From NCBI GenBank assembly GCA_030425505.1, contig JAUIAB010000004.1, positions 62,001-126,000 of the forward strand: a stretch of 64,000 nucleotides of DNA, in the 5' to 3' direction. This document shows, piece after piece, positions 1 to 64,000 of the stretch. The translations under genes and the position numbers were made by a program. Numbering within the stretch: position 1 is the stretch's first letter; every line of letters begins with the position of its first letter. This stretch comes from Bacteroidia bacterium. Lineage in GTDB: Bacteria > Bacteroidota > Bacteroidia > Cytophagales > Flammeovirgaceae. The notes beneath the pieces were generated by a model that worked only from the letters and a program-made list of their open reading frames with translations, did no database searches and had not been told where the DNA came from.

Positions 1-58
1 CTTAAGAAAGTAGTCTGGATATAGAAGTCCAATAGGATCTCAAAACGCATTTGTAAGG

Positions 59-2044
59 TCAATTTCTGGCTACAACAGTTTCAGTATCAGGGATTTTTTG
101 AGGTTCAATCCAATTTCCATCCTCTTTGATTATTTGTATAAGCTCATCTACCGCTTTTTCCGATGGAACGGCTCTTTTTATAACCTCTTTTCCCTTGTAG
201 AGCGTTATTTTGCCTTTTCCAGAGCCTACATAGCCATAGTCCGCATCTGCCATTTCTCCTGGACCATTTACAATACAACCCATAATCCCTATTTTGACTC
301 CTTTTAAGTGATCTGTCCTTTTTCTTATCATAGCGGTTGTTTCTTCCAGATCGAATAATGTTCTACCGCAAGAAGGACAGGAAATGTATTCTGTTTTAGA
401 GATACGCATTCTGGATGCCTGTAGTATTCCAAAGGCAGTTTGATTAATGAATTTCATTTCCTCCTGTGGCTGATTTTTTGCGTTTTTTGATAGCATAACA
501 CCGTCTCCAAATCCATCAACAAGTAATGCTCCTAGGTCTATAGAACTGTATATCTGTACTTTTTCACTTTCTTCTCCTTCGTACCGCAAGTTTATAATTA
601 CAGGGTTTGTAATCTTTTGCTGATACAGGTAAAAAAGTGCATCTCTGAGCTTTTTCATGGGAGTTTTTGAATCTCCACTAAGTATGATTACTAGCTTTTT
701 ACCTTGATATAGTTCTCGAGGCAACTGTTCTATTTCCTCAGCATTAATTGCTACAAAGTTTAGGTTAGGATGCAATTGAACCTGTTGCTTTAGTCGCTCC
801 TCTGTCAATAAGGGATATATATTTTCTTTTTTCTCACTATTTGCCCACGTTTCATAGTTAGCTATTTCCTTCAAACCATTAGGCAGCATAAAATGCAACA
901 GATTATCTCCCGTATATATGTAATCAGCACCAAAGTCTGTCATTATCCATTTGTCCAGCTCGGGCATATAATGATGCCCTATCGACTTAAGATCTTTTGG
1001 GTTTACATCTTTTTGCTTGCTAAAATCAGCAATTACTCTTGGTACATTCTCTAACCCTATATTTTCGATTTCGTTCGTTTTCCGTCTTTGATATTCAAAA
1101 GGGCTTTTAGGAACTTCCTTTTCATTAATTGCAGAAATATTATTCTGAGTGTATCGATTTACTAAAGCTCTAGCTACAGGTATTTCATTTTCTGGAGGTT
1201 CGGTTAAAGAAACTCGAACTGTATCGCCTAGCCCATCTTCTAGCAATGTTCCAATCCCTACTGCTGATTTTATTCTCCCATCTTCACCATCTCCTGCTTC
1301 AGTTACTCCCAAGTGCAACGGATACGGTTTCAGTTTTTCTGCTTCTAGTTTATGAACTAATAGGCGATATGCCTGAACCATGACTTGAGGGTTACTTGAC
1401 TTCATGGATAGAACTATGTTGTAGTACAGTTCATCTTCGCATATTCTCAGAAACTCTAATGCTGACTCTACCATACCCTCTGGCGTGTCACCATATCTGC
1501 TCATTATTCTATCAGATAAAGAACCGTGGTTTGTTCCTATCCGCATTGCAGTACCATATTCTTTGCAAATTTTTATAAGAGGGATAAACTTTTTCCGTAT
1601 TCTTTCTATCTCCTGGTTATAGCTTTCATCTGTATATTCTAGAACCTGAAATTTCTTTTTATCTGCGTAATTTCCTGGGTTTATTCGTACTTTCTCTACT
1701 ATTCTAGCAGCGCATTCTGCCGCATTTGGAGTAAAGTGAATATCTGCGATGATAGGAGTAGAGTATCCTTTTTTAGCTAACTCTTGTTTAATGCTTTGTA
1801 AGTTTTCTGCTTCCTTTATGCTAGGTGTCGTTATTCGTACATATTCACTCCCAGCGTCTATCATTCGTATCGCCTCTTCAACTGTTGCCTTTGTATCCAT
1901 TGTATCTGCGGTAGTCATGGACTGAACACGAATTGGGTGCAATCCCCCCAATGGTACTTCCCCAATTTTCACCTCTATCGTCTCTCTTCTTGAGTACGTA
2001 CTTATTGATTTGCAGTATTTGAATGGGTGCATTTTTTCTAGCAT
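59..2044 (-). CDS. ispG: 4-hydroxy-3-methylbut-2-en-1-yl diphosphate synthase, long form
   Basis: This is the IspG/GcpE enzyme of the non-mevalonate (MEP) isoprenoid pathway. It reductively opens methylerythritol cyclodiphosphate to HMBPP with a 4Fe-4S cluster. The N-terminal TIM barrel is clear (VQSMTTADTMD, ADIHFTPNAA, RINPGNY). The C-terminal cluster domain carries CPSCGRT near residue 555 and GCIVNGPGE near residue 587, supplying the three cysteines and a glutamate. At 661 aa it is much longer than the roughly 370-aa proteobacterial enzyme. The extra middle domain is the known plant, Chlamydia and Bacteroidota type. It is transcribed alone toward the window start, and its upstream region contains repeat B copy 1. 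Family assignment is secure; the exact start among the first few Met codons is not. Confidence 0.97.
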   Translation of the reverse strand: MLEKMHPFKYCKSISTYSRRETIEVKIGEVPLGGLHPIRVQSMTTADTMDTKATVEEAIRMIDAGSEYVRITTPSIKEAENLQSIKQELAKKGYSTPIIADIHFTPNAAECAARIVEKVRINPGNYADKKKFQVLEYTDESYNQEIERIRKKFIPLIKICKEYGTAMRIGTNHGSLSDRIMSRYGDTPEGMVESALEFLRICEDELYYNIVLSMKSSNPQVMVQAYRLLVHKLEAEKLKPYPLHLGVTEAGDGEDGRIKSAVGIGTLLEDGLGDTVRVSLTEPPENEIPVARALVNRYTQNNISAINEKEVPKSPFEYQRRKTNEIENIGLENVPRVIADFSKQKDVNPKDLKSIGHHYMPELDKWIMTDFGADYIYTGDNLLHFMLPNGLKEIANYETWANSEKKENIYPLLTEERLKQQVQLHPNLNFVAINAEEIEQLPRELYQGKKLVIILSGDSKTPMKKLRDALFYLYQQKITNPVIINLRYEGEESEKVQIYSSIDLGALLVDGFGDGVMLSKNAKNQPQEEMKFINQTAFGILQASRMRISKTEYISCPSCGRTLFDLEETTAMIRKRTDHLKGVKIGIMGCIVNGPGEMADADYGYVGSGKGKITLYKGKEVIKRAVPSEKAVDELIQIIKEDGNWIEPQKIPDTETVVARN

Positions 2045-2101
2045 TACGTTTTCTTTAACGAAACTAATTAAAGATAAAAAAATTATCCCCTACTATTTGT
2101 T

Positions 2102-2325
2102 TAACCCGAATAATTCGGGACTTATTAAATGGAAAAGGTAACTCTCTGATTACAAAGTAATTTATTATACAAGACTTGAACTAACTCATCCCCAAATTTG
2201 GGGAATAAAATATCATATGATTTAAGACGCAAATTACTAATAACCAATCACTTGATTTAAAAAAAGCAACCTACACATGAATAATGCAGGTTAAAGATTA
2301 CCTTAGGAAATGATCCAAAAAAGAA
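2102..2325 (+). repeat. Dispersed intergenic repeat B, copy 1
   Basis: This is a roughly 220-bp element shared with 19349-19566 and, in shortened form, 46935-47035. It opens with TAACCCGAATAATTCGGGAC, in which CCCGAAT and ATTCGGG form a 7-bp palindrome around one base. Later shared blocks include ATTACAAAGTAATT, a CACTTGAT or ACTTGATC block, and ATGAATAA near the end. It fills most of the 380-bp gap between ispG and the antitoxin-like gene. No coding potential was seen in it. Confidence 0.75.
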
Positions 2326-2424
2326 GAATTTTCGTTACAATAGAATAACACACAAAGAAGCTTCCTTGATTAAGGAGATTAATTACAGAAATTATTAACT
2401 TCAGGGTGAGATAAATTAGACAGA

Positions 2425-2664
2425 ATGGATTTACAAGCAAGTAAATTAAGTGTTTTAGAAAAGATTTTAGCAGTCAATAATTTTTCACTATTAGAGAAAA
2501 TAAATGCAATCTTAGACAAAGAAACAATTGTAGGATATACAACAGATGGAACTCCTCTTACAAAATCATCCTATAATAAAAGACTCGCTACAGCAGAAGC
2601 AGAAATTCATAAGGGCGAGTACTACTCACAAAAGGAGGCAGAGAACCTCTCTAAGAAGTGGTAG
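2425..2664 (+). CDS. Antitoxin-like protein (type II addiction module component), no intact toxin
   Basis: This 79-aa acidic and lysine-rich protein has an N-terminal helical part (SVLEKILAVNNFSLLEKINAIL). Its C-terminal half, AEAEIHKGEYYSQKEAENLSKKW, matches the pattern of Bacteroidota RelB-like antitoxins, in which a helix, a G-x-x-Y/S turn and a KW end are typical. Such antitoxins are normally followed by an overlapping RelE/ParE toxin of about 95 aa. Here the next gene is an aminotransferase, and only about 70 bp separate them. The antitoxin role is inferred from sequence pattern; a solitary regulator or a decayed module are both possible. Confidence 0.6.
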   Translation: MDLQASKLSVLEKILAVNNFSLLEKINAILDKETIVGYTTDGTPLTKSSYNKRLATAEAEIHKGEYYSQKEAENLSKKW

Positions 2665-2737
2665 TATACCTTATTTTAAATATAAAGTCGGGCATAAGGT
2701 CTGAAAAACAATTCACTCATAATAACCAATAAAATAG

Positions 2738-3589
2738 TTGCTGCACTGCTACCTAAACAATAATAAAAAATTAGAAAAAGAACTTTCTTTTAGCCCTTTT
2801 GAAAGAGGTTTTTTCTATGGAGATGGCCTTTTTGAGTCTTTAGTTGTCATAGAAGGGAACGTGCTAAATATGGAAGATCATTTACAAAGGATACAAGAAG
2901 GCAGCAGTGCTTTAAAGATCAAAAGCAATTATTTGAATAAATCATTTTTACAAGAAAAAGTGGAAGAGTTGATTTCTCTCAATAACATCAAGGGTTTAGG
3001 TAGGCTTAACCTATGGCTTTCACGAGAAAGTGGAGGTAAATACTCTCCTACTTCTACCCAGGGGAATCTTCTTATAACGCTCAAGAACGAGTCCCCTTCT
3101 AACTTTTCACCTGCCACAGCTGATTTTTGTGATGGTGTTCAGCTTCAACATACTCCCTTTTCTAGATTTAAAACCATATCTGCATTACCCTATGTGCTTG
3201 CCAGCTTAGAAAAACAGCAAAAAAATACGGATGAATTAATCCTTACTGATTCTTCTGGAAATATTTCTGAGTGTACTGCCAATACTATTTTTTGGTATGC
3301 AAATACTACTTTATTTACGCCCAAATTAGAGACTGGCTGCATTGGTGGAATTGCACGAAAAAAAATTCTACAAGAAGCAAAAAGACAAAATATTAAAACA
3401 GAAGAAGTATTTGCTAAAAAAGAAGTTCTTTTCGAAGCAGAAGCAATCTTTATTTGCAATATTTTTTCATATCGGTTTATCAAAAAACTTGGAAATAGAA
3501 ATTTTTCCACACAGAATAAGGGGTTAATAAAGTTTTTAGACGATTTACATTATTATAACTTAAAAAAAGTTAAGCAAAAAGCTTTTTAA
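2738..3589 (+). CDS. Class IV aminotransferase (aminodeoxychorismate lyase-like, PabC family)
   Basis: This is a PLP enzyme of the fold-type IV group, which includes branched-chain aminotransferase, D-amino acid aminotransferase and 4-amino-4-deoxychorismate lyase. The N-terminus has the family's RGFFYGDGLFES signature. The likely PLP lysine is in SRFKTISALPY. The cofactor-binding region ISECTANTIFWY followed by LFTPKLETGCIGGIARK is canonical. The length of 283 aa fits PabC or a D-amino acid aminotransferase better than the longer IlvE. The start is a TTG codon at 2738, because no ATG lies upstream in frame. Substrate cannot be decided from sequence; the folate role is an inference. Confidence 0.8.
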   Translation: MLHCYLNNNKKLEKELSFSPFERGFFYGDGLFESLVVIEGNVLNMEDHLQRIQEGSSALKIKSNYLNKSFLQEKVEELISLNNIKGLGRLNLWLSRESGGKYSPTSTQGNLLITLKNESPSNFSPATADFCDGVQLQHTPFSRFKTISALPYVLASLEKQQKNTDELILTDSSGNISECTANTIFWYANTTLFTPKLETGCIGGIARKKILQEAKRQNIKTEEVFAKKEVLFEAEAIFICNIFSYRFIKKLGNRNFSTQNKGLIKFLDDLHYYNLKKVKQKAF

Positions 3590-3636
3590 TTTACCAAATC
3601 CATAATCTACAACTAGCTTTGTATTGAGAAGAAGTT

Positions 3637-6204
3637 ATGCAGTTAGAATTAATAAAAATGTGGCTTTCAAATAAAAATAATGCTGGTGTTATCAGCTTTA
3701 TCTTTTTTATACTATTCTTTTCTTTTTCTTCTTATTCTCAAAAAACGATTAAAGGAAAAATATTAGATGCGGAAACTGGTGAAGGCTTGCCATTTGTAAA
3801 TGTATATTTTAAAGGAACTACACAAGGCACTACCACCAATTTTGATGGGTATTACTCTATTTCTCTCTCTTCCTTTCCTAGTGATTCATTAGTTGCTTCT
3901 TATATCAGCTATGCCAAAAAGGCAAAGTACATTGATCCAAGCAAAGAATCTCAAGAAGTAAACTTTCAGCTTGCACCTGATGCTACTATGCTTGATGCTG
4001 TTCAGGTAGTGTATGGCAAGAAGTATGAAAACCCTGCTTGGGGAATTTTGAGGAAGGTAGTAGAGAATAAATCTAAAAACGATAAAAGAACGCTAGAGTC
4101 GTATGAGTATGAGAGCTACTCGAAAGTAGAGCTTGATGTAGATAATATTTCTGAAAAATTTAGAAAGAAAAAGCTTGTACAGAAAGTAATTGCACTAGCA
4201 GATAGTATAGAGAAAATAGCAGGGGAAGATGGGCAACCCATTTTACCTGTATTCATGTCGGAGTCGATATCAAAAGTCATTACAGAAAATAATCCCAACC
4301 GAAAAAGGGAAGACATCATTAAAACAAAAATAACGGGTATTGGTGTGCAAGATGGCTCTATTGTTTCTCAGCTAATGGGCTCTTCTTTTCAGGAGTACAA
4401 TTTTTATCAGAATTGGATGAATTTGGCTACCAAAGATTTTGTGTCTCCTATCTCAGATAGTTGGAAAGCTTTTTATGATTATGAATTAAAAGATGAAAAA
4501 GAAATAGTAAATGGCATTAAATGCTATAGAATTACCTATAAACCGAAACAAGAACAAGACCTAGCCTTCAAAGGTACAATCTGGGTTGCCCATGAAAGTT
4601 ATGCTCTAAAGCAAATAGATGCCACTATCGGGAAAAGTGCGAACCTAAACTTTATAGAAAAAGTAAAGATCCAGCAAGAACTTGAGCCTGTTGACGGATC
4701 AAATGCCTGGCTGCCTTCTAAAACAAGAGTTATACTGGATGTCGGACAAATAAAAGATGACTGGGCAGGAATGCTTGCCAAGTTCTATGTCTCTAACAAC
4801 AAGTTTGTGGTAAACAGAGAGTATTCTTCTAAGTTGTTTGAGCAAAATATTGTAGTAGCCGAGGATGCGCTCATAAACAATGGAGAGGACTATTGGGAAG
4901 GGCATCGACACGATCCCTTAACTTCTACAGAAAAGAATGTCTATCAAATGATCGATGGTGTAAAAAAACTACCCATTGTAAAGACCTATGTAGAAGTGGT
5001 TAACATATTGGTTAATGGCTACAAAAGAGTAGGGAAGTTTGACATTGGTCCTTACGCTTATACCTATGCCAATAACGATTTTGAAGGGCATCGATTCCGA
5101 TTAGGCTTTAAAACCAATGAACGTTTTAGCAAAAAATTAATTCTTGATGGCTATTTAGCCTATGGTACTAACGATGATGACTTCAAGTACAATGCCGCTG
5201 CTTCTTTTATTTTAGGAAGAAAAAACTACAGCATTTTAGGTGTTTCTAAAAGTGAAGAACTAGAGCAGATCGGAATTTACAATGAAGATGTAGAAAATAC
5301 TTCTTTATTTAATGCTGCTGCTCGGTTTGGTGATATACGAAGACCTTTTAAAAATGAAATAAGTAAAGTATGGCTAACAACAGATCTTAGACCTGGTATA
5401 CAACAAACTGTTCAATTCAAAAACAGAAGATTTTCTCCAAGATTTTTATTTGAATATTTTCATCCTGAAAATCAAGAAATTAGAAGATCTGATTTTACCA
5501 TTAGTGAAGCTAGTATTGAATATCGTTTTGCTCCTGGCGAAACCTTTATTTGGGCAGAAAATTCAAGATTAAGCCTGGGTACAAACAAACCTATAATTAC
5601 ACTCAAGTACACATATGGAATTGATGGTTTTATGAATAGCGATTTTTCCTATCAAAAGTTTTTTGGGAGCATCTCACATAGTTTTCGTCTTGGAGGACTA
5701 GGTAGAACAACCTACCAAATACAAGGTGGGTATATCCCGTCAAAAGTCCCCTACCCTCTTTTGGAGACGCATTTGGGAAATGAATCTGTCTTTTACAACC
5801 AAAACTCTTTTAATCTTATGAATTATTTTGAGTTTGCAAGTGATCAATACGCTTCCTTGGGTATCCGACACGATTTTGAAGGGCTTCTTTTTAATAGAAT
5901 TCCATTGCTCAAAAAACTAAAATGGAGGCTGTTTGCGACTGCCAATGTGCTTTATGGAACTACAAGTGATAAAAATATTGATCTGATCCCACAAACAACT
6001 CTAAATGGAGATGAAATACCCAGATTTAGCACTCTAGGTGATGATCCTTATGTAGAAGTTGGATATGGAATAGAAAATATTTTTCGTTTCCTTAAAATAG
6101 ACTTTATTCACAGACTCACCTATTTGAACTATTTGGATTATAACAACTCTCTTATAAGCTCTGATAAATTTGGCATAAAAGTGTCTGCTAAGTTTAGGTT
6201 ATAA
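3637..6204 (+). CDS. Outer-membrane DUF5686 protein with N-terminal carboxypeptidase-regulatory-like domain
   Basis: This 855-aa protein has a signal peptide (about residues 15-35, ending SFSSYSQ). A CarboxypepD_reg-like beta-sandwich follows (KTIKGKILDAETGEGLPFVNV, about 36-120). The rest is a long beta-strand-rich region typical of DUF5686 barrel proteins of Bacteroidota. The C-terminus ends in KVSAKFRL, an outer-membrane beta-strand ending in a hydrophobic residue. It lacks the TonB box and plug expected of SusC-type receptors. The family is probably an outer-membrane channel or assembly protein, but no function is established to my knowledge. It starts 47 bp after the aminotransferase. 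Confidence 0.85.
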   Translation: MQLELIKMWLSNKNNAGVISFIFFILFFSFSSYSQKTIKGKILDAETGEGLPFVNVYFKGTTQGTTTNFDGYYSISLSSFPSDSLVASYISYAKKAKYIDPSKESQEVNFQLAPDATMLDAVQVVYGKKYENPAWGILRKVVENKSKNDKRTLESYEYESYSKVELDVDNISEKFRKKKLVQKVIALADSIEKIAGEDGQPILPVFMSESISKVITENNPNRKREDIIKTKITGIGVQDGSIVSQLMGSSFQEYNFYQNWMNLATKDFVSPISDSWKAFYDYELKDEKEIVNGIKCYRITYKPKQEQDLAFKGTIWVAHESYALKQIDATIGKSANLNFIEKVKIQQELEPVDGSNAWLPSKTRVILDVGQIKDDWAGMLAKFYVSNNKFVVNREYSSKLFEQNIVVAEDALINNGEDYWEGHRHDPLTSTEKNVYQMIDGVKKLPIVKTYVEVVNILVNGYKRVGKFDIGPYAYTYANNDFEGHRFRLGFKTNERFSKKLILDGYLAYGTNDDDFKYNAAASFILGRKNYSILGVSKSEELEQIGIYNEDVENTSLFNAAARFGDIRRPFKNEISKVWLTTDLRPGIQQTVQFKNRRFSPRFLFEYFHPENQEIRRSDFTISEASIEYRFAPGETFIWAENSRLSLGTNKPIITLKYTYGIDGFMNSDFSYQKFFGSISHSFRLGGLGRTTYQIQGGYIPSKVPYPLLETHLGNESVFYNQNSFNLMNYFEFASDQYASLGIRHDFEGLLFNRIPLLKKLKWRLFATANVLYGTTSDKNIDLIPQTTLNGDEIPRFSTLGDDPYVEVGYGIENIFRFLKIDFIHRLTYLNYLDYNNSLISSDKFGIKVSAKFRL

Positions 6205-6274
6205 TAGTCTGCATTTTTTGTTTTTTTGCTTTTACCCAATTACATTTATTTACTAACCAAATAGTTAATAAGTT

Positions 6275-6649
6275 ATGAAAAAAGTGCTCCTATCTATTTC
6301 TTTATTATTTAACGTTTTACTAATATTATCATTAACCTTTCCATCATCAAACCAAGATATTGCTAAGTTTCAACTTCCTGGTGATGATGGTAATAGAATT
6401 TTGCAAGATGGGAAAGAAGTTGGTGAAATTTATGTACCTCCAAGAGATCTAGATGATAAGGTTTATATCGAGTATTGGTATTTGGGGGAAAAATATGTCT
6501 ACCCTGATAGAGAAAATAAAAAAGAAGTAACTATCAAGCCAAAAGAGAAAAGACCAAGGCGTAGAAGTAAAAAAGAGTTTAAAAAAGAGATGGAAAGGAA
6601 GTTCAAAAAAGGCAAACTTGTTACTGTTTATTGCATCGAGGAAAATTAA
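6275..6649 (+). CDS. Exported or membrane-anchored hypothetical protein with basic tail
   Basis: This 124-aa protein has one N-terminal hydrophobic segment (about residues 4-24), which could be an uncleaved anchor or a signal peptide. A short middle region (GEIYVPPRDLDDKVYIEYWYLG) looks beta-rich. The C-terminal third is strongly basic (KEKRPRRRSKKEFKKEMERKFKKG). I do not recognise a family. The basic tail could contact nucleic acid or acidic polysaccharide, but that is speculation. It lies 70 bp after the DUF5686 gene on the same strand. Confidence 0.6.
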   Translation: MKKVLLSISLLFNVLLILSLTFPSSNQDIAKFQLPGDDGNRILQDGKEVGEIYVPPRDLDDKVYIEYWYLGEKYVYPDRENKKEVTIKPKEKRPRRRSKKEFKKEMERKFKKGKLVTVYCIEEN

Positions 6650-6880
6650 TTAAAGCTTTTGTGATAAAGTGTTTGCTAAGCTTAATATCTACCAAAAAGT
6701 TTACTACTCTATGAAAGAAAGTCAATAACTTGATGCTTCTTATTGATAAATTTCTATAGGTTAAAACTCTAACTTTAGTAATATAAGTAGAAATAAACAA
6801 AAACCTCATAAACTAACCTAAACAATCCATATTTTCCATATAACTTTAAGGACACTTTAAGTAGCTTATTATTTAGTTAA

Positions 6881-7609
6881 ATGAGAGTAATCGGGAGGTT
6901 TATATTATTCCTATCGAGGTTGTTTGTAAACAGAGAGCCTTTTAAAATTTATGTAAAACGCTTTTTTGAAGAATCTATTATTATTGGCACTGATTCTATT
7001 TTTATTGTAGTAATAGTTTCCCTTTTCATTGGTGCTGTTACTGCTGTCCAAACAGCATACAATATGGTTAGCCCCTTAATTCCTACCTATATCATTGGTC
7101 TGATAGTTAGAGATATGGTTGTTCTAGAACTTGCTCCTACATTTACTGCTGTAGTTTTTGCTGGAAAGGTGGGATCAAATATCGCAGGTGGTCTAGGAAC
7201 AATGCGAATTAGTGAACAAGTAGATGCTTTAGAGGTGATGGGAATAAACTCTGCTTCTTACCTTGTGTTACCAAAAATACTTGCCTCTACTCTAATGTAT
7301 CCCTTATTAGTGATTTTGTCTGCTTTTCTTGGTATATGGGGCGGCTACATTGCAGGAACTTTAGGAGGCTACATAACTCCAGAAGAATATATATATGGCT
7401 TACGATATGAGTTTATAGAGTTTAATGTAATTTTTGCTATAATAAAATCTTTTGTTTTTGGTTTTTTGATAGCAAGCATTTCTTCCTTTAAGGGGTATTT
7501 TACGCAAGGAGGAGCATTAGAAGTGGGTAAAGCAAGTACCAATGCAGTAACGAACAGCTGTATTGCTATTTTAGCTGCTGATTTTTTGTTAGCTCAACTT
7601 TTAATTTGA
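6881..7609 (+). CDS. mlaE: MlaE-family ABC transporter permease
   Basis: This 242-aa inner-membrane protein has about five hydrophobic segments. It carries the MlaE (formerly DUF140) signatures LELAPTFTAVVFAGKVGSNIAGGLGTM-like and EVMGINSASYLVLPK. In proteobacteria MlaE pairs with MlaF and the periplasmic MCE protein MlaD to move phospholipids between the two membranes. The ATPase gene starts 13 bp downstream, so the pair is probably one operon. No MCE-domain (MlaD) gene is next to it here. Family assignment is strong; the direction of lipid transport cannot be read from sequence. Confidence 0.93.
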   Translation: MRVIGRFILFLSRLFVNREPFKIYVKRFFEESIIIGTDSIFIVVIVSLFIGAVTAVQTAYNMVSPLIPTYIIGLIVRDMVVLELAPTFTAVVFAGKVGSNIAGGLGTMRISEQVDALEVMGINSASYLVLPKILASTLMYPLLVILSAFLGIWGGYIAGTLGGYITPEEYIYGLRYEFIEFNVIFAIIKSFVFGFLIASISSFKGYFTQGGALEVGKASTNAVTNSCIAILAADFLLAQLLI

Positions 7610-7622
7610 AACATCAATAAAT

Positions 7623-8378
7623 TTGATTGAAATAAAAAACATATCAAAAGCCTTCAATAGCAAAGTTGTCTTAGACTCTGTTTCTGCTGCTTTTGAAAAA
7701 GGGAAAACCAATATGATCATCGGAGCAAGTGGAACAGGGAAAAGTGTTTTACTCAAGTGTATTGTCGGGCTAATAGATCCCGATGACGGCAATGTGTTCT
7801 TTGACGAAAAAGATTTTTATCATGCTAGCAAAAGCGTAAAGAAAGAAATCCGAAGAAAAATCGGTATGCTTTTTCAAGGTAGCGCACTTTTTGACTCCCT
7901 AACAGTAGAGAAAAATGTTCGATTCCCCCTAGATATGCTTTCCAAGATGTCTGCCAAAGAAAAAAATGAACGGGTTGACTTTTGCCTTGATAGAGTAGAT
8001 CTTTTGCATGCTAAAGACAAAATGCCTTCTGAAATTAGTGGTGGAATGAAAAAAAGGGTTGGCATTGCCAGAGCTATTGTGATGAACTCGCAGTATTTAT
8101 TTTGCGATGAGCCTAACTCTGGTTTAGATCCTAATACTTCAATATTAATAGATAATCTTATTCAAGAAATTACCCAGGAATATAATCTTACTACCGTAAT
8201 TGTCTCCCATGATATGAACTCTGTGATGGAGATAGGTGACTATGTTATGTTTTTACATCAAGGCAAGAAGATATGGGAAGGAAGCTCTCAAAATATTCTA
8301 GACTCAGAAAAAGAAGAGCTAAATACTTTTGTTTTTTCTAATAAATTGATGAAAAAATATAAATCAGCTATAGGATGA
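7623..8378 (+). CDS. mlaF: MlaF-like ABC transporter ATP-binding protein
   Basis: This 251-aa cytoplasmic ATPase is the partner of the upstream MlaE permease. Walker A is GASGTGKS (about residues 38-45), the signature is ISGGMKKR, and Walker B is YLFCDEPNSGLDP followed by the switch histidine in VIVSHDMNS. The Lys-rich variant signature SGGMKKR is characteristic of the MlaF/TTG2A group. The start is a TTG at 7623, 13 bp after the mlaE stop; there is no better in-frame ATG near the N-terminus. Confidence 0.93.
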   Translation: MIEIKNISKAFNSKVVLDSVSAAFEKGKTNMIIGASGTGKSVLLKCIVGLIDPDDGNVFFDEKDFYHASKSVKKEIRRKIGMLFQGSALFDSLTVEKNVRFPLDMLSKMSAKEKNERVDFCLDRVDLLHAKDKMPSEISGGMKKRVGIARAIVMNSQYLFCDEPNSGLDPNTSILIDNLIQEITQEYNLTTVIVSHDMNSVMEIGDYVMFLHQGKKIWEGSSQNILDSEKEELNTFVFSNKLMKKYKSAIG

Positions 8379-8497
8379 TATCTCTTTTTTTGAAATACAA
8401 AAATCATTATCCAATTTCGTAAACAGATTAGGGTTAATATCGATTTATATGAGAACCTATGCTAATAACTATATTAAACTTCTTTTAAATAGAAATA

Positions 8498-10054
8498 ATG
8501 CAAAACAAGAAACTAACCAAAGAAGAACTTTTAGAACAGTTGAATAAAGAAGCAGAGCTTGGTGGAGGAGAAAGAAGAATTGAATCTCAACATAAAAAAG
8601 GAAAACTTACTGCTAGAGAGCGAATAGACCTCTTATTGGATAAAGGAACATTCCAGGAAATGGGAAAGTTTGTAAAGCATAGGGAAACATTATTTGGACT
8701 TGAAAATGAAACCTATCTAGGAGATGGAGTTGTGACAGGATATGGTAAAGTTAACAATCGGTTAGTTTATGTTTTCTCACAAGACTTTACTGTTTTTGGA
8801 GGTTCTCTTTCTGAATCTCATGCAGAAAAGATCTGCAAAATTATGGACTTAGCGATGAAAAATGGAGCTCCCGTTATTGGGTTGAATGACTCTGGAGGTG
8901 CTAGGATTCAGGAGGGGGTAAAATCTTTAGGTGGTTATGCAGATATATTTTATAGAAATACTTTAGCTTCTGGAGTTATCCCACAAATTTCTGCGGTGAT
9001 GGGTCCATGCGCTGGAGGAGCTGTTTACTCTCCTGCCATAACTGACTTTATATTAATGGTTGAAAACACCTCATACATGTTTGTTACAGGCCCTAATGTA
9101 GTTAAAACAGTAACACACGAAGAAGTAACATCTGAAGAATTAGGCGGCGCATCAGCACATAGTTCTAAAAGTGGCGTAACTCATTTTTCTTGCTCTAATG
9201 AGGTGGAATGCATTGAAAACATCAAAAAGCTTTTAAGTTTTCTGCCCCAAAACTGTGAGGATGAACCTGATATACTAGAATACGACTCTACTAAAAGTGA
9301 GAGCAGAGAATCACTCAATAGTATTGTGCCAGAAAACCCCAACCAGCCATACGATATGAGAGATGTGGTAGATGGGATTGTTGATGAAGACAGTTTCCTC
9401 GAAGTTCATAAAAATTTCGCCGAAAATATGATTGTTGGCTTTGCCAGAATTGCTGGTAGAAGCATAGGCATTGTCGGGAATCAGCCGTCTGTTTTAGCAG
9501 GTTGTTTGGATATTAAGGCCAGTGAAAAAGGTGGAAGATTTGTCCGCTTTTGCGATTCTTTTAATATCCCTTTGCTAGTCCTTGTTGACGTCCCTGGCTT
9601 TTTACCTGGAACAGATCAGGAGTGGAATGGCATTATATCTAGTGGCGCAAAGCTTCTTTATGCTTTCTGTGAAGCTACTGTGCCAAGAGTTACTGTAATT
9701 ACAAGAAAAGCGTATGGCGGTGCTTATGATGTAATGAACTCTAAGCACATTGGTGCAGATCTGAACTTTGCATGGCCTACTGCTGAAATTGCAGTTATGG
9801 GAGCTAAGGGTGCTGCTGAGATCATTTTTAAAAAGGAAATAAAAGATGCGCAAGATCCAGAGAAAAAACTGGAGGAAAAAGTAGACGAATACACCGAAAA
9901 CTTTGCTAACCCTTACAGAGCATCGTATAGAGGATTCATTGATGAAGTCATTTTACCAGAAAAAACGAGATCTAAATTAATTACTGCATTTGAGATGCTA
10001 GAGAATAAAGCAGATAAGCTACCTAAGAAAAAGCATGGAAATATCCCTTTGTAA
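8498..10054 (+). CDS. pccB: Acyl-CoA carboxylase carboxyltransferase (beta) subunit, propionyl-CoA carboxylase-like
   Basis: This 518-aa enzyme transfers the carboxyl group from biotin to an acyl-CoA, usually propionyl-CoA in Bacteroidota, giving methylmalonyl-CoA. Two crotonase-fold halves are visible. The N-terminal half has [23 protein letters not shown] and [12 protein letters not shown]; the C-terminal half has [14 protein letters not shown] and [11 protein letters not shown]. The two glycine-rich oxyanion-hole motifs are intact. No biotin-carboxylase or biotin-carrier subunit gene is nearby, so the complex must be completed from elsewhere. Substrate (propionyl versus another acyl-CoA) is inferred from overall similarity. 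Confidence 0.93.
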
Positions 10055-10070
10055 AAGGCTGAAAAGTAGC

Positions 10071-11036
10071 CTAGTAAGATACTTTAAAATGCCCAGGTAA
10101 TATTACTACTTCTTGTAATTCGGATGGAGCAATATACTTAGGGCATATGGTTGAATCATTTTCATTAAACTCATCAAAATCGAGAATAACTTTTATCGAA
10201 TCTCCTAAATCTTTTTGAGTTTCTAATAACTCAAACTTTACATAAGCTAATTCTGGGAAAATTTTTAATTTGTTAAGATTTACCTTTTTTGGTATATTTT
10301 TTATCACTGGCTCAACATTTTTCCGAATGGTTAACATCTTAATCACATTAACAAGAACCTTGACAGAAGAAGGGAAAAACTCAACCCAGTCTTTATTTGA
10401 GTTTGGTATTTCAATCGTTTTTTCAAAGTCTCTATCTACACCAGATGCCTCTAGTTTTAATGTTATTTTATCTGTTATTTCAGACAAAATTTTTGATGGT
10501 CCTCTACTTTTTATTTTGTCTGGGAATAGCTGTATAGACCCTTCGACAATATAGCTCTGCTTCAACTTAAAATTAGACGAATCCAAGTATATCTCTATAG
10601 GCTTTTCTACTATAGAATCGTACTCAAATTTTAAAGAGTCTTCAATAACAAAGTTGAGGGTGAATTCTTTAACTACTTCACTAATATCTGGCAAAATGGA
10701 TTTCACAGATATTGCTTTGACTTCAGTTGGTTTAGGCAAATCTACCTCTAGCTTGTTTTGCTTTATCCCTAAACTTCTGGTAAATATCCCCCACCCTATA
10801 CCGGTAACATTTAGTGTTATTTTCTCTGGTGGAGGTCGTAATGGAACAACGTTGGCTTGAGTGTAATTATATTGTACTGGAATTTTAAGATTAGCAGTGT
10901 GAGTATCGTTTAAAGAATGAAAAAACCAAAAAATAATTGCTATGGAGAAACACAATAAAAGTGCTCTCCCTTCTTTTTTTACAAGAAATTGAAATGCATT
11001 TTTTACAGATTTGAAAAAACTATTAGACTCAAACAA
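10071..11036 (-). CDS. YbbR-like domain protein (CdaR family)
   Basis: This 321-aa protein has one N-terminal membrane anchor (about residues 25-43, LLCFSIAIIFWFF). Repeated beta-rich YbbR domains follow, for example IPVQYNYTQ and VVPLRPPPEKITLNVTG. In Firmicutes the YbbR protein CdaR binds and modulates the diadenylate cyclase CdaA. Here cdaA is present but about 45 kb away (55332-56198). The gene is last in the minus-strand run nusB, YtxH, DUF1573, yajC, ybbR. In many Bacteroidota coaE follows at this point; it does not here, and pccB converges 16 bp away. Confidence 0.85.
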   Translation of the reverse strand: MFESNSFFKSVKNAFQFLVKKEGRALLLCFSIAIIFWFFHSLNDTHTANLKIPVQYNYTQANVVPLRPPPEKITLNVTGIGWGIFTRSLGIKQNKLEVDLPKPTEVKAISVKSILPDISEVVKEFTLNFVIEDSLKFEYDSIVEKPIEIYLDSSNFKLKQSYIVEGSIQLFPDKIKSRGPSKILSEITDKITLKLEASGVDRDFEKTIEIPNSNKDWVEFFPSSVKVLVNVIKMLTIRKNVEPVIKNIPKKVNLNKLKIFPELAYVKFELLETQKDLGDSIKVILDFDEFNENDSTICPKYIAPSELQEVVILPGHFKVSY

Positions 11037-11056
11037 TTATTTCCTTGCAATTAAAG

Positions 11057-11365
11057 TTATTTTTCATTTTTAGCTTTTGAGTTTTCAAAAGAAATATGAG
11101 CCTTTTCAAACTTTACCTTTATCCCTCTGTCAATTTCTAAGAAAATACAATCTCCTTCAATAGATGCTATTTTGCCATGCATCCCCCCCATGGTAACTAC
11201 ACTATCTCCTTTTTTTAAGTTACTTGAAAATTCCCGTTGTCTTTTTTGCTTTTTCTGCTGAGGTCTGATGATAAAGAAGTAAAATACAGCTATCATTCCT
11301 CCTAAAAACAGAAAGTTCATTGCCCCTCCACCAGAAGCCTGTAGCATTATGTATGAGTATATCAT
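11057..11365 (-). CDS. yajC: Preprotein translocase subunit YajC
   Basis: YajC is a small accessory subunit of the SecDF-YajC complex. One transmembrane helix is visible (FLFLGGMIAVFYFFIIRPQQKK), followed by the basic RPQQKKQK stretch and the beta-rich GDSVVTMGGMHGKI segment that define the family. The ATG at 11365 overlaps the stop of the DUF1573 gene as ATGA, which suggests translational coupling. A later Met (MLQASGG) could also serve as start. The 102-aa length is normal. Confidence 0.95.
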   Translation of the reverse strand: MIYSYIMLQASGGGAMNFLFLGGMIAVFYFFIIRPQQKKQKRQREFSSNLKKGDSVVTMGGMHGKIASIEGDCIFLEIDRGIKVKFEKAHISFENSKAKNEK

Positions 11366-11874
11366 GAGTTATTTTTATATGGTCCTTCTGACAGCTTATT
11401 TACCTTAGCTTTAATCGTTATTATATCTATACTTTTTTCTGTATTAGCAAAAACTCTGATTTTCTTATTTTGAATTCCAGACTTTCCTTTACTATTAAAC
11501 CTTACCATTATTTCTCCTGATTCTCCCGGAACTATAGGATCTTTGGTATAGCTTGGAGTAGTACACCCGCAAGATGTTTTAATATCAGAAATCACTAATG
11601 CCGCATCGCCAACATTCTTAAATTTAAATATGTGTTCTACCTTATCTCCTTCTGAGATTTCCCCAAAATTATACTCGTTTTCTTCAAATGAAAATTTAGC
11701 GTAGTTGGCATTTTCGTTATTTGAAGCACTCTCATTTTGCTCTTCACTATTGCTTGTTCTGACAACTTTTTCAGTTTCTTGTTCAATATTTTCCTTTACC
11801 TGCTGCTGAGATTTATTGCAAGAAAAAAACATAAAAAGAGATGAAATCCATACAAATGATATAGCTATTTTCAT
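11362..11874 (-). CDS. DUF1573 lipoprotein
   Basis: This 170-aa protein has a lipoprotein signal peptide with lipobox FFSC at about residues 16-19. An Asn/Glu/Ser-rich linker follows. Then comes a DUF1573 immunoglobulin-like (ASPM/SPD-2/Hydin-type) domain with FKNVGDAALVISDIKTSCGCTTP; the SCGCT motif is the family hallmark. It is probably anchored at a membrane face in the envelope. Function is not established. DUF1573 genes next to yajC and nusB are a recurring Bacteroidota arrangement, and the 4-bp overlap with yajC supports co-translation. Confidence 0.9.
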   Translation of the reverse strand: MKIAISFVWISSLFMFFSCNKSQQQVKENIEQETEKVVRTSNSEEQNESASNNENANYAKFSFEENEYNFGEISEGDKVEHIFKFKNVGDAALVISDIKTSCGCTTPSYTKDPIVPGESGEIMVRFNSKGKSGIQNKKIRVFANTEKSIDIITIKAKVNKLSEGPYKNNS

Positions 11875-11899
11875 TTTCCTATATTTTTATTTAATACCC

Positions 11900-12205
11900 T
11901 TAATTTTTATGTATAATCTTATTTTTCAAATCGTCAATTTCGTTCATCAGCTTTTCTGCATGCTCTACCGTTTCACTAACAATTCTTTTACCCTCTGTTT
12001 TTGCTTCGTTTATGTGTTCTATTTTTCCAGAAACGAGTTCTTCAATAAGCTCTTCTAGAATTTTTTTGTATTTGTCCAGCTTAAACGTGAGCTTATCTCT
12101 TGTATTTTTTCCTTTATCAGGAGCATAGAGTAATCCTACAACACCTCCGACTAATATGCCAGACAGAAATGTAAAAAATTGATTCCCTTGTGAGTTTTTT
12201 GCCAT
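11900..12205 (-). CDS. YtxH domain protein
   Basis: This 101-aa protein has a glycine-rich membrane segment (FTFLSGILVGGVVGLLYAPDKG) that matches the YtxH family signature GxLxGGxxGLLxAPxxG. A long amphipathic, charged coiled region follows. In Bacillus YtxH-type proteins are linked to general stress; in Bacteroidota they recur beside nusB without a defined role. The start lies 12 bp after the nusB stop, which indicates one transcript. Confidence 0.88.
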   Translation of the reverse strand: MAKNSQGNQFFTFLSGILVGGVVGLLYAPDKGKNTRDKLTFKLDKYKKILEELIEELVSGKIEHINEAKTEGKRIVSETVEHAEKLMNEIDDLKNKIIHKN

Positions 12206-12217
12206 TTTTTTAAGTTT

Positions 12218-13393
12218 TTAGTTATTATCAATTAACCCTCTTCCACTCTTTTTAATTCGCCCTGAAGATACTAACTCTTTAGAAAGAGAATCTAGTATTC
12301 CATTCACAAAAATATGACTTTTTGATGTACTATACCTTTTTGAAATTTCTACATACTCATTTAAAGTAGATTTAATGGGTATGCTAGGAAAATATAACAT
12401 CTCAGAAAGTCCCATTAGTAGAATTATTTTATCCATCTTCGCTACTCTATCTCCTTCCCACTTTTTTAATTTTTTTTCTATTTCCTTCCAAAGTTCTTTT
12501 TCTTGCTTTGTAGTGTAATCAAACAAATTTAAAACAAATTTTTTACTATCCTCCCAATCAAAAGAGGTTTCTAGCTGCTCTTGACTTGCATTTAGCAATC
12601 TTTTCTTAAATACTTTTTTAAGTACTCTTTTATCTTCCTCACCAAAAAGAAAGTAATCCTCAAGACTGGATAACCATTTGTCTTCCTTGAATAAAAAATC
12701 ATTTATCAAGCTGTCTAGCAATGTATTATCTTTTTGCTCCTTACCATTAGCCTTAGAACTTACAGCCTTAAACTCTTCGCTTTTAACTAAGTCATAATAC
12801 CAGTCTTCTATGTCAAAAGATTTATCAGCTATTTTGTTGCTTACTAGCTTTTTTAGCTCTATTTCTTTTTCCAGACTTTGTAGGAAGTAGCTTTCCTGAA
12901 AGAATTGATATAAAACTTCTTTATTAGAAGCATATTTTTTTAAGTATCCCTTATCTTCAAAAGCTTCTATAGCTTTCCGTCTTAAATTGATTATTGCTTT
13001 TAATAAACTACTTGAAACCTCAAATAGCAGTTCGACTTCATCAATAAGATTTTTTCTGCTAGTACTCTTAAAGTTTTGTAAATACTTCCGGTAGTTACTA
13101 ATCTCTTTTTCTAAATAGACTTTATCATCTGCATGAACTTCTTCCCAGTTTACCTCCAAGTCTTTTCTTGCCTCCCACTCCTCAAAAATCTCTATAGCTT
13201 TCTCTTGTCTACCATTAATCAATGATGATTTTTCTTTACCGATTTTCAATAGTTCAAGTCTAAAATATTCTTTAATATTCTTTCTGAGTAGATCTTTCTC
13301 TACTCTTCTATTGATTCTATACGCATAAAGCTTTTCTAATATTTTAACCCGAAGCAGCCTACGGTTAACCATAACATTTGAAAGTTGCTTCAA
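12218..13393 (-). CDS. nusB: Transcription antitermination factor NusB, long Bacteroidota form
   Basis: NusB binds boxA RNA with S10 (NusE) and prevents early termination in rRNA operons. The all-helical NusB core is at the C-terminus, with DKIILLMGLSEMLYFPSIPIKSTLNEYVEISKRYSTSKSHIFVNGILD; the Ser/Thr-rich turn before FVNGILD is canonical. The N-terminus starts with RRLLRVKILEKLYAY, also NusB-like. A long charged helical insertion brings the protein to 391 aa, compared with about 140 aa in E. coli; this extended form is usual in Bacteroidota. It heads the minus-strand operon ending at the YbbR gene. Confidence 0.9.
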   Translation of the reverse strand: MKQLSNVMVNRRLLRVKILEKLYAYRINRRVEKDLLRKNIKEYFRLELLKIGKEKSSLINGRQEKAIEIFEEWEARKDLEVNWEEVHADDKVYLEKEISNYRKYLQNFKSTSRKNLIDEVELLFEVSSSLLKAIINLRRKAIEAFEDKGYLKKYASNKEVLYQFFQESYFLQSLEKEIELKKLVSNKIADKSFDIEDWYYDLVKSEEFKAVSSKANGKEQKDNTLLDSLINDFLFKEDKWLSSLEDYFLFGEEDKRVLKKVFKKRLLNASQEQLETSFDWEDSKKFVLNLFDYTTKQEKELWKEIEKKLKKWEGDRVAKMDKIILLMGLSEMLYFPSIPIKSTLNEYVEISKRYSTSKSHIFVNGILDSLSKELVSSGRIKKSGRGLIDNN

Positions 13394-13493
13394 AGGTAGT
13401 TATTGGATTGGTTTTGAAAACCATAAATCTTAAAGTTTGGGAATTAAACACTTCCTTTTTGTAAATTGCTCTCCATAAAAACACTTTGAGCAC

Positions 13494-13874
13494 ATGTCAT
13501 CTAATAAACTATTTACGCTTTTCTTTCTACTTGCATCTTTCATGCTTTTCTCAGCAAAAAATAACGCTATTATACCAGTTATTCTTCAGGTAACTGTAAT
13601 TGATGATGCTGGAAATGTTCAACCAAATGCAAAAATCAAGCTATTTCACAATAAACAGGACTTTGATGAAAATAAAAATGCTTTAGTTGTTGCAGAAAAA
13701 ACAAATAAGAAGGGCAAAGTATCTATTAAGAAAATTGGAGCTTATAAATTAGAAGAAAAGACCTATTACATCAGGGTTGATAAAGGAGATAAAAACAATA
13801 TTGGACATGGTATTAAAACCAAAAAGCTGGAAAAAAAGATCAATAAAATAAATGTCATTATTTCTGACTTGTAA
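13494..13874 (+). CDS. Small secreted protein with Ig-like or carboxypeptidase-regulatory-like fold
   Basis: This 126-aa protein has a signal peptide (about residues 1-24, FLLASFMLFSAKNNA). A single beta-sandwich-like domain follows, with VTVIDDAGNVQPNAKIKLF, VAEKTNKKGKVSIKKIGAY and YYIRVDKGD, resembling the prealbumin-like Cna_B/CarboxypepD_reg fold. The C-terminus is lysine-rich. It stands alone, divergent from nusB and convergent with the S74 protein gene. Function is unknown; the fold is inferred from the strand pattern. Confidence 0.65.
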   Translation: MSSNKLFTLFFLLASFMLFSAKNNAIIPVILQVTVIDDAGNVQPNAKIKLFHNKQDFDENKNALVVAEKTNKKGKVSIKKIGAYKLEEKTYYIRVDKGDKNNIGHGIKTKKLEKKINKINVIISDL

Positions 13875-13884
13875 GTCTATCTCT

Positions 13885-13924
13885 AAAAATAAAAAAGGAG
13901 ATAGTGAGAAAACTCACTACCTCC
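13885..13924 (-). terminator. Rho-independent terminator after the S74 surface protein gene
   Basis: Read on the minus strand, GGAG and TAGTGAG pair with CTCACTA and CTCC around a TTTT loop, with one internal mismatch. A CTTTTTTATTTTT run follows. It begins 25 bp after the stop of the 13949-15493 gene, which is the right place and orientation. Confidence 0.75.
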
Positions 13925-13948
13925 AATTGTATATGTTAAACTTAAATG

Positions 13949-15493
13949 TTACTTAGTTAGAATCATTCTCTTAGTATCTACTTCATTGCCATCTACAATA
14001 AGGCTATAGAGATACATCCCAGGCTGAAGAGATCCAGCCTTAAGAGTAACGCTTGTGTTACCTTTTTCTGTAATGCTATACTCTCTAACCTGCTTTCCTT
14101 GCAAATCATACACATAAAGAATTGCACTATTTGCTTTTTCAGCTATTGTGAACTCTATCTCTGTACTCTCTGTAAAAGGATTCGGCTTGTTTTGTAATAG
14201 TTCAGAAGAAACCATTGCAATAGAAGTCACTTCTCTTTTATTACTTCCTTTTAAAGAAGCATCTTCCTTGCTTAGTAAAGCCTCTACTTTAGCTAATCTT
14301 TCTTCCAGAGAACTTACTTTGGTATTTTGCTCCTTTAGTGCTTGAGTTAATACAGGGATCAAACCTGTGTAGTTTACACTCAAATACCCTTCACTATCTT
14401 CATGTACTAACTCAGGTAATACTTCTTTTACATTTTGAGCTATAAACCCAAGTTGCTTACCATCATCAAAGTTCTTCTGAGAGAATTCTTTTTTGAAAGA
14501 ATAGCTTACTCCTTCTATTTGACTAATTGCTTCTAAAGCTCCTTCTATAGCTGCTACATTTTCTTTATAGTTTTTATCTGAATTAACTAAAAAGTTATTT
14601 GCTAAAACATTCCCATTGATATGCAGCTTTTCCTGAGGGTTGTTAGTTCCGATACCTACCCCAGCTGTAGGGAAACTATACATTCTATTTTGATCTCCTA
14701 GCCAAAGGTTATTTCCTCTGGTTAGTGATTTCCAATCTCTACCATTAAACCCTTCAAAGTCTTTACCCGTCCAACGGATAGTACCTGCTTCTTCTGCTCT
14801 ACTTCCTTCTTCCAGTTTTAGTGCGCCTCCAACATTCAAAGCTTCATCTAAGTCCTCTGTTGCTATTCCAAGAGCAGGTAGTTGATTATCTGTTTGAAAA
14901 CGACCAAACAAAAGAGAGTGAACTTCATTATTTGAAACTATGAATTTGTTTGATCCCCTTTCTCTTAAACCTGCCTGATAACCTAAAAAAACATTATTTG
15001 ACCCTTCTAAGTTCGCTGCTCCTGCTCTGTTTCCTAGAAAAACATTATTTGATCCAGAAGTTTTTGACCCAGCAGCTTCTGACCCAATGAAAACATTATT
15101 ATCCCCAAAGCGTATTTCATTAGCGGTATAAGCCCCTAAAAATGTATTAGAACTACCGTTACTACTAGTTCCAGCCGCATTCCCTACATAAACATTTAAT
15201 TCTCCTGTCGTATTTTGCAGCCCAGCAGATACTCCAAAAAAAGAATTTGCCCTGCCGGTAGCATTATGAAAACCTGCTTCAGATCCAAAAAAAGAATTAG
15301 AAACCCCTGTAGTATTTAAGTTTCCAGCAAAGTTTCCAACAAAAGTATTCCTGTTTTCTCCTTGGTTATTGCTACCTGCTCTATTGCCAGCAAAATAATT
15401 AGATTGAGCATTAGCCTGGTTAACTCCTAGTATGCCCAGCCCTAGGCTGAATACCAAGGTAAAAAGTTTGGTTTGTAATAATCTGGTTGTCAT
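13949..15493 (-). CDS. T9SS-exported surface protein with head repeats and Peptidase_S74 intramolecular chaperone domain
   Basis: This 514-aa protein is built in four parts. A signal peptide (about 1-29, LGVNQANAQS) is followed by about eight degenerate repeats of the type NSFFGxxAGxxN/NVFLGNxAG (about 35-190), which resemble the left-handed beta-roll head of trimeric adhesins. Next is a Peptidase_S74 domain (about 300-390, SDKNYKENVAAI with the Ser-Lys dyad region, LGFIAQNVKEVLPELV), which in phage tailspikes assists trimerisation and cuts itself off. A short coiled coil comes before a C-terminal sorting domain (about 435-514, NKPNPFTESTEIEFTI to LIVDGNEVDTKRMILTK), the T9SS type A signal. 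It is likely a secreted trimeric adhesin or fibre. A minus-strand terminator follows it. Confidence 0.88.
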   Translation of the reverse strand: MTTRLLQTKLFTLVFSLGLGILGVNQANAQSNYFAGNRAGSNNQGENRNTFVGNFAGNLNTTGVSNSFFGSEAGFHNATGRANSFFGVSAGLQNTTGELNVYVGNAAGTSSNGSSNTFLGAYTANEIRFGDNNVFIGSEAAGSKTSGSNNVFLGNRAGAANLEGSNNVFLGYQAGLRERGSNKFIVSNNEVHSLLFGRFQTDNQLPALGIATEDLDEALNVGGALKLEEGSRAEEAGTIRWTGKDFEGFNGRDWKSLTRGNNLWLGDQNRMYSFPTAGVGIGTNNPQEKLHINGNVLANNFLVNSDKNYKENVAAIEGALEAISQIEGVSYSFKKEFSQKNFDDGKQLGFIAQNVKEVLPELVHEDSEGYLSVNYTGLIPVLTQALKEQNTKVSSLEERLAKVEALLSKEDASLKGSNKREVTSIAMVSSELLQNKPNPFTESTEIEFTIAEKANSAILYVYDLQGKQVREYSITEKGNTSVTLKAGSLQPGMYLYSLIVDGNEVDTKRMILTK

Positions 15494-15918
15494 TTTTAAA
15501 TTGTGTTTTGTTTAAATTATGTCTTACTCTATTAAAGGCTTTTCAGAAACCGCCAGTTGATATGTATAGTTAAACTATGAATAACAAGGTATAGTTTGTT
15601 AATAAACCCTAAAAAAGCTTAAAAAAACTTAAGCCTCCTGTAAAAAAAAGCTATATTTAGTATGCTTACATACAAATGTAATAACATTATGCAATAAATT
15701 GTTACAACATATAACTTTTTTTACCCTTGTAGAGTGAGTACCTAAACTGTCTTTTAAACCAAGAGAGTTTCAAAAAGATCCATTGATGAATTTAAAAACA
15801 CAGAAGAACACGCTAAGAAAAAACTCTATAAAAGCTGAAATCAGCATAAATACGCCGCCTTATGAATCAACTAATATTATACCTCCATACTAAAATAGCA
15901 TAGCAATGTGATTTTTGC
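15494..15918. other. 425-bp intergenic region without a recognised gene
   Basis: This AT-rich gap lies upstream of the S74 gene and downstream of the MerR gene. ATAGTT and AACTAT form a short inverted repeat near 15565, and GGTATAGTTTGTT close by resembles it. Several A-runs are present. I see no ORF with a plausible start and ribosome-binding site, no tRNA and no repeat shared with the rest of the window. Confidence 0.4.
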
Positions 15919-16812
15919 TTAGAGAGCTTTGATTTTTTCAACCATCTGGATCAAATTATTGATACTTGGAATCACGGTGATATTATTTGACAAATCTAAA
16001 TCTTGCCCAATAACCTGATAGCCTGATACCCATATTTCAGAGTTTTCATATTTATTCCCCAAGTAGCTCAAATATTTTTGTATTCTTTCCACATCAGATA
16101 AAGCAGTAAAAACGGTCAACAAGAAATCTGGATAATGCTTTTCACAAGCCTTCTCTAAATCTACTATGGGAAGGTTTTGCCCAAGGTAGATAACACGATG
16201 ACCTTTAGATTTGATAATATATGAAGAAAATAATAGACTTATCTCATGCATCTCACCTTTGGGCAAAAACAAAATAAAAGTCTGGCTATTCTTCCCTGGA
16301 GCATCGTATAAACTATCTATAGCAACAACTAGTTTTTGGCGTATAAGGTTAGAGATAAAGTGCTCTTGAGATGGACTAATTGACCCTGTCTGCCATAAAA
16401 AACCAACTCGCATTAAAAAGGGAAACACAACCTGAATTATTGCCTTTTCAAAACCAAGCTTTAGTATATTAGATGAAATAATTTTTTCAAACCGCCCTTC
16501 ATCAAAATCAATCATAGCAATTGTTAAGGCTCCAATTTGATCGGTAAAATCAGTATTACCCTCAATGGTATCCATCACCTTCTCCATCAACTCGTCCATT
16601 GGCATACCTGCTATCTTAGAAATTTTATATCCATTGTTATTAAGCAATGATATATTTAGCATCAACTTCAGATCTTCAGAACAATAACATCTTACATTAT
16701 TTTCATTTCTAACAGGCTTCAAAATTTTATAGCGCTGCTCCCATATTCGAATAGTATGCGCTTTAATACCCGTAAGCTGTTCTAGATCTTTAATTGTATA
16801 AGTGGCTTCCAT
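15919..16812 (-). CDS. MerR-family regulator with cobalamin-binding domain (CarH/LitR-like photoreceptor candidate)
   Basis: This 297-aa regulator has an N-terminal MerR winged helix (about 1-70: YTIKDLEQLTGIKAHTIRIWEQRY). A four-helix B12-cap domain with W140 and E150-H151 follows, in exact Wx9EH spacing. Then comes a Rossmann-type B12-binding domain with GEMHEIS (His189) and VIYLGQNLP. In Thermus and Myxococcus CarH, adenosylcobalamin bound between these histidines makes the protein a light-sensitive repressor of carotenoid genes. The usual ExHxxG ends in Ser (S192) rather than Gly here. The gene lies 38 bp downstream of crtZ on the same strand, in keeping with control of carotenoid synthesis. 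B12 binding and light sensing are inferred. Confidence 0.85.
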   Translation of the reverse strand: MEATYTIKDLEQLTGIKAHTIRIWEQRYKILKPVRNENNVRCYCSEDLKLMLNISLLNNNGYKISKIAGMPMDELMEKVMDTIEGNTDFTDQIGALTIAMIDFDEGRFEKIISSNILKLGFEKAIIQVVFPFLMRVGFLWQTGSISPSQEHFISNLIRQKLVVAIDSLYDAPGKNSQTFILFLPKGEMHEISLLFSSYIIKSKGHRVIYLGQNLPIVDLEKACEKHYPDFLLTVFTALSDVERIQKYLSYLGNKYENSEIWVSGYQVIGQDLDLSNNITVIPSINNLIQMVEKIKAL

Positions 16813-16850
16813 TGCGTAGAAAAACGTTTACATACTAATAAAACTGGTGT

Positions 16851-17312
16851 TCATAAATTTGTTTTGAAAAAATACTTTCTTTTTACAATAAGTAAACCAA
16901 AAGACTCAGATGGTTGTTTCTTTTTAATCTTGTGATGATCTTGGTGTGCTTTTTTTAAAGCACTCAAATAGTTAGCAAAGTTTTTACCCTTGTTATTTAT
17001 CCTTTTGTGGATCAAAATATCATGCACTATGAAATAAACAATTCCATAAAACGTAATCCCGATCCCCAGAAATAAACTTGAATAATTACCAAAAGAAAGA
17101 CCTACCCAAATTAGAACGATTGCTATTGATGCGAAAAAAAGACTAAATATATCATTAAACTCAAGCCAGTATTTTGATTTTTGATGATGTGTTTTGTGAA
17201 TAAACCATAAAGGCCCATGCATTATGTATCTGTGGAAAAACCAAGAAAACAGCTCCATTCCCAAAAAACCAACCACGGTTAATAGTATATATTTCCATGT
17301 TTCCATATTCAA
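16851..17312 (-). CDS. crtZ: Beta-carotene hydroxylase (CrtZ-type, fatty acid hydroxylase superfamily)
   Basis: This 153-aa membrane di-iron enzyme adds 3-hydroxyl groups to beta-ionone rings, giving zeaxanthin. All four histidine motifs are present: HRYIMH (Hx4H), HKTHH (Hx2HH), HDILIH (Hx4H) and HQDHH (Hx2HH). Three to four hydrophobic segments surround them. Size and motif spacing match CrtZ rather than longer sterol desaturases. It is followed on the same strand by the MerR/B12 regulator gene, probably in one operon. No other crt gene is in the window. Confidence 0.92.
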   Translation of the reverse strand: MNMETWKYILLTVVGFLGMELFSWFFHRYIMHGPLWFIHKTHHQKSKYWLEFNDIFSLFFASIAIVLIWVGLSFGNYSSLFLGIGITFYGIVYFIVHDILIHKRINNKGKNFANYLSALKKAHQDHHKIKKKQPSESFGLLIVKRKYFFKTNL

Positions 17313-17340
17313 AAAACTAGCTCTTTAATAAAATGTTTAC

Positions 17341-17360
17341 AAGCTTTGCAAAACAAGCTT
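17341..17360. promoter_or_regulatory. Candidate operator between crtZ and the divergent gene
   Basis: Two AAGCTT hexamers, each self-complementary, flank an 8-bp spacer (AAGCTTTGCAAAACAAGCTT). The site sits in the short divergent promoter region upstream of crtZ. GTTTACA at 17335-17341 is repeated at 16825-16831, just upstream of the MerR gene. This could be a MerR-type operator; no binding is shown by sequence alone. Confidence 0.3.
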
Positions 17361-17369
17361 ATCAAGATT

Positions 17370-17789
17370 ATGGAAAATATAAAAAAGAATTTTGGTTTGG
17401 TTATACTGTCTATTAGCATAATAATAAGTTCAGCAATAATTACAGAGTCTATCACTAATACTTATAAAAACATGAGCTATGGTAAATTCAACGATGGTAT
17501 TCCTCTTAGAGTTGAGCATCAGATGCTTGAAAACTTTGGCAGAGTATCACTTGGTGTAAATACCAATTCCAATGACGTAACTTATAACTCTGATCTTAAA
17601 ATTGGAGAAGGGGAAAATTTTTATATAAAAACTGCTCCCAACAATAAGTTGACTATTATAACAGGTAAGAATATTATCGCCAGATTTTACCATATTGGCA
17701 ACTTGCTAACCTTAGAATATGAAACGGAGCAGGGTAAATTTTTGAAGTTTTTTAATAACCCTACAGAATGGGGAAATAAACTTAAATAA
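17370..17789 (+). CDS. Membrane-anchored hypothetical protein
   Basis: This 139-aa protein starts at the ATG at 17370, preferred over an in-frame TTG at 17346 that overlaps the operator-like repeat. One N-terminal transmembrane segment (about residues 8-26, FGLVILSISIIISSAIIT) is followed by a soluble region outside the cytoplasm rich in Asn and beta-strands. I recognise no family. It ends 8 bp before the cytochrome b5-like gene, so the two are probably co-transcribed. Confidence 0.65.
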   Translation: MENIKKNFGLVILSISIIISSAIITESITNTYKNMSYGKFNDGIPLRVEHQMLENFGRVSLGVNTNSNDVTYNSDLKIGEGENFYIKTAPNNKLTIITGKNIIARFYHIGNLLTLEYETEQGKFLKFFNNPTEWGNKLK

Positions 17790-17797
17790 ACAGATCA

Positions 17798-18028
17798 ATG
17801 CTTACCTACACTAAACAGCAACTAGCTTTAAGAAATGGTAGTGACAAAGAAGAAATATGGTTTGCCTACAAGGGTAAAATTTATGATGTTACAAAATCTA
17901 AGCTATGGAGAAATGGGAAACACTATGAGCACTGGGCAGGTCAAGACTTAACTCAAGAACTTGCTGATGCTCCCCATTCTAAAAGAGTAATAGAGAAATT
18001 TAAAGTTGTGGGACAGTTAATTACATGA
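17798..18028 (+). CDS. Cytochrome b5-like heme/steroid-binding domain protein
   Basis: This 76-aa single-domain protein resembles the Cyt-b5 family: LALRNGSDKEEIWFAYKGKIYDVTKSKLWRNGKHYEHWAGQDLT, then ADAPHSKRVIEKFKVVG. The pattern Wx(A)YxGxIYDVT, then GxHYxHxAGxDLT and a second motif with DAPH, fits small bacterial cytochrome b5-like proteins. Candidate heme or ligand histidines are in the HYEHW and APH segments. It has no anchor or signal peptide, so it is probably cytoplasmic. Its stop codon lies within the first bases of repeat A copy 1. Confidence 0.85.
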   Translation: MLTYTKQQLALRNGSDKEEIWFAYKGKIYDVTKSKLWRNGKHYEHWAGQDLTQELADAPHSKRVIEKFKVVGQLIT

Positions 18029-18116
18029 AACAGACATGTCTGATTTAAAATTGAGACACACAGAGGGATGATTAAGCCGTGTGCTAAACAAATTAGGCAA
18101 GTCACAAATTTTAAAC
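18025..18116 (+). repeat. Dispersed intergenic repeat A, copy 1
   Basis: This roughly 92-bp element is shared with 21697-21791 and 61901-61994, both in minus orientation. It contains the palindrome CAGACATGTCTG, then TTTAAAATTGAGACACAC, ATGATTAAG, a GTGTG partner, and GTCACAAATTTTAAAC. CACAC and GTGTG can form a small stem that covaries with CACAT and ATGTG in copy 3. It starts at the stop codon of the preceding gene. Confidence 0.8.
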
Positions 18117-18214
18117 AGGTGAAGCTTATAGAATTATTTAAAAAGAGACATTTTTGCAAACTTTAAACCAGTAATGTACTATCCTCCTAATAAAAGGAAG
18201 CACAATCAAGAAAT

Positions 18215-19351
18215 ATGGGGTTTTCATTTAAATTAAAACAGAACGATACATTATCTAATGCTAGAACTGGAGAGATCACTACAGATCATGGGAAAATCAA
18301 AACACCCATTTTTATGCCTGTAGGAACTTGCGGAACAGTAAAAGCGGTTCATCAAAGAGAACTAGAAAGTGATATTAAAGCACAAATTATTTTAGGCAAT
18401 ACTTATCACTTATTTCTTAGACCTGGTATTGAGACCTTAGAAAAAGCTGGAGGGCTACATAAGTTTAACGGCTGGCATAAACCTATTTTGACAGATAGTG
18501 GCGGGTATCAGGTTTACTCGCTATCTGCTAAGAGAAAAATATCGGATGAAGGAGTAGAGTTTAGTTCTCATATCGATGGCTCCAAGCACTTTTTCTCCCC
18601 AGAAAAGGCTATTGAAATACAAAGGTGTATTGGAGCAGATATCATTATGGCATTCGATGAGTGCACACCTTATCCCTGTTCTTATGATTATGCTAAAAAT
18701 TCAATGAAGTTAACCCATAACTGGTTGGACAGGTGCTGCAATTACATAGACCAAAACCAAAATAAATATGGTTATTATCAAGCTCTCTTCCCCATTGTTC
18801 AAGGAAGTACTTTTCCTGATCTGAGAAAGCAATCTGCTGATTATATTGCCGAAAAAGAAAGAGATGGTAATGCAATTGGAGGGTTATCTGTTGGAGAACC
18901 TGCTGAAAAACTTTATGAAATGACAGGTTTAGTTTGTAGCCACCTTCCAAAAGAAAAACCAAGATACCTGATGGGAGTTGGCACTCCAGAAAATATACTT
19001 GAGTGCATAGCCCTAGGAGTAGATATGTTTGACTGCGTAATGCCAACAAGAAATGGAAGAAATGGAATGCTATTTACTACTGAAGGAAGTATAAATATCA
19101 AAAATTTAAAATGGAAAGATGATTTCTCCCCTATTGATGCTGGACTAGATAGCTATGTAAGCAATTTTTATTCTAAAGCTTATTTAAGACACCTAATAAC
19201 TTCCAATGAAATTTTAGGCTTACAAATTGCAAGTATTCATAATCTAACATTTTATTTATGGCTTGTGGAATGTGCTAGAAATGAAATTGAAAATGGATCT
19301 TTTGCTTCTTGGAAAGAAAGTATTCTTCCTAAAATTTCTCGAAGACTCTAA
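18215..19351 (+). CDS. tgt: tRNA-guanine(34) transglycosylase
   Basis: Tgt exchanges guanine 34 of GUN anticodons for preQ1 on the way to queuosine. This 378-aa TIM barrel has the family signatures GKIKTPIFMPVGT, LTDSGGYQVYSL and VDMFDCVMPTRNGRNG (catalytic Asp region, about residue 272). The zinc-site segment reads SPIDAGLDSYVSNFYSKAYLRHL. The three Cys ligands of the E. coli type are absent, while the following histidine region is kept. I recall the same loss in other Bacteroidota Tgt proteins. The next queuosine enzyme, QueA, is in the window at 48966-50018. The stop codon forms the start of repeat B copy 2. Confidence 0.97.
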   Translation: MGFSFKLKQNDTLSNARTGEITTDHGKIKTPIFMPVGTCGTVKAVHQRELESDIKAQIILGNTYHLFLRPGIETLEKAGGLHKFNGWHKPILTDSGGYQVYSLSAKRKISDEGVEFSSHIDGSKHFFSPEKAIEIQRCIGADIIMAFDECTPYPCSYDYAKNSMKLTHNWLDRCCNYIDQNQNKYGYYQALFPIVQGSTFPDLRKQSADYIAEKERDGNAIGGLSVGEPAEKLYEMTGLVCSHLPKEKPRYLMGVGTPENILECIALGVDMFDCVMPTRNGRNGMLFTTEGSINIKNLKWKDDFSPIDAGLDSYVSNFYSKAYLRHLITSNEILGLQIASIHNLTFYLWLVECARNEIENGSFASWKESILPKISRRL

Positions 19352-19566
19352 CTCGAATAATTCGGGACTTAATTCAATGGTAACGGATAACTCACTAATT
19401 ACAAAGTAATTGATTTTGCAAGATTTGGGTTAATTGATATCCAAACTTGGAGAATGAAATACCGTGCGGTTCAAAAAAACAAGCATTTGAAAATCAATTA
19501 CTTGATCAAAAACAAACGATCTACTTATGAATAACACAGGCTAACACTATCTTAAATCAATGAAAT
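19349..19566 (+). repeat. Dispersed intergenic repeat B, copy 2
   Basis: This is the homologue of 2102-2325. It begins TAACTCGAATAATTCGGGAC, where TAA is the tgt stop codon. The shared core includes ATTACAAAGTAATT and ends around TATGAATAACACAGGCTAA. It fills most of the 310-bp gap between tgt and the dehydrogenase gene; no ORF was seen in it. Confidence 0.75.
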
Positions 19567-19661
19567 ACTACTATAAAGCTTGTTTGCAAGCATTTGAAAA
19601 TAAATATTTTAAGGTTAGATTAGCATCATAAATGATAATAACCATAATATAGCTTTCCCAG

Positions 19662-20936
19662 ATGGCATATATAGAACCTGCTCCAATAAAAGACAAAGAA
19701 AATCCGTTCGAATCTATGATGTTTCGGTTTCATGCTGCAGCCGAAATTTTAGGTCTGGATGATGAGACATACGAAGTATTAAAAAGCCCTTCAAAACAGA
19801 TAATAGTAAACCTTCCCATTACCATGGATGATGGTAAGAAAGTAGTTTTTGAAGGATATAGAGTTATCCACTCTGATACACTTGGCCCTTCTAAAGGTGG
19901 GATAAGGTACGATATGGGAGTAACTCTGGATGAAGTAAAAGCTTTGGCAGCATGGATGACATGGAAGTGTGCTGTAGTTGACATTCCCTATGGTGGTGCA
20001 AAAGGAGGTATACGATGCAATCCTCGAGAAATGTCAAGAGGTGAATTAGAAAGACTTACTCGTGCTTATACAGGTGCGATGTATGACACTTTTGGACCAG
20101 ATCAAGATATCCCTGCTCCTGATATGGGAACTGGCCCACAAGAAATGGCCTGGCTAATGGATGAATACTCTAAAGCACATGGTAAAACGATCAATGGAGT
20201 AGTTACTGGCAAGCCACTTGTTTTAGGAGGTTCATTAGGTAGGGTTGAAGCTACTGGAAGAGGGGTTATGGTAAGTGCATTAGTCGCTATGGAAAAGTTA
20301 AAAATGAACCCTGCACACTCTACTTGTGCTGTTCAGGGATTTGGTAACGTTGGCAACCATGCAGCTGTTTTATTAGAAGACAGAGGGTTAAAAATACTTG
20401 GTATAAGCGATCATACAGGTGCTTACTGGAACGATAATGGTATTGACATTAGAAAAGCTATACGATACAGAGAAGCTAATAATTTTACTTTAGAAGGTTT
20501 TGATGGAGGAGAGAAAATATCTAATGAAGAGCTCCTTATTAGTGAAGTAGATGTACTAGTTCCAGCTGCTAAAGAAGATGTAATTACCATTGAGAATGCT
20601 GAGAAAATAAAAGCTAAACTCATTGTAGAAGGAGCAAATGGCCCTACCTCAGCTAATGCCGATAAGATAATTTATGAAAAAGGCATACAGGTTGTGCCTG
20701 ATATTTTAGCAAATGCTGGTGGTGTAACTGTTTCTTATTTTGAGTGGGTACAAAACCGACTTGGTTATAAATGGACAAGAGAAAGAGTTAACAGAAGAAG
20801 TGATAGAATTTTAAAAGAAGCTTTTGAAAAGGTATTCCAAGCAACAATTGACTACAATGTCTCTATGAGAATAGCTTCTTATATTGTAGCTATAAGAAAG
20901 GTAGCAGATACCTACAACTTAAGAGGCTGTTATTAG
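19662..20936 (+). CDS. Glu/Leu/Phe/Val dehydrogenase (glutamate dehydrogenase-like)
   Basis: This 424-aa NAD(P)-linked amino acid dehydrogenase has the dimerisation/substrate domain with GPSKGGIRYD and the catalytic-lysine motif PYGGAKGGI (about residues 108-116). The Rossmann domain follows, with the glycine-rich VQGFGNVGNHAA, and the C-terminus has VVPDILANAGGVTVSYFEWVQN. The length and motifs fit hexameric glutamate dehydrogenase of the roughly 420-aa class. Cofactor preference cannot be settled from the motif alone. It is monocistronic between repeat B copy 2 and a convergent TSUP gene. Confidence 0.93.
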   Translation: MAYIEPAPIKDKENPFESMMFRFHAAAEILGLDDETYEVLKSPSKQIIVNLPITMDDGKKVVFEGYRVIHSDTLGPSKGGIRYDMGVTLDEVKALAAWMTWKCAVVDIPYGGAKGGIRCNPREMSRGELERLTRAYTGAMYDTFGPDQDIPAPDMGTGPQEMAWLMDEYSKAHGKTINGVVTGKPLVLGGSLGRVEATGRGVMVSALVAMEKLKMNPAHSTCAVQGFGNVGNHAAVLLEDRGLKILGISDHTGAYWNDNGIDIRKAIRYREANNFTLEGFDGGEKISNEELLISEVDVLVPAAKEDVITIENAEKIKAKLIVEGANGPTSANADKIIYEKGIQVVPDILANAGGVTVSYFEWVQNRLGYKWTRERVNRRSDRILKEAFEKVFQATIDYNVSMRIASYIVAIRKVADTYNLRGCY

Positions 20937-20956
20937 GAGCTGGCAATGAAGAGTGC

Positions 20957-21682
20957 TTATATATCTAAACCTTTAAATACTAAAATAGCTCCAATAAGTA
21001 AGAGGAGACCTTTATTAAGGAATACATGTTTTTGTGTAGATAGCTTATTCAACACTTTTTTCCCTATGATAGTAGCTAATGCTGAAACTATTCCTAATAT
21101 TAATAATTCTGGAAGGATGTCTATGTAATTAAACTGTATTGCAGAAGAAAAAACAATTACCCTGGCAATGTGAGTTAGCATCTGGCACATAGACTTTGTA
21201 CCTATCATTCTTTCTTTTGTCAAATTATTGAGCATAAAGAAACTAGCAGTTATTGGACCAGTCACCCCTATTATCATCCCTAAAAAAGAAGAAACAAAGC
21301 CCAAAAGAACAAACCTTATACCTCTTTTGCTACTACGCTTAACTTTTGGAATAAATACACTGGCTATCAAAGAACTTCCTACAAGGATAGATAATACATT
21401 AGATGAAAAATACCCATAAAGTAAGCTCCCAAAGTAAACTCCCGGAATTATCAGTATAGAAAAAAGACCTACAACCTTCCACTCAATATGCTTGAGAAAA
21501 ACACTAATCCTGGATACATTGCTAATGAGCTGTACAGCACTATGTATTGCGACCGTATCTTTTGCTGAGTAAAAAAAGTTTAATCCAAGAAAAAGGATAG
21601 CACCACCTGCAAGTCCAAAAATTGCCGCTACCAAGGCTGCAGTAAAAGCAACCGCAGAAAGTGCTATAATGGAAGGATTCAA
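20957..21682 (-). CDS. TSUP-family (TauE/SafE) membrane transporter
   Basis: This 241-aa integral membrane protein has seven to eight hydrophobic segments. It shows the duplicated TauE/SafE arrangement: AAIFGLAGGAILFLGL in the first half and GMIIGVTGPITASFFML in the second. Family members export or take up sulfite, sulfoacetate or similar organic anions. No sulfur-metabolism gene is adjacent, so the substrate is unknown. Its upstream region is repeat A copy 2. Confidence 0.88.
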   Translation of the reverse strand: MNPSIIALSAVAFTAALVAAIFGLAGGAILFLGLNFFYSAKDTVAIHSAVQLISNVSRISVFLKHIEWKVVGLFSILIIPGVYFGSLLYGYFSSNVLSILVGSSLIASVFIPKVKRSSKRGIRFVLLGFVSSFLGMIIGVTGPITASFFMLNNLTKERMIGTKSMCQMLTHIARVIVFSSAIQFNYIDILPELLILGIVSALATIIGKKVLNKLSTQKHVFLNKGLLLLIGAILVFKGLDI

Positions 21683-21696
21683 GGCTTATTTTAAGT

Positions 21697-21791
21697 GTTT
21701 AAAACTTGTGACCGGCCTAGTTTGTTTGGTACATATCTTAATCATTGCTTCGTGTGTGACTCAATTTTAAATTAGACATAGTCTATTTCAT
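21697..21791 (-). repeat. Dispersed intergenic repeat A, copy 2
   Basis: On the minus strand it reads ATGAAATAGACTATGTCTAA, TTTAAAATTGAGTCACACAC, ATGATTAAG and GTCACAAGTTTTAAAC. The TAG stop codon of the DUF2252 gene lies within its first bases. It fills the gap between that gene and the TSUP gene. The stem seen in copies 1 and 3 is weaker here. Confidence 0.8.
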
Positions 21792-22865
21792 TTTTTTTAG
21801 TGCTTTTTCGAAATCTTTTCGAAGTTTTTTATTCATCTGATGACTAATATCTACTAATCTATCAAAGTTTTTTTGGAGATGTTTTTCTAACTCTTTAGGC
21901 TGAAAGTCATTGCGAAGACTTATTCTATGTCCTCTACCAAGCTGTGAACCTACAGAGAATGCCATATCTACTTGCTCAAGTTCTGAAAGCTCAGATTTAA
22001 TTTTTCCTGACTTGATCGGAATTTCTCGCCCCCAATATTCCTCCCCATCTACTATAGAAAAGCCTAACTTTTGCTCCAGCCCAGGAGCATACACTTTAGA
22101 TGCTTCTATCATCCTTACCGCATGGTTTTTATAAGGATTGTAATAAAAATCATTGTCCTGATCTTTATATACAGATTTTATTTCAATAAAAACCTTTTTG
22201 TCTTTTTTTAGATGACTCAACAATACCAAATATCTCAGGTTTCCAAAAGTTCCCGTTGCTGTACCTGCTTCTTCAATTTTATATTTAGATGAATAGTCTT
22301 TTAAACCCCTGCTTTTAAAATAACTTTTCACAAGTTTTAGAAGAAAGGGATCTGTTGTAGGAATACTTCCCTTTCTAAGTCTTTTAGTCCATTTAATATT
22401 TGCTTCGAGATATTTTTCTACCGACTCAAACCAAACTTTATATTCTGCTCTGGCATGTGAGCTTATTATTTCTTTATATGGCTTTTCTGGATTCGAAAAA
22501 CCTCTGTTGTATCCTTCCAAGAAAAAGGATAAAACTGTTTTGCTCAAAAAGCTTTCTTTGGCATTAGAAGATTTTAACGCTAATGACCCTAAAAAACGAA
22601 CGATATCCCAAGCATATCCACCCATTCTGGATCGGTCAAAGTCTACCATTCCAGCACCCTGGTCGCTAATTACAAAATTCTCAATATGAGGATTTCCATG
22701 TACCAACACCACAGGCATATTGCTGTGGTCTATTTCATTTATGAATTTACCCTGATACTTAATGCAAGACCTCCTAAAGAAAAAGAAAAAGCCTCTTTCC
22801 GTGTCTAACTTATCTTCTATTGTCTTTAAGATATCTACATCTTTGATCATACCTTTATTTGCCAT
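21783..22865 (-). CDS. DUF2252 family protein (protein kinase-like/phosphotransferase fold)
   Basis: This 360-aa protein has motifs that resemble the catalytic loop of aminoglycoside-phosphotransferase-type kinases, which DUF2252 shares: VVLVHGNPHIENFVI (HGNxHxxN) and GAGMVDFDRSRMGGYAWDIVRFLGS (DFD). The rest matches the family's length. The natural substrate is unknown to me. It is transcribed alone and ends in repeat A copy 2. Confidence 0.82.
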   Translation of the reverse strand: MANKGMIKDVDILKTIEDKLDTERGFFFFFRRSCIKYQGKFINEIDHSNMPVVLVHGNPHIENFVISDQGAGMVDFDRSRMGGYAWDIVRFLGSLALKSSNAKESFLSKTVLSFFLEGYNRGFSNPEKPYKEIISSHARAEYKVWFESVEKYLEANIKWTKRLRKGSIPTTDPFLLKLVKSYFKSRGLKDYSSKYKIEEAGTATGTFGNLRYLVLLSHLKKDKKVFIEIKSVYKDQDNDFYYNPYKNHAVRMIEASKVYAPGLEQKLGFSIVDGEEYWGREIPIKSGKIKSELSELEQVDMAFSVGSQLGRGHRISLRNDFQPKELEKHLQKNFDRLVDISHQMNKKLRKDFEKALKKMK

Positions 22866-23068
22866 ATCGCTGCAATAATTTAATGCAAAATTAACGATTT
22901 ATTAATATTAAACCTAACTCTAAAGTTTTTACCCCACTGACAAGGTTTAACAAATTCTGTACTTGATAAATATCGCACCTACAAATCGTTTGTTTTCACA
23001 GAATGCTGCAATTCAAAAATAAACTGTAATTTCACTGTTAAGTAGTTCAAAATAGTAATCGATTAGAT

Positions 23069-23692
23069 ATGATATCCATAACAGATACTTTAGAAAATGA
23101 AAAAGTTAGACAAACCTGGAAAGATTTTGCAGCAGAGGTAAGAGGTACTTTTACAGAAGGGAACATGGGATACGACTCTGTAAGTGTACAACACAAAAAC
23201 TGGACAATTTTCATAGGAAAAACTATTATTCAAGCTGGAGATGTTGCTAAACCAGTTACCTATGTTATGGTTTACATTAATGAAAGAAATAATTTCAAAT
23301 TTGAAATTGCGAAAAAGGATTTCATATCTGGGATAGTTCAGTTTTTCAATAATCTTGGAGGAAATAAAAGCATTAAGCTAAATGACCCTGCATTTGATAA
23401 GAAATACTACCTGAGAGGAAATGATATAACCAAAATAGAACAAATATTTAGAGATAGAAGTGTTTCTCAGCTGATTACAAAAATTCCAGGGTCTTTTGAA
23501 ATGTCAATTAGAGGAGTAGACAAGCTCACAGCTATGATGGCTTCTAAAACCAACACTGAGTTAAAAAAGTACATTTATTTTACTCAGTCAGGAATAATAG
23601 AAGACAAAGAATATATGAAGCAACTTTTTGCATTTATAATGGCTCTATTAAACAAGATGGAAGAAGTTGGGGTAATTGATAGCAACTCATAA
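23069..23692 (+). CDS. Cytoplasmic hypothetical protein
   Basis: This 207-aa soluble protein lacks a signal peptide or membrane segment. The N-terminal two thirds appear mixed alpha/beta (VRQTWKDFAAEVRGTF, HKNWTIFIGKTIIQ, VTYVMVYINERNNFKFEI). The C-terminal third is helical (YMKQLFAFIMALLNKMEEV). I cannot place it in a family with confidence. It is divergent from the DUF2252 gene and convergent with the sodium:alanine symporter gene. Confidence 0.65.
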   Translation: MISITDTLENEKVRQTWKDFAAEVRGTFTEGNMGYDSVSVQHKNWTIFIGKTIIQAGDVAKPVTYVMVYINERNNFKFEIAKKDFISGIVQFFNNLGGNKSIKLNDPAFDKKYYLRGNDITKIEQIFRDRSVSQLITKIPGSFEMSIRGVDKLTAMMASKTNTELKKYIYFTQSGIIEDKEYMKQLFAFIMALLNKMEEVGVIDSNS

Positions 23693-23712
23693 ATTTTCAC
23701 TGCTTCCAAACT

Positions 23713-25086
23713 CTATTGGAGTCCAAAACTCCTATTCTTTAATTTATTAAAGTACTTTTTTGATTCTTCCCTAACTTTGGGAGCCAGTATTAGTGTGGAG
23801 ATCATGGTTGGAAATGCCATAACTGCATACATACCATCGATAAAATTAATTGCTACTTTGATAGTGATGACAGCTCCAACATAAAGAGTTAATATATAAA
23901 ACAACTTATATAGCTTAACGTATCTATTTCCAAATAAAAACGAGAAGCACTTTTCGCCATAGTAGGAGATGGAAAAAATAGTGCTTAATGAAAAGCTAAA
24001 AATGCATATCAGAATAATAATTAACCCTATTTGAGAAAAAGTAGTCTCAAAAGCAGTAATTGTAATTATTGCGCCTTTAATAGTATTGGTAGAGTTCCAT
24101 GAGTCTGTTACTAATATTGCTAAAGCTGTCATCGTGCAAACCAACAGAGTATCAATAGCAGGACCAAGCATGGCAACTAAACCCTCTTTGATAGGTTCAT
24201 CTGTTTTAGTATCCCCATGAATCATCGGGGCAGTTCCTATACCTGCCTCATTAGAAAAGGCAGCTCTCTTCGCTCCTATTATTATGAGAGAGCCAAGTGC
24301 CCCTCCTAAAACAGACTTAGCAGTAAAGGCATCTATAAAAATCAGCTCGATACTTTCTGCCAACTTATCTGCATGCAATACGAGAATAGCTAAAACAGAA
24401 ATAGTATAAAGTATTACCATGAATGGAACTAACTTCTCGTTTACTCTAACTATTCTTTTTAGCCCACCAAGTATTACAACCCCTCCAGTAATCATGATAA
24501 GCAGACCACAAATAACTTTAAGGTTGGTCGGCAAAACGGAAGTACCAGCTCCATATACATCTACAATAACCTCAGTCAACTGATTTGCTTGGAATAAGGA
24601 TAAGCAACCAAACATGCCAGCAAAAGCAAATAGACTAGCCATAGGCTTCCAAGAAGACCCCAATCCATTTACTATCACATACATAGGTCCTCCAACAGTC
24701 TCTTCTTCACTACCTTTTCTATACATTACCGCGAGAGAGCAGGTAAAAAACTTTGTAATCATACCCACAAATGCACTTACCCACATCCAAAAAATAGCTC
24801 CAGGTCCTCCTGTAGTTATCGCAATGGCCACACCACTAATATTTCCCATTCCCACTGTTCCTGCAATTGCGCTTGTCAAAGCCTGAAAATGAGTAATCTT
24901 TCCAGTGCTATCTTCACTTTCCTTTCTACTAAAAAGAATACCCAAAGCATGCTTTAGATAAAGAAAGGGCTGAAACCTAATGTATAAAAGAAGGAACAAA
25001 CCACCTCCTATCAACAATACCAGCAAGGGAGTACCCCACAGAAAACTAGAAAACCTACCAGATAACTCTTCTATAGAAAATTTCAA
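23713..25086 (-). CDS. Sodium:alanine/glycine symporter (AGCS family)
   Basis: This 457-aa inner-membrane transporter has 10-11 hydrophobic segments. Family motifs are HFQALTSAIAGTVGMGNISGVAIAI near the N-terminus and AFSNEAGIGTAPMIHG in the middle, both typical of AlsT/DagA carriers that take up alanine or glycine with sodium. It is transcribed alone. The substrate is inferred from the family. Confidence 0.93.
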   Translation of the reverse strand: MKFSIEELSGRFSSFLWGTPLLVLLIGGGLFLLLYIRFQPFLYLKHALGILFSRKESEDSTGKITHFQALTSAIAGTVGMGNISGVAIAITTGGPGAIFWMWVSAFVGMITKFFTCSLAVMYRKGSEEETVGGPMYVIVNGLGSSWKPMASLFAFAGMFGCLSLFQANQLTEVIVDVYGAGTSVLPTNLKVICGLLIMITGGVVILGGLKRIVRVNEKLVPFMVILYTISVLAILVLHADKLAESIELIFIDAFTAKSVLGGALGSLIIIGAKRAAFSNEAGIGTAPMIHGDTKTDEPIKEGLVAMLGPAIDTLLVCTMTALAILVTDSWNSTNTIKGAIITITAFETTFSQIGLIIILICIFSFSLSTIFSISYYGEKCFSFLFGNRYVKLYKLFYILTLYVGAVITIKVAINFIDGMYAVMAFPTMISTLILAPKVREESKKYFNKLKNRSFGLQ

Positions 25087-25141
25087 GATATTCTTTGATA
25101 AAAATCATACTAAATTAACTAAACTACACTTATCAAGAAAC

Positions 25142-25750
25142 CTAAGCTAAATCTGGGAAAAACATTAAATCTTCCTTATGATCAACATCTCCCAATGGTG
25201 GTAAAAGGTAAAAAAACTTTTTGTGTTCTTCTATTTTAGAAATGGTATTTGCACAGACAGAATTAGTACTCCACTGTATCCCTTCAAATAAAAAATTCAT
25301 CTTCGCATTCATGCCTAGAAGATAATAACCCCCATCGTATGTTGGACCAATAACTATCTCTCTATCATCTAAACTTAAGAGTTCAAATCCATCCATTATT
25401 GTTTTCACTCCAATCTTTGGACAATCACTCCCAATAATCTGGATATTTTCATAACCTTTATTAAAAAGATCTAAAAAAGCATTCTTCATTCTTTCTCCCA
25501 AGTCTTTACCTCTTTGATTTCTTTTATTAAACCTTTCACTATCCCATATGTCGTTTTCATTTATTTCAGAGTGATAATAAATGAAAACATCACTTTTTAC
25601 CTTCAAGGATACTTCTTTAGTAATTTGAAGAAGCTTTTTATATATCCTTTTTGCTTTTGCTGTACCAATACCTTTTGCTAACCTTGTCTTTACCTGATCT
25701 CTATCAGGGTCTTTCACAAAAACAATAAGCGCATTTTTACTATTTAGCAT
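25142..25750 (-). CDS. DUF2064/TIGR04282 nucleotidyl- or glycosyltransferase-like protein
   Basis: This 202-aa protein has the fold of GT-A nucleotide-sugar enzymes: ALIVFVKDPDRDQVKTRLAKGIGTAKA, IIGSDCPKIGVKTI and IGPTYDGGYYLLGM. These match TIGR04282, named for an arsenosugar-synthesis glycosyltransferase and also called DUF2064. No arsenic or sugar-synthesis gene is adjacent, so the specific reaction is unknown. It lies upstream of the symporter gene on the same strand, 55 bp away. Confidence 0.85.
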   Translation of the reverse strand: MLNSKNALIVFVKDPDRDQVKTRLAKGIGTAKAKRIYKKLLQITKEVSLKVKSDVFIYYHSEINENDIWDSERFNKRNQRGKDLGERMKNAFLDLFNKGYENIQIIGSDCPKIGVKTIMDGFELLSLDDREIVIGPTYDGGYYLLGMNAKMNFLFEGIQWSTNSVCANTISKIEEHKKFFYLLPPLGDVDHKEDLMFFPDLA

Positions 25751-25816
25751 TTGAAAAAGGTTTCGTTAGTTTTACAAAAAAATACTTTTTTTCTTAGAAG
25801 ATATATTATTTAATTA

Positions 25817-26602
25817 ATGATAGGTTTTAATTTCACACAAGTAGTAAAATCACTGCTAATCATCAATGTTTCTGTTTACATCTTAGAGCTTGTACTTTCT
25901 ATTAAGCTAAGTGGTTTTTTGGGCTTATGGAGTTATTCTTCTCCTAACTTCATGATTCATCAAACCATTACGTATATGTTTGTGCATGCTGACTTTTGGC
26001 ATCTCTTTAGCAATATGATAGGTTTGATTGTATTTGGCCCAATGCTAGAACAGGTTTTTGGACAAAAACGATTTCTTTTATTTTATATGATTGCTGGAGT
26101 TGGAGCAGGCTTAATATATAATATTGTTTACTACTTTCAGCTTTATGGCTTAGACTCTGCGGTAGAAGCATACATAGCAAACCCAAACCCTGACCAACTA
26201 GTGCAATTTTTTGCTGAGTATGTATCTAACATTAGTCCTAGTGAGTATCAATTTGTTAACACTTCCTTTCCAGAAAATTCAAGTAATCCATTTTTCATAA
26301 ATAAAAGCATTGAGTTGGTAGAAAGTGTGCGAAGTAAAGTTGCTACTGGTGTTCCAATGATAGGTGCTTCAGGAGCAGTATTTGCTATTATAACTGCATT
26401 TGGACTACTATTTCCAAACTTACAGCTAATGCTATTATTTCCTCCAATACCTATCAAGGCTAAATATATAGTCATTTTCTACGGAGCCTATTCTATTTAC
26501 TCGCTGATACAAGATAGAGCAGGAGACAATGTGGCACATCTTGCACATATTGGAGGTATGATCTTTGGCTTTTTGTTGGTTAAATTTTGGAAACCGAAAT
26601 AA
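25817..26602 (+). CDS. Rhomboid-family intramembrane serine protease (first of a pair)
   Basis: This 261-aa membrane protein has about six transmembrane segments. The active-site serine motif is GASGAVFAI (about residues 183-191) and the catalytic histidine is in LAHIGGMIFG. The HADFWHLFSNMIGL motif is the conserved loop after the first transmembrane segment. Rhomboids cut membrane proteins within the bilayer. A second rhomboid gene follows 71 bp downstream, an arrangement common in Bacteroidota. Confidence 0.93.
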   Translation: MIGFNFTQVVKSLLIINVSVYILELVLSIKLSGFLGLWSYSSPNFMIHQTITYMFVHADFWHLFSNMIGLIVFGPMLEQVFGQKRFLLFYMIAGVGAGLIYNIVYYFQLYGLDSAVEAYIANPNPDQLVQFFAEYVSNISPSEYQFVNTSFPENSSNPFFINKSIELVESVRSKVATGVPMIGASGAVFAIITAFGLLFPNLQLMLLFPPIPIKAKYIVIFYGAYSIYSLIQDRAGDNVAHLAHIGGMIFGFLLVKFWKPK

Positions 26603-26673
26603 GGGTTTTAGAAAACTTAAAAAACATTGTACTTGTTATGTACTAAATTAGAGTTTATAAGAACATTAATTAG

Positions 26674-27606
26674 ATGAATACATTTGTTAGAGACTTAAAA
26701 CAGGTTTGGAATAGACCAGATGACATGGTGACGAAGTTGATCATAATCAACGTTGTTTTTTTTCTTACCATGTGTGTTCTACTTGTTTTATCTTCATTTA
26801 CCCAGCTACAGCTCCTCTTTCAAGAATATATTTATAATAATATTACTCTCCCTGCAAGCCTTGGTGAGTTTTTATATAAACCCTGGACTTTAATCACCTA
26901 TTTTTTCTCTCATAGCTTTGATGATTTGTTTCACATCATCTTTAATATGCTTGTTTTTTATTGGTTTGGAAGGATTTTCTCAGAGTTTCTAAATGGGAAA
27001 AAGCTACTAGGTTTGTATATTCTTGGAGGAATTGCTGGAGGAGTTGCTTATCTTTTAGCCTATAATCTTTTAAGCTCATTACCAGATAATGCAAGGCTTA
27101 TTGGAGCTTCCGCAAGTGTTTATGCTATAGTTGTAGCAACAGCAGCACTTGTTCCAGACTACAGAATTCACATGCTTTTTATAGGTTCCGTGAAAATCAA
27201 ATATGTTGCTGCTTTCTATATTTTCTTATCTGTTCTAGGAACTATCGGAACCAATGTTGGAGGGAATATAGCTCATCTTGGTGGAGCAATAGCAGGTTTT
27301 ATCTATACAAAGCTTCTGCAAAATGGTACCGATATCGGAAAACCATTTACCGATCTAATCGATAAAATTGGAGCTGCATTTACAAAGAAGCCAACCATTA
27401 AAGTGGTACATAGGAAGGCTAAAAAGACAATTTATGCAGAAACTAAAGCCAGCGCTAATAAAAAAACTAATGTTAATTTCAGCAGCAGTTCTCCAAAACA
27501 AGAAATAATAGATTCTATCCTTGACAAAATTTCTGAAGTAGGCTATGAAAAGTTAACGAAAGAAGAAAAGCAAATTCTTTTTGAGGCTAGCAAAAAAGAT
27601 AAATAG
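26674..27606 (+). CDS. Rhomboid-family protein with C-terminal cytoplasmic tail (second of a pair)
   Basis: This 310-aa protein has the six-segment rhomboid core (SFDDLFHIIFNMLVFYWFG, LIGASASVYAIV, IAHLGGAIAGF). An extra C-terminal region of about 85 aa is lysine-rich and ends in a helical EEKQILFEASKKDK segment. The active-site motif is GASA rather than GASG; the serine and the histidine are both kept, so it is probably active. Only 1 bp separates its stop from the convergent lolA gene. Confidence 0.9.
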   Translation: MNTFVRDLKQVWNRPDDMVTKLIIINVVFFLTMCVLLVLSSFTQLQLLFQEYIYNNITLPASLGEFLYKPWTLITYFFSHSFDDLFHIIFNMLVFYWFGRIFSEFLNGKKLLGLYILGGIAGGVAYLLAYNLLSSLPDNARLIGASASVYAIVVATAALVPDYRIHMLFIGSVKIKYVAAFYIFLSVLGTIGTNVGGNIAHLGGAIAGFIYTKLLQNGTDIGKPFTDLIDKIGAAFTKKPTIKVVHRKAKKTIYAETKASANKKTNVNFSSSSPKQEIIDSILDKISEVGYEKLTKEEKQILFEASKKDK

Positions 27607-27607
27607 A

Positions 27608-28267
27608 CTACCTCAAATCTATTATTTCTACATTAGGATGCTTTTTGGGATCAAACTGGAAAAAACTATCTGCAAGTTTAACATTAGGGTCAAAAGATTG
27701 GATGGTGAAAATAAAGTGCTTTCCATTTCCTTTTTCGAAAGCTTTCCACTTTTTAACTAAGAAGGTTTTTTTGTCGATAAAAAGTCTTAGTTTAAAAAAA
27801 GAAATATCTGACCTATCCGGGTCTTCAGGAGATAAATCAATGACATATAAACCCTTACCCCTACTATTTTTATCCTCTACGAAAACGTACTTAAAGCTTT
27901 TATCGTACGATTCCAGAATATCTTTTGGCGTTTGAAACATGCTCCCTCCTTCTTGGTTAGCTACATCCAAATTTACTTCCTCCAAATCTTTTAGAAATGT
28001 CCAAACATTTTTCCCATCATTGTACACCGTCTGCCCTTCAAAGTCTAATCGGTACATTTCGTCTTTTACTGCAACTTCTAATAAAAGACTATCAAAAATT
28101 CCTTTCCCATTTATATACACTTTCTGCTCTACAGACGCTTTGAAAGATGTTATTTCGCTATATTTTTTAGACGCTTTATCTAAAACTTCTTTAGCCTTTT
28201 CATCTTTTTGAGCGTGAAGGTTAAAAAGAAGTGTAATGAATAGTATAGCTGTGCTTAAAATTCTCAT
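27608..28267 (-). CDS. lolA: Outer-membrane lipoprotein carrier protein LolA
   Basis: LolA carries lipoproteins across the periplasm from the LolCDE complex. This 219-aa protein has a signal peptide (about 1-19, ending LHAQ) and a LolA half-barrel: FKASVEQKVYINGKGIFDS, YRLDFEGQTVYNDGKNVWTF and FDPKKHPNVEIIDLR at the end. It lies downstream of ftsK on the same strand; ftsK-lolA is a recurring gene order in this phylum. The gap of 162 bp allows either co-transcription or its own promoter. Confidence 0.9.
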   Translation of the reverse strand: MRILSTAILFITLLFNLHAQKDEKAKEVLDKASKKYSEITSFKASVEQKVYINGKGIFDSLLLEVAVKDEMYRLDFEGQTVYNDGKNVWTFLKDLEEVNLDVANQEGGSMFQTPKDILESYDKSFKYVFVEDKNSRGKGLYVIDLSPEDPDRSDISFFKLRLFIDKKTFLVKKWKAFEKGNGKHFIFTIQSFDPNVKLADSFFQFDPKKHPNVEIIDLR

Positions 28268-28429
28268 ATTCCATCAAAAATTGTCTTTCAAATAACTAAT
28301 CAATTAACGACTAATCAAAGCGGTTTAGTATTATATAAAGTTTGTTAATTTAATTTCATAAATTATATATTTTGTTGCCAACAGTCAAACATTTGCCAAT
28401 ATTTCTCATGGACTCCAAGTAAAAAAACT

Positions 28430-30898
28430 CTAGCTCTGATTATCAAGGTCTCCTAATACTTTCTCCAATTCATACTCATCATGTATTAACACCTGGCGAG
28501 CTTTACTTCCCTCAAAAGGACCTACAATTCCAGCTGCCTCTAATTGATCTATTATTCTTCCTGCTCTGTTGTAACCAAGGCTCAATTTTCTCTGAATCAA
28601 TGAGGTACTTCCTTGCTGATGAGTAACCAGTAGCTTCGCAGCCGCTTCAAAATAATCATCTCTTTTACTTAAGTCTACATCTAGTGCATCTTTTTCCTCC
28701 CCTTCGTATTCAGGTAGCAAATAAGCAGTCTCATATCCTCTTTGACTACCAATATATTCACAAATATTTTCTACTTCTTCTGTATCTACAAAAGCACACT
28801 GCAAACGAATAATTTCTGAACTATTTGATAGAAGCATATCCCCCATCCCAATAAGTTGCTCTGCACCACCAGTATCTAAAATTGTTCTAGAGTCTATTTT
28901 TGAAGAAACTTTGAAGGATAGCCTGGCAGGGAAGTTTGCTTTAATAATACCAGTAATAACATCAACAGATGGTCTTTGCGTAGCAATGATTAAATGAATA
29001 CCAATAGCTCTTGCTAGCTGAGCTAGTCTGGCTATGGGAAGCTCTACTTCCTTACCCGCTGTCATCATTAAATCTGCAAGTTCATCTACAACTAAGACAA
29101 TATATGGTAAAAAACGATGACCTTTTTCTGGATTTAATCTTCTTTGTTTAAATTTTTCGTTGTACTCTTTGATGTTTCTACACCCTGCTTCTTTGAGAAG
29201 GTTGTATCGCATATCCATTTCTATGCAAAGGGAGTTGAGTACGTTCACTGCTTTGGTTGTATCAGTGATAATACTTTCTTCTGCATCTGGTAAAGCTGCT
29301 AAAAAGTGTCGTTCTATCTTATCAAATAATGCCAGTTCTACCTTTTTTGGGTCAATTAGAACTAGTTTTAGCTCTGAAGGATGTTTTTTGTATAAAAGTG
29401 ATGTTAAAATAATATTTAAACCCACAGATTTACCCTGACCTGTTGCTCCCGCCATTAGCAGGTGAGGCATTTTTGCCAAATCTGTGATAAACACTTCATT
29501 GGAGATAGTCTTACCAAGAGCGATAGGAAGTTCTTTACTAATATTTTTAAACTTATCAGTTGAAATGAGAGAACTAATAGGCACCATCTCTCTATTTTTA
29601 TTTGGCACTTCTATACCTATTGTCCCTTTTCCAGGTATTGGCGCAATAATTCGTATTCCAAGAGCAGATAAACTTAATGCTATATCGTCTTCCAGACTTC
29701 TAATCTTCGAGATTTTAATTCCAACATCAGGAACTATTTCATAAAGGGTGACTGTAGGACCTATTGTTGCTTTTATGGAGGTAATTCCAATTTTGAAATG
29801 ACTTAGTGTCTGAATTATCTTTTCCTTATTTTCTTCTAGTTCTTCTTTGGTTACCTTTATTCTACTATCTCCATGATTGCTTAGTAACTCCAAAGTTGGA
29901 TATTTGTATACAGACAAATCAAGCTTAGGATCATAGTAGTCTGTGTCTTCGACAGCAAGCACATCGCTATCTACTTCTTGTGTATCTTCTATTTCTTTTG
30001 CACTAACTGATTCCAGTTCTGTTTCTGTTGGAATGTTTTCTTCTACAGTAAACTCTATTTCTTTTGTCTTGTCTTTTTTAGGTTCACTTTTGTTTGTTTT
30101 AGAAAAGTCTCCCAAATCTAAATCCAAGCTATTTGTCTGTAGTTTATTATCCTCTAAATTATCTTTTTGCTCTTTTTTAGTTTTAAGATCTTCTCCTTCA
30201 TCGTAGTCATACTCTTCTTCCTCCTCTTTTGTTTCTTTGAGTTTTAATCTTCTTTTTGTCAAGCTCAAAAACTCTGACCAATGTTGAAGCCTAAAGAAAT
30301 ATACTGCAAATACTGCAAAGGCAAGAATTAAGACTAAAATTGTTCCCCAACCAGCAAACTTATCGAAAAAGACGGCCAGCTTATATCCAAGATGCCCACA
30401 TAAAAAGCCTATGATTACTGGTTTTGAGCTTATTTCTACTATATAGCCCAATAACAAGCTAGTCCACATTGTAAAAAATAGAAGAAGTGCTGTGGACTTA
30501 TGCCACTCTAAAAATCTTTTCCTGGTAATTAATGCGTAGCCTTCATGAATAAAGTAAGGTCCTATAAATATTGCTGATATACCTACCAAACGGTAAATAA
30601 AATAATGCGCTAGCCATGCTCCTGCAACACCAAACCAGTTATCTACTACGACAGAAGATCTTAGCACCTCGTTCCATGAAAAAGACTCGACAACACTCTG
30701 GTCGGGCCTTCCAGTTATGAGAAAGGAAACTATAGATAAGAATAAGAAAAGCCCAAAAAGAATCATAGCTAGACCACTTGCCAAAGTGAACCTTTTGTCT
30801 TTCCAAAAAGGAATGCCTGGCTTTGTAGCACGCTTCTTTATCGTCTTTTTTGTGCTTGTCTTTTTTGTCTCTTTGAATCTATTTTCTCTAACGGACAT
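28430..30898 (-). CDS. ftsK: DNA translocase FtsK
   Basis: FtsK pumps chromosome ends through the division septum. This 822-aa protein has four N-terminal transmembrane segments (about 35-205) and an acidic linker of about 130 residues (EEEEYDYDEGEDLKTKK onward). The motor has Walker A GATGQGKS near residue 480 and Walker B IVLVVDELADLMM. The C-terminal gamma winged helix (LVTHQQGSTSLIQRKLSLGYNRAGRIIDQLE) binds KOPS-type DNA. The linker is shorter than in E. coli, so the protein is of the SpoIIIE size class. LolA follows it. Confidence 0.97.
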   Translation of the reverse strand: MSVRENRFKETKKTSTKKTIKKRATKPGIPFWKDKRFTLASGLAMILFGLFLFLSIVSFLITGRPDQSVVESFSWNEVLRSSVVVDNWFGVAGAWLAHYFIYRLVGISAIFIGPYFIHEGYALITRKRFLEWHKSTALLLFFTMWTSLLLGYIVEISSKPVIIGFLCGHLGYKLAVFFDKFAGWGTILVLILAFAVFAVYFFRLQHWSEFLSLTKRRLKLKETKEEEEEYDYDEGEDLKTKKEQKDNLEDNKLQTNSLDLDLGDFSKTNKSEPKKDKTKEIEFTVEENIPTETELESVSAKEIEDTQEVDSDVLAVEDTDYYDPKLDLSVYKYPTLELLSNHGDSRIKVTKEELEENKEKIIQTLSHFKIGITSIKATIGPTVTLYEIVPDVGIKISKIRSLEDDIALSLSALGIRIIAPIPGKGTIGIEVPNKNREMVPISSLISTDKFKNISKELPIALGKTISNEVFITDLAKMPHLLMAGATGQGKSVGLNIILTSLLYKKHPSELKLVLIDPKKVELALFDKIERHFLAALPDAEESIITDTTKAVNVLNSLCIEMDMRYNLLKEAGCRNIKEYNEKFKQRRLNPEKGHRFLPYIVLVVDELADLMMTAGKEVELPIARLAQLARAIGIHLIIATQRPSVDVITGIIKANFPARLSFKVSSKIDSRTILDTGGAEQLIGMGDMLLSNSSEIIRLQCAFVDTEEVENICEYIGSQRGYETAYLLPEYEGEEKDALDVDLSKRDDYFEAAAKLLVTHQQGSTSLIQRKLSLGYNRAGRIIDQLEAAGIVGPFEGSKARQVLIHDEYELEKVLGDLDNQS

Positions 30899-31121
30899 AA
30901 GCTTTTGTCCCAGTAATTGGTACTATCAAAAATATAAAGGTTATTACAATTTATATGAAATCTATGAGATAATTTACGTAGAATAGTAGTAAGTACATAA
31001 TTATTTGCAGTGTAGCCTTTTCTTTATGAAATTAATTTAACGTCTTCAATGTAAACCTACTTATGACACCTTCTACTGAGCTAAGTTATAAATTATTAAC
31101 TTCGGTGCTTTACTATATGAA

Positions 31122-31814
31122 ATGAAAATAACAGGACAAGAACTTTATACTAAACTGGTAAATGACTATAAAATAATTGGTGAGAAAGGAGTGATCAATT
31201 TTTCACTCAAAGATTTGACTATTTCTGTTGAAACAAAAGATACTGTAGGAAATTTGCTGCAAGAATGGTTAAAAGCTTGGATGGCAAAAGAAAGTATTGA
31301 CTTTGAGGAAAATACTAACTCACAAACTTTTCCCGACTTCTATCTGGATAGAGAAGATAAAAAAAATGGTCTCTTAGAAGTAAAATCTTTCGACTGGCAA
31401 CGTGGTCCTGGTTTTGATTTGGCTAACTTTGATTCTTACTGCAATTCTCTACTTGAAAACGCGTATAGAATTGATTCCTACTATTTGATTCTAGCCTATC
31501 AAATGGAGGGCAGTCAAATCACTATAAAAAATGTTTGGCTAAAAAGGATTTGGGAGCTTTCATGCTCAAGTAGCACCTATCCAATAAAAGTACAGGAGAA
31601 AAAACAAGTAATATATAACCTCAGACCAGGAACATGGTATTCTGAAAGATCAAAATTTAAGCCTTTTTCAAGCAAAGAAGAATTTCTTTCTGCTCTTAAT
31701 GAAACCCGATACCAATATCCACAGACAAGACATAATAATGGTCATTGGCTAAAGAAAGTTTTAAAGAATTACGAAACACATACAGGCATTTCTTTGAATA
31801 TAAAATCAGTTTGA
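31122..31814 (+). CDS. Type II restriction endonuclease, NgoBV/NlaIV family
   Basis: This 230-aa protein matches the NgoBV endonuclease family as I recall it. It has a PD-(D/E)xK catalytic core: PDFYLD with Asp72, then LLEVKSFDW with Glu86 and Lys88. The family cuts GGNNCC, so that site is predicted by homology only. Its 3' end overlaps by 46 bp the end of the convergent C5 methyltransferase gene. This tail-to-tail arrangement is a complete restriction-modification pair. ftsK lies on one side and the DUF6471 gene on the other. Confidence 0.85.
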   Translation: MKITGQELYTKLVNDYKIIGEKGVINFSLKDLTISVETKDTVGNLLQEWLKAWMAKESIDFEENTNSQTFPDFYLDREDKKNGLLEVKSFDWQRGPGFDLANFDSYCNSLLENAYRIDSYYLILAYQMEGSQITIKNVWLKRIWELSCSSSTYPIKVQEKKQVIYNLRPGTWYSERSKFKPFSSKEEFLSALNETRYQYPQTRHNNGHWLKKVLKNYETHTGISLNIKSV

Positions 31815-33127
31815 TTAGCTAGTGTATTTGCTATTCTACTAGCTACAAACTCAACTACTGGAACTGCAACAGTGTTACCTAATAAATCAAAGGCATCACT
31901 CTCTTTGACTGGTATTTCATACCACTCTGGGTAACCAAACAAACGTAAGCCTTCTCTGATTGTCAGTCTTCTTAAGCCATTTCCATCAGGCACAGCAAGC
32001 CTAGACACATCTGTAGCTACCAAGGTTGGTGCAATATCATTCGGGTCTAAAATCTTGTTAATTTCAAAACTCAGCTTACCAGTAATAATATTGTAACCTT
32101 TAGGTTTTGCCTCATCAAATACGCGGTATGATCTTATACCTTCTATAGCTTTCTCTTTAACTAATTTTTTTGGGTGCTCTAGTTTTAAATAGCCTTTAAC
32201 TACAAGATCGTCTAGCATTCTTTTTAAAATTTCTTTTGGCTGGCTGATGAATGTATTTATTTGTTCTAATGTTAATGGCATTCCATCCATCCAGTCAATT
32301 CCTATTTCAACAGCCCAGTGCTTCTTCCTTCTTTCTTTGAATAGCTTATTCAATAAATGGTATTGCTCCTCAGAAACTTCTCCTTTTAGACTAATGTCCC
32401 AACTATGAATATTATTATCTCCTCCTCTTTTATCTTTAATTGATTTTCCATATAAATCTTTGATATCAAAACGTGACAACAGTTTTCTTGTAAAACTAGA
32501 ATCAAGCACTTTAAGTCCTTTATCTAAAATGCTATCTAAATTGCTAAATTTCTTCTTATTTGCCTCTAAATCAATCTGCTCTCTTTTAGTTCCTACAATA
32601 AAGATTCTTTTCCTAGACTGAGGCAATCCAAACTCAAGCGCATCAAAAACTTTCCAGGTAACTCTATACCCTAAATCTGATTCAAGCGTATGTATTATCG
32701 TAGAAAGCGTTCGACCTATTTTATCACCTTTATTCTCTATATCGTGCTTTACAAGCCCTTCAACATTTTCAAGAATAAAACCATAGGGTTTTTTATTTCT
32801 TAAAATCCTTTCGATTTCAAAAAACAATGTACCTCTAGTATCTAAAAAGCCATGTCTTTTTCCACCTGAACTAAAAGGTTGACATGGAAACCCTCCCAAT
32901 AGAAAGTCAAAATCAGGTATAAACTCATTTCTTATTTCAAAAATATCACCTGCCAAAAAATTGTGTTCAAAATTGTGCTTTAATGCTTTAACTGCATACG
33001 GTTTTATTTCTGAAGTCATTACACATTCAGTCTTAAAGCCAAGGCGATTAAAAGCATTTTCGAAGCCTAATCTAATACCACCAAGGCCTGCAAATAAATC
33101 AATGAATTTGATTTTTTCACTTTCCAT
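31769..33127 (-). CDS. DNA (cytosine-5-)-methyltransferase
   Basis: This 452-aa enzyme methylates C5 of cytosine and protects against the neighbouring endonuclease. Conserved motifs are in order: I FIDLFAGLGGIRLGFE (about 8-23), IV GGFPCQPFSSGG with catalytic Cys82, VI ENVEGL (about 119), VIII QSRKRIFIVG, and X near the C-terminus (ALLGNTV-like DLLGNTVAVPVV). A large target-recognition region lies between VIII and IX. The ATG at 33127 is preferred over an upstream Met; it overlaps the end of the DUF6471 gene by 11 bp, which suggests translational coupling. Confidence 0.95.
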   Translation of the reverse strand: MESEKIKFIDLFAGLGGIRLGFENAFNRLGFKTECVMTSEIKPYAVKALKHNFEHNFLAGDIFEIRNEFIPDFDFLLGGFPCQPFSSGGKRHGFLDTRGTLFFEIERILRNKKPYGFILENVEGLVKHDIENKGDKIGRTLSTIIHTLESDLGYRVTWKVFDALEFGLPQSRKRIFIVGTKREQIDLEANKKKFSNLDSILDKGLKVLDSSFTRKLLSRFDIKDLYGKSIKDKRGGDNNIHSWDISLKGEVSEEQYHLLNKLFKERRKKHWAVEIGIDWMDGMPLTLEQINTFISQPKEILKRMLDDLVVKGYLKLEHPKKLVKEKAIEGIRSYRVFDEAKPKGYNIITGKLSFEINKILDPNDIAPTLVATDVSRLAVPDGNGLRRLTIREGLRLFGYPEWYEIPVKESDAFDLLGNTVAVPVVEFVASRIANTLANQTDFIFKEMPVCVS

Positions 33128-33422
33128 TATTTGATTTCTTATATTCAATATTTGGCTCAGCTGCGATTAAAAAATCAGTATTTATGCTTTCCATTTCTAA
33201 TTTTGAGCAGCCTATTGCTGAAAGACACTGGAGAAAAAAACTTGCACTGAAACTACCTCGACTAATTTTGCTATCAATACTAGCCTTTGTTTCGCATACT
33301 CCAATTTCATTGAGTAGTGTTACTAAGTTGGCATTTGATACCCCTCTTTTTACCAATTCTGACTTTAAGAGTCGTTTAGCTTTATTGTTCCAGTTAGCTA
33401 TCATTGATGTTTTTTTTTGCAA
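33117..33422 (-). CDS. DUF6471 helix-turn-helix-like protein, candidate regulator of the restriction-modification module
   Basis: This 101-aa protein has a helical N-terminal two thirds (KAKRLLKSELVKRGVSNANLVTLLNEIG, then ASIDSKISRGSFSASFFLQCLSAIG). That region has the spacing of an XRE-type helix-turn-helix and matches DUF6471 as I know it. Its stop overlaps the methyltransferase start by 11 bp. Position and fold suggest it controls methyltransferase or endonuclease levels, as C-proteins do in other systems. DNA binding is inferred. Confidence 0.75.
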   Translation of the reverse strand: MQKKTSMIANWNNKAKRLLKSELVKRGVSNANLVTLLNEIGVCETKASIDSKISRGSFSASFFLQCLSAIGCSKLEMESINTDFLIAAEPNIEYKKSNNGK

Positions 33423-33487
33423 TTATGTAAATATTTTATCATATATGAAAATGATTTATTATAAATAAAACTATTATCTTGCTTATA

Positions 33488-33607
33488 GCATGACCTGCAT
33501 CCTAGGCAAAGAGGTGAAAGACAAGACCGACGTGGGTTTTGTGAGGGCAGGCTTGGCTCACCGGGAAGGGCTTGAGGAAGGATGCCCTATTTATTATTGC
33601 TTTTTTG
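33488..33607 (+). ncRNA. Structured RNA candidate, copy 1 (6S-like architecture)
   Basis: GCATCCT (33497-33503) pairs with AGGATGC (33579-33585) to close an 89-nt element. A 9-nt left and 16-nt right internal loop follow, then inner stems GGTGA (33513-33517) with TCACC (33558-33562) and CAAG (33522-33525) with CTTG (33552-33555). A T-rich run, TATTTATTATTGCTTTTTT, comes after. The element is richer in G and C than its surroundings. Its apical part (CGACGTGGG, TTGTG) is shared with 53745-53836. The closing stem, large asymmetric bubble and inner stem resemble a compact 6S RNA, but the family is not verified. Confidence 0.6.
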
Positions 33608-33643
33608 AAGGCAGGGATCGCCAGCAGTTCTCTAAATTCTGAC

Positions 33644-33651
33644 TATTTTTG
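33644..33651 (+). promoter_or_regulatory. Bacteroidota-type -7 element upstream of miaB
   Basis: TATTTTTG matches the TAnnTTTG consensus, and TACTTTGA right after it is a near match. No good TTG element lies 19-21 bp upstream. It ends 18 bp before the miaB ATG, so the leader would be very short. Confidence 0.4.
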
Positions 33652-33669
33652 TACTTTGATTCGTTGGTT

Positions 33670-35118
33670 ATGACTTTAGTTAAAGAAGGATTGGTATCCA
33701 AAAAGGAAGTTCAAACATGTGGGTTTAAGGTTTCTGAAGACTCTACAGAGAAAAGAGAAAGAAGCTTGTATATAGAAAGTTATGGTTGTCAGATGAACTT
33801 TTCTGATAGCGAGATTGTAGCTTCTATCTTGGAAAAGCAAGGGTTTGGAACAACTTCTAATGTTGAAAATGCAGATTTAATATTTATCAATACCTGCTCT
33901 ATCAGAGAAAAGGCGGAGCAAACGGTCAGAAATAGGTTGAATCATTTTAATGGGTTAAAAAAAAGGAAGCCTTCTCTTATTGTCGGGGTATTGGGTTGTA
34001 TGGCTGAAAGGCTTAAGTCTAAGTTTTTGGAAGAAGAAAAAATCGTCGATTTGGTTGTTGGTCCTGATGCATACCGAGATTTACCTAAATTGGTCTCTGA
34101 AGTAGACGATGGCAGAAAAGCAGTTAATGTTTTCCTATCAAGGGAAGAAACGTATGCGGATATTACTCCAGTTCGTTTGAACTCTAACGGAGTAACTGCT
34201 TTTATTTCGATCATGAGAGGCTGTGATAATATGTGTTCTTTTTGTGTGGTTCCTTTTACCAGAGGAAGGGAAAGAAGCCGATCGCCACAGTCTATTATTG
34301 ATGAAGCTAAGGACTTATTTTCTAGGGGCTATCGTGAAGTTACTCTGCTAGGTCAAAATGTTGATTCCTATAAGTGGTCGGAAGAAATAAATAATAAAGC
34401 CAAGCTTGAGAGGTCTGAGGTTAAAGAATGGGTGAATTTTGCCCAGCTTTTGGAAATGGTGGCAAAAGTTAGTCCTGAGTTGAGAGTCAGGTTTTCTACC
34501 TCTCATCCTAAAGACATTACGGATGAGGTTTTGCATACGATGGGAAGGTATGAGAACATTTGTAATTATATTCATTTGCCAGCTCAAAGTGGTAACTCTA
34601 GGATATTGAAACTGATGAACAGAACATATACACGAGAGTGGTATATGAACCGTATAGATGCTATTCGAAATATTTTGGGTGAAGACTGTGGGGTTTCTTC
34701 AGATATGATTGCTGGGTTTTGTACAGAAACTGAAGAGGAGCACAGAGATACTCTTACTTTGATGGATTATGTAAAGTATGATTTTAGTTATATGTTTTAC
34801 TACTCTGAGAGGCCAGGAACCTTAGCTGAAAAGAAGTATGAGGATGATATTCTTTTGGAGGTTAAAAAGCGAAGATTGCAGGAGATTATCGATAAACAGC
34901 GGGAAATTTCTTTAGAAAGGAACAAAAGAGATATTGGCAAGACATTTAAGGTTTTGGCAGAAGGCTTTTCTAAAAAGTCTAAAGATTATCTTCAAGGTAG
35001 AAATTCTGCTAATAAGGTTATTGTCTTTCCGAAAGAAAACTACGAGAAAGGTGATTATGTGAATGTTACCGTTGAGAATTGTACTACTGCCACACTAATG
35101 GGAAAAGCTTCTGTTTAA
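33670..35118 (+). CDS. miaB: tRNA (N6-isopentenyl adenosine(37)-C2)-methylthiotransferase
   Basis: MiaB is a radical-SAM enzyme that adds methylthio to i6A37. It has three parts: the UPF0004 domain ([37 protein letters not shown]), the radical-SAM cluster motif [15 protein letters not shown] (CxxxCxxC), and a C-terminal TRAM domain. The ATG at 33670 is chosen over an in-frame TTG at 33649, since that codon lies inside the promoter element. MiaE, which hydroxylates the same base, is encoded at 46356. A terminator follows. Confidence 0.97.
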
Positions 35119-35137
35119 TCTTTATATGAGAAAAACC

Positions 35138-35174
35138 AAAAGGTTGCCTAAACATTGTAAGCAACCTTTTTCAA
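35138..35174 (+). terminator. Rho-independent terminator after miaB
   Basis: AAAAGGTTGC (35138-35147) pairs with GCAACCTTTT (35161-35170) around a 13-nt loop and runs into a T-tract. It lies 20 bp after the miaB stop. The A-run on the other side would also let it work for the convergent RDD gene only weakly. Confidence 0.75.
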
Positions 35175-35240
35175 TATATTTTGATTTGATTCGAAAACAT
35201 AGAGCGCAACCTTTTATGAAAATAAGAAATTTATTTCTAA

Positions 35241-35966
35241 TTACCTCGTAAGAATTACAAAATCTTTAATTAGTGTCTTCAAAAAATTAATTGGCTTCTT
35301 TTTTATTAAGGCATAATCGACTTCCAAAATGCCACAAATTTTTTTGGCTAATTCGTGGACAACTCCTATGTGTGCCTTATTGGGATAGTTAGCTGCCTGA
35401 TCTACTACATTTTTTATTATTAATAGGTCTTTTTCTGCCAAGTTTTTTACCTGTGGGTAAGTTGGAGTGTATTCTTCCAGGCTTTTTATCTCTAATATAT
35501 CGTCAAGAGAAAACTTGTTAGATGTGGCTACGCGGATAATTACCGTGCCTGCCAGCATATCTCCCAGTCTCTGATTCTTATCTGAGAAAAAGATGAATAT
35601 AGTTGCCAAGACTCCTGTACTAAGGTAGTTTTCTAGCAATGCCAAAAATGCTCTGGTAAAGTAGTTATTAATGTCGGGGCGATTTCCATTAAGCTTTATC
35701 ACTTTTATTTTCATAATTTTCTTTCCCCAAGTCTGACCATCCAATAAAATCTCTTGAACTAAAACATATAAAAGAAAGATAGAACTGGATATCACAATAA
35801 TCATTGTGCCCGAAATTCCCACTGATCCCATTGCAAGGGAAAGTGAAAGAATTATAATTCCTATGAAAATTAGATCGATAATTTGAGCTAAAAGTCTTTC
35901 TATCCATTTAGCAAGCTCATACTCTATGGTTACATTATGAGCGGTGGTAATTTCTATCGGTTTCAT
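35241..35966 (-). CDS. RDD-family membrane protein
   Basis: This 241-aa protein has about three hydrophobic segments in the RDD arrangement (WIERLLAQIIDLIFIGIIIL, LLDGQTWGKKIMKIKVI, DKNQRLGDMLAGTVIIRV). The RDD Arg-Asp pattern is replaced by RLLAQIID at the first position, as is common. The C-terminal 90 residues are cytoplasmic and helical. RDD proteins are of uncertain function; some are sodium-proton antiporters. It lies downstream of lysA on the same strand, 25 bp apart. Confidence 0.85.
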   Translation of the reverse strand: MKPIEITTAHNVTIEYELAKWIERLLAQIIDLIFIGIIILSLSLAMGSVGISGTMIIVISSSIFLLYVLVQEILLDGQTWGKKIMKIKVIKLNGNRPDINNYFTRAFLALLENYLSTGVLATIFIFFSDKNQRLGDMLAGTVIIRVATSNKFSLDDILEIKSLEEYTPTYPQVKNLAEKDLLIIKNVVDQAANYPNKAHIGVVHELAKKICGILEVDYALIKKKPINFLKTLIKDFVILTR

Positions 35967-35991
35967 AAATTACGTAAAGGCCTTATTTTAA

Positions 35992-37221
35992 CTAGAAAAT
36001 ATTGATTTGGTTTCTGGTTAAATCTTCTATCGTTTCTCTTTTTCGAATTAATTTCGCTTGATTATTTACAACAAGTACTTCTGCTGGTTTTAATCTTGAA
36101 TTGTAATTTGAGCTCATAGAAAAACCGTAAGAGCCAGCATTTTTTATAGCTAGTATATCTCCTTCTCTTACTTCATTGAGTTTTCTATCCCATCCAAAAG
36201 TATCTGTCTCACAGATATATCCCACGACGGTGTATATCCTTTGTGTCCCCTTAGGGTTAGAGATGTTAACAATATCGTGATACGCATCATACATCATTGG
36301 TCTTAGAAGATGGTTCATACCAGAGTCTACTCCTACAAAAACAGCAGATGGAGTTTGTTTGATAACATTTGTTTTAACCAGTAAGCACCCCGCTTCACTA
36401 GTTATAAACTTTCCTGGTTCAAACCATAGCTCTAGCTCTTTGCCGTATTCTTTGCAAAAAGCTTCAAATACCTTCCCTAGCTTTTTTCCTAGATCTTCTA
36501 CATTAGTAGTAACATCATTTTCTTGATATGCTACTTTAAAACCACTTCCTAAGTCAATAACTTCCAAATCCTGAAATTCTCTAGCAACATCGAACAGAAC
36601 CTGCGCAGCTCTTATAAAAACCTCACTGTCAAGTATATCCGAGCCAGAGTGCATATGAAGTCCCCTAACTTTAATATCATTTGCTTTGACTACTCTTTTG
36701 ATATGAGGTAATTGGAATATCGAAATGCCAAATTTTGAATCAATATGACCTACCTGAATTTTAGAATGACCTCCAGCAGATATGTGAGGGTTTATTCTAA
36801 TGCAGCACGGTACTGTATTTCCATATTTATCTCCGAAGTGCTCTAATATAGATATGTTATCAATATTTAAAGTTATTCCGAGTTTAACGCCTTCTTCAAC
36901 CTCCTCAAATGCAACACAGTTAGGTGTAAACAAAATATCTTCGGGCTTAAACCCAGCAATTAACCCAAGTTTTGCTTCCTCTATCGAAACCACATCTAAC
37001 CCAGCCCCTTCATTTTTTAGTAAACTTAATATGCTGAGGTTTGTCAGTGATTTTGCTGCATATTTTATCTTTATATTAGTATTTGGAAAGGATTTAAGCA
37101 ACCTATTGTACTGACCTACTATTTTTTGAGCATCATACAAATACAAAGGTAGCCCAAACTCTTCTGCTATTTTTTCAACTTGCTGCCCCCCAATACAGTA
37201 CCCTTTTGAAGTTAACTCCAT
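35992..37221 (-). CDS. lysA: Diaminopimelate decarboxylase
   Basis: LysA converts meso-diaminopimelate to lysine. This 409-aa fold-type III PLP enzyme has the lysine motif KYAAKSLTN, GLHMHSGSDI, EPGKFITSEAGCL and the active-site cysteine motif CETDTFGWDRKL. The final strand EGDILAIKNAGSYGFSMSSNYNSR is typical. YAAKSL replaces the more usual YAVKAN. It is preceded by the pterin dehydratase gene 12 bp upstream and followed by the RDD gene, so the three form one operon. Confidence 0.95.
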   Translation of the reverse strand: MELTSKGYCIGGQQVEKIAEEFGLPLYLYDAQKIVGQYNRLLKSFPNTNIKIKYAAKSLTNLSILSLLKNEGAGLDVVSIEEAKLGLIAGFKPEDILFTPNCVAFEEVEEGVKLGITLNIDNISILEHFGDKYGNTVPCCIRINPHISAGGHSKIQVGHIDSKFGISIFQLPHIKRVVKANDIKVRGLHMHSGSDILDSEVFIRAAQVLFDVAREFQDLEVIDLGSGFKVAYQENDVTTNVEDLGKKLGKVFEAFCKEYGKELELWFEPGKFITSEAGCLLVKTNVIKQTPSAVFVGVDSGMNHLLRPMMYDAYHDIVNISNPKGTQRIYTVVGYICETDTFGWDRKLNEVREGDILAIKNAGSYGFSMSSNYNSRLKPAEVLVVNNQAKLIRKRETIEDLTRNQINIF

Positions 37222-37233
37222 TTCTTTAATTTC

Positions 37234-37461
37234 TTACAACTGATCTATTTCTGAGGCTAGTTTTTTATCTTTCTCCGTTACTACGTTTCCAGCATCATGC
37301 GTACACAAACAAATCTCTACTTTGTTGTACACATTTGACCAGTTTGGGTGATGTTGATGCTTTTCTGCTAAAAATGCAACTTTGGTCATAAACCCAAATG
37401 CTTCTATAAAATCACTAAACTCGAATACTTTTTTTAATTGATTGTTTTCTTCTTTCCACAT
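37234..37461 (-). CDS. 4a-hydroxytetrahydrobiopterin dehydratase (pterin-4a-carbinolamine dehydratase)
   Basis: This 75-aa enzyme recycles the pterin cofactor of aromatic amino acid hydroxylases. It keeps the motif FMTKVAFLAEKHQHHPNWSNVYNKV, with the catalytic HH...W pattern, and the TEKDKKLASEID end. It is shorter at the N-terminus than the typical roughly 95 aa. It leads the operon with lysA. No phenylalanine hydroxylase gene is near. Confidence 0.9.
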   Translation of the reverse strand: MWKEENNQLKKVFEFSDFIEAFGFMTKVAFLAEKHQHHPNWSNVYNKVEICLCTHDAGNVVTEKDKKLASEIDQL

Positions 37462-37517
37462 TATCTTTTCCAGTTTTGATTAAATGATGCTCTAATATAG
37501 TTTATTCTTTATTTTCA

Positions 37518-37535
37518 GTAAGTAAGATTACTTAC
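37518..37535. promoter_or_regulatory. 18-bp palindrome, operator-like
   Basis: GTAAGTAA and TTACTTAC are exact inverted repeats around GA. The site lies in the region between the minus-strand pterin dehydratase/lysA operon and the plus-strand TRAP permease. Length and symmetry fit a dimeric repressor site. Confidence 0.4.
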
Positions 37536-37637
37536 ATATTATTATCGTGTAAAGATTTTTTTCTTTAATTTATTTTTTGATTATTGGTTTCTCAAGAAGA
37601 TAAAATTTAAAAGTTGATATTATTAATTTTTTCTAGA

Positions 37638-37769
37638 ATGATACGAAGAATGTTTATCGCATCTTGCTCATTAATCATTTTTTCTGCATTTCTAAAAGTA
37701 ATGCATTGGGCTTTATATTCTTACCTCATACCAATTGGTATTTTTGGGTTTTTATTTCGTGGTATATGA
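37638..37769 (+). CDS. Possible 43-aa membrane microprotein
   Basis: An ATG at 37638 opens a 43-codon frame ending at TGA 37767-37769. The product has two hydrophobic stretches (MFIASCSLIIFSAFLKVMHW and LIPIGIFGFLFRG) around a KVMHW motif. A similar hydrophobic-KxxHW-hydrophobic pattern is common in Bacteroidota small two-helix proteins and GldL N-termini. No strong ribosome-binding site is visible. The rest of the 428-bp gap (37462-37889) holds only the palindrome at 37518. Confidence 0.35.
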   Translation: MIRRMFIASCSLIIFSAFLKVMHWALYSYLIPIGIFGFLFRGI

Positions 37770-37889
37770 AAAGGAAAAAAGTATAATTATCAACATATCA
37801 GTTCTTTTTATTCTTTTAAAAAAAGAATAATTATTTTTAACCTTCCTAATTATTTAACCAAATCATTTAGAGCAGAGGCGTTTTAATAC

Positions 37890-39200
37890 ATGCTAATACT
37901 ACTCCTTTTTATCCTATTATTTGCTCTACTTTTGATGGGTTATCCCGTTGCTTTTACGCTGGCTGGGGTTTCTATCTTATTTGGAGCTATGGTGTTCGGG
38001 TTTGACTTTTTCCACCTCCTACCCCTTAGGATATATGGGATTATGCAAAACTTTGTCCTGCTGGCAGTCCCTTTATTTATTTTTATGGGGGTTACTTTAG
38101 AAAAATCTGGAATCGCAGGTAGGCTACTAAATACTACAGCAATATTATTTGGAAGGTTTAAAGGAGGATTAGCCTTAGCAGTAATTTTAGTAGGCACTTT
38201 ACTAGCTGCATCAACTGGCATTGTAGGCGCAACAGTAGTAACTATGGGGCTAATCAGCTTACCCACTATGCTAAAAAGGAACTACCACCCTTCTCTAGCA
38301 TCAGGAGTAGTTGCTTCCTCTGGTACTTTAGGCCAGATAATACCCCCAAGTATCCTACTGGTTCTTTTAGGAAGTGTAATGAACATACCTGTTGGAGAGC
38401 TATTTGTTGCCGCTATTATTCCAGGTCTAATTTTAGTTGTAGCTTACTCATTATGGGTTATTTCCATTGCAAAACTTAAGCCTAGTTATGCACCCACAGT
38501 ATCAAAAGAAGAGTGGCTAAATTTTAAAAAAGAAAATTTTTGGTTCAAAATAATTAAATCTTTTGCTCTTCCTATTATCTTAATTTTTGTAGTGTTAGGA
38601 TCCATATTTGCTGGAGTAGCCTCCCCTACTGAAGCAGCAGGAATTGGAGCTGTGCTAAGTTTAATACTAACAGGCTTTGAGAGAAAGCTCTCAACAAAAG
38701 TTTTGAAAGAAATTTCAAAAGAAACCATTCATATTACCAGTATGGTGTTTATGATCCTTGTTGGAGCAACAGCATTGGGTTTAGTTTTTAGAGGTTTGGG
38801 TGGAGATCAGCTTATTATCCAATTGATTGAAAAAACTGAGCTGAGCCCAGTCTCTTTTTTATTGCTAATCATGCTAATCATGTTTGTGGCTGGTTTTTTT
38901 ATTGATTTTATAGAAATCATCTTCATCTTTATGCCTGTAGTTACCCCTGTTTTAATAGAATACAATATAGATTTGCTATGGGTTGCAATTTTGATCTCTA
39001 TTAACCTTCAAACTTCATTTCTTACTCCTCCATTCGGTTTTTCATTATTTTATTTGAAAGGGGTTGCTCCTAAAAGCATAACTACAAACCACATCTATAA
39101 AGGAATTATACCTTTTATAATAATTCAAATTGCTGTTCTAGGAATTGTATTTTGCATTCCTGAAACCACGAAATGGCTTATTTCTGTTTTGAAAACTTAG
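37890..39200 (+). CDS. dctM: TRAP transporter large permease subunit
   Basis: This 436-aa inner-membrane protein with about 12 hydrophobic segments is the DctM subunit of a tripartite periplasmic transporter. It shows MGYPVAFTLAGVSILFG near the N-terminus, FVLLAVPLFIFMGVTLEKSG, and STGIVGATVVTMGLISLPTML. TRAP systems need a periplasmic binding protein (DctP) and a small subunit (DctQ); neither is beside it. The substrate, often a C4-dicarboxylate or other organic acid, is unknown. Confidence 0.92.
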   Translation: MLILLLFILLFALLLMGYPVAFTLAGVSILFGAMVFGFDFFHLLPLRIYGIMQNFVLLAVPLFIFMGVTLEKSGIAGRLLNTTAILFGRFKGGLALAVILVGTLLAASTGIVGATVVTMGLISLPTMLKRNYHPSLASGVVASSGTLGQIIPPSILLVLLGSVMNIPVGELFVAAIIPGLILVVAYSLWVISIAKLKPSYAPTVSKEEWLNFKKENFWFKIIKSFALPIILIFVVLGSIFAGVASPTEAAGIGAVLSLILTGFERKLSTKVLKEISKETIHITSMVFMILVGATALGLVFRGLGGDQLIIQLIEKTELSPVSFLLLIMLIMFVAGFFIDFIEIIFIFMPVVTPVLIEYNIDLLWVAILISINLQTSFLTPPFGFSLFYLKGVAPKSITTNHIYKGIIPFIIIQIAVLGIVFCIPETTKWLISVLKT

Positions 39201-39287
39201 CAGTAGAGCTTATTCTACTAATGTGTAAAAATTCCACGCCAAATATCTTCAGGATTTAACCATTTATTTAGTATGGCTAGGTGGAAT

Positions 39288-39321
39288 AAACTTTGTTGCT
39301 ATAATTAACGCAACAAAGTTT
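39288..39321 (+). promoter_or_regulatory. 12-bp perfect inverted repeat directly upstream of the 39331 gene
   Basis: AAACTTTGTTGC (39288-39299) and GCAACAAAGTTT (39310-39321) are exact complements around a 10-nt AT-rich loop. It ends 9 bp before the ATG at 39331. The TAAACTTTG at its left edge resembles a -7 element. It may be an operator, a leader hairpin, or the terminator of dctM with a weak T-tract. Confidence 0.45.
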
Positions 39322-39330
39322 TCAACAAAC

Positions 39331-39795
39331 ATGAATAACACTAACGACCAAACAATTAAAAATTTACTTGACAACATAATCTTAACACAGAAGATCTATC
39401 AAAAAGCATCATCTGCCATTCACGATTCTTTTTTGACAAATCATTTTTTGAGAACTTCAGAAAAGAAATCTCTTGCCAAAAAAGAACTAGCTAAGATAAC
39501 TTTAGTTAATTTGAGTGATCATGATATCTCTATTTTGAAAAAGATTAAGTCATTACCTGGCGATATGCTATTAGTATTTGATGATTTGGTTTTAGAACGA
39601 AATGAAAGAGCTATCTTATCTTTTTGTATTCAAAGAGAGAAAGACTTAATAAAAAGCTACGCTGAAGTAATTCAAGAAACACAAAACTCATTTTTAATTG
39701 AAGTTTTAAGAAGACATAGAAATGAGTGTAGAAAAGTTCTAGATAAGCTTGAGGAGCTATATACTGGCTATGATTATCCTAATTTTAATAGTTAA
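39331..39795 (+). CDS. Small helical protein, DUF2383/four-helix-bundle-like
   Basis: This 154-aa soluble protein appears all helical: TIKNLLDNIILTQKIYQKASSAI, LFDDLV-like turns, and FLIEVLRRHRNECRKVLDKLEEL at the end. The pattern resembles PA2169-family four-helix-bundle proteins (DUF2383), often linked to stress, but I am not certain. A 12-bp inverted repeat sits just upstream. No partner gene is obvious. Confidence 0.55.
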   Translation: MNNTNDQTIKNLLDNIILTQKIYQKASSAIHDSFLTNHFLRTSEKKSLAKKELAKITLVNLSDHDISILKKIKSLPGDMLLVFDDLVLERNERAILSFCIQREKDLIKSYAEVIQETQNSFLIEVLRRHRNECRKVLDKLEELYTGYDYPNFNS

Positions 39796-39828
39796 TCGCA
39801 TCAAAAGTTGCTTGCTATTATAAAACTA

Positions 39829-39858
39829 TTGCAAATAACGTTTCTATATCTACTTTTG
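39829..39858 (+). promoter_or_regulatory. Bacteroidota-type promoter of atpC
   Basis: TTG at 39829-39831 and TACTTTTG at 39851-39858 are separated by 19 bp, matching TTG-N19-TAnnTTTG. The atpC ATG is 28 bp after the -7 element. It is the best promoter match noticed in the window. Confidence 0.6.
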
Positions 39859-39886
39859 CACTTACTTATAATTAAGAATAAAAAAG

Positions 39887-40138
39887 ATGCAAGTAAATTT
39901 TCTCACTCCAGATTATGTAGTTTATGAAGGAGAGTCAATTGGAGTAAATGTTCCTGGAGAAAAAGGATCGTTCGAGATACTAAATAACCACGCTGCTATT
40001 ATAAGTTCTATTACTAAAGGTGAGGTTAGAATTAAAACAGATCAAAAAAATATTCTTAAGTATACTGTAAGTGAAGGAATTGTTGAGGTAAAGGATAACA
40101 AAATTGTAATTCTTACAGAAGAAGCCAAGCAAGTCTAG
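39887..40138 (+). CDS. atpC: ATP synthase F1 epsilon subunit, N-terminal domain form
   Basis: The epsilon subunit sits on the gamma shaft of F1 and couples rotation; its C-terminal hairpin can inhibit ATP hydrolysis. This 83-aa protein has the N-terminal beta-sandwich (VNFLTPDYVVYEGESIGVNVPGEKGSFEILNNHAAIISSITKGEVRI). It lacks the C-terminal helical hairpin of the roughly 130-aa E. coli type, as is usual in Bacteroidota. The beta subunit gene atpD, normally just upstream, is absent here. Confidence 0.93.
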   Translation: MQVNFLTPDYVVYEGESIGVNVPGEKGSFEILNNHAAIISSITKGEVRIKTDQKNILKYTVSEGIVEVKDNKIVILTEEAKQV

Positions 40139-40161
40139 TTTCTTATTTACATCATTTTTAC

Positions 40162-40235
40162 GCACGCGTAGTTCAACTGGATAGAATGTCGGATTTCGGC
40201 TCCGAAGGTTGAGGGTTCGAGTCCTTCCGCGTGCA
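40162..40235 (+). tRNA. tRNA-Arg (anticodon TCG)
   Basis: The acceptor arms GCACGCG and CGCGTGC pair in full with discriminator A at 40235. The anticodon stem is TCGGA/TCCGA with loop TTTCGGC, which gives anticodon TCG and so arginine. The T-arm GAGGG-TTCGAGT-CCTTC is canonical. The 3' CCA is not encoded. It lies 23 bp after atpC. Confidence 0.95.
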
Positions 40236-40376
40236 CTTTCACCTTGTTTACAAAATAAATCATCTTCTAAATCATTAAAAAAAACAGTTGTGCATCATCT
40301 GTTTATACTAGAATTTCTAATTGTTTATTAGCAAAATCTTATCTTTAAATTTTTAGCCAAGAACAGATGGCAGTTT

Positions 40377-42344
40377 ATGAGTAGAATACTTCGAAGCTCT
40401 ATTAAGTCAAAAATTATACTTGTAATTATGCAGATTTCAAGTATAACTCTGTTTCTATCATTTTCTGCATTTATTATTTATGATTTCGTCAACGTAAAAG
40501 CTGAGTTTGTTGAAAAATCGAAAAAATTCAGTAAAACAATAGGAGAAAGAATCTCCCTGCCAATAAAAAATAATAGAAGAAGATGGGTACAAGATGAGCT
40601 ATTCAAAAGTCTGTCTGATGAAAAACAAGTAGATTACGGTGCAGTATTTAGTACTGATTCTACAATATTTGCTTTTTATGACAACTCTCTTCTAAACGGA
40701 GATGCAGTCCTAGGAGATAGAGATGTTATTGAATATATTACAAATGACTCTCTTGCTCTTGCGAATAGTGAGTTTATTCCAGCCTACTCCACTGATAGTT
40801 ATAACTTCAAAGTATGGAAAAACTATTTTGAAATTTATTCTGAATTTTATGATGAAGGAAATGAAAAAAAACTAGGAACTGTCTTTCTTCGATACAATTT
40901 AAAAAATTTCACTAGTAGGTATTTGAGATACCTACTAGCTTTTCTGATTATTTTTTTCACAGCTAGCCTTATCGCATATTTAATTTCAATTCCGCTTCAA
41001 AAAAAAGTTTCTCAACCCATACTTGCTCTAGCTACTAAAACAAAGCTAATTTCTTTTGCAAATGATTATTCTATCCGAATAGAAAAGAACACCACGGATG
41101 AAATTGGGATTCTCATCGATGGGATGAATAATATGCTAGAGGAGATCGAAAAAAGAAGGCAATATTTGATTAAAGCTAAAGAAGATGCAGAAGCATCAGC
41201 TAAAGCAAAAGAGCAGTTTCTTGCTAATATGAGTCATGAAATTAGAACCCCTTTAAATGGAATTATAGGAGTTACAGATCTTCTAAGAGGAACTACTTTA
41301 GATGACAAGCAAGAAAATTATTTATCTATAATTCGTCAATCTGCAGATCATTTACTTGTATTGATTAATGATATTTTAGACTTATCAAAAATTGAAGCTG
41401 GGAAACTAACTTTTACTGAACAGCCTTTCGATATAAAATCCACTATTGATAATGTATTTTCTATTTTCAAAAAAAATATTGAAGAAAAAAAACTTGAATT
41501 TATAGTTAACCTTTCTGATGATTTCCCTGAAAGTGTTATTGGTGATCCTATACGGCTAAATCAAATTCTTTTAAATCTAATTGGTAATGCCATCAAGTTT
41601 ACTCTTAAAGGGAAAATAGAAGTTATTGGAAGTGTAATAAATAAAACCAACTCCAAAATTAAAATTGAAATAAATATAAAAGATACTGGAATCGGAATAC
41701 CCAAGGATAAATTAAAAGAGATTTTTTCCAAATTCACACAAGTATCTGATGATAACACAAGGAGGTTTGGAGGAACTGGCTTAGGTCTTGCAATCACTAA
41801 GCAATTAGTTGAACTTCAGAACGGAGGCTTAGATGTTGAAAGTATTGAAGGCAAAGGTAGTAGCTTTAGGTTTAGCTTATGGTATAAAATTGATACGCTT
41901 TCAGAAAAAGTAAATGCTAATGAAAAGCTTGATATAAATAAGTCAATAACAAAAAAACCAAAAAAAGGGCGAGTTCTACTAGCTGAAGATAATGAAATCA
42001 ACCAAATGATAGTTGTTGATCTACTTGAGCAATGGGGATACACGATAGAAGTAGTTAAAAATGGAAAAGAGGCTCTTCAAAAAATTATGCGCAAAGACTT
42101 TGATTTAATACTTATGGATGTGCATATGCCAGAAATGGATGGTTATACTGCTACAAAAAAAATTAGATCTGACCTTAATTTCCCTAAAAAACATATCCCT
42201 ATTATAGCTATGACAGCATCTGCACTGAAAGGTGAAGCCGAAAAATGTTTATCTATTGGAATGAGTGACTATATCGCAAAACCATTTGAGCAAGATAAGC
42301 TAAAACAAAAAATAGAGAAGTGGCTAAATATCCTTCCGAGTTAA
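40377..42344 (+). CDS. Hybrid sensor histidine kinase/response regulator
   Basis: This 655-aa inner-membrane protein has a first transmembrane segment at about 15-37, a periplasmic sensor region of about 140 aa, and a second segment at about 183-203. A HAMP-like linker and coiled coil follow. The HisKA domain contains [13 protein letters not shown] with the phospho-accepting His287. The HATPase domain has [21 protein letters not shown] and [14 protein letters not shown]-terminal receiver holds [11 protein letters not shown] and [10 protein letters not shown] with Asp581. The N-terminal region resembles the CHASE8-type or uncharacterised sensors ([14 protein letters not shown]). The stimulus is unknown; no partner regulator gene is adjacent. 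Confidence 0.93.
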
Positions 42345-42431
42345 TTACAAGTGCATCACTGATAATCAGGCATTTATTGATATTTCTCATAAAATTGTCT
42401 CACAGATTCCACGTAATTAAGAAAAACCATT

Positions 42432-42439
42432 TACCTTTG
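42432..42439 (+). promoter_or_regulatory. Bacteroidota-type -7 element upstream of rplY
   Basis: TACCTTTG matches TAnnTTTG and lies 41 bp before the rplY ATG. No TTG was found at the expected 19-21 bp spacing upstream. Confidence 0.45.
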
Positions 42440-42480
42440 CACTTCGATTTATTTTAAGTAAGAAGAAAACTGTAAGAATT

Positions 42481-43071
42481 ATGAGAATTCATGAAATGGT
42501 TGGCTTTGAAAGAAAAGTAAGAAGTAAAGCTGAAGCCAATAAGTTAAGAAGGGAAGGAAACGTACCATGTGTTCTATATGGAGGGGAAAATGTTGTCCAC
42601 TTCTCTACTCCAATGATATTGTTTAGAGATTTAGTATATACACCTGAGGCTGCTTTTGTTAATTTAAATGTTGAAGGAACTGAATATAAGTGTGTGCTTA
42701 AAGATGTTCAATTTCACCCTGTGAGTGAAATTATTCTTCATGCTGACTTTTTGTTATTAAAAGATGACAAAATGCTTAGAATGGAAATCCCAGTCAAGTT
42801 TACAGGTAGTGCTCCTGGTATCGTGAAAGGGGGTAAATTAATTCCTAAGCTTAGGAAAGTTAAAGTTTTGGCATTACCACAAAACATGCCACAAAATATT
42901 GAAGTAAGTATCTCTGGATTAGACTTAGGTCATTCTGTTAAAATCAGAAATTTACAACCTAAAGATTATGAGATCTTGAATAACCCTCAGGTTACTATTG
43001 CTTCTGTTGGTATTCCAAGAGCTCTTAAGAGTGCCCAATCAAAAGGAGAAGAGGAAGAAGTTGCTGCATAG
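42481..43071 (+). CDS. rplY: Ribosomal protein L25/CTC (bL25)
   Basis: bL25 binds 5S rRNA. This 196-aa long (CTC) form has the L25 domain (VGFERKVRSKAEANKLRREGNVPCVLYGG) and a C-terminal CTC beta domain (LRMEIPVKFTGSAPGIVKGGKLI, LDLGHSVKIRNL), ending in a short acidic tail. In most bacteria pth follows; here a small lipoprotein-like gene follows, and a terminator hairpin lies 46 bp after the stop. Confidence 0.95.
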   Translation: MRIHEMVGFERKVRSKAEANKLRREGNVPCVLYGGENVVHFSTPMILFRDLVYTPEAAFVNLNVEGTEYKCVLKDVQFHPVSEIILHADFLLLKDDKMLRMEIPVKFTGSAPGIVKGGKLIPKLRKVKVLALPQNMPQNIEVSISGLDLGHSVKIRNLQPKDYEILNNPQVTIASVGIPRALKSAQSKGEEEEVAA

Positions 43072-43084
43072 TTTATTTATAAAC

Positions 43085-43429
43085 TTGTTTAATCTTTTCT
43101 TTTATAAATATTATTTAAAAGCTAGTAACTACTTATTACTAGCTTTTTTGCTTTCTAGCTGTTCTCTTTCCAAAGAAGAAATGATAACCTTCCAGGGAAG
43201 CTGGGTATCTGATGATAGTACTGTTGTTATAATTACTGATTCTCAAAGAGGCTTTTTTATTTCAGATAGTTTAACGATTAAGAATGGGGAGCTTATGCTG
43301 AATCAGGATTCGCTAAAAATTAACTTATTAGGACTAGAAAAAAATCTAAAAATAGATAAATACCCTGCACAAAATGAAAATAGAGGCTGGGTTATGGTTT
43401 TAGATAGTACCCTTTTTGTCAAAGAATAA
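43085..43429 (+). CDS. Small lipoprotein-like hypothetical protein
   Basis: The mature part is encoded by about 43160-43429 (CSLSKEEMITFQGSWVSDDSTVVIITDSQRG). A lipobox LLSSC follows a hydrophobic run NYLLLAFLLSSC. The frame is open back into rplY, so the start is uncertain. A TTG at 43085 gives a 114-aa protein and is my choice, since no ATG lies between the rplY stop and the lipobox. The mature region resembles a lipocalin-like strand pattern (GSWVSDDSTVVII). The rplY terminator lies within the signal-peptide codons. Confidence 0.55.
   Translation: MFNLFFYKYYLKASNYLLLAFLLSSCSLSKEEMITFQGSWVSDDSTVVIITDSQRGFFISDSLTIKNGELMLNQDSLKINLLGLEKNLKIDKYPAQNENRGWVMVLDSTLFVKE
43117..43149 (+). terminator. 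Rho-independent terminator of rplY, inside the next reading frame
   Basis: AAAAGCTAGTAA (43117-43128) pairs exactly with TTACTAGCTTTT (43136-43147) around a 7-nt loop and runs into a T-tract. It begins 46 bp after the rplY stop. The same bases encode KASNYLLLAF of the putative lipoprotein signal peptide. Confidence 0.75.
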
Positions 43430-43449
43430 TAGCTACTTTTTTTTCCGTT

Positions 43450-45156
43450 ATGAGCGCAATACTAGTTAGAAAATATTTCCTAGCATTACTTAAAACTATT
43501 CTTGGTTTAAGCTTATGCTTTTTTTTACTCAAAACCACTCAAAGCTCTGCTCAGAGTAGCAATGCTCCTTTTAGTTATTGGTATTATCACCTGCTAGATA
43601 GGCATGAAATTAAGGCTGGAGATAATCTTCTCTCCTCTTACAAGCCTAATTCCAGAAAAGACATTACTTGCTTTTTAGATAGCATTCACTCTGAAATAGA
43701 TCAGGACAAAGTAACCAAATACAATTTGTCTTATTTACAAAATGACAATTGGATGTGGGTTTCTGACTCTACAGAAAAAAGCCTAAGGCCATTCTTGAAA
43801 AAGCTTTATGAAAGACCTGCTGATTTCTTCCATGTACAAGAAAAAGATTTTCAACTACATATAAACCCAACTCTATACTTATCTGCAGGAAGGGATAATA
43901 ACTTGGATGATTTCACTTATGTTATGTCCCGTGGTGTTCAAATTCATGGAAACATTGATGATAAAGTTGGTTTTTATTCTTTTTTGGCTGAAAATCTAGT
44001 GCGCTTTCCTTCTTATATAAATAGCTATATACAAGAAAACAATGTAGTTCCTGGTGATGGATTTTGGAAGAGAACAGAAGATGGAGGGGTAGATTATTTC
44101 TCTGCCAGAGCAGCTTTCTTTTTTAATTTTTCCAAACATATTTCTGCTCAAATAGGTCATGACAAACATTTTATTGGCAATGGGTATCGCTCTCTTGTTC
44201 TTTCTGATTTTGCTAATGAGTATTTTTTTGCAAAGGTGAACACCAAAGTTTGGAAAATAGAGTATACCAACCTTTTTGCTCAATTGATCGCGCAAAACAG
44301 AAAGGTAAATCATTATTACCCAAAGAAATATCTCGCATTTCATCGCTTAGGGATCAATATTACTTCCAATTTTAACTTAGGTCTTTTTGAATCCACCGTT
44401 TTTTCTAGGCAAGATAGCTCTAGCAGAAACTATTTTGATCTGGATTATATAAACCCGCTTATTTTTTACAGAGCTGTTGAGCAAGATATTGGTGATCCTG
44501 ATAATGTAATTATTGGACTAGACTTTAAATGGAATCTTTGGAAGAGGTTACAGCTATATGGGCAGTTAGTTATTGACGAACTCAAAGTAAAAGAAGCATT
44601 TTCTGGAGATGGCTGGTGGGCGAATAAGCATGCCTTCCAGATTGGATCTAAGTATATTGATGCTTTTGGAGTTAAGCATTTAGATCTACAAGCAGAGTTT
44701 AATTGGGCAAGACCTTATACGTATACGCACTATGAAAACCCCGAATACTCTAATTACCAACACTATAACCAACCTCTAGCTCACCCTCTGGGAGCTAACT
44801 TTAGAGAATTTGTTGGTATTCTGAGGTATCAACCACTACCTAAGCTTTTTATTCTTTCAAAGCTTATCTTGGCAAAAAAAGGGTTAGATGATACAGAAAA
44901 TAATTTCGGTGGAGATATCTTTAAAGACTACAGAACAAGAAATAATGATTATGGCAATACTGTTGCGCAAGGTTTTGCATCTGATCTAACTATATGGGAT
45001 ATAACATTTACTTACCATTTAAAGCATAATCTATTTATAGATTTAAAGCAGACGTATAGGAAAAATAGGGCTGCTGAACTAAATGTAGACGAAGAAATGT
45101 GGTATACCAATATCTCTATTAGACTAAATATGCCTGAAAGGCTGTTTGATTTTTAA
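43450..45156 (+). CDS. Outer-membrane beta-barrel protein, RemB/capsule-assembly-like
   Basis: This 568-aa protein has a signal peptide (about 15-35, ending QSSAQS). An N-terminal helical part (FSYWYYHLLDRHEIKAG) is followed by a long beta-strand-rich barrel region (YTNLFAQLIAQNRKV, GLFESTVFSRQDSS, DLKQTYRKNRAAELN), ending FDF. It resembles RemB, a Flavobacterium outer-membrane protein that helps gliding motility, and the Wzi-type capsule proteins. The RemB assignment is from memory and not certain. pheA starts 10 bp downstream. Confidence 0.6.
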   Translation: MSAILVRKYFLALLKTILGLSLCFFLLKTTQSSAQSSNAPFSYWYYHLLDRHEIKAGDNLLSSYKPNSRKDITCFLDSIHSEIDQDKVTKYNLSYLQNDNWMWVSDSTEKSLRPFLKKLYERPADFFHVQEKDFQLHINPTLYLSAGRDNNLDDFTYVMSRGVQIHGNIDDKVGFYSFLAENLVRFPSYINSYIQENNVVPGDGFWKRTEDGGVDYFSARAAFFFNFSKHISAQIGHDKHFIGNGYRSLVLSDFANEYFFAKVNTKVWKIEYTNLFAQLIAQNRKVNHYYPKKYLAFHRLGINITSNFNLGLFESTVFSRQDSSSRNYFDLDYINPLIFYRAVEQDIGDPDNVIIGLDFKWNLWKRLQLYGQLVIDELKVKEAFSGDGWWANKHAFQIGSKYIDAFGVKHLDLQAEFNWARPYTYTHYENPEYSNYQHYNQPLAHPLGANFREFVGILRYQPLPKLFILSKLILAKKGLDDTENNFGGDIFKDYRTRNNDYGNTVAQGFASDLTIWDITFTYHLKHNLFIDLKQTYRKNRAAELNVDEEMWYTNISIRLNMPERLFDF

Positions 45157-45166
45157 CGTACCTCTT

Positions 45167-46240
45167 ATGGGGAAAAAATCATTACCTGAGCTCAGAGAAG
45201 AAATTGATGGGATAGACGAGCAACTTTTAGAACTACTCAATAAAAGGATGGAAGTAGTTCAAAGCGTTGGTAAGCTAAAAAGAGATGAAGGAACTGTTGT
45301 TTATAGACCTGAAAGAGAAAAGTCAATCATCAAAAACCTGAACCTTTTAAATAAAGGCTTACTTTCTAAAGCTGCTTTAGAGGCTATTTTTCAGGAAATA
45401 TTTGCAGTAAGTAGAAACTTCGAGCTAGCGGAAAGGGTTGCCTACCTGGGACCTGAGGGGAGTTTTACCCACCAGGCTGCGGAAAGCAAATTTGGTACTC
45501 TTAGCGAGTATGTTTCTTTGAGGACAATTGAAGCAATATTTGATAGTGTAGAAACAGACCGGGCACGATTTGGAGTAGTCCCTATAGAAAACAACCAGGA
45601 GGGTTCGGTAAATGAAACGATTGATCTACTTTGCCAGAAAGAGGTAAAAATTGTTGCAGAATTTCCAATGGCGATTCATTTTACATTTGCTTCTTTAGAA
45701 GACAGTGTTAAAAAAATAAATACCATTTACTCTAAAGACATTGCTTTCAGACAGTGTGATCGTTTCATTAGAGACTTTTTCCCGGAAGACATAAAGAAAG
45801 TAGCTGTTACCTCTACTTCTAAAGCTGCCAGACTTGCTCTTGAAAATAAAAATACAGCAGCCATTTGTTCTCATATTGCAGCCAAGCTATATGACACCCC
45901 CATTCTTTTTGATAATATTGAAGACTCTAAAAACAATAGAACCCGCTTTTTGGTAATTAGTAAAAATATTGTTAACAAGAAAAGTGGGGACGATAAAACT
46001 TCTATTCTGGCTAAAGTATCCAATAAACCAGGGTCATTGATGGAGTTAATTAAAGCTTTTAAGGATCGTAAAATTAATCTTACTAAGCTTGAAAGTAGAC
46101 CCGCTAAGATTAAAGATACTTTTCAGTATTGGTTTTTAATAGATTTTGATGGGCATATAGAAGATGAAAAGGTCAAGGAGATACTTGATCAGTATAGAAA
46201 CCAAATACTCCATTTAGGAAGCTATCCAAAGCTTTACTAA
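45167..46240 (+). CDS. pheA: Bifunctional chorismate mutase/prephenate dehydratase
   Basis: The enzyme makes phenylpyruvate from chorismate through prephenate. The N-terminal chorismate mutase domain (about 5-85) has LPELREEIDGIDEQLLELLNKRMEVV. The prephenate dehydratase domain has YLGPEGSFTHQAA and NNRTRFLVISKN. A C-terminal ACT domain carries KPGSLMELIKAF and the phenylalanine-binding ESRP motif (LESRPAK), so feedback inhibition is likely. The ATG at 45167 is preferred; a TTG at 45146 overlaps the preceding gene. This is the 357-aa P-protein form. Confidence 0.95.
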   Translation: MGKKSLPELREEIDGIDEQLLELLNKRMEVVQSVGKLKRDEGTVVYRPEREKSIIKNLNLLNKGLLSKAALEAIFQEIFAVSRNFELAERVAYLGPEGSFTHQAAESKFGTLSEYVSLRTIEAIFDSVETDRARFGVVPIENNQEGSVNETIDLLCQKEVKIVAEFPMAIHFTFASLEDSVKKINTIYSKDIAFRQCDRFIRDFFPEDIKKVAVTSTSKAARLALENKNTAAICSHIAAKLYDTPILFDNIEDSKNNRTRFLVISKNIVNKKSGDDKTSILAKVSNKPGSLMELIKAFKDRKINLTKLESRPAKIKDTFQYWFLIDFDGHIEDEKVKEILDQYRNQILHLGSYPKLY

Positions 46241-46355
46241 AATCAATAACATAATAGTGCTATTTTTATACTAGAAAAAAAGTATACTACTCAAAAGTAG
46301 TAAGAATGACCTTTCTTTTGCCTATTAAAAATTACCTTTACAAAAAAAGGTAGAT

Positions 46356-46937
46356 ATGCTTCATTTAAAGCTTCCAACCGATCCTCGTTGGGTTAATATA
46401 GCAGAAAAAAACATTGAAGATATTTTGGTTGACCACGCTTATTGCGAACAAAAAGCTGCTACTTCATGCATTTCCTTAATTGTACAATACCCAGAAAAGA
46501 CAGAATTAGTAGACGCTCTGACTCCAGTAGTCGCTGAAGAATGGAATCATTTCGAAATGGTATTACAAAAACTCAAAGAAAGGGGCTACCACTTAGGTAG
46601 AATGCGAAAAGATGAGTATGTAAACCAACTATTTGGTCTCATGAAAAAAGGAGGCTCAAGAGATGATCAATTGATCGATAAGCTGCTCATTGGAGCATTG
46701 ATAGAAGCCCGAAGTTGTGAACGATTCAAACTACTTTGGAAAGAACTAAATGATGAAGACCTGCAACAGTTTTATTACGATCTAATGGTCTCTGAAGCTG
46801 GTCACTATACTAATTTTATTGAGCTAGCCAGATCATACGCACCAAGAGAAAAAGTAGACCAACGTTGGCAAGAATTACTAAAGGGAGAAGCTGAGATTAT
46901 CAATAATCTTGAGGTAAGAGGAGATCGAATACATTAA
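46356..46937 (+). CDS. miaE: tRNA-(ms2io6A)-hydroxylase
   Basis: MiaE is a ferritin-like di-iron enzyme that hydroxylates the isopentenyl group of ms2i6A37. This 193-aa protein has the family's motifs DHAYCEQKAATSC, VAEEWNHFEMVL (EExxH), ARSCERFKLL and MVSEAGHYTNFIELAR (ExxH). Together these supply the two iron sites. It makes use of the product of MiaB, whose gene is in the window. The TAA stop at 46935 is also the start of repeat B copy 3. Confidence 0.95.
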   Translation: MLHLKLPTDPRWVNIAEKNIEDILVDHAYCEQKAATSCISLIVQYPEKTELVDALTPVVAEEWNHFEMVLQKLKERGYHLGRMRKDEYVNQLFGLMKKGGSRDDQLIDKLLIGALIEARSCERFKLLWKELNDEDLQQFYYDLMVSEAGHYTNFIELARSYAPREKVDQRWQELLKGEAEIINNLEVRGDRIH

Positions 46938-47035
46938 CTCGAACAATTCAAGACTTATTCATAACAAGCTAATTACTTAACACAAAATGAACGACTTCCG
47001 TATGAATAATGCTGAACTAGTCTCAAATAACAGAC
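46935..47035 (+). repeat. Dispersed intergenic repeat B, shortened copy 3
   Basis: TAACTCGAACAATTCAAGACTT matches the left edge of copies 1 and 2; TATGAATAATGCTGAAC matches their right edge. The central part present in the other two copies is missing. TAA is the miaE stop codon. The remainder of the 309-bp gap up to 47246 holds no recognised feature. Confidence 0.65.
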
Positions 47036-47246
47036 CTCAAACTAAAATATGATTTCTTAGGCTACTCTATAGCCTAAAAACACCATAAATGAGGATAGAT
47101 AAACATGTAGATAACCAAAAACAATTCTTAGAACCCTAACTGAGTTTCTCTCCATCTTTTGAGTTTTTTTTCCTATTTTGCTGACTACATTGAGCTTTAA
47201 CTCGTAATCTCTAATTATAAATCTTGGTAAGCAAAACTTTAATAGT

Positions 47247-48920
47247 ATGAATGAATTTCCCTGGCTAAAGAACTATCCTACTGATGTTAATTCAAAAATT
47301 GATTTGAATAAATACTCCTCTTTGGTTCATCTTTTAGAAGATAGCTTTGCAAAATATGCAGAATTGGATGCTTTTCTCTGCATGGGTAGGTCATTCACCT
47401 ACAAGGAAATAGATACTCTATCTGGAGAGTTTGCTGCCTATTTGCAAAACTTCACTTCATTAAAGCCTGGGGATAGGATTGCTATTCAGATGCCAAACCT
47501 ATTGCAGTATCCTGTAGTAATGTTTGGTGCTCTAAGGGCAGGACTAATTGTCGTCAATACCAACCCTCTATACACTGAGAGAGAAATGAAGCATCAGTTT
47601 AAAGATGCAGGGGTAAAAGCAATTATTATATTGGAAAACTTTGCTTCTAAGCTCGAAAAAATTCTGGATGAAACTTCTATTCAATATGTTTTTACTACCA
47701 AGATTGGTGATTTCTTAGGCTTTCTCAAAAAGCCTATTGTCAACTTTGTGGTAAAGGTGATTAAGAAAATGGTACCTTCATTTTCTTTACCGAATAGCAT
47801 ATCTATTAATAATGCTCTAAAAATTGCCAAAGGCAAAACTTTTGAAAAGGTTGATACTACCCATAGTGATATTGCTTTTTTACAGTATACTGGAGGCACT
47901 ACTGGACTATCTAAAGGCGCTGTTCTAACCCATAAAAATATTATTGCTAACGTTGAGCAAATAAAAGCCTGGATGGGATCTAAGCTGCAAGAAAAAAAGG
48001 AAAAAGTAATAACTGCATTACCTCTTTACCATATTTTTTCTTTGACTGTCAACTGCTTTGCCATGAGTAGTATTGGGTCTTTAAATATTTTAGTAACCAA
48101 CCCAAAAGATTTTGGAGGTTTTATCAAAGAGTTGAAAAAACATGATTTTTCAGTATTTACAGGAGTTAACACCTTGTTTAATGCACTACTCAATCACCCA
48201 AAGTTTTCTTCTGTCAATTTTAACCATTTGAAAATAACAATTGCTGGAGGAATGGCTTTGCAACAAGCAGTGGCTTTAGAGTGGGAGAAAGTAACTGGCA
48301 ACCCCATTTTAGAAGGATATGGTTTGACAGAAACCTCTCCTGTTTTGTGTTGCAACCCACTGGACGGCAACCATCAATTAGGCACTATTGGAATGCCTGT
48401 ACCTGATACTGAAGTTGCGATACTTGATGAACAAGGAGAACACAAACCACTTGGAGAAAGAGGAGAAGTTTGTGCTAGAGGTCCTCAAGTGATGGATGGT
48501 TACTGGGAAAAGGAAGAGGAGTCTAAACGCGTATTTTTCTCTGGTGGCTGGTTTAGAACTGGTGATATTGGCATAATGGATGAAAACGGTTATTTCAGAA
48601 TTGTTGACCGCCTTAAAGATATGATTTTAGTTTCTGGCTTCAATGTCTACCCTAATGAAATTGAAGATGTGATTGCTAAGCATGAGAAGGTTTTAGAAGT
48701 TGCCGCTATCGGTGTACCAGATGAAAGATCGGGAGAGGTTGTTAAGCTTTTTATTGTAAAAAGAGATCAAAGCCTGACTGAAGAAGAACTTAAAGCCTTC
48801 TGTAAACAGAATTTTACAGGTTATAAAATGCCTAAGTTCATTGAGTTCAGGACAGAATTACCTAAAACCAATGTTGGCAAGATTTTAAGAAGAAGCTTGA
48901 AAGAAGAAGTTTCTTCTTAG
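47247..48920 (+). CDS. fadD: Long-chain acyl-CoA synthetase (AMP-binding)
   Basis: This 557-aa enzyme activates fatty acids with ATP and CoA. Adenylation motifs are all present: YTGGTTGLSKGAVLTHKNI (P-loop, about 214-232), EGYGLTETSP (A5), GWFRTGDIGIMDENGYFRIVDRLKDMILVSGFNVYPNEIED (A7-A8) and the catalytic lysine near the end in PKTNVGKILRR. The length and spacing fit FadD. It is transcribed alone and convergent with queA. Confidence 0.93.
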   Translation: MNEFPWLKNYPTDVNSKIDLNKYSSLVHLLEDSFAKYAELDAFLCMGRSFTYKEIDTLSGEFAAYLQNFTSLKPGDRIAIQMPNLLQYPVVMFGALRAGLIVVNTNPLYTEREMKHQFKDAGVKAIIILENFASKLEKILDETSIQYVFTTKIGDFLGFLKKPIVNFVVKVIKKMVPSFSLPNSISINNALKIAKGKTFEKVDTTHSDIAFLQYTGGTTGLSKGAVLTHKNIIANVEQIKAWMGSKLQEKKEKVITALPLYHIFSLTVNCFAMSSIGSLNILVTNPKDFGGFIKELKKHDFSVFTGVNTLFNALLNHPKFSSVNFNHLKITIAGGMALQQAVALEWEKVTGNPILEGYGLTETSPVLCCNPLDGNHQLGTIGMPVPDTEVAILDEQGEHKPLGERGEVCARGPQVMDGYWEKEEESKRVFFSGGWFRTGDIGIMDENGYFRIVDRLKDMILVSGFNVYPNEIEDVIAKHEKVLEVAAIGVPDERSGEVVKLFIVKRDQSLTEEELKAFCKQNFTGYKMPKFIEFRTELPKTNVGKILRRSLKEEVSS

Positions 48921-48965
48921 CGGTATTCAGAAAAAAGAGATTTGCTATTAAAAAATGGCTTTATA

Positions 48966-50018
48966 TCAAATTATCAACATTGCATCCCCGTAACTTAGAA
49001 AGCGGTATTCTTCTTTTATTGCTGTTTGGTATGCTTCCATAATCAGGTCATACCCCCCAAAGGCTGCTGCACTCATCAGAAGTGTAGATTGTGGTTGATG
49101 AAAGTTTGTTACGAGTGCATTACAAATCCTACACTCATAAGGTGGAAAGATAAATTTGTCTGTCCATCCACTATTTTCTTTTAACCTACCTGAAGCAGAA
49201 ACAGAGGCTTCGAGCGCTCTAAGTGTTGTTACACCTATAGCACAAACTTTTCTTTTATTATCGATTGTTTTGTTGATCAGATCTGTTGTCTCACCTGGGA
49301 TCATAAAGCTTTCAGAGTCCATCTTATGCTTGGTAAGATCTTCTACATCTACAGATCTAAATGTTCCCAAACCAACATGAAATGTAAGGGGAGCTACATT
49401 TACTCCTTTTATTTCCATCCTTTTTAGGAGGTGCTTTGTAAAATGTAATCCTGCAGCTGGTGCTGCTACAGCACCTTTGTATTTAGCAAAAATGGTTTGG
49501 TATCTATCTGCATCAGAATCTTCTACTTCTCTTTCCAGCTCTTTCGGTATAGGCATCTCTCCTATCTGGTTGATTAGTTCATGAAGCTCCTGTGTAGTTC
49601 CATCAAAAAGAAAACGGATGGTTCTACCTCTAGAAGTTGTATTATCAATAACTTCAGCTACTAATTCACTATCTCCAAAATATAGTTTGTTACCAACTCT
49701 TATCTTTCGAGCTGGGTCTACCAAAACATCCCACAGAAAAGCTTCTTTACTCAGTTCGCGCAGGAGAAAGACTTCTATTTTAGCTCCTGTTTTTTCTTTA
49801 TTACCGTATAATCTTGCTGGAAATACTTTAGTATCATTGATTACTAAAGTGTCTTTTTCATCAAAGTATTCTAGTATGTCTTTAAAGTTTTTGTGCTCTA
49901 TCTTTCCCGTATCTTTATGCACAACCATCAAGCGCGATTGCTCTCTATCTTCAGTAGGGAATTTTGCTACTAACTTACTCGGTAAATCGAACTTGAATTC
50001 TGATAACTTTATTGCCAT
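48966..50018 (-). CDS. queA: S-adenosylmethionine:tRNA ribosyltransferase-isomerase
   Basis: QueA converts preQ1-tRNA to epoxyqueuosine-tRNA using the ribosyl part of SAM. The 350-aa protein has the family's motifs [54 protein letters not shown] and [23 protein letters not shown]. It complements tgt at 18215. A palindrome at 50063 lies upstream, in the divergent region shared with the next gene. Confidence 0.97.
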
Positions 50019-50062
50019 ATTTAGTCTCTAAAAAAATGCAAATTTAGTGATTTGATTTTTAT

Positions 50063-50076
50063 TAAACTATAGTTTA
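50063..50076. promoter_or_regulatory. 14-bp perfect palindrome between queA and the GT4 transferase gene
   Basis: TAAACTATAGTTTA is its own reverse complement and lies in the 184-bp divergent region. It could be a repressor site, but AT-rich palindromes of this length can arise by chance. Confidence 0.3.
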
Positions 50077-50202
50077 TCAATATCAACTTGGTTTATTTAA
50101 AACCTATGTCTCTTGCTATAAAGTGTTTAATGTTTAACTTCGTATTGTGCAGTGATTGGCTATGAATAACAAATTAATGTGCCTTTCGTTTGACAGTTAT
50201 AT

Positions 50203-51306
50203 ATGATTGTGCTACTTGTTTTTTTATCATCTGTTCTCTTAAGCTCTATGTGCATACCTGCGCTTATACGCTTTTTCAAGAAGCGAGAGATTCACGACGA
50301 ACCAGATGAAAGAAAAGTCCACAGTCATAATAAGCCTTCTATGGGTGGCATAGCCATTTTTTTAGGTTTTTTCATCCCCACTCTTTTAGCAGGGATTTGG
50401 GATTTAACTTCTTCTTTTTATGCTTCTATTGTAATTTCTCTTTTTGCTATTCTGGTAATTGGGGTTTTTGATGATCTTAAGTCTGTTAGACCTTTAGTAA
50501 AGTTAGGAGTGCAAATACCAGCAGCTTTGGCATTGTGCTATTTTGCTGATTTGAGGATTGTTTCTTTTGAGGGACTGATGGGTATTCAAGAAATCCCTCT
50601 CATTTTTAGCTATGCCATAACTGTTTTTACTGTTATTGTAATTACTAATGCTGTAAATCTTATTGACGGGCTTGACGGACTTGCTGGAACTATTACTCTC
50701 ATTATTTCTATAGCTTTTGGGTCATGGTTTTTGGCAATTGGTGATATTTCTTATTCTATTTTGTGTTTTGCTCTTTCGGGAGCAGTCATTGGTTTTCTAA
50801 TTTTTAACTGGGAGCCTGCTAAAATTTTTATGGGAGATACTGGAGCTCTATTTATAGGTTTTTTTGTTGCTGCTACGTCTATTTATTTTCTGAAAAGAAA
50901 TGCTGAGCTGCCTGTATCTAGTTTTTATAAATTCAACGCACCGATCACAGTAGCTTTGAGTATTATCGTTATTCCCATGTTTGATACTCTGAGAATTTTC
51001 TTTTTAAGAGCAATCAAGGGCAAATCACCTTTTTCTCCTGATCAAAATCACTTGCATCATCTCATTATGAAGTTAGGGTTTGGTCATGCACGAACTGTTT
51101 TATTTTTAAGTCTGGCAAATATCTTTTTTATCATTATTTCTACAAGTCTGAGTTTATTTTTATCCGATAACTGGCTAGTTCCTATAGAAACTGTCCTAGC
51201 TCTTTCTTTGACTCAATTTTTGATTATTAAGAATAGGAAAGAAAATAAAATACTTGAAAAGATTAGCTCTAAAAGAGAAAAGCTGAATTTGAGCAAGGCT
51301 AGTTAG
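50203..51306 (+). CDS. GT4-type polyprenyl-phosphate hexosamine-1-phosphate transferase (WecA/MraY family)
   Basis: This 367-aa inner-membrane enzyme moves a sugar-1-phosphate from a UDP-sugar to undecaprenyl phosphate, starting a surface glycan. About ten to eleven transmembrane segments surround the catalytic loops: DEPDERKVHSHNKPSMGGIAI, GVFDDLKSVRPLV (DD motif), NAVNLIDGLDGLAG and FMGDTGALFIG. A histidine-rich loop DQNHLHHLIMKLG matches the WecA class. Its 3' end overlaps that of the convergent DUF368 gene by 8 bp. The UDP-GlcNAc substrate is inferred. Confidence 0.9.
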   Translation: MIVLLVFLSSVLLSSMCIPALIRFFKKREIHDEPDERKVHSHNKPSMGGIAIFLGFFIPTLLAGIWDLTSSFYASIVISLFAILVIGVFDDLKSVRPLVKLGVQIPAALALCYFADLRIVSFEGLMGIQEIPLIFSYAITVFTVIVITNAVNLIDGLDGLAGTITLIISIAFGSWFLAIGDISYSILCFALSGAVIGFLIFNWEPAKIFMGDTGALFIGFFVAATSIYFLKRNAELPVSSFYKFNAPITVALSIIVIPMFDTLRIFFLRAIKGKSPFSPDQNHLHHLIMKLGFGHARTVLFLSLANIFFIIISTSLSLFLSDNWLVPIETVLALSLTQFLIIKNRKENKILEKISSKREKLNLSKAS

Positions 51307-52258
51307 TTGTTTTACTTTTATTTCTTTCAGCCCACCAATCTAACCCTATTACTAACGATATCGCTAAAAGTGCAAAACAAATCACATAAGTTAGCTTTGA
51401 TGGCTCTCCTGTAGTCTCTTCATAGCCAAATGGTGAAATATTTCTCAACTGACTTGAATCAGCATAATTAGTGCTTGCTTTCCAGGGCCACACTTTGTTT
51501 AAAGATCCTACTAAAAAGCCTGTCATTAAAGCTAAAACCAGACTTTCATATTTTGTAATTGCCCATTTTATTATTTTTGAGAATAAAACCAGCCCTGTTA
51601 GGCAACCCAGACCAAAGCAAAGAAAAACTTTTACATCTTCCCACACCCCCGTTGATTTATTGGTTAGCAGTTCTTGTATTGATTTTATCGAGTTTATTAC
51701 GGTTGTGTAGCTTCCCATTAAAACTAAAATAAAGCTTCCCGAAACACCTGGTAATAGCATTGCACATATTGCGAAGCTTCCACAGAGGAAAATATATGTT
51801 AATGATAAATCTTGTCCATTAGCTGGCGTAAGTGTGGTTATCCAAAAAGAGGCGACTGAACCAATTATCAAAACTATCCAGGTGCTAGCTTTCCAGCTCT
51901 TAATCTGCTTAGATACCAAATAGGTAGATGATGCTATTAAACCAAAAAAGAAACCCCATACCTGTTTATCATAGTTTTCTAATAGAAATAATATGAGTTT
52001 GGAAAAAAGCAATATGGATAGTCCGATCCCAGCTAGAAGTGGCACTATAAATTGTCCGTTAACATGATACCAGCTTTTCTTCAACCTTAGTTTAAGAAGA
52101 TTTTTGAAGAAGTTAATATCCAGGTTGCTAATAGAGCTTATCAGTTTGGGATAAATGCCTGTAATGAGTGCAATTGTTCCCCCAGAAACGCCAGGGATTA
52201 CATCTGCAGCTCCCATGGCTAATCCTTTTACAAAGTATAGGATTCTTTCTTTGATCAT
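51299..52258 (-). CDS. DUF368 membrane protein, predicted undecaprenyl-phosphate translocase
   Basis: This 319-aa protein has about eight to nine transmembrane segments. Both DUF368 repeats are visible: KGLAMGAADVIPGVSGGTIALITG near the N-terminus and FAICAMLLPGVSGSFILVLMGSY in the middle. DUF368 proteins have been reported as polyprenyl-phosphate transporters (PopT), which return the carrier lipid to the inner leaflet. The NqrM-like gene ends immediately before its start. The convergent neighbour uses the same lipid. Confidence 0.9.
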   Translation of the reverse strand: MIKERILYFVKGLAMGAADVIPGVSGGTIALITGIYPKLISSISNLDINFFKNLLKLRLKKSWYHVNGQFIVPLLAGIGLSILLFSKLILFLLENYDKQVWGFFFGLIASSTYLVSKQIKSWKASTWIVLIIGSVASFWITTLTPANGQDLSLTYIFLCGSFAICAMLLPGVSGSFILVLMGSYTTVINSIKSIQELLTNKSTGVWEDVKVFLCFGLGCLTGLVLFSKIIKWAITKYESLVLALMTGFLVGSLNKVWPWKASTNYADSSQLRNISPFGYEETTGEPSKLTYVICFALLAISLVIGLDWWAERNKSKTTN

Positions 52259-52471
52259 TTATTTTTCTTCAGCGGCAGCTTCTTCTTTTCTTTCGCACTT
52301 ATCTGGCGTTTTTCCACACACACCACATACTACTCCTTCTTTGTTTAAAAAAGGACTTTGCGTAGCACAAGTGCCCTTGAACTCTCCTTTTTTGAGAAAT
52401 ATCAACCGCACACTCATAAGGGCAAAGAAGAGTGCTAAAAAAATTACTGCTAATATTATTGTGGCTGTCAT
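52259..52471 (-). CDS. NqrM/DUF539-like small membrane protein
   Basis: This 70-aa protein has one N-terminal transmembrane helix (about 4-24) and a Cys-rich soluble tail: Cys35, then VCGVCGKTPDKC with Cys49, Cys52 and Cys59. This layout matches NqrM (DUF539), which matures the sodium-pumping NADH:quinone reductase by delivering iron. No nqr gene is present in the window. The assignment rests on size, topology and cysteine pattern. It is followed directly by the DUF368 gene. Confidence 0.6.
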   Translation of the reverse strand: MTATIILAVIFLALFFALMSVRLIFLKKGEFKGTCATQSPFLNKEGVVCGVCGKTPDKCERKEEAAAEEK

Positions 52472-52566
52472 TTATTCTTTTTTGTATTTCTAATGTAACT
52501 AATGAGTTGTTACTTTTATCTTACTAAGTAACATTATTGTTGTAAAAATAAATCTATTTTTTTATT

Positions 52567-52749
52567 ATGAGGTTAGTTAGAACAAAATCGGATAAGGTTG
52601 TTTTAGGTGTTTGTGGTGGTGTTGCCAAGTATTTTGGCTGGGATGCAGCCATTGTTAGAGTTATTTTTGCTGTATGTACTATAGCCGGTATTGGATCCCC
52701 TATTCTTATTTATCTTTTGATGGGTATTATTATGCCAAGTGAGTATTAA
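52567..52749 (+). CDS. PspC domain protein
   Basis: This 60-aa protein consists of one PspC domain: LVRTKSDKVVLGVCGGVAKYFGWDAAIVRVIF, then a transmembrane helix (TIAGIGSPILIYLLMGIIMP). PspC proteins sense envelope stress together with PspA or PspB in some bacteria; stand-alone versions are common in Bacteroidota with no known partner. It is transcribed alone. Confidence 0.9.
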   Translation: MRLVRTKSDKVVLGVCGGVAKYFGWDAAIVRVIFAVCTIAGIGSPILIYLLMGIIMPSEY

Positions 52750-52775
52750 ATGGGCTTATTTTTTGAGTCTATAGC

Positions 52776-53519
52776 TCAATTAATTAGAAAAGAGAATCCA
52801 AAGCCCAAAACAATATACAAAAGAACACTAAAAAAACTTACTGCTGCATATTTCAAAAAATAAAGGCTATTTTTTTTAGCAAAAAAGGATTGTATACAGT
52901 AAAATATGTACCCTACTAAAATTAATAGTTGCACCTGATTTAGATGAAAGCCTAGGTATTTATTTATAATCATAATAGGTATTGTGACAAAAATATAGAC
53001 TCCCGCTATGTAGAAACTGATTGCTAAATATTCTGCGAAATAGTATTTTTTTCTAAAAAACAGTTTTAACATTAATCCATTTGAAAATATTAAGGTCAGC
53101 ATAATTTTGTCTATGTTATTTATCATAAACCTGGCAGCTCCTATAATTTTTCTTTGCAAATCAGCTATTCTTGCTGAATTAACTTTTTGAATTTGGCCCT
53201 CAAGAGGATCATAATCAATAAGTTTTTTTAGTATTATGTAGATTGCTGTTAGAAGTATAAAAAATGCTATTGGCTTGTAGTATTTTTTTCTCTTCCCTGC
53301 CAAGTACTCTCTAAAAATTTTACCTGGATTTATTATTAGCCACTTTATTGTAGTTAAAAATGGTCCTTCAAAAGAAAATGCGGCACTTAGAAAGTGGTCA
53401 AATGTTTCTTTGAATGTAATTCTATCTATGTTAGATTTTTGACCACAATGTGAGCAAAACTTATCTATCAGTCTTTCTCCACAATTCAGGCATGTTTGGT
53501 TTTTTAGTTTAAAACTCAT
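52776..53519 (-). CDS. DUF3667 membrane protein with N-terminal zinc ribbon
   Basis: This 247-aa protein starts with a four-cysteine ribbon (CLNCGERLIDKFCSHCGQK, about 10-28). An amphipathic segment (ITFKETFDHFLSAAFSFEGPFLTTIKWLIINPGKIFREYLAGKRKKYYKPIAF in outline) and four to five hydrophobic helices follow. The zinc ribbon plus the PGxxxxxYLxGKRxxYxxP motif defines DUF3667. Function is unknown. It is transcribed alone and converges with the PspC gene. Confidence 0.88.
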   Translation of the reverse strand: MSFKLKNQTCLNCGERLIDKFCSHCGQKSNIDRITFKETFDHFLSAAFSFEGPFLTTIKWLIINPGKIFREYLAGKRKKYYKPIAFFILLTAIYIILKKLIDYDPLEGQIQKVNSARIADLQRKIIGAARFMINNIDKIMLTLIFSNGLMLKLFFRKKYYFAEYLAISFYIAGVYIFVTIPIMIINKYLGFHLNQVQLLILVGYIFYCIQSFFAKKNSLYFLKYAAVSFFSVLLYIVLGFGFSFLIN

Positions 53520-53639
53520 TTAATTAATCCCATTAGAAGTAAATTTACATGATCTATGAGATAGTTTCACAAGATGTATTTGTAAGCTGCTGGTTGTCAG
53601 AAACAAATTATATATCCTTGTGAAATTAATTTAAAGGGT

Positions 53640-53678
53640 TCTAATCATAGAAGGACATATTGCATAACTATGATTAGA
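53640..53678. repeat. 11-bp inverted repeat upstream of the second structured RNA
   Basis: TCTAATCATAG (53640-53650) and CTATGATTAGA (53668-53678) are exact complements around a 17-nt spacer. It lies about 65 bp before the RNA-like element at 53745. No T-tract follows, so it is not an ordinary terminator on the plus strand. Confidence 0.45.
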
Positions 53679-53736
53679 TCTTGTAAGTATTAGGTTTATA
53701 ATGAGTTATAAATATAATCTCAATTATTCTGATTAG

Positions 53737-53860
53737 GCATGTCTGCACCCTGAGGTAAGAGGCTATGCCAAAGATCGAATGGGCTTGTGGGGTTGTTCTA
53801 GCTTTGGCAGCCGGGACGAGCCTTGCGCAAGGGTGTCCACTTCTATTTATTTTTTGAAAA
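53737..53860 (+). ncRNA. Structured RNA candidate, copy 2 (6S-like architecture)
   Basis: GCACCCT (53745-53751) pairs with AGGGTGT (53830-53836) to close a 92-nt element. Inner stems are GGCT (53761-53764) with AGCC (53809-53812) and GCCAAAG (53767-53773) with CTTTGGC (53802-53808). The internal loop is 9 nt on the left and 17 nt on the right, almost the same as in copy 1. Shared primary sequence includes GGCATG or AGCATG before the stem, TGGG and TTGTG in the apical part, and CTATTTATT after it. It lies in a 413-bp gap with no ORF. Confidence 0.6.
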
Positions 53861-53932
53861 TTTTGAATATTCTACTTAATGTTATTGCGTAAAAATCATT
53901 ATTATAGCGATCTATTTATTTACTTAAGCACT

Positions 53933-54712
53933 ATGGATATTTATCATAAATTAAAAGGTTTCGTTCTCTCTGGTCTTGGAGTTCTTTTTTTGTTTGCTTT
54001 TGCCTCTTGTAGTAATGAAAAGGAGGAACTTAAAAAATCTTTGGAAGAGGCTAGAAGTGAGCTAGAAAGTAGAGATAGTGTTAATCAGCTTCTAGCACAA
54101 AAGGTAGATGTAGTTTATGGCTTTCTAGATTCTATTAAGCTATCTGAGGATAATTTGACTATCAGCCTGGAGAAAGGGACAAGCTATGATACTTATTTGG
54201 ATAAGTTTGAGAGGGTTAAGTCTTATATTGATAATTCGAAGGAGGAAATCATCCGTATGGAAAAGTCTTTGGAAGATGCCTATTCTAAGTCTAATGTATT
54301 AAGCGGGATTGTTAAGAATCTTAGAAGGACTTTAGAAGAAAAGGAAGCGGCAATTGCAGCTCTTAATCAAAAGGTTGAAAAGTATAAGGAGGAGAATAAT
54401 GCTCTGATTAAAATGGTAGATATTCAAAGGGAAGAATTACGCGCTCAAGAAGAAAAAATCAAAGTTAAACAAAGTGAGATTGAAGATTTAGAGAAGAAAA
54501 TCATTGCTTTGGTTGATAATTCGAAAAAAAAGGAGGCAGACTCCTACTTTACGCAAGCTAAAACGCTGGAAGAAATGGCACTAAGAACCAAGCTTGCCCC
54601 AAAAAAGAAACAAAAGACTTTTGAAGAAGCTTATAATCTATATAAAAAAGCGTTTGAAGCAGGTAGACTTGATGCTTATGAGAAAATGGAGAGCTTGGCT
54701 TCTAAGATTTGA
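53933..54712 (+). CDS. Coiled-coil lipoprotein
   Basis: This 259-aa protein has a lipoprotein signal peptide with lipobox FASC (LGVLFLFAFASC). A long coiled-coil region of heptads follows (ELKKSLEEARSELESRD, AALNQKVEKYKEENNALIK, RAQEEKIKVKQSEIEDLEKK). The C-terminus has a short tetratricopeptide-like segment (FEEAYNLYKKAFEAGRLDAYEK). The ATG at 53933 is chosen because it directly precedes the signal peptide. Its TGA overlaps the ATG of the next gene (ATGA-type), so the two are coupled. Function unknown. Confidence 0.75.
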   Translation: MDIYHKLKGFVLSGLGVLFLFAFASCSNEKEELKKSLEEARSELESRDSVNQLLAQKVDVVYGFLDSIKLSEDNLTISLEKGTSYDTYLDKFERVKSYIDNSKEEIIRMEKSLEDAYSKSNVLSGIVKNLRRTLEEKEAAIAALNQKVEKYKEENNALIKMVDIQREELRAQEEKIKVKQSEIEDLEKKIIALVDNSKKKEADSYFTQAKTLEEMALRTKLAPKKKQKTFEEAYNLYKKAFEAGRLDAYEKMESLASKI

Positions 54713-55335
54713 TGCTAGAAGGTATTGAAAATATCATTTTTGACCTCGGAGGTGTAATCGTTAATATTGATTATGATAAAACAATTGATGCATTTTCCCG
54801 ATTATCTGGAAATATTATGCCTCAAATTTTTAATAAGTACTACCAAAGTAAGGTTTTTGCAGAATTTGAGATTGGAAGTTTTTCTGCTCAAGAGTTTCGA
54901 TCTCAGGTAAAAAAGAAGTTTGGGTTTGAAGCTACTGACAAAAAGTTTGACAAGGCTTGGAGTGCTATGCTTCTTGATACTCCTCCAGAAAGGCTAGAAT
55001 TACTTTTAGATTTAAAGGAGAAGAAAAGAACATTTCTTCTTAGCAATACGAATAAGATTCACATTAGGGATTATAATAAAATATTGCAAAAGGAGTTTAA
55101 TCATTATCTGGAGAATTTTTTTGAAAAAGTATATCTGTCTCATCTTGTTAAGAAAAGAAAACCTGATGTCAGTATTTATAAGCAAGTGGTCTCGGAAAAT
55201 AATCTTGACCCCAGAAAAACACTTTTTGTTGACGACACAGAGACCAATATCATTGGCGCTAGAAAAGCGGGGCTTCAAGCTCAGTTGATTACTAATGAGC
55301 TAACTATTAATTCTCTATTTGAAGGGTGGTATTAA
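54712..55335 (+). CDS. HAD-superfamily hydrolase, subfamily IA
   Basis: This 207-aa phosphatase-like protein carries motif I IIFDLGGVIVNID, motif II in FLLSNTN, the motif III lysine in KRKPDVSIYKQV, and motif IV LFVDDTETNIIGARKAG. The DLGGV form of motif I is typical of the YihX-like group, which includes sugar-phosphate phosphatases. It starts inside the stop codon of the lipoprotein gene and overlaps the end of convergent cdaA by 4 bp. Substrate unknown. Confidence 0.88.
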   Translation: MLEGIENIIFDLGGVIVNIDYDKTIDAFSRLSGNIMPQIFNKYYQSKVFAEFEIGSFSAQEFRSQVKKKFGFEATDKKFDKAWSAMLLDTPPERLELLLDLKEKKRTFLLSNTNKIHIRDYNKILQKEFNHYLENFFEKVYLSHLVKKRKPDVSIYKQVVSENNLDPRKTLFVDDTETNIIGARKAGLQAQLITNELTINSLFEGWY

Positions 55336-56198
55336 GCTACATTTTTCTCTTGTGGCTTTATTTTATTTTCGTTTTCTACTTCTGCTTTTAGTTTTTGTGT
55401 TAAACTCCCTGTGTAGTACTCATTTAGTTTTTTTCTAACTTCTAGTAAGGATAGGTTATGGTCTATTATTCCATTTTGAACAAAGGATATCTCTCCCGTT
55501 TCTTCTGATACTACTAATACTGCAGCATTTGTTTCTTCGGTTATTCCTATTGCTGCTCTATGCCTCAAACCAAAGTTTGCTGGTATTTCTTGGTTATCAG
55601 AAACAGGTAGTATACACCTTGCTGCTACTACTCTTCCATCTTGTATTATAGCGGCACCGTCATGTAAAGGGCTATTTTTAAAAAAGACCGATATTAGTAG
55701 TCGCTTAGAGACTTTGGCATCTAAGTAATCTCCTGTCTCTACGTATGCTTTGAGCTCTTCCCTTTTTGTAATTACTATCAGAGCTCCAGTATTAGTTCCT
55801 CCTAAGCTTTTTAATGCTTCAACTATTGGATTTATATTGTATTGGTCTACCTGTTGGCGGTTTTTTCTGAATATCTTGAAGATTTTCATTTCATCTAGTG
55901 CCGCTGACTTTCCTATTAGCAGTAGGAATTTTTTTATTTCATGTTGAAATAGTATCACTGCTGCTATTACTCCTACATTGATGAATTGACCCAAAATCTC
56001 TGAAAGTAAAGACATTTTAGTAGCCTGTACTATCAAGTATGTTAAGTAAATAAACAGAAACCCTATGATTACTCTGTAGGCAACACTTTTTCTGATTAGT
56101 TTGTATAGTTGAAATAGTAAAATAGTTACTAGCAAGACATCAATGATATCTATCCAATGTACTTCTAGAAAACCTATTTGCAACCCAAGTAACGGCAA
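55332..56198 (-). CDS. cdaA: Diadenylate cyclase CdaA
   Basis: CdaA makes cyclic di-AMP from two ATP. This 288-aa protein has three N-terminal transmembrane helices (about 15-95) and a DAC domain with the catalytic motifs HDGAAII and LRHRAAIGITEETNAAVLVVSEETG (RHR). In Firmicutes it is co-transcribed with its regulator cdaR (YbbR); here the YbbR gene is about 45 kb away. The C-terminus ends in a lysine-rich tail. Confidence 0.95.
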   Translation of the reverse strand: MPLLGLQIGFLEVHWIDIIDVLLVTILLFQLYKLIRKSVAYRVIIGFLFIYLTYLIVQATKMSLLSEILGQFINVGVIAAVILFQHEIKKFLLLIGKSAALDEMKIFKIFRKNRQQVDQYNINPIVEALKSLGGTNTGALIVITKREELKAYVETGDYLDAKVSKRLLISVFFKNSPLHDGAAIIQDGRVVAARCILPVSDNQEIPANFGLRHRAAIGITEETNAAVLVVSEETGEISFVQNGIIDHNLSLLEVRKKLNEYYTGSLTQKLKAEVENENKIKPQEKNVA

Positions 56199-56469
56199 TG
56201 GTGTATGTAGTTAATACTGTTTAAATACTTGTCTGTCAAACTCTATTTAAGTGCCTGATTTTTAATATTTTAAATTTACGTCTTTTTTAAAAATTATGAA
56301 AATAATATTTTCATTTTATTGAGGTTTATTTCATTTTTATTTGTGTAGTTGTGTGATTTTTTTTGGTAAATAGCTATTTAATACGTTAAAGCTTCTTAAT
56401 AATTATAATTTTAGTTGAATTATTATGTCTGTAGGTGTTTTTTTGTAGGACTGTTTTGTATAATAGCTA

Positions 56470-57552
56470 ATGAAGGTTTTTGACAAATATATTTTACTTA
56501 AGTTTTTTAAGACGTTTCTTTTTGTTGTTGTTGTCCTCAATGTGATTATATGCATTGTTGATTATGCTGAAAAATCGGATGACTTTATCAGGGCTGAGAT
56601 TCCATTTAAGGAAATTGTTTTTGATTATTATCTGAACTTTATTGTTTTTATGGCAAGCTCATTGAGCCCTATTGCCATTTTTATTAGTGCTGTTTTTATC
56701 ACTGCCAGGATGGCTTCTCATTCAGAGATTATCGCTATGCTTAGTTCTGGCATGAGCTATATCCGTTTTGTTGGTGTTTTTTTGGGTGGTTCTATTGCTG
56801 TTGCAATTATTACTTTCGTGTTAGTTGGATGGGTGATACCTGATGCTGCAAAAACGAAGGTTGCTTTTCAGGTTAAATATCTGAAAAAGCCTTATTACTA
56901 CGATGGTAAAAATATTCACTTGAAAACTAGTGACTCTACATATGCTTATATGGAGTCTTACAGAAATACAAGTCAAACTGGTTATCAGTTTACTTTGGAA
57001 AAAATTGATGGCACTAAGCTTGTAGAAAAACTTTCTTCTAATAAGATCCAATGGGATAGCACTTTGCAAAAGTGGCATATTGATAGGTATAAGCATCTTT
57101 TTTTTGATAATTCAGGGGATTTAAGTAAAATATCTGAAGGAAAAGATATAGATACTGTTTTGAATATTACTCCGCAATATTTTGAAAGTCGCTATCGATT
57201 AAATGAAACGATGACTTTGAAGGAATTGGATGATTTTATTGAAATTGAAAAGGCAAGAGGTGTTGGTAATGTAGAGGTTTTTTTACATGAGAAATATGAA
57301 AGGTATGCCTACCCTTTTGCTGTTATTCTGCTAACGCTGATGGGTGCAATTGTAGCTTCTCGCAAAACAAGGCAAGGCTCTGGCTTCCAGATAGCTCTGG
57401 GGTTTTTGTTTGCCTTTATTTTTATACTTTTTGTGATGATGAGTAGAAGTATAGGAGCGGCTGGGTCTCTAAGCCCTATGTTAGCTGCATGGCTTCCTAC
57501 CATTATCTTTTCTTTTGTTACTGCGGGGCTCTATTTTTATGCTCCTAAGTAA
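56470..57552 (+). CDS. LptF/LptG-family permease
   Basis: This 360-aa protein has six transmembrane helices: an N-terminal group of three, a periplasmic beta-jellyroll domain (about 145-260), and a C-terminal group. The family's motif KYILLKFFKTFLFVVVVL at the N-terminus and YAFAVILLTLMGAIVAS-like segment near the end are clear. LptF and LptG with the ATPase LptB extract lipopolysaccharide from the inner membrane. Bacteroidota often encode one LptF/G per locus. The upstream 271 bp (56199-56469) are AT-rich with no other feature. Confidence 0.9.
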   Translation: MKVFDKYILLKFFKTFLFVVVVLNVIICIVDYAEKSDDFIRAEIPFKEIVFDYYLNFIVFMASSLSPIAIFISAVFITARMASHSEIIAMLSSGMSYIRFVGVFLGGSIAVAIITFVLVGWVIPDAAKTKVAFQVKYLKKPYYYDGKNIHLKTSDSTYAYMESYRNTSQTGYQFTLEKIDGTKLVEKLSSNKIQWDSTLQKWHIDRYKHLFFDNSGDLSKISEGKDIDTVLNITPQYFESRYRLNETMTLKELDDFIEIEKARGVGNVEVFLHEKYERYAYPFAVILLTLMGAIVASRKTRQGSGFQIALGFLFAFIFILFVMMSRSIGAAGSLSPMLAAWLPTIIFSFVTAGLYFYAPK

Positions 57553-57597
57553 ACTTCTCATTGTAATAGCTGGTTAGTGCTGAAGGTTCATTGGTAT

Positions 57598-58707
57598 ATG
57601 AAGTTTATTTATCTTTTTTTAGTTTTTTTATTTTTAGCAAAATGCTCTAGTACTCCAAAAGTAGGTCTGGATACTTCTCTAGTTGCAATGGTATTGAAAG
57701 ATAGGAAGTATGGATTTATTAACCCTAAAGGAGAATATGTTATTGAACCTCAGTACCCTCTAGCTCGACCTTTCTCTAATGGTTTGGCATGTGTTAATAT
57801 AGGTGGTGTAAGATCATTTAATAGTTTTTTAGGTAAAGAAACTGTTAGTGGAGGGAAGTATGTTTTTATTGACTTAAGTAATAACAAGGTAATTGAGAGT
57901 GAACTGCTGGCTTTCCCTTCTTCTTTCTATGAAAATATGGCTTTAATTGAATATGGAGAAAATAATAAAGGTAAGTATGGGTATATCAATAAAAAAGGTG
58001 AGTTAGTCGCTGAAAGCTTTGATGCATTAAGTTTATTTGAAGATGGGTTAGCTGCAGCGGCAAAAAGTAATGAAGAACTTTTAGGCTATATTGATACTTT
58101 AGGAAACTGGAAAATTAAGTTAGAATTCAAGTATTTTATTGAAGAGTTTAGTGAGGGTTTTGCTTTAATAGAAGAAGACAAAAAATGTGGGTTTATTAAT
58201 AAGCAAGGTCAAGTTGTTATTCAACCCACATACGATAAAGCTACCTCTTTTCGAGAAGGAGTAGCTGCGGTTTCAATAGATGGCAAGTATGGATTTATTG
58301 ATAAGAATGGTGAGGTCGTAATACAACCTACTTATGAGAATGTATCTAGCTTTAGTGATGGTCTTTGTGCAGTAAAGTTGAATAATATGTGGGGTTATAT
58401 TAATAAAAAAGGGGAGGTTAAAATAGATTTTAAATTTCACAATGTAAGAGACTTTCACAACGGGTGTGCCGCAGTAACAACTAAAACTAGTGGAAAAGCA
58501 GGTATTATTTCTAAACTGGGACAATGGATTGTTAAACCTACTTTTGATAATATTTATTCTTTTAAAAATGGCTATGCTCCCATAGTAAACAACGGGAAAC
58601 TTGGATATATTAATACTAATGGAGAAGTTATTATTCAACCTCAATTTGAAAGAGTGGGTTTTTTTATAAAACCCTATGAAAGCAACAAGGTAATGACTGC
58701 TAATTAA
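57598..58707 (+). CDS. WG-repeat lipoprotein
   Basis: This 369-aa protein has a lipoprotein-type signal (FLVFLFLAKCSST) and about nine tandem WG (KWG-type) repeats: YGFINPKGEYVIEPQY, YGYINKKGELVAESF, CGFINKQGQVVIQPTY, YGFIDKNGEVVIQPTY, WGYINKKGEVKIDFKF and LGYINTNGEVIIQPQF are the clearest. Such repeats form beta-rich solenoid or propeller structures at the cell surface; their roles are poorly known. The ATG at 57598 is preferred over a GTG at 57577. Confidence 0.88.
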   Translation: MKFIYLFLVFLFLAKCSSTPKVGLDTSLVAMVLKDRKYGFINPKGEYVIEPQYPLARPFSNGLACVNIGGVRSFNSFLGKETVSGGKYVFIDLSNNKVIESELLAFPSSFYENMALIEYGENNKGKYGYINKKGELVAESFDALSLFEDGLAAAAKSNEELLGYIDTLGNWKIKLEFKYFIEEFSEGFALIEEDKKCGFINKQGQVVIQPTYDKATSFREGVAAVSIDGKYGFIDKNGEVVIQPTYENVSSFSDGLCAVKLNNMWGYINKKGEVKIDFKFHNVRDFHNGCAAVTTKTSGKAGIISKLGQWIVKPTFDNIYSFKNGYAPIVNNGKLGYINTNGEVIIQPQFERVGFFIKPYESNKVMTAN

Positions 58708-58819
58708 ATGTTCTTTACTTTATATTTTTACTATTATAAAAGTCTACATCTTTTGTATTATGTGTCTTTAAGGTTACTTGGAACCCATAAGCTAATTGCA
58801 CGAATTGTATTTATAAAAA

Positions 58820-59722
58820 ATGCTTAAATATCACATTCAGCTGCACTTCATTGTTTTTCTATGGGGTTTTACAGCTATTCTAGGTGTTTTAATTAATTGT
58901 ACTGCTACTCAAATTGTATTTTATAGAACTGCAATTGCTGCTATTTCTCTTTTTTTAATTTTGAAATTTTTTCAAAAAGGAAATTTTAGAATTGAAAGAA
59001 AGGAAGCAATAAAGTATATCCTAATAGGTTTTTTAATTGCTTTGCACTGGATTTTATTTTTTGCTTCTGCTAAAATCTCTAAAGTGAGTATTTGCCTTGC
59101 TGGGTTATCTACTTGTTCTCTTTTTACTGCAATTTTAGAGCCTTTGTTTAAAAAGTATGCAGTAAAACCATTAGAAATTGCTTTAGGTATTTTTATTGTC
59201 TTTGGCTTGTATTCTATTTTTAAGTTTGAGTTTGATCACACTTTAGGGCTCCTTTTAGCACTTGCTTCTGCTTTTTTTGGTGCTCTTTTCTCTATTCTGA
59301 ATAGTATTTATGCTAAAAAGCAAAAGGCGCTTGTCATTACTTCTTTTGAGATGATGGGTGCTGCTGTCTTTTGTCTTTTGTTATTGCCTTTAGACGCTCT
59401 CTTTTTTAAACAAGACAATTTATTATCTGTTCCTTCATGGACTGATTTAGGCTATATTTTAATTCTATCCTTAGTATGTACTGTCTATGCATTTTATCAG
59501 AATGTAAAAATTCTGAAAGTGTTATCTGCTTTTTATACTAATCTTGTTATTAATCTTGAGCCTGTATATGGTATTTTACTAGCATTTATTTTTTTTGGTG
59601 AAAAAGAGAAGATGAGTAGTGGGTTTTATATTGGTACATCTATTATTTTATTTTCTGTAATTCTGTATTCTTTTTTCAATTATATGCTTTCAAGGAAGAA
59701 GAGTAAGGTTTTAATTCGCTAA
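58820..59722 (+). CDS. EamA/DMT-superfamily transporter
   Basis: This 300-aa inner-membrane protein has ten hydrophobic segments in two five-helix EamA halves. Motifs include FLWGFTAILGVLINCTATQIVFYRTAIAA at the start and NLEPVYGILLAFIFFGEKEKMSSGFYIGTSIIL in the second half. Family members export amino acids, metabolites or drugs. The substrate is unknown. It is convergent with the fructosamine-kinase-like gene. Confidence 0.9.
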   Translation: MLKYHIQLHFIVFLWGFTAILGVLINCTATQIVFYRTAIAAISLFLILKFFQKGNFRIERKEAIKYILIGFLIALHWILFFASAKISKVSICLAGLSTCSLFTAILEPLFKKYAVKPLEIALGIFIVFGLYSIFKFEFDHTLGLLLALASAFFGALFSILNSIYAKKQKALVITSFEMMGAAVFCLLLLPLDALFFKQDNLLSVPSWTDLGYILILSLVCTVYAFYQNVKILKVLSAFYTNLVINLEPVYGILLAFIFFGEKEKMSSGFYIGTSIILFSVILYSFFNYMLSRKKSKVLIR

Positions 59723-59736
59723 ATTGGACTTAATTT

Positions 59737-60606
59737 TTAGCAATATTTTTTTAGTACTCTGTCTACTCCTGCAAGGTAGCTTTTCCCAAAAAGGTTAACA
59801 TGAATCATCAGTGGGTATAGATTATATACTTTTACTCTACTTGAAAAATCTTTTTCTAGAGGTGATATGGTTTCATATGCATTGAAAAAAGAGTTATCAA
59901 AACCTCCAAAGAGTTGTGTAAATGCTAACTCTGCTTCTCTATGCCCAAAATATACAGCTGGATCTATTAGGCAAGGCTCGCCCAGATTATCTGTTATCAG
60001 ATTTCCGCTCCAAAGATCACCATGCAAAAGTGCTGGTTTCTCTTCAGGGAAAAAGCTTTCCGATTTTTTCTTTAAGACTTCAAGTTTTTTTAAATAGTCT
60101 ATTCCTATGCTATTGTTTTTTATAGCTAAGTTGAATTGAGGTTCAAGCCTACACTCAAAAAAGAAGTCATACCAAGTGCTTTTTGGTGTATTGCTTTGGG
60201 ATAGAGAACCGATGTAGTTGTCTTTACTCCAACCAAATGTAAGGTTTGTATTCGAGTGTAGTTTTGCTAGCTTAATTCCAAATTGCTGCCAATAATCTTT
60301 TTTCTTTTGCTTTGGTTCTATCCACTCAAGAATCAAATAGGCAATTTCATCAACCTCCCCTACTCCTAGCACTTGTGGTATTTTGATAGAATTAGTCGAT
60401 TGTAAAAGCTGCAACCCCGCTTTCTCTTTAAAGAACATATCCAAGTTCTCTTTCCTGTTTATTTTGATGAAGTAGTTTCCCTTTTTTGTTGTGGCTTTAT
60501 ATGCTGCGTTTATACATCCTCCCGTTACAAGGTTACATGAAATAGTTTTTGCACTCTCATCTACCGAAAGGTTAATTGCTTTTTCTATTGATTTGATTGA
60601 ATTCAT
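59737..60606 (-). CDS. Fructosamine kinase/ketosamine-3-kinase-family protein
   Basis: This 289-aa cytoplasmic kinase has the fold of aminoglycoside phosphotransferases. Motifs are LLEWIEPKQKKKDYW-like hinge, LLHGDLWSGNLI (Brenner's box, HGDxxxxN) and CLIDPAVYFGHREAELAFTQLFGGF. These define fructosamine kinase enzymes that free proteins from early glycation products. It is transcribed upstream of nothing in particular; mnmA lies next on the same strand. Confidence 0.9.
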   Translation of the reverse strand: MNSIKSIEKAINLSVDESAKTISCNLVTGGCINAAYKATTKKGNYFIKINRKENLDMFFKEKAGLQLLQSTNSIKIPQVLGVGEVDEIAYLILEWIEPKQKKKDYWQQFGIKLAKLHSNTNLTFGWSKDNYIGSLSQSNTPKSTWYDFFFECRLEPQFNLAIKNNSIGIDYLKKLEVLKKKSESFFPEEKPALLHGDLWSGNLITDNLGEPCLIDPAVYFGHREAELAFTQLFGGFDNSFFNAYETISPLEKDFSSRVKVYNLYPLMIHVNLFGKSYLAGVDRVLKKYC

Positions 60607-60701
60607 TCTTGTATGTGTCCAAAATTCATATACTACTGAATATCAGCAACAAATCATTCAAAAAGAACGCATTTAAAATGCACAATATTAGAGTTCAGCA
60701 C

Positions 60702-61898
60702 TTAATAGGAATCTATCACTCCTGAGCCTATTAGTTCATCCTCAAGATACCACGCTGCAAACTGACCTGGAGTGATTCCTCTCTGCTCTTTTTCAAAAAC
60801 GATATATATGCCTTCTTCTCTTTTGTAGAGGCAAGCTTTTTCTAGCTTCTGTCGGTATCTTATCCTTACGAGAAAGGGTTTTTTATCTCCACTTTCAAGT
60901 TTTAAATCTCCTCTGATCCAATGAATATCTTCTTCTTTGATAAATAAGCCTTTTCTAAATAATCCTGGGTGATTTTCCCCCTGACCTGCATATACTATAT
61001 TTTCCTTAGTATCTGTACCAATAATAAACAGTGGCTCTGGTGTACCTCCGATACCTAGTCCTTTTCGTTGACCAATAGTATAAAAATGAGCTCCTATATG
61101 TTCTCCTTTTTTTATTCCACACGCATTTTGTAGTGAATGGGATTTACACAGTTCTTGTAAATATTCTTCAGCATCAAGATAGTTTTTGGGATCAACTGAC
61201 TTAATGCTGTTGGCAGCAATTTCAAGTACTATCCCTTTTTTTTCTTTTAGCTGTTGTTTTAAAAAGTCAGGTAATCGCACTTTACCTATAAAGCATAACC
61301 CCTGCGAGTCTCTTTTTTCAGCAGTTACAAGGTCTAATGAGGAAGCAATTTCTCTCACTTGATTTTTTTGGTATTCTCCAATTGGAAATAATGCTTTGGA
61401 AAGTTGTTTTTGGTTCAGTTGACACAAAAAATAACTCTGGTCTTTATTTTGATCCTTTCCTGCCAATAATCGGTATTGTTCTACTTTTCCTGAGCTATTT
61501 ACCTTTTCTGATTTTCTACAATAATGACCAGTAGCAACATAGTCTGCTCCCAATTTTAATGCTGCATCTAGGAATAGGTCAAATTTAATTTCTCTATTGC
61601 ATAGTATATCAGGGTTTGGCGTTCTTCCTTTTTCGTACTCGTCAAACATGTAGTCTACTATTCTTTTTTTGTATTGAGCACTTAGATCTATCGTTTGAAA
61701 TGGTATTTGAAGCTTATTTGCTACCATGAGCGCATCGTTGCTATCTTCTACCCAAGGGCAATCTCCTTTTATGGTTACTTCTCCGTCATGCCAGTTTTTC
61801 ATAAATATACCGATGACTTCATATCCTTCTTTTTTTAAAAGGTATGCTGCTATACTTGAGTCTACTCCACCAGAAAGTCCTACTACTACTCTTTTCAT
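60702..61898 (-). CDS. mnmA: tRNA-specific 2-thiouridylase
   Basis: MnmA adds sulfur to U34 of Lys, Glu and Gln tRNAs. This 398-aa protein has the PP-loop motif [15 protein letters not shown], the first catalytic cysteine in [21 protein letters not shown], and the second catalytic cysteine in [10 protein letters not shown]. It is somewhat longer than the roughly 365-aa E. coli enzyme. Its 5' leader is almost entirely repeat A copy 3, which ends 2 bp before the start codon. Confidence 0.96.
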
Positions 61899-61900
61899 CT

Positions 61901-61994
61901 GTTTAAGTTTGTGACCTACCTAGTTTATTTCATACACATCTTAATCATTGCTTTGCATGTGTCTCAATTTTAAATCAGACATGGTCTATTTCAT
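61901..61994 (-). repeat. Dispersed intergenic repeat A, copy 3
   Basis: On the minus strand it reads ATGAAATAGACCATGTCTG, TTTAAAATTGAGACACAT, ATGATTAAG, ATGTGT and GTCACAAACTTAAAC. It forms the mnmA leader and starts 6 bp after the DUF2480 stop. CACAT pairs with ATGTG here, where copy 1 has CACAC with GTGTG. Confidence 0.8.
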
Positions 61995-62000
61995 TGATGA

Positions 62001-62522
62001 TTATTTCTCTTTTTTTCTTTTAAAAACTGGCACTGCACTGCATGGCTCTCCATATAGAATGGATTTTACTACAGGCTGTATTTTTTGTATCAGTTTTATG
62101 TACGGATAAGGTGAAATATTAAGATTACTACAACCTTTGATTACCACAGGTTTATCTCTAAATGTTTCTATGTTTATTGCTTCAATTTCTGCAAGAAGTA
62201 ATGATTCTTGAAGATTCTCAGTGTATCCAAAATAAACTTTTTTGGCATACGGCTGTAATGCTGAAGAGATAAGCATAAATGCCCAAGTTGGTATTACAAC
62301 TTCTTCTGAGCAATGTATACCAACTATTTTATTTTTATATTCTTCCCAGTTTGTTTCTTTTATAAATTCTCTAAAGTCTTTTTCTCTCAAAATAAGCCCC
62401 TGGAATAGGTTGTCTTTTAAGTCAATATTTACTTTTTCTTCTTTTGGTAAATATTCTTCTAGGTTTATTGTAATAATTGGGCTTTTCGCCACTCTATTTA
62501 TTATTGGGTCTTCGCTTATCAT
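62001..62522 (-). CDS. DUF2480 family protein
   Basis: This 173-aa soluble protein fits DUF2480 as I recall it, which is confined to Bacteroidota: NRVAKSPIITINLEEY, GIHCSEEVVIPTWAFMLISSALQPYAKKVYFG, and VVIKGCSNLNISPYPYIKLIQKIQPVVKSILYGEPCSAVPVFK. The role is unknown. Conserved cysteine and the CSNLNIS motif suggest metal or cofactor binding, which is untested. It lies upstream of mnmA on the same strand. Confidence 0.85.
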   Translation of the reverse strand: MISEDPIINRVAKSPIITINLEEYLPKEEKVNIDLKDNLFQGLILREKDFREFIKETNWEEYKNKIVGIHCSEEVVIPTWAFMLISSALQPYAKKVYFGYTENLQESLLLAEIEAINIETFRDKPVVIKGCSNLNISPYPYIKLIQKIQPVVKSILYGEPCSAVPVFKRKKEK

Positions 62523-62639
62523 TTATGTTTCTCTCGTTTTTCTAGTTCTCAAAACAAATTATATCATTTTTTTATGATAGAGGATACAGTTTGTTACTTA
62601 TTTCTATGCCTTATTATAAAGTTAACATCCCTATCTGTA

Positions 62640-62815
62640 GTGTTTTCATTTTCTTTTGCATGCCCAAAAGAAAACAGAAACAAAAGAAAAAGGCAACATC
62701 CACCAAGTTCTTTTGCCCACTTTCCCTACATGCCCTCACGCCTTAGCTTTGCCTCCCTCAGTGCCCAAATGAACCGCGCTGTGTATGGATCTCCTCCCTG
62801 CCGCTTCTAGATACC
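62640..62815. repeat. Composition-shifted element with terminal stem-loop, probably repetitive
   Basis: TTTTCTTTTG (62649-62658) and CAAAAGAAAA (62665-62674) form a perfect 10-bp stem with a 6-nt loop. A stretch richer in C follows (about 62690-62810). The 78-codon frame across it has low complexity (KENRNKRKRQHPPSSFAHF) and no plausible function. Sequences of this type, with short Pro/Arg-rich frames, are often repeated in Bacteroidota genomes. No second copy is in this window, so the repeat status is inferred. Confidence 0.4.
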
Positions 62816-63025
62816 TTTTTGCTATTATTATTACAACACACCATATGAAAACTTTATTGGCATAACTCGGTTATTTTATTTCTTAAGAACAAAAGTAAAA
62901 TATTCTTGGCATGTATTGGAAAAGCGACACCTGAATTAGATTTTTACAATACTATTACATAGGGTTTACTGTGAAATAATAGTAATCATCCTATTATTTG
63001 AAGCGAACTACATACTTTTTAGCTA

Positions 63026-64000
63026 ATGAATATTTTATTCTTAACCTATCAGGGTGATATTGCTGGCTCTACGTATTCTATTTCTTATTTGGCAAGAGGC
63101 TTAGCAGAGAAAGGGCATAGTATTTATGTTGGCTGCAGAAAAGAGTCTCTTCTTTTTTCTCTATTACAAGATACAAAAGCTAAAACCGTTGCAATGACTT
63201 TTAAAAATAAGTTTGATAGAGAGAATATGAGGCAGATAAGAGATGTAGTCAAGCAATATAATATAGAGCTTATTAATCCTCAATCAAGTATTGACCGTTA
63301 TACTACCGCTTTTGCCAAATGGCTTTATCGGTTTGATTGTAAGGTAGTACATACCAGAAGGCAGCGCCCCTCTAATGAAGGAGGCTGGCTCAAGATGAAG
63401 TTTTATCAGGCAGTTACAGATAAGATTGTAGCTGTGAGCCATCAAATAAAGAAAAGATTAGCATCGCTTGGAATTTCTGATGATCATATTAAGGTAATTT
63501 ATAATGGTACTCCCGAAGAGAAATACCAACTGGATAATATAGAGGAGAAAGTTGAGGTTCTTAAAAAGCAGTTTGATATTGGTGATTCTGATCTTGCCAT
63601 AGGATCTATTTCCAGACCAAAGAAACAAGAACAAATTTTAGAGGCTTTACGGTTTATCTCTACACCTCTTAAAGTTATTTTAGTGGGTGTAGAAGCTGAG
63701 GATAGATATAAGAAAATTATTGATTCTTACGATGCTTCTCACAAGATTTACTTTGCAGGATCTATTCCTCCTTCTGAAGCTATATATTATTATAAATTAT
63801 TCACCATCAAAATTTTAGCTTCTACTACTGAAGGTTTATCACAATCTCTCCTCGAAGCAATGGCTATGGGAGTTCCTGTTATTGCAACTGCTGCTGCTGG
63901 TAATTTAGATTTGATAAATGACGGTGAAAACGGTCTCTTTTTTGAAGATGCTGATGTTAAAGAGCTTGCTAAAAAAATAGAACTACTTCTTGGAGATGAA
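63026..64000 (+). CDS. Glycosyltransferase, GT4 type, 3' end beyond the window
   Basis: The frame from ATG 63026 stays open to the window end (325 codons, no stop). The N-terminal half is GT-B-like: MNILFLTYQGDIAGSTYSISYLARGLAEKGH. The C-terminal half has VIYNGTP, AIGSISRPKKQEQILEAL and the donor-binding ASTTEGLSQSLLEAMAMGVPVIATAAAGNLDLI (EGxxxxxLEAMAxGxPVI). It is probably involved in surface polysaccharide synthesis and could head a glycan cluster just outside. Only the last part of the enzyme is missing. Confidence 0.9.
   Translation, partial: MNILFLTYQGDIAGSTYSISYLARGLAEKGHSIYVGCRKESLLFSLLQDTKAKTVAMTFKNKFDRENMRQIRDVVKQYNIELINPQSSIDRYTTAFAKWLYRFDCKVVHTRRQRPSNEGGWLKMKFYQAVTDKIVAVSHQIKKRLASLGISDDHIKVIYNGTPEEKYQLDNIEEKVEVLKKQFDIGDSDLAIGSISRPKKQEQILEALRFISTPLKVILVGVEAEDRYKKIIDSYDASHKIYFAGSIPPSEAIYYYKLFTIKILASTTEGLSQSLLEAMAMGVPVIATAAAGNLDLINDGENGLFFEDADVKELAKKIELLLGDE

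Follow-up and report, generated by a model that had tools for sequence, protein, structure and literature searches.

A CarH/LitR-like MerR regulator gene beside crtZ in a Bacteroidia genome and a candidate B12-dependent light circuit for carotenoid genes

The crtZ-merR locus and its counterparts in related genomes

The window analysed here, that is, the whole stretch of 64,000 nucleotides from a Bacteroidia bacterium of the Flammeovirgaceae, contains a gene for a MerR-family regulator with a B12-binding domain (merR). As a sequence-only reading of this DNA had stated, a crtZ gene lies upstream of merR on the same strand, with a gap of 38 bp between the two. The genes and elements of the locus are as follows:

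15919..16812, minus strand: gene for a CarH/LitR-like MerR/B12-domain regulator of 297 aa (open reading frame, homology, Pfam and structure match)
16851..17306, minus strand: crtZ-like gene for a beta-carotene hydroxylase (FA_hydroxylase, PF04116) of 151 aa from the ATG (Pfam and neighbourhood in relatives)
17315..17337, minus strand: AAC-N17-GTT element, a tentative candidate for an ECF-type promoter, 8 nt 5' of the crtZ start
17335..17341, no strand assigned: GTTTACA before crtZ, overlapping the AAC end of the AAC-N17-GTT element; as a motif not above chance
16826..16832, no strand assigned: GTTTACA before merR, found by motif scan, with no conserved element in its surroundings
17341..17360, no strand assigned: AAGCTT-N8-AAGCTT repeat, unsupported as an operator

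The crtZ product scored 53.6 bits for FA_hydroxylase against a Pfam cut-off of 31, and a TTG at 17312 is an alternative start of its open reading frame. Two genes diverge from crtZ: an open reading frame of 147 aa (17346-17789, plus strand) with no Pfam family above cut-off, and a gene for a 75-aa stand-alone cytochrome b5-like domain protein (17801-18028, plus strand; Pfam), which is possibly an electron carrier for a hydroxylase.

Of 58 related genomes, 54 gave a match (E ≤ 0.001), and 48 of the 58 have a full-length MerR relative (E < 1e-50), as tallied by eye. Gene neighbourhoods were compared in 80 named loci, the best 80 of at least 594 matching stretches; nearly all are labelled Bacteroidota, and several are ended by contig ends. 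Among these best 80, crtZ lies directly 5' of merR in 23, an ECF sigma gene follows merR within 900 bp on the same strand in 38, and homologues of crtI and crtB occur in 26 each. The clusters of crtZ-merR relatives often run on into ECF sigma-crtI-crtB, and the longest gene order found was Caroten_synth (PF04240), crtZ, MerR, ECF, crtI, crtB, lycopene cyclase, a presumably IspH-like gene and FA_desaturase. The sole phytoene synthase gene of the window genome lies on another contig (C4), in a run of ECF (171 aa), crtI (495 aa) and crtB (279 aa). With this run on C4 and crtZ-merR in the window, the cluster appears to be split in two here, and its ECF-crtI-crtB half had been overlooked by the sequence-only reading. 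By eye, full-length MerR and an ECF orthologue (E ≤ 1e-30) were both found in 45 of the 58 genomes, MerR only in 3, ECF only in 1 and neither in 9. In the literature, merR and rpoE are listed for a crt cluster of Echinicola in a report whose available text does not discuss light (PMC8683446), and a MerR gene is also listed in the available part of a Nonlabens paper. In one related genome (G035), the MerR-ECF-crt cluster is followed by a photolyase gene that apparently has the same orientation; photolyase matches near the cluster were also seen in G026 and G048 (L263, L264, L265).

The regulator protein and its departures from textbook CarH

The merR product scored above the Pfam cut-offs for MerR_1 (49.4 bits) and B12-binding_2 (35.2 bits), and its Rossmann B12-binding domain reached 17.2 bits, under the cut-off of 32.1. 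Its best matches among solved structures in a phmmer search were those of T. thermophilus CarH/LitR (3whp, 5c8d; E about 5e-20). The resulting alignment to TtCarH upholds three residue-level observations of the sequence-only reading: the Wx9EH arrangement (W140-x9-E150-H151) falls on W131 and E141-H142, the B12-domain histidine His189 falls on His177, and Ser192, which replaces the last residue of ExHxxG, falls on Gly180. Such a Ser is the norm of the clade, with Ser in 68/110 and Gly in 23/110 aligned Bacteroidota relatives; this alignment combines the 80 named loci with 30 further genomes including the window genome, and holds 106 distinct sequences. Light-responsive B12 domains have been described by the signature GxxW, EH, GxxH and GxxxP (PMC11796333, available part), and all four parts are found in the merR product (G137-W140, E150-H151, G186-H189 and G211-P215).

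An AlphaFold2 model of the merR product (pLDDT 88.6, pTM 0.76) was compared with known structures by VIA, in which rows differing by less than 1 Z are read as ties. The top match was CtMerR 8jbt (Z 19.9, 2.7 A, 218 aligned), with 8jbs at Z 19.1, followed by photocobilin 8j2x and CarH structures at Z of about 18; methionine synthase 1bmt was lower (Z 15.8). The model covers CtMerR over residues 77-297 and CarH 5c8e over 3-294, and the full-length rmsd of 12.8 A to 5c8e probably reflects the placement of domains. The protein has the domain plan of CarH and class I LitR, with a MerR DNA-binding domain, a helix bundle and a Rossmann B12 domain. As to the cofactor, the window genome encodes methylmalonyl-CoA mutase (L118) and a cobalamin adenosyltransferase, together with a mutase-like open frame of 1123 aa with an N-terminal B12 domain, which we take to be IcmF. 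Since the genome carries AdoCbl enzymes and the adenosyltransferase, AdoCbl should be present in the cell.

The protein departs from textbook CarH at several sites. The position of TtCarH His132 is occupied by Gln141, which the sequence-only reading had overlooked, and His is absent from this position throughout the 110 Bacteroidota sequences, which show Q 65, L 25, V 7, I 6, T 5, A 1 and M 1. According to the available text of one study, His132 is the upper cobalt ligand of TtCarH in the light state and the H132A variant mostly stays tetrameric, while an earlier report had seen tetramer disassembly for the same variant (PMC10442372). With Gln at this position, bis-His ligation as in TtCarH is excluded for the light-state switch. 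Light sensing is nevertheless compatible with the loss of His132, since CtMerR (Arg), SasPcob (Gln) and AbDPcob (Tyr) are reported to be light-responsive without it (PMC11796333, available part). A Glu- or water-mediated light state as in CtMerR is more likely. Hence the CarH light mechanism assumed by the sequence-only reading stands only in part: the protein does look like a B12 light sensor, but the bis-His ligand is absent clade-wide.

The head-to-tail dimer of TtCarH has a salt bridge R176-D201 (PMC8221060, available part), which is absent here, where a gap-free alignment places M188 and N213 at these positions; Arg occurs in 2/110 and Asp in 3/110 of the Bacteroidota sequences. The classic B12 motif, given as D/ExHx2G/P-x41-SxT/V-x22-27-GG (PMC9304148, available part), is not found in intact form either: the merR product has ExHx2S (Ser192), V234-F-T236 in place of SxT/V and S263-G264 in place of GG. 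The NCBIfam CarH equivalog model NF052513 gives it 94.6 bits, under a cut-off of 400. We keep the protein apart from canonical CarH, since it has neither the bis-His residue nor the salt bridge, its classic B12 motif is degenerate and its NCBIfam score stays under the cut-off.

These losses raise the question of a CarA-like, B12-independent regulator, in which the pocket would be inherited and unused and another signal, such as singlet oxygen or an anti-repressor, would be in control. The degenerate B12 motif, the lost His132 and the missing dimer salt bridge would fit such a protein, and seven relatives keep the gene despite a change of His177 to Gln. However, the residues around the cofactor are strongly retained: Trp131 and Glu141 are present in 110/110 sequences, His142 of Wx9EH in 103/110 and the lower-ligand His177 in 103/110. 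An intact Wx9EH separates CarH from B12-independent CarA, which is without the Trp of this motif (PMC9304148, available part), and the window genome encodes AdoCbl enzymes and the adenosyltransferase. We thus consider a B12-independent regulator unlikely. The seven MerR proteins with Gln for His177 (L079, L083, L084, L096, L102, L103 and L111) are mostly labelled Saprospiraceae and retain Trp131 and Glu141; judged by sequence, they may possibly be B12-independent derivatives that could serve as natural controls.

An inverted repeat at ECF sigma gene promoters

An inverted repeat, GTTTAA-N16-TTAAAC, sits in the MerR-ECF gap of relatives. Pairs of its half-sites at spacings from 0 to 40 were counted in 39 regions, namely the 38 MerR-ECF gaps and the window genome's own ECF promoter: among 50 exact pairs, 39 have spacing 16 and 3 have spacing 17. 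Across the 1.45 Mb of the 80 loci, half-sites spaced by 15-19 gave 57 matches, as against 0-4 in five Markov simulations, and nearly all of the 57 precede an ECF or (crtZ-)MerR gene; L046 and one site in L071 clearly depart from this. The repeat was likewise found upstream of ECF orthologues in 30 related genomes in which merR is mostly elsewhere in the genome (exact in 24/30, with at most one mismatch in 29/30). As a control, exact matches occurred in 4/802 other gene upstreams, and all four belong to start sites of L094, L095 and L110 that are located at or next to ECF genes missed by the exclusion by coordinates. When unique ECF upstream regions were pooled, 67/68 contained GTTTAA-N16/17-TTAAAC with at most one mismatch, and adjacent copies 43-45 bp apart were seen 19 times. 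Half-sites and spacing hold while the spacers vary, which argues for selection on the repeat, although relatedness among the genomes makes the counts non-independent.

The spacer often contains a promoter element. TAnnTTTG, the -7 box of the main sigma factor in flavobacteria (PMC9723704, available part), lies inside the promoter-proximal repeat in 38/67 regions, 34 of these 38 at positions 13 or 14, compared with 6.8% of control pieces. In the 2.95 Mb of the window genome, the only exact match to TGTTTAA-N15..19-TTAAACA is at C4:56327-56357, 13 nt before the ECF start, and a weaker second copy (GTTTAC-N17-TTAAAC) lies 74 bp further up; this genome's own ECF promoter repeat is without a clean TAnnTTTG. 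At 3 mismatches, the same genome gave 26 matches versus 20 for the reversed pattern, so that only the ECF promoter sites stand out in it. The CarH/class I LitR operator has been described as an 11-bp direct repeat with T-N2-ACA cores, and the operators of myxobacterial CarH/CarA are direct repeats as well (PMC9304148, available part). TAAACA in each half of TGTTTAA-N16-TTAAACA fits the T-N2-ACA core, but the arrangement found is inverted, not direct. In the window, GTTTAA-N16-TTAAAG with one mismatch occurs at 15510-15537, 16 nt 5' of a gene (13949-15493, minus strand) for a secreted protein that combines an S74 chaperone domain with a T9SS sorting tail; it is one of two one-mismatch matches in the window and was left as chance.

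As to what binds the repeat, MerR is the candidate suggested by gene order and co-occurrence. Alternatively, the repeat might be read by another factor, such as the ECF protein itself or an unlinked regulator, with MerR merely travelling along; that the repeat stays at the ECF gene even with MerR elsewhere in the genome would agree with this. Yet the repeat also occurs in promoter regions of MerR genes that have no ECF neighbour (L043, L061, L063, G004 and G032), and by eye it occurs in 43/48 genomes with full-length MerR and in 2/10 without, the ten being mostly small or incomplete. Moreover, a two-fold symmetric site around the TAnnTTTG box would be expected of a dimeric repressor and not of a sigma factor. 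A reader other than MerR seems improbable to us, and binding by MerR is retained as the preferred reading.

The sequence-only reading had placed the operators elsewhere: from a GTTTACA heptamer before both crtZ and merR and an AAGCTT-N8-AAGCTT repeat in the crtZ promoter region, it inferred that light relieves repression of pigment synthesis and of the regulator itself. Both GTTTACA sites exist, but the heptamer occurs 13 times in the window (both strands), against 10.4 expected under a first-order Markov model. The AAGCTT repeat is also real, although nothing supports it as an operator: the window has three AAGCTT pairs no more than 20 nt apart (6653, 17341 and 44842), and the exact N8 spacing, though rare (0.05 expected), was picked after the fact. 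We rejected both motifs as operators, since neither exceeds chance by much, and direct repression through them is not supported, given that the conserved inverted repeat sits at the ECF gene. Several features would still agree with MerR acting directly on crtZ and merR. The two promoters have in common a 12-mer with one mismatch, TGTAAAC[A/G]TTTT, whose GTAAAC is one change from the half-site TTAAAC; one half of the second copy at the window genome's ECF promoter reads GTTTAC; and in the Pontibacter loci L078 and L089 the full repeat lies 5' of crtZ. Against this, the crtZ and merR promoters of the window contain a single half-site only and no repeat at up to 2 mismatches with N16/17, and 1.7% of random AT-matched pairs reach a likeness such as that of the 12-mer. 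Direct repression of crtZ and merR is thus also a reading of low probability.

A different element precedes crtZ. An unbiased scan of gapped triplets (28,672 possible motifs) over 23 crtZ upstream regions ranked AAC-N17-GTT first, with 14/23 versus 40/757 (Fisher 5e-12). In the window genome, it is absent upstream of merR and of the S74 gene. Its AAC and GTT cores are mutually reverse complementary and its orientation was judged from the flanks, of which the conserved one, AACAAA, is on one side only; for this reason, a reading as an everted pair of the repeat's half-sites was disfavoured. An ECF-type motif with a CGT box has been reported for F. psychrophilum (PMC9723704, available part). The sequence weakly suggests that AAC-N17-GTT is a sigma-factor promoter of ECF type rather than an operator, a reading weakened by the distance of only 8-9 nt to most starts, as the leader would then be very short.

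A proposed light circuit, its candidate targets and known systems

Signature residues, fold, synteny and the light-related nature of the putative targets described below together make a B12-dependent light sensor tied to carotenoid genes a well-supported interpretation of the merR product. For the circuit around it, we favour, with a probability of roughly 0.6, a reading in which this CarH/LitR-like Bacteroidota light sensor keeps the ECF promoter repressed in darkness and the ECF factor then drives the pigment genes. In the dark, the regulator would bind AdoCbl, likely with His189 as the lower ligand and with Trp140 and Glu150 around the adenosyl group. Judging from the position and conservation of the repeat, the AdoCbl-bound regulator would sit on GTTTAA-N16/17-TTAAAC at the C4 ECF promoter and keep the operon off; in many relatives, the repeat encloses the -7 box. 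In the light, as the signature and the targets suggest, the Co-C bond would be cleaved, the regulator would leave the DNA and the ECF factor would be made. This factor would raise expression of crtI-crtB, which follow it in one gene run, and probably also that of crtZ-merR via AAC-N17-GTT before crtZ, a step that we propose tentatively.

The repeat also marks genes away from the ECF cluster. In the 58 genomes, the pattern gave 123 matches versus 47 for its reversed form (summed by eye), so many of the matches away from ECF genes, perhaps about half, may be due to chance. From the matches listed, 20 sites of length 30 or 31 that are linked to neither ECF nor MerR were picked by hand, and 18 of these lie within 350 bp upstream of a gene start. 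Pfam analysis of ten downstream proteins identified two rhodopsins, a DUF2805-photolyase pair, a CrtI-like oxidoreductase, a 6-pyruvoyl tetrahydropterin synthase with GTP cyclohydrolase I, two fasciclins and a DUF4397 protein; by eye, similar proteins also lie downstream of other sites. Conversely, the repeat (at most one mismatch) was found upstream of 8/16 rhodopsin genes in MerR-bearing genomes and 0/3 in MerR-less ones. The main photolyase loci of relatives have it in 0/30 cases; in the window genome, no rhodopsin gene was found, and the two photolyase genes have neither the repeat nor AAC-N17-GTT upstream.

The light-linked candidate targets support light as the signal. They bear on a further alternative, in which the regulator would sense cobalamin supply or redox state: AdoCbl occupancy might by itself be enough to gate binding, and O2 is reported to matter in the CarH response (PMC10442372, available part), but the candidate targets in relatives are related to light (carotenoid, rhodopsin, photolyase and pterin synthesis). 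Of all the alternatives considered, this one appears to us the least probable, and light is kept as the presumed signal. On a broader scale, these observations may be explained by a distinct B12 photoswitch present throughout the Bacteroidota, which would work without bis-His ligation or the dimer salt bridge, bind an inverted repeat around the ECF -7 box, with 22 bp between its half-site centres and frequently with a second copy at a distance of about 44 bp, and govern a common light regulon of carotenoids, rhodopsin pumps, photolyase, pterin cofactor and fasciclins. This generalization is tentative, and we rate it slightly below even odds.

If it is true, light-induced pigmentation in this phylum would have its missing light regulator in this clade. 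Carotenoid synthesis in Chryseobacterium lacus, for example, is light-induced, and in the available part of that report the authors call the regulating mechanism an unknown pattern (PMC7064467). In open-licence literature searched by titles and abstract openings, no published account of the operator or of a B12 light circuit in Bacteroidota was found. The operator, the promoter geometry and the candidate targets together form a concrete circuit that can be tested, and a large natural family of likely B12 photoreceptors without His132 would help to find out which features of the CarH mechanism are indispensable.

Several known systems resemble the proposed one. T. thermophilus CarH/LitR (5C8D, 3WHP) has the same combination of MerR domain, four-helix bundle and Rossmann B12 domain, as well as Wx9EH, the lower-ligand His, GxxxP and a tie to carotenoid genes; here, in contrast, Gln replaces His132, the R176-D201 salt bridge is absent, and an inverted repeat with half-site centres 22 bp apart lies at an ECF sigma gene. 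CtMerR of Chloracidobacterium thermophilum (8JBS/8JBT) is the closest in fold and has the light-responsive signature with Arg for His132 (PMC11796333, available part), although identity in the structural alignment is 18% or less. The order of events in Streptomyces coelicolor LitR-LitS, from a B12 MerR sensor to an ECF sigma gene and crt transcription (PMC12705666, available part), is like that proposed here, but it belongs to another phylum; in the window genome, the sensor gene lies with crtZ and apart from ECF-crtIB (one cluster in many relatives), and the putative targets in Bacteroidota relatives include rhodopsin. Pseudomonas PmlR2/PplR1 (class II LitR) are also MerR light regulators, acting on paired half-sites, T(G/A)TACA-N12-TGTA(C/T)A (PMC9758184, available part); they differ in that class II proteins have the helix-bundle part only, the half-sites are 18 bp apart and a LOV partner senses light. 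MliR (PMC9478572) was set aside as a related lead, as the available part of its report describes it without an effector domain.

Two minor points concern genes outside the carotenoid pathway. Among the candidate targets of PmlR2/PplR1 is folM (PMC9758184, available part). Finally, a fasciclin-like protein with the repeat upstream of its gene and a similar start was seen in five related genomes (L194, L196, L197, L199 and L200), of which L196 was the one run through Pfam.

Follow-up and report, generated by a model that had tools for sequence, protein, structure and literature searches.

A dispersed family of folded ~95-nt repeats in a Cytophagales genome: candidate mobile elements with an RNA-like fold

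What is the compact structured sequence that occurs twice in the 64,000-nt stretch of Cytophagales DNA analysed here (the window)? A preliminary description, made from the letters alone, had read the two occurrences as a paralogous pair of structured RNAs, possibly 6S-like and with different growth-phase roles. We followed both through the source assembly (G000; 2.95 Mb in 41 contigs), through one relative of its family with a complete chromosome of 7.66 Mb (G001), and through wider sets of genomes. The element is a previously uncatalogued family, with about 60 folded repeats of ~95 nt in G000. That the two window sequences are copies of a non-autonomous mobile repeat, probably moved as folded single-stranded DNA, is a reading to which we give about an even chance.

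Fold of the element and its maintenance

Both copies lie on the forward strand, and their coordinates and pairings, as first described, agree with the sequence base for base. Their parts, in window coordinates, are the following.

33497-33585, + strand: core of element copy 1 (G000:C10:95495-95592 with model flanks); covariance model (CM) 94.5 bits, E 1.4e-22; alignments A3, A4 and A5
33497-33503, + strand: copy 1, P1 5' strand GCATCCT, pairing with 33579-33585; sequence and covariation in 62 copies, four P1 pairs with two-sided changes
33579-33585, + strand: copy 1, P1 3' strand AGGATGC; sequence and covariation
33513-33516, + strand: copy 1, P2 5' strand GGTG, pairing with CACC at 33559-33562; sequence and covariation
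33559-33562, + strand: copy 1, P2 3' strand CACC; sequence and covariation
33519-33525, + strand: copy 1, P3 5' strand AGACAAG, pairing with CTTGGCT at 33552-33558; one A.G mismatch, A.G or G.A in many copies
33552-33558, + strand: copy 1, P3 3' strand CTTGGCT; sequence and covariation
33527, + strand: copy 1, C of the isolated pair, partner G33550; CG in 49 and UA in 13 of 62 copies, no exceptions
33563-33578, + strand: copy 1, conserved 3' internal loop GGGAMGRGC..TTGHGG; site of an extra hairpin in 7 G001 copies
33478-33493, + strand: copy 1, 5' hairpin, a degenerate version of TCATGC-N-GCATGA; the intact hairpin abuts about a third of copies
33586-33598, + strand: copy 1, 3' tail CCTATTTATTATT; T-tract kept in G000 copies, missing in G001
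53745-53836, + strand: core of element copy 2 (G000:C10:115743-115843 with model flanks); CM 103.8 bits, E 3.4e-25
53745-53751, + strand: copy 2, P1 5' strand GCACCCT, pairing with AGGGTGT at 53830-53836
53761-53764, + strand: copy 2, P2 5' strand GGCT, pairing with AGCC at 53809-53812; sequence and covariation
53767-53773, + strand: copy 2, P3 5' strand GCCAAAG, pairing with CTTTGGC at 53802-53808; sequence and covariation
53775, + strand: copy 2, U of the isolated pair, partner A53800; compensatory to C33527-G33550 of copy 1

The fold consists of three helices, P1 (7 bp), P2 (4 bp) and P3 (7 bp), and of two isolated pairs, all supported by an alignment of 62 copies; on the 5' side, P2 and P3 are separated by a bulge of 2 nt. 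Its unpaired parts are a 5' internal loop of 9 nt, a 3' internal loop of 16-17 nt with a conserved GGGAYGAGC, and an apical loop beginning ACCGA; in the window copies the left loop measures 9 nt in both and the right one 16 and 17 nt, just as had been noted. The compensatory change originally reported in the closing stem is real: in copy 2, C-G replaces the T-A of copy 1 in the middle of P1, and the G-C at its outer end becomes G-U. The inner stems, which differ and yet pair in both copies, are refined by the family alignment into the 4-bp P2, the 7-bp P3 and the isolated pair beyond it. In G001 the closing stem reads GCGCACT/AGTGCGC, again compensated.

Taken singly, the window copies fold no better than their shuffles (z -1.16 for copy 1, -0.07 for copy 2), so that comparative evidence is needed and two copies alone prove little. 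This evidence upholds a compact conserved fold with genuine compensatory changes. RNAalifold recovers P1-P3 unprompted. In the 62-copy alignment A5, which was fitted to a model already containing the fold, 94.5% of cells are paired, against 26.9-51.1% with the partner slid by 1-3 columns, and the plain MAFFT alignment A3 agrees (95.6%, 11 pairs). A count of covariation in the 62-copy alignment gives two-sided changes in 13 of 20 pairs, with 173 cells changed on both sides versus 45 in shuffles. Fitch parsimony on a FastTree phylogeny of A5 counts about 43 double pair-keeping, 32 single pair-keeping and 31 breaking changes, and in the same tree analysis G.U exceeds A.C by 31 to 6, an excess which marks the + strand as the folding strand, be it as RNA or as single-stranded DNA. 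The fold is maintained across the copies, apparently by selection. A conserved short P4 helix was considered as a further part and is unsupported in short copies, though several G001 copies have real hairpins at its site.

Size, distribution and setting of the family

A DNA search of G000 with each window copy returned many dispersed matches, and a covariance model (R1) built from 27 copies in alignment A3 finds 61 copies there at E<=0.01, with best E-values of 7e-28. In G001 the model finds 19 copies and the DNA search 20 matches, two of them truncated. The supposed paralogous pair is thus a sample of about 61 copies in G000 and at least 19 in G001. Among 18 genomes of the family, G001 is the only carrier besides G000, the other 16 having yielded none. 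A broader model (R2; the 62 copies of A5) matched G000 and G001 alone in 391 genomes of the order, and G000 alone in 395 genomes of the class, a set in which G001 is not listed; as these scans of ~780 genomes scored few candidates per genome, with lower sensitivity, absence elsewhere is provisional. The element occurs at none of 80 miaB loci of other Bacteroidota, and nothing in all of Rfam matches it. Carriage by phages or plasmids was rejected: a blastn search of the window copy against both gave no match, and two pattern matches in viral contigs were due to chance and had no covariance-model score.

The copies are 68% alike on average, so that, a few pairs at 92% apart, nothing points to recent movement; decayed and truncated copies are present. 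The G001 copies form a single clade in the tree of A5 (support 0.997), and the genes flanking G000 and G001 copies are not orthologous, a few weak pairs excepted. Each genome therefore appears to have had its own, independent expansion.

Judged by the ORFs called, the copies are intergenic almost without exception; a few appear to lie within frames, some of which are short or antisense. Of the gene contexts in G000, about 21 are tandems in the same direction and 15 tandems in the opposite one, with 19 being divergent and 6 convergent. Copies have a wider gap on their upstream than on their downstream side (medians of 133 and 62 nt; p=4e-4), and other dispersed repeats near copies lie mostly upstream. 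Two further dispersed repeat families have members in the window. The first, of ~110 bp (61881-61995 and 18021-18114), has 43 copies in the ~0.98 Mb of G000 searched, shows no conserved fold and is absent from the G001 sequence fetched; the second, of ~200 bp (2102-2294 and 19349-19539), has 14 copies in ~0.98 Mb and no strong consensus fold. Directly upstream of copy 1, at 31122-33422, are genes for an NgoBV-type restriction endonuclease, a C-5 cytosine methylase and a DUF6471 protein, and a tRNA gene at 40162-40235 is the sole Rfam match above gathering score in the window.

At the element's edges, the hairpin TCATGC-N-GCATGA stands within 2-3 nt upstream of about one third of the G000 copies, and by coordinate matching 17 of its 19 exact sites in G000 are adjacent to a copy, be it sound or decayed. 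The 3' tail reads CCYANTTT in G000, with a T frequency of 0.66-0.82 at positions 5-8, and is CCAAATGAT-like in G001. The flanks of the copies show neither a visible target-site duplication nor a shared target sequence, and there is no gene inside the element. With the joined flanks of each copy as query, no clean empty paralogous site was found, and no polymorphic copy was seen; at miaB, synteny is lost in relatives (21 loci checked), which precludes an empty-site comparison there. One candidate empty site, at locus L098, was discarded because what adjoins the decayed copy there is the end of an insertion sequence. In that copy (L098 398-503) the place of the 5' end is taken by sequence that matches a locus on contig C12 with 96% identity over 206 bp, probably the insertion-sequence end. 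At another locus (L205 430-1488; G001:C1, ~4.30 Mb) two element copies, one truncated and one intact, stand on either side of a DUF4238 gene and share 96 bp as an exact direct repeat, made up of 54 bp of flank and 42 bp of element, as though an insertion or duplication had taken place inside the element.

RNA or moving DNA?

How could such a family have arisen? The element, ~95 nt long or longer with the optional 5' hairpin, folds by its + strand into the three-helix structure with its conserved loops, and an enzyme or other factor would recognise this fold. Were it so recognised, selection would maintain the fold in those copies still able to spread. What we infer is that the repeat moves at all, that it does so as single-stranded DNA, and what enzyme moves it, our leading guess being a transposase of the Y1 (HUH) type.

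The orientation of the copies relative to replication bears on the moving form. In G001, where gene-corrected GC skew sets the origin at about 0/7.5 Mb and the terminus at about 3.4 Mb, the + strand runs in the leading direction in 18 of 20 copies (a duplicate fragment excluded; p=4e-4 if half were expected, p=0.012 if 65% were, as in the gene bias). In G000, with its weak skew, the orientation of 41 of 60 copies matches that of the local skew (p=0.006, or 0.011 by permutation), a bias that fades to 24 of 38 (p=0.14) in the regions of clear skew. The replication-strand bias is thus evident in G001 and weak in G000. As + copies run in the leading direction (positive skew), the folded strand is the lagging-strand template, the strand used by IS608-type elements (PMC6006769). 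Selection on a transcribed RNA could also be the source of this bias, as expressed genes, too, are typically co-oriented with replication.

This leads to the best-surviving alternative, a multicopy functional RNA that is transcribed from its own or neighbouring promoters, acts in trans, for example by binding a protein or a small molecule, and was duplicated by chance recombination. Its conserved unpaired positions and the covarying non-Watson-Crick A.G resemble an RNA with tertiary contacts, the G.U preference is compatible with it, and in G000 a T-tract follows P1. However, the G001 copies have no T-tract, on which ground an intrinsic terminator was rejected, and the Bacteroidota promoter motif is not found upstream and is even depleted, with 6 occurrences of TANNTTTG in 62 x 200 nt; an sRNA gene with a promoter of its own was dismissed for this missing motif. 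The orientation to neighbouring genes is mixed, and sixty unlinked, non-syntenic copies require a dispersal mechanism in any case. We therefore hold a functional RNA to be rather unlikely, albeit a serious contender, and it is the replication bias together with the missing promoter that tilts the balance towards single-stranded DNA.

More doubtful is a cis-acting mRNA element that spread, such as a riboswitch, an attenuator or a 3' UTR stabiliser. The downstream gene is co-directional in 16 of 18 G001 cases and in most G000 cases, as expected for such an element, but it runs oppositely for about a third of the G000 copies, and the neighbours of the copies have no common family or pathway; we consider this improbable. 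Very unlikely, too, is a standalone guide-type RNA, a TnpB reRNA or an IscB/IsrB omega RNA. Omega RNAs are known in standalone multicopy forms, but a TnpB zinc-ribbon gene (PF07282) is absent from both G000 and G001, neither HEARO nor another Rfam family matches, and the 3' flank is partly conserved, unlike a free guide. Slighter still are the prospects of an element borne by reverse transcription, a degenerate group II intron or a retron product: it would account for a structured sequence in many copies, but G000 has no reverse transcriptase gene (RVT_1) and there is no Rfam intron match. As regards current mobility this is strongly disfavoured; reverse transcription may have been involved in the past.

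The 6S reading we regard as almost certainly wrong, even though closing stem, asymmetric bubble and inner stem are all present and give the element the rough outline of 6S-Flavo RNA (RF01685). In the Rfam comparison that had been suggested, 6S-Flavo included, neither copy matched at E<=10 save by chance matches to unrelated families, and the 6S models gave no match at either. The 6S-Flavo model reaches no element copy, its lone weak match in G000 (23.1 bits against a cut-off of 85) lying elsewhere, at C21:341862; it stays below cut-off in five of five genomes tested and rises above it in no relative searched, so that this search has no positive control. Moreover, 6S and 6S-Flavo genes occur in one or two copies with their own promoter, whereas the element has ~61 copies in mixed orientation and no upstream motif; both copy number and genomic context are wrong for 6S. 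With this reading falls the idea that the two window copies serve different growth phases.

Candidate enzymes and comparison with known elements

If the repeat is indeed moved as folded single-stranded DNA, which enzyme might serve it? G000 has exactly one Y1_Tnp gene (C32:30880-31224), with an element copy ~220 nt downstream on the same strand, an adjacency whose chance we estimate at ~2%. Its 142-residue product (L239:9369-9797), with the motifs DHIH, WQ and YIKKQ, resembles Y1 subclass 1.2, the tyrosine motif fitting the signature only partly. That subclass is common in Bacteroidetes and Cyanobacteria and has no IS or REP structures and no known REP (PMC6006769). Y1 genes also occur, however, in family members without the element, those of G001 have no copy near, no element-like structure adjoins those of G001 and the relatives, and other palindromes lie near the G000 gene. 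The lone Y1 gene is thus a weak lead. Between it and the element copy lies a 35-bp direct repeat (L239 9792-9826 and 9965-9999 on G000:C32; 33 of 35 positions identical) enclosing a REP-like palindrome; on its other side, the Y1 gene is preceded by a restriction-modification gene of type IIG.

REP and REPIN sequences offer a close precedent for such a relationship: they are short palindromic intergenic sequences in dozens of copies, folding as single-stranded DNA, and are regarded as non-autonomous, with a Y1 HUH enzyme, TnpA-REP or RAYT, acting in trans to move them (PMC6006769, PMC8266576). The element, too, is short, intergenic and present in many copies, though longer than canonical REPs. 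It differs in having ~95 nt with P1, an inner helix of 4+7 bp and conserved internal loops in place of a hairpin of 20-40 nt, and in ending without a GTAG/CGTC-type tag, which is conserved at neither boundary. Nor is a Y1 gene consistently flanked by copies: the one candidate for a cognate tnpA-REP is the G000 gene with its one downstream copy, and there is none in G001. Elements of the IS200/IS605 group (IS608, ISDra2) and miniature elements derived from them share the folded strand on the lagging-strand template, clearly in G001 and more weakly in G000. Their hairpins, however, sit at each end of a gene, while ours is a single compact structure with no gene and no recognisable cleavage sites; the fixed short target, TnpA gene and subterminal hairpins of that group are not found with it. 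P1 could pass for the 7-bp inverted repeat of a MITE, yet the flanks show no target-site duplication. Integron attC sites, whose end boxes are RYYYAAC and GTTRRRY, were rejected, as the element's ends GCACCCT/AGGGTGC or GCGCACT/AGTGCGC do not fit them.

Among repeats of Bacillus cereus, the bcr1 family is ~155 bp long, structured, transcribed, mobile-looking and present in tens of copies; its host is unrelated to that of the element, and the likeness is one of general description. Another parallel is MRSC-65-2, a multicopy, strongly covarying motif inconsistently oriented to genes, with one long stem, a UYCCGG repeat and more than 20,000 examples, for which the authors leave open whether it acts as RNA or DNA (PMC11109978). 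The element is alike in copy number, covariation and mixed orientation, and unlike in its three-helix fold, known from two genomes. In the sense in which structured motifs are judged there (PMC11109978), its pattern is that of a candidate mobile or repeat sequence. A bolder proposal, which we think unlikely, is that it represents a class of its own among single-stranded mobile elements. In place of a simple terminal hairpin, the transposition signal of this new class would be an elaborate RNA-like fold of three helices, in which the loops are conserved and a non-canonical pair covaries, and it would be served by an orphan Y1 protein of subclass 1.2 or by an unrecognised enzyme.

A riboswitch-like fold kept in ~60 divergent copies is unusual, as most dispersed repeats of bacteria are simple palindromes, and it cautions against taking covariation seen in a genome scan as sufficient proof of a regulatory RNA. 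If the element is an RNA after all, it constitutes a large uncatalogued RNA family. If instead it is moved as folded single-stranded DNA, it would widen the range of structures recognised by HUH or similar enzymes, and may provide Y1 proteins without an assigned substrate with one.
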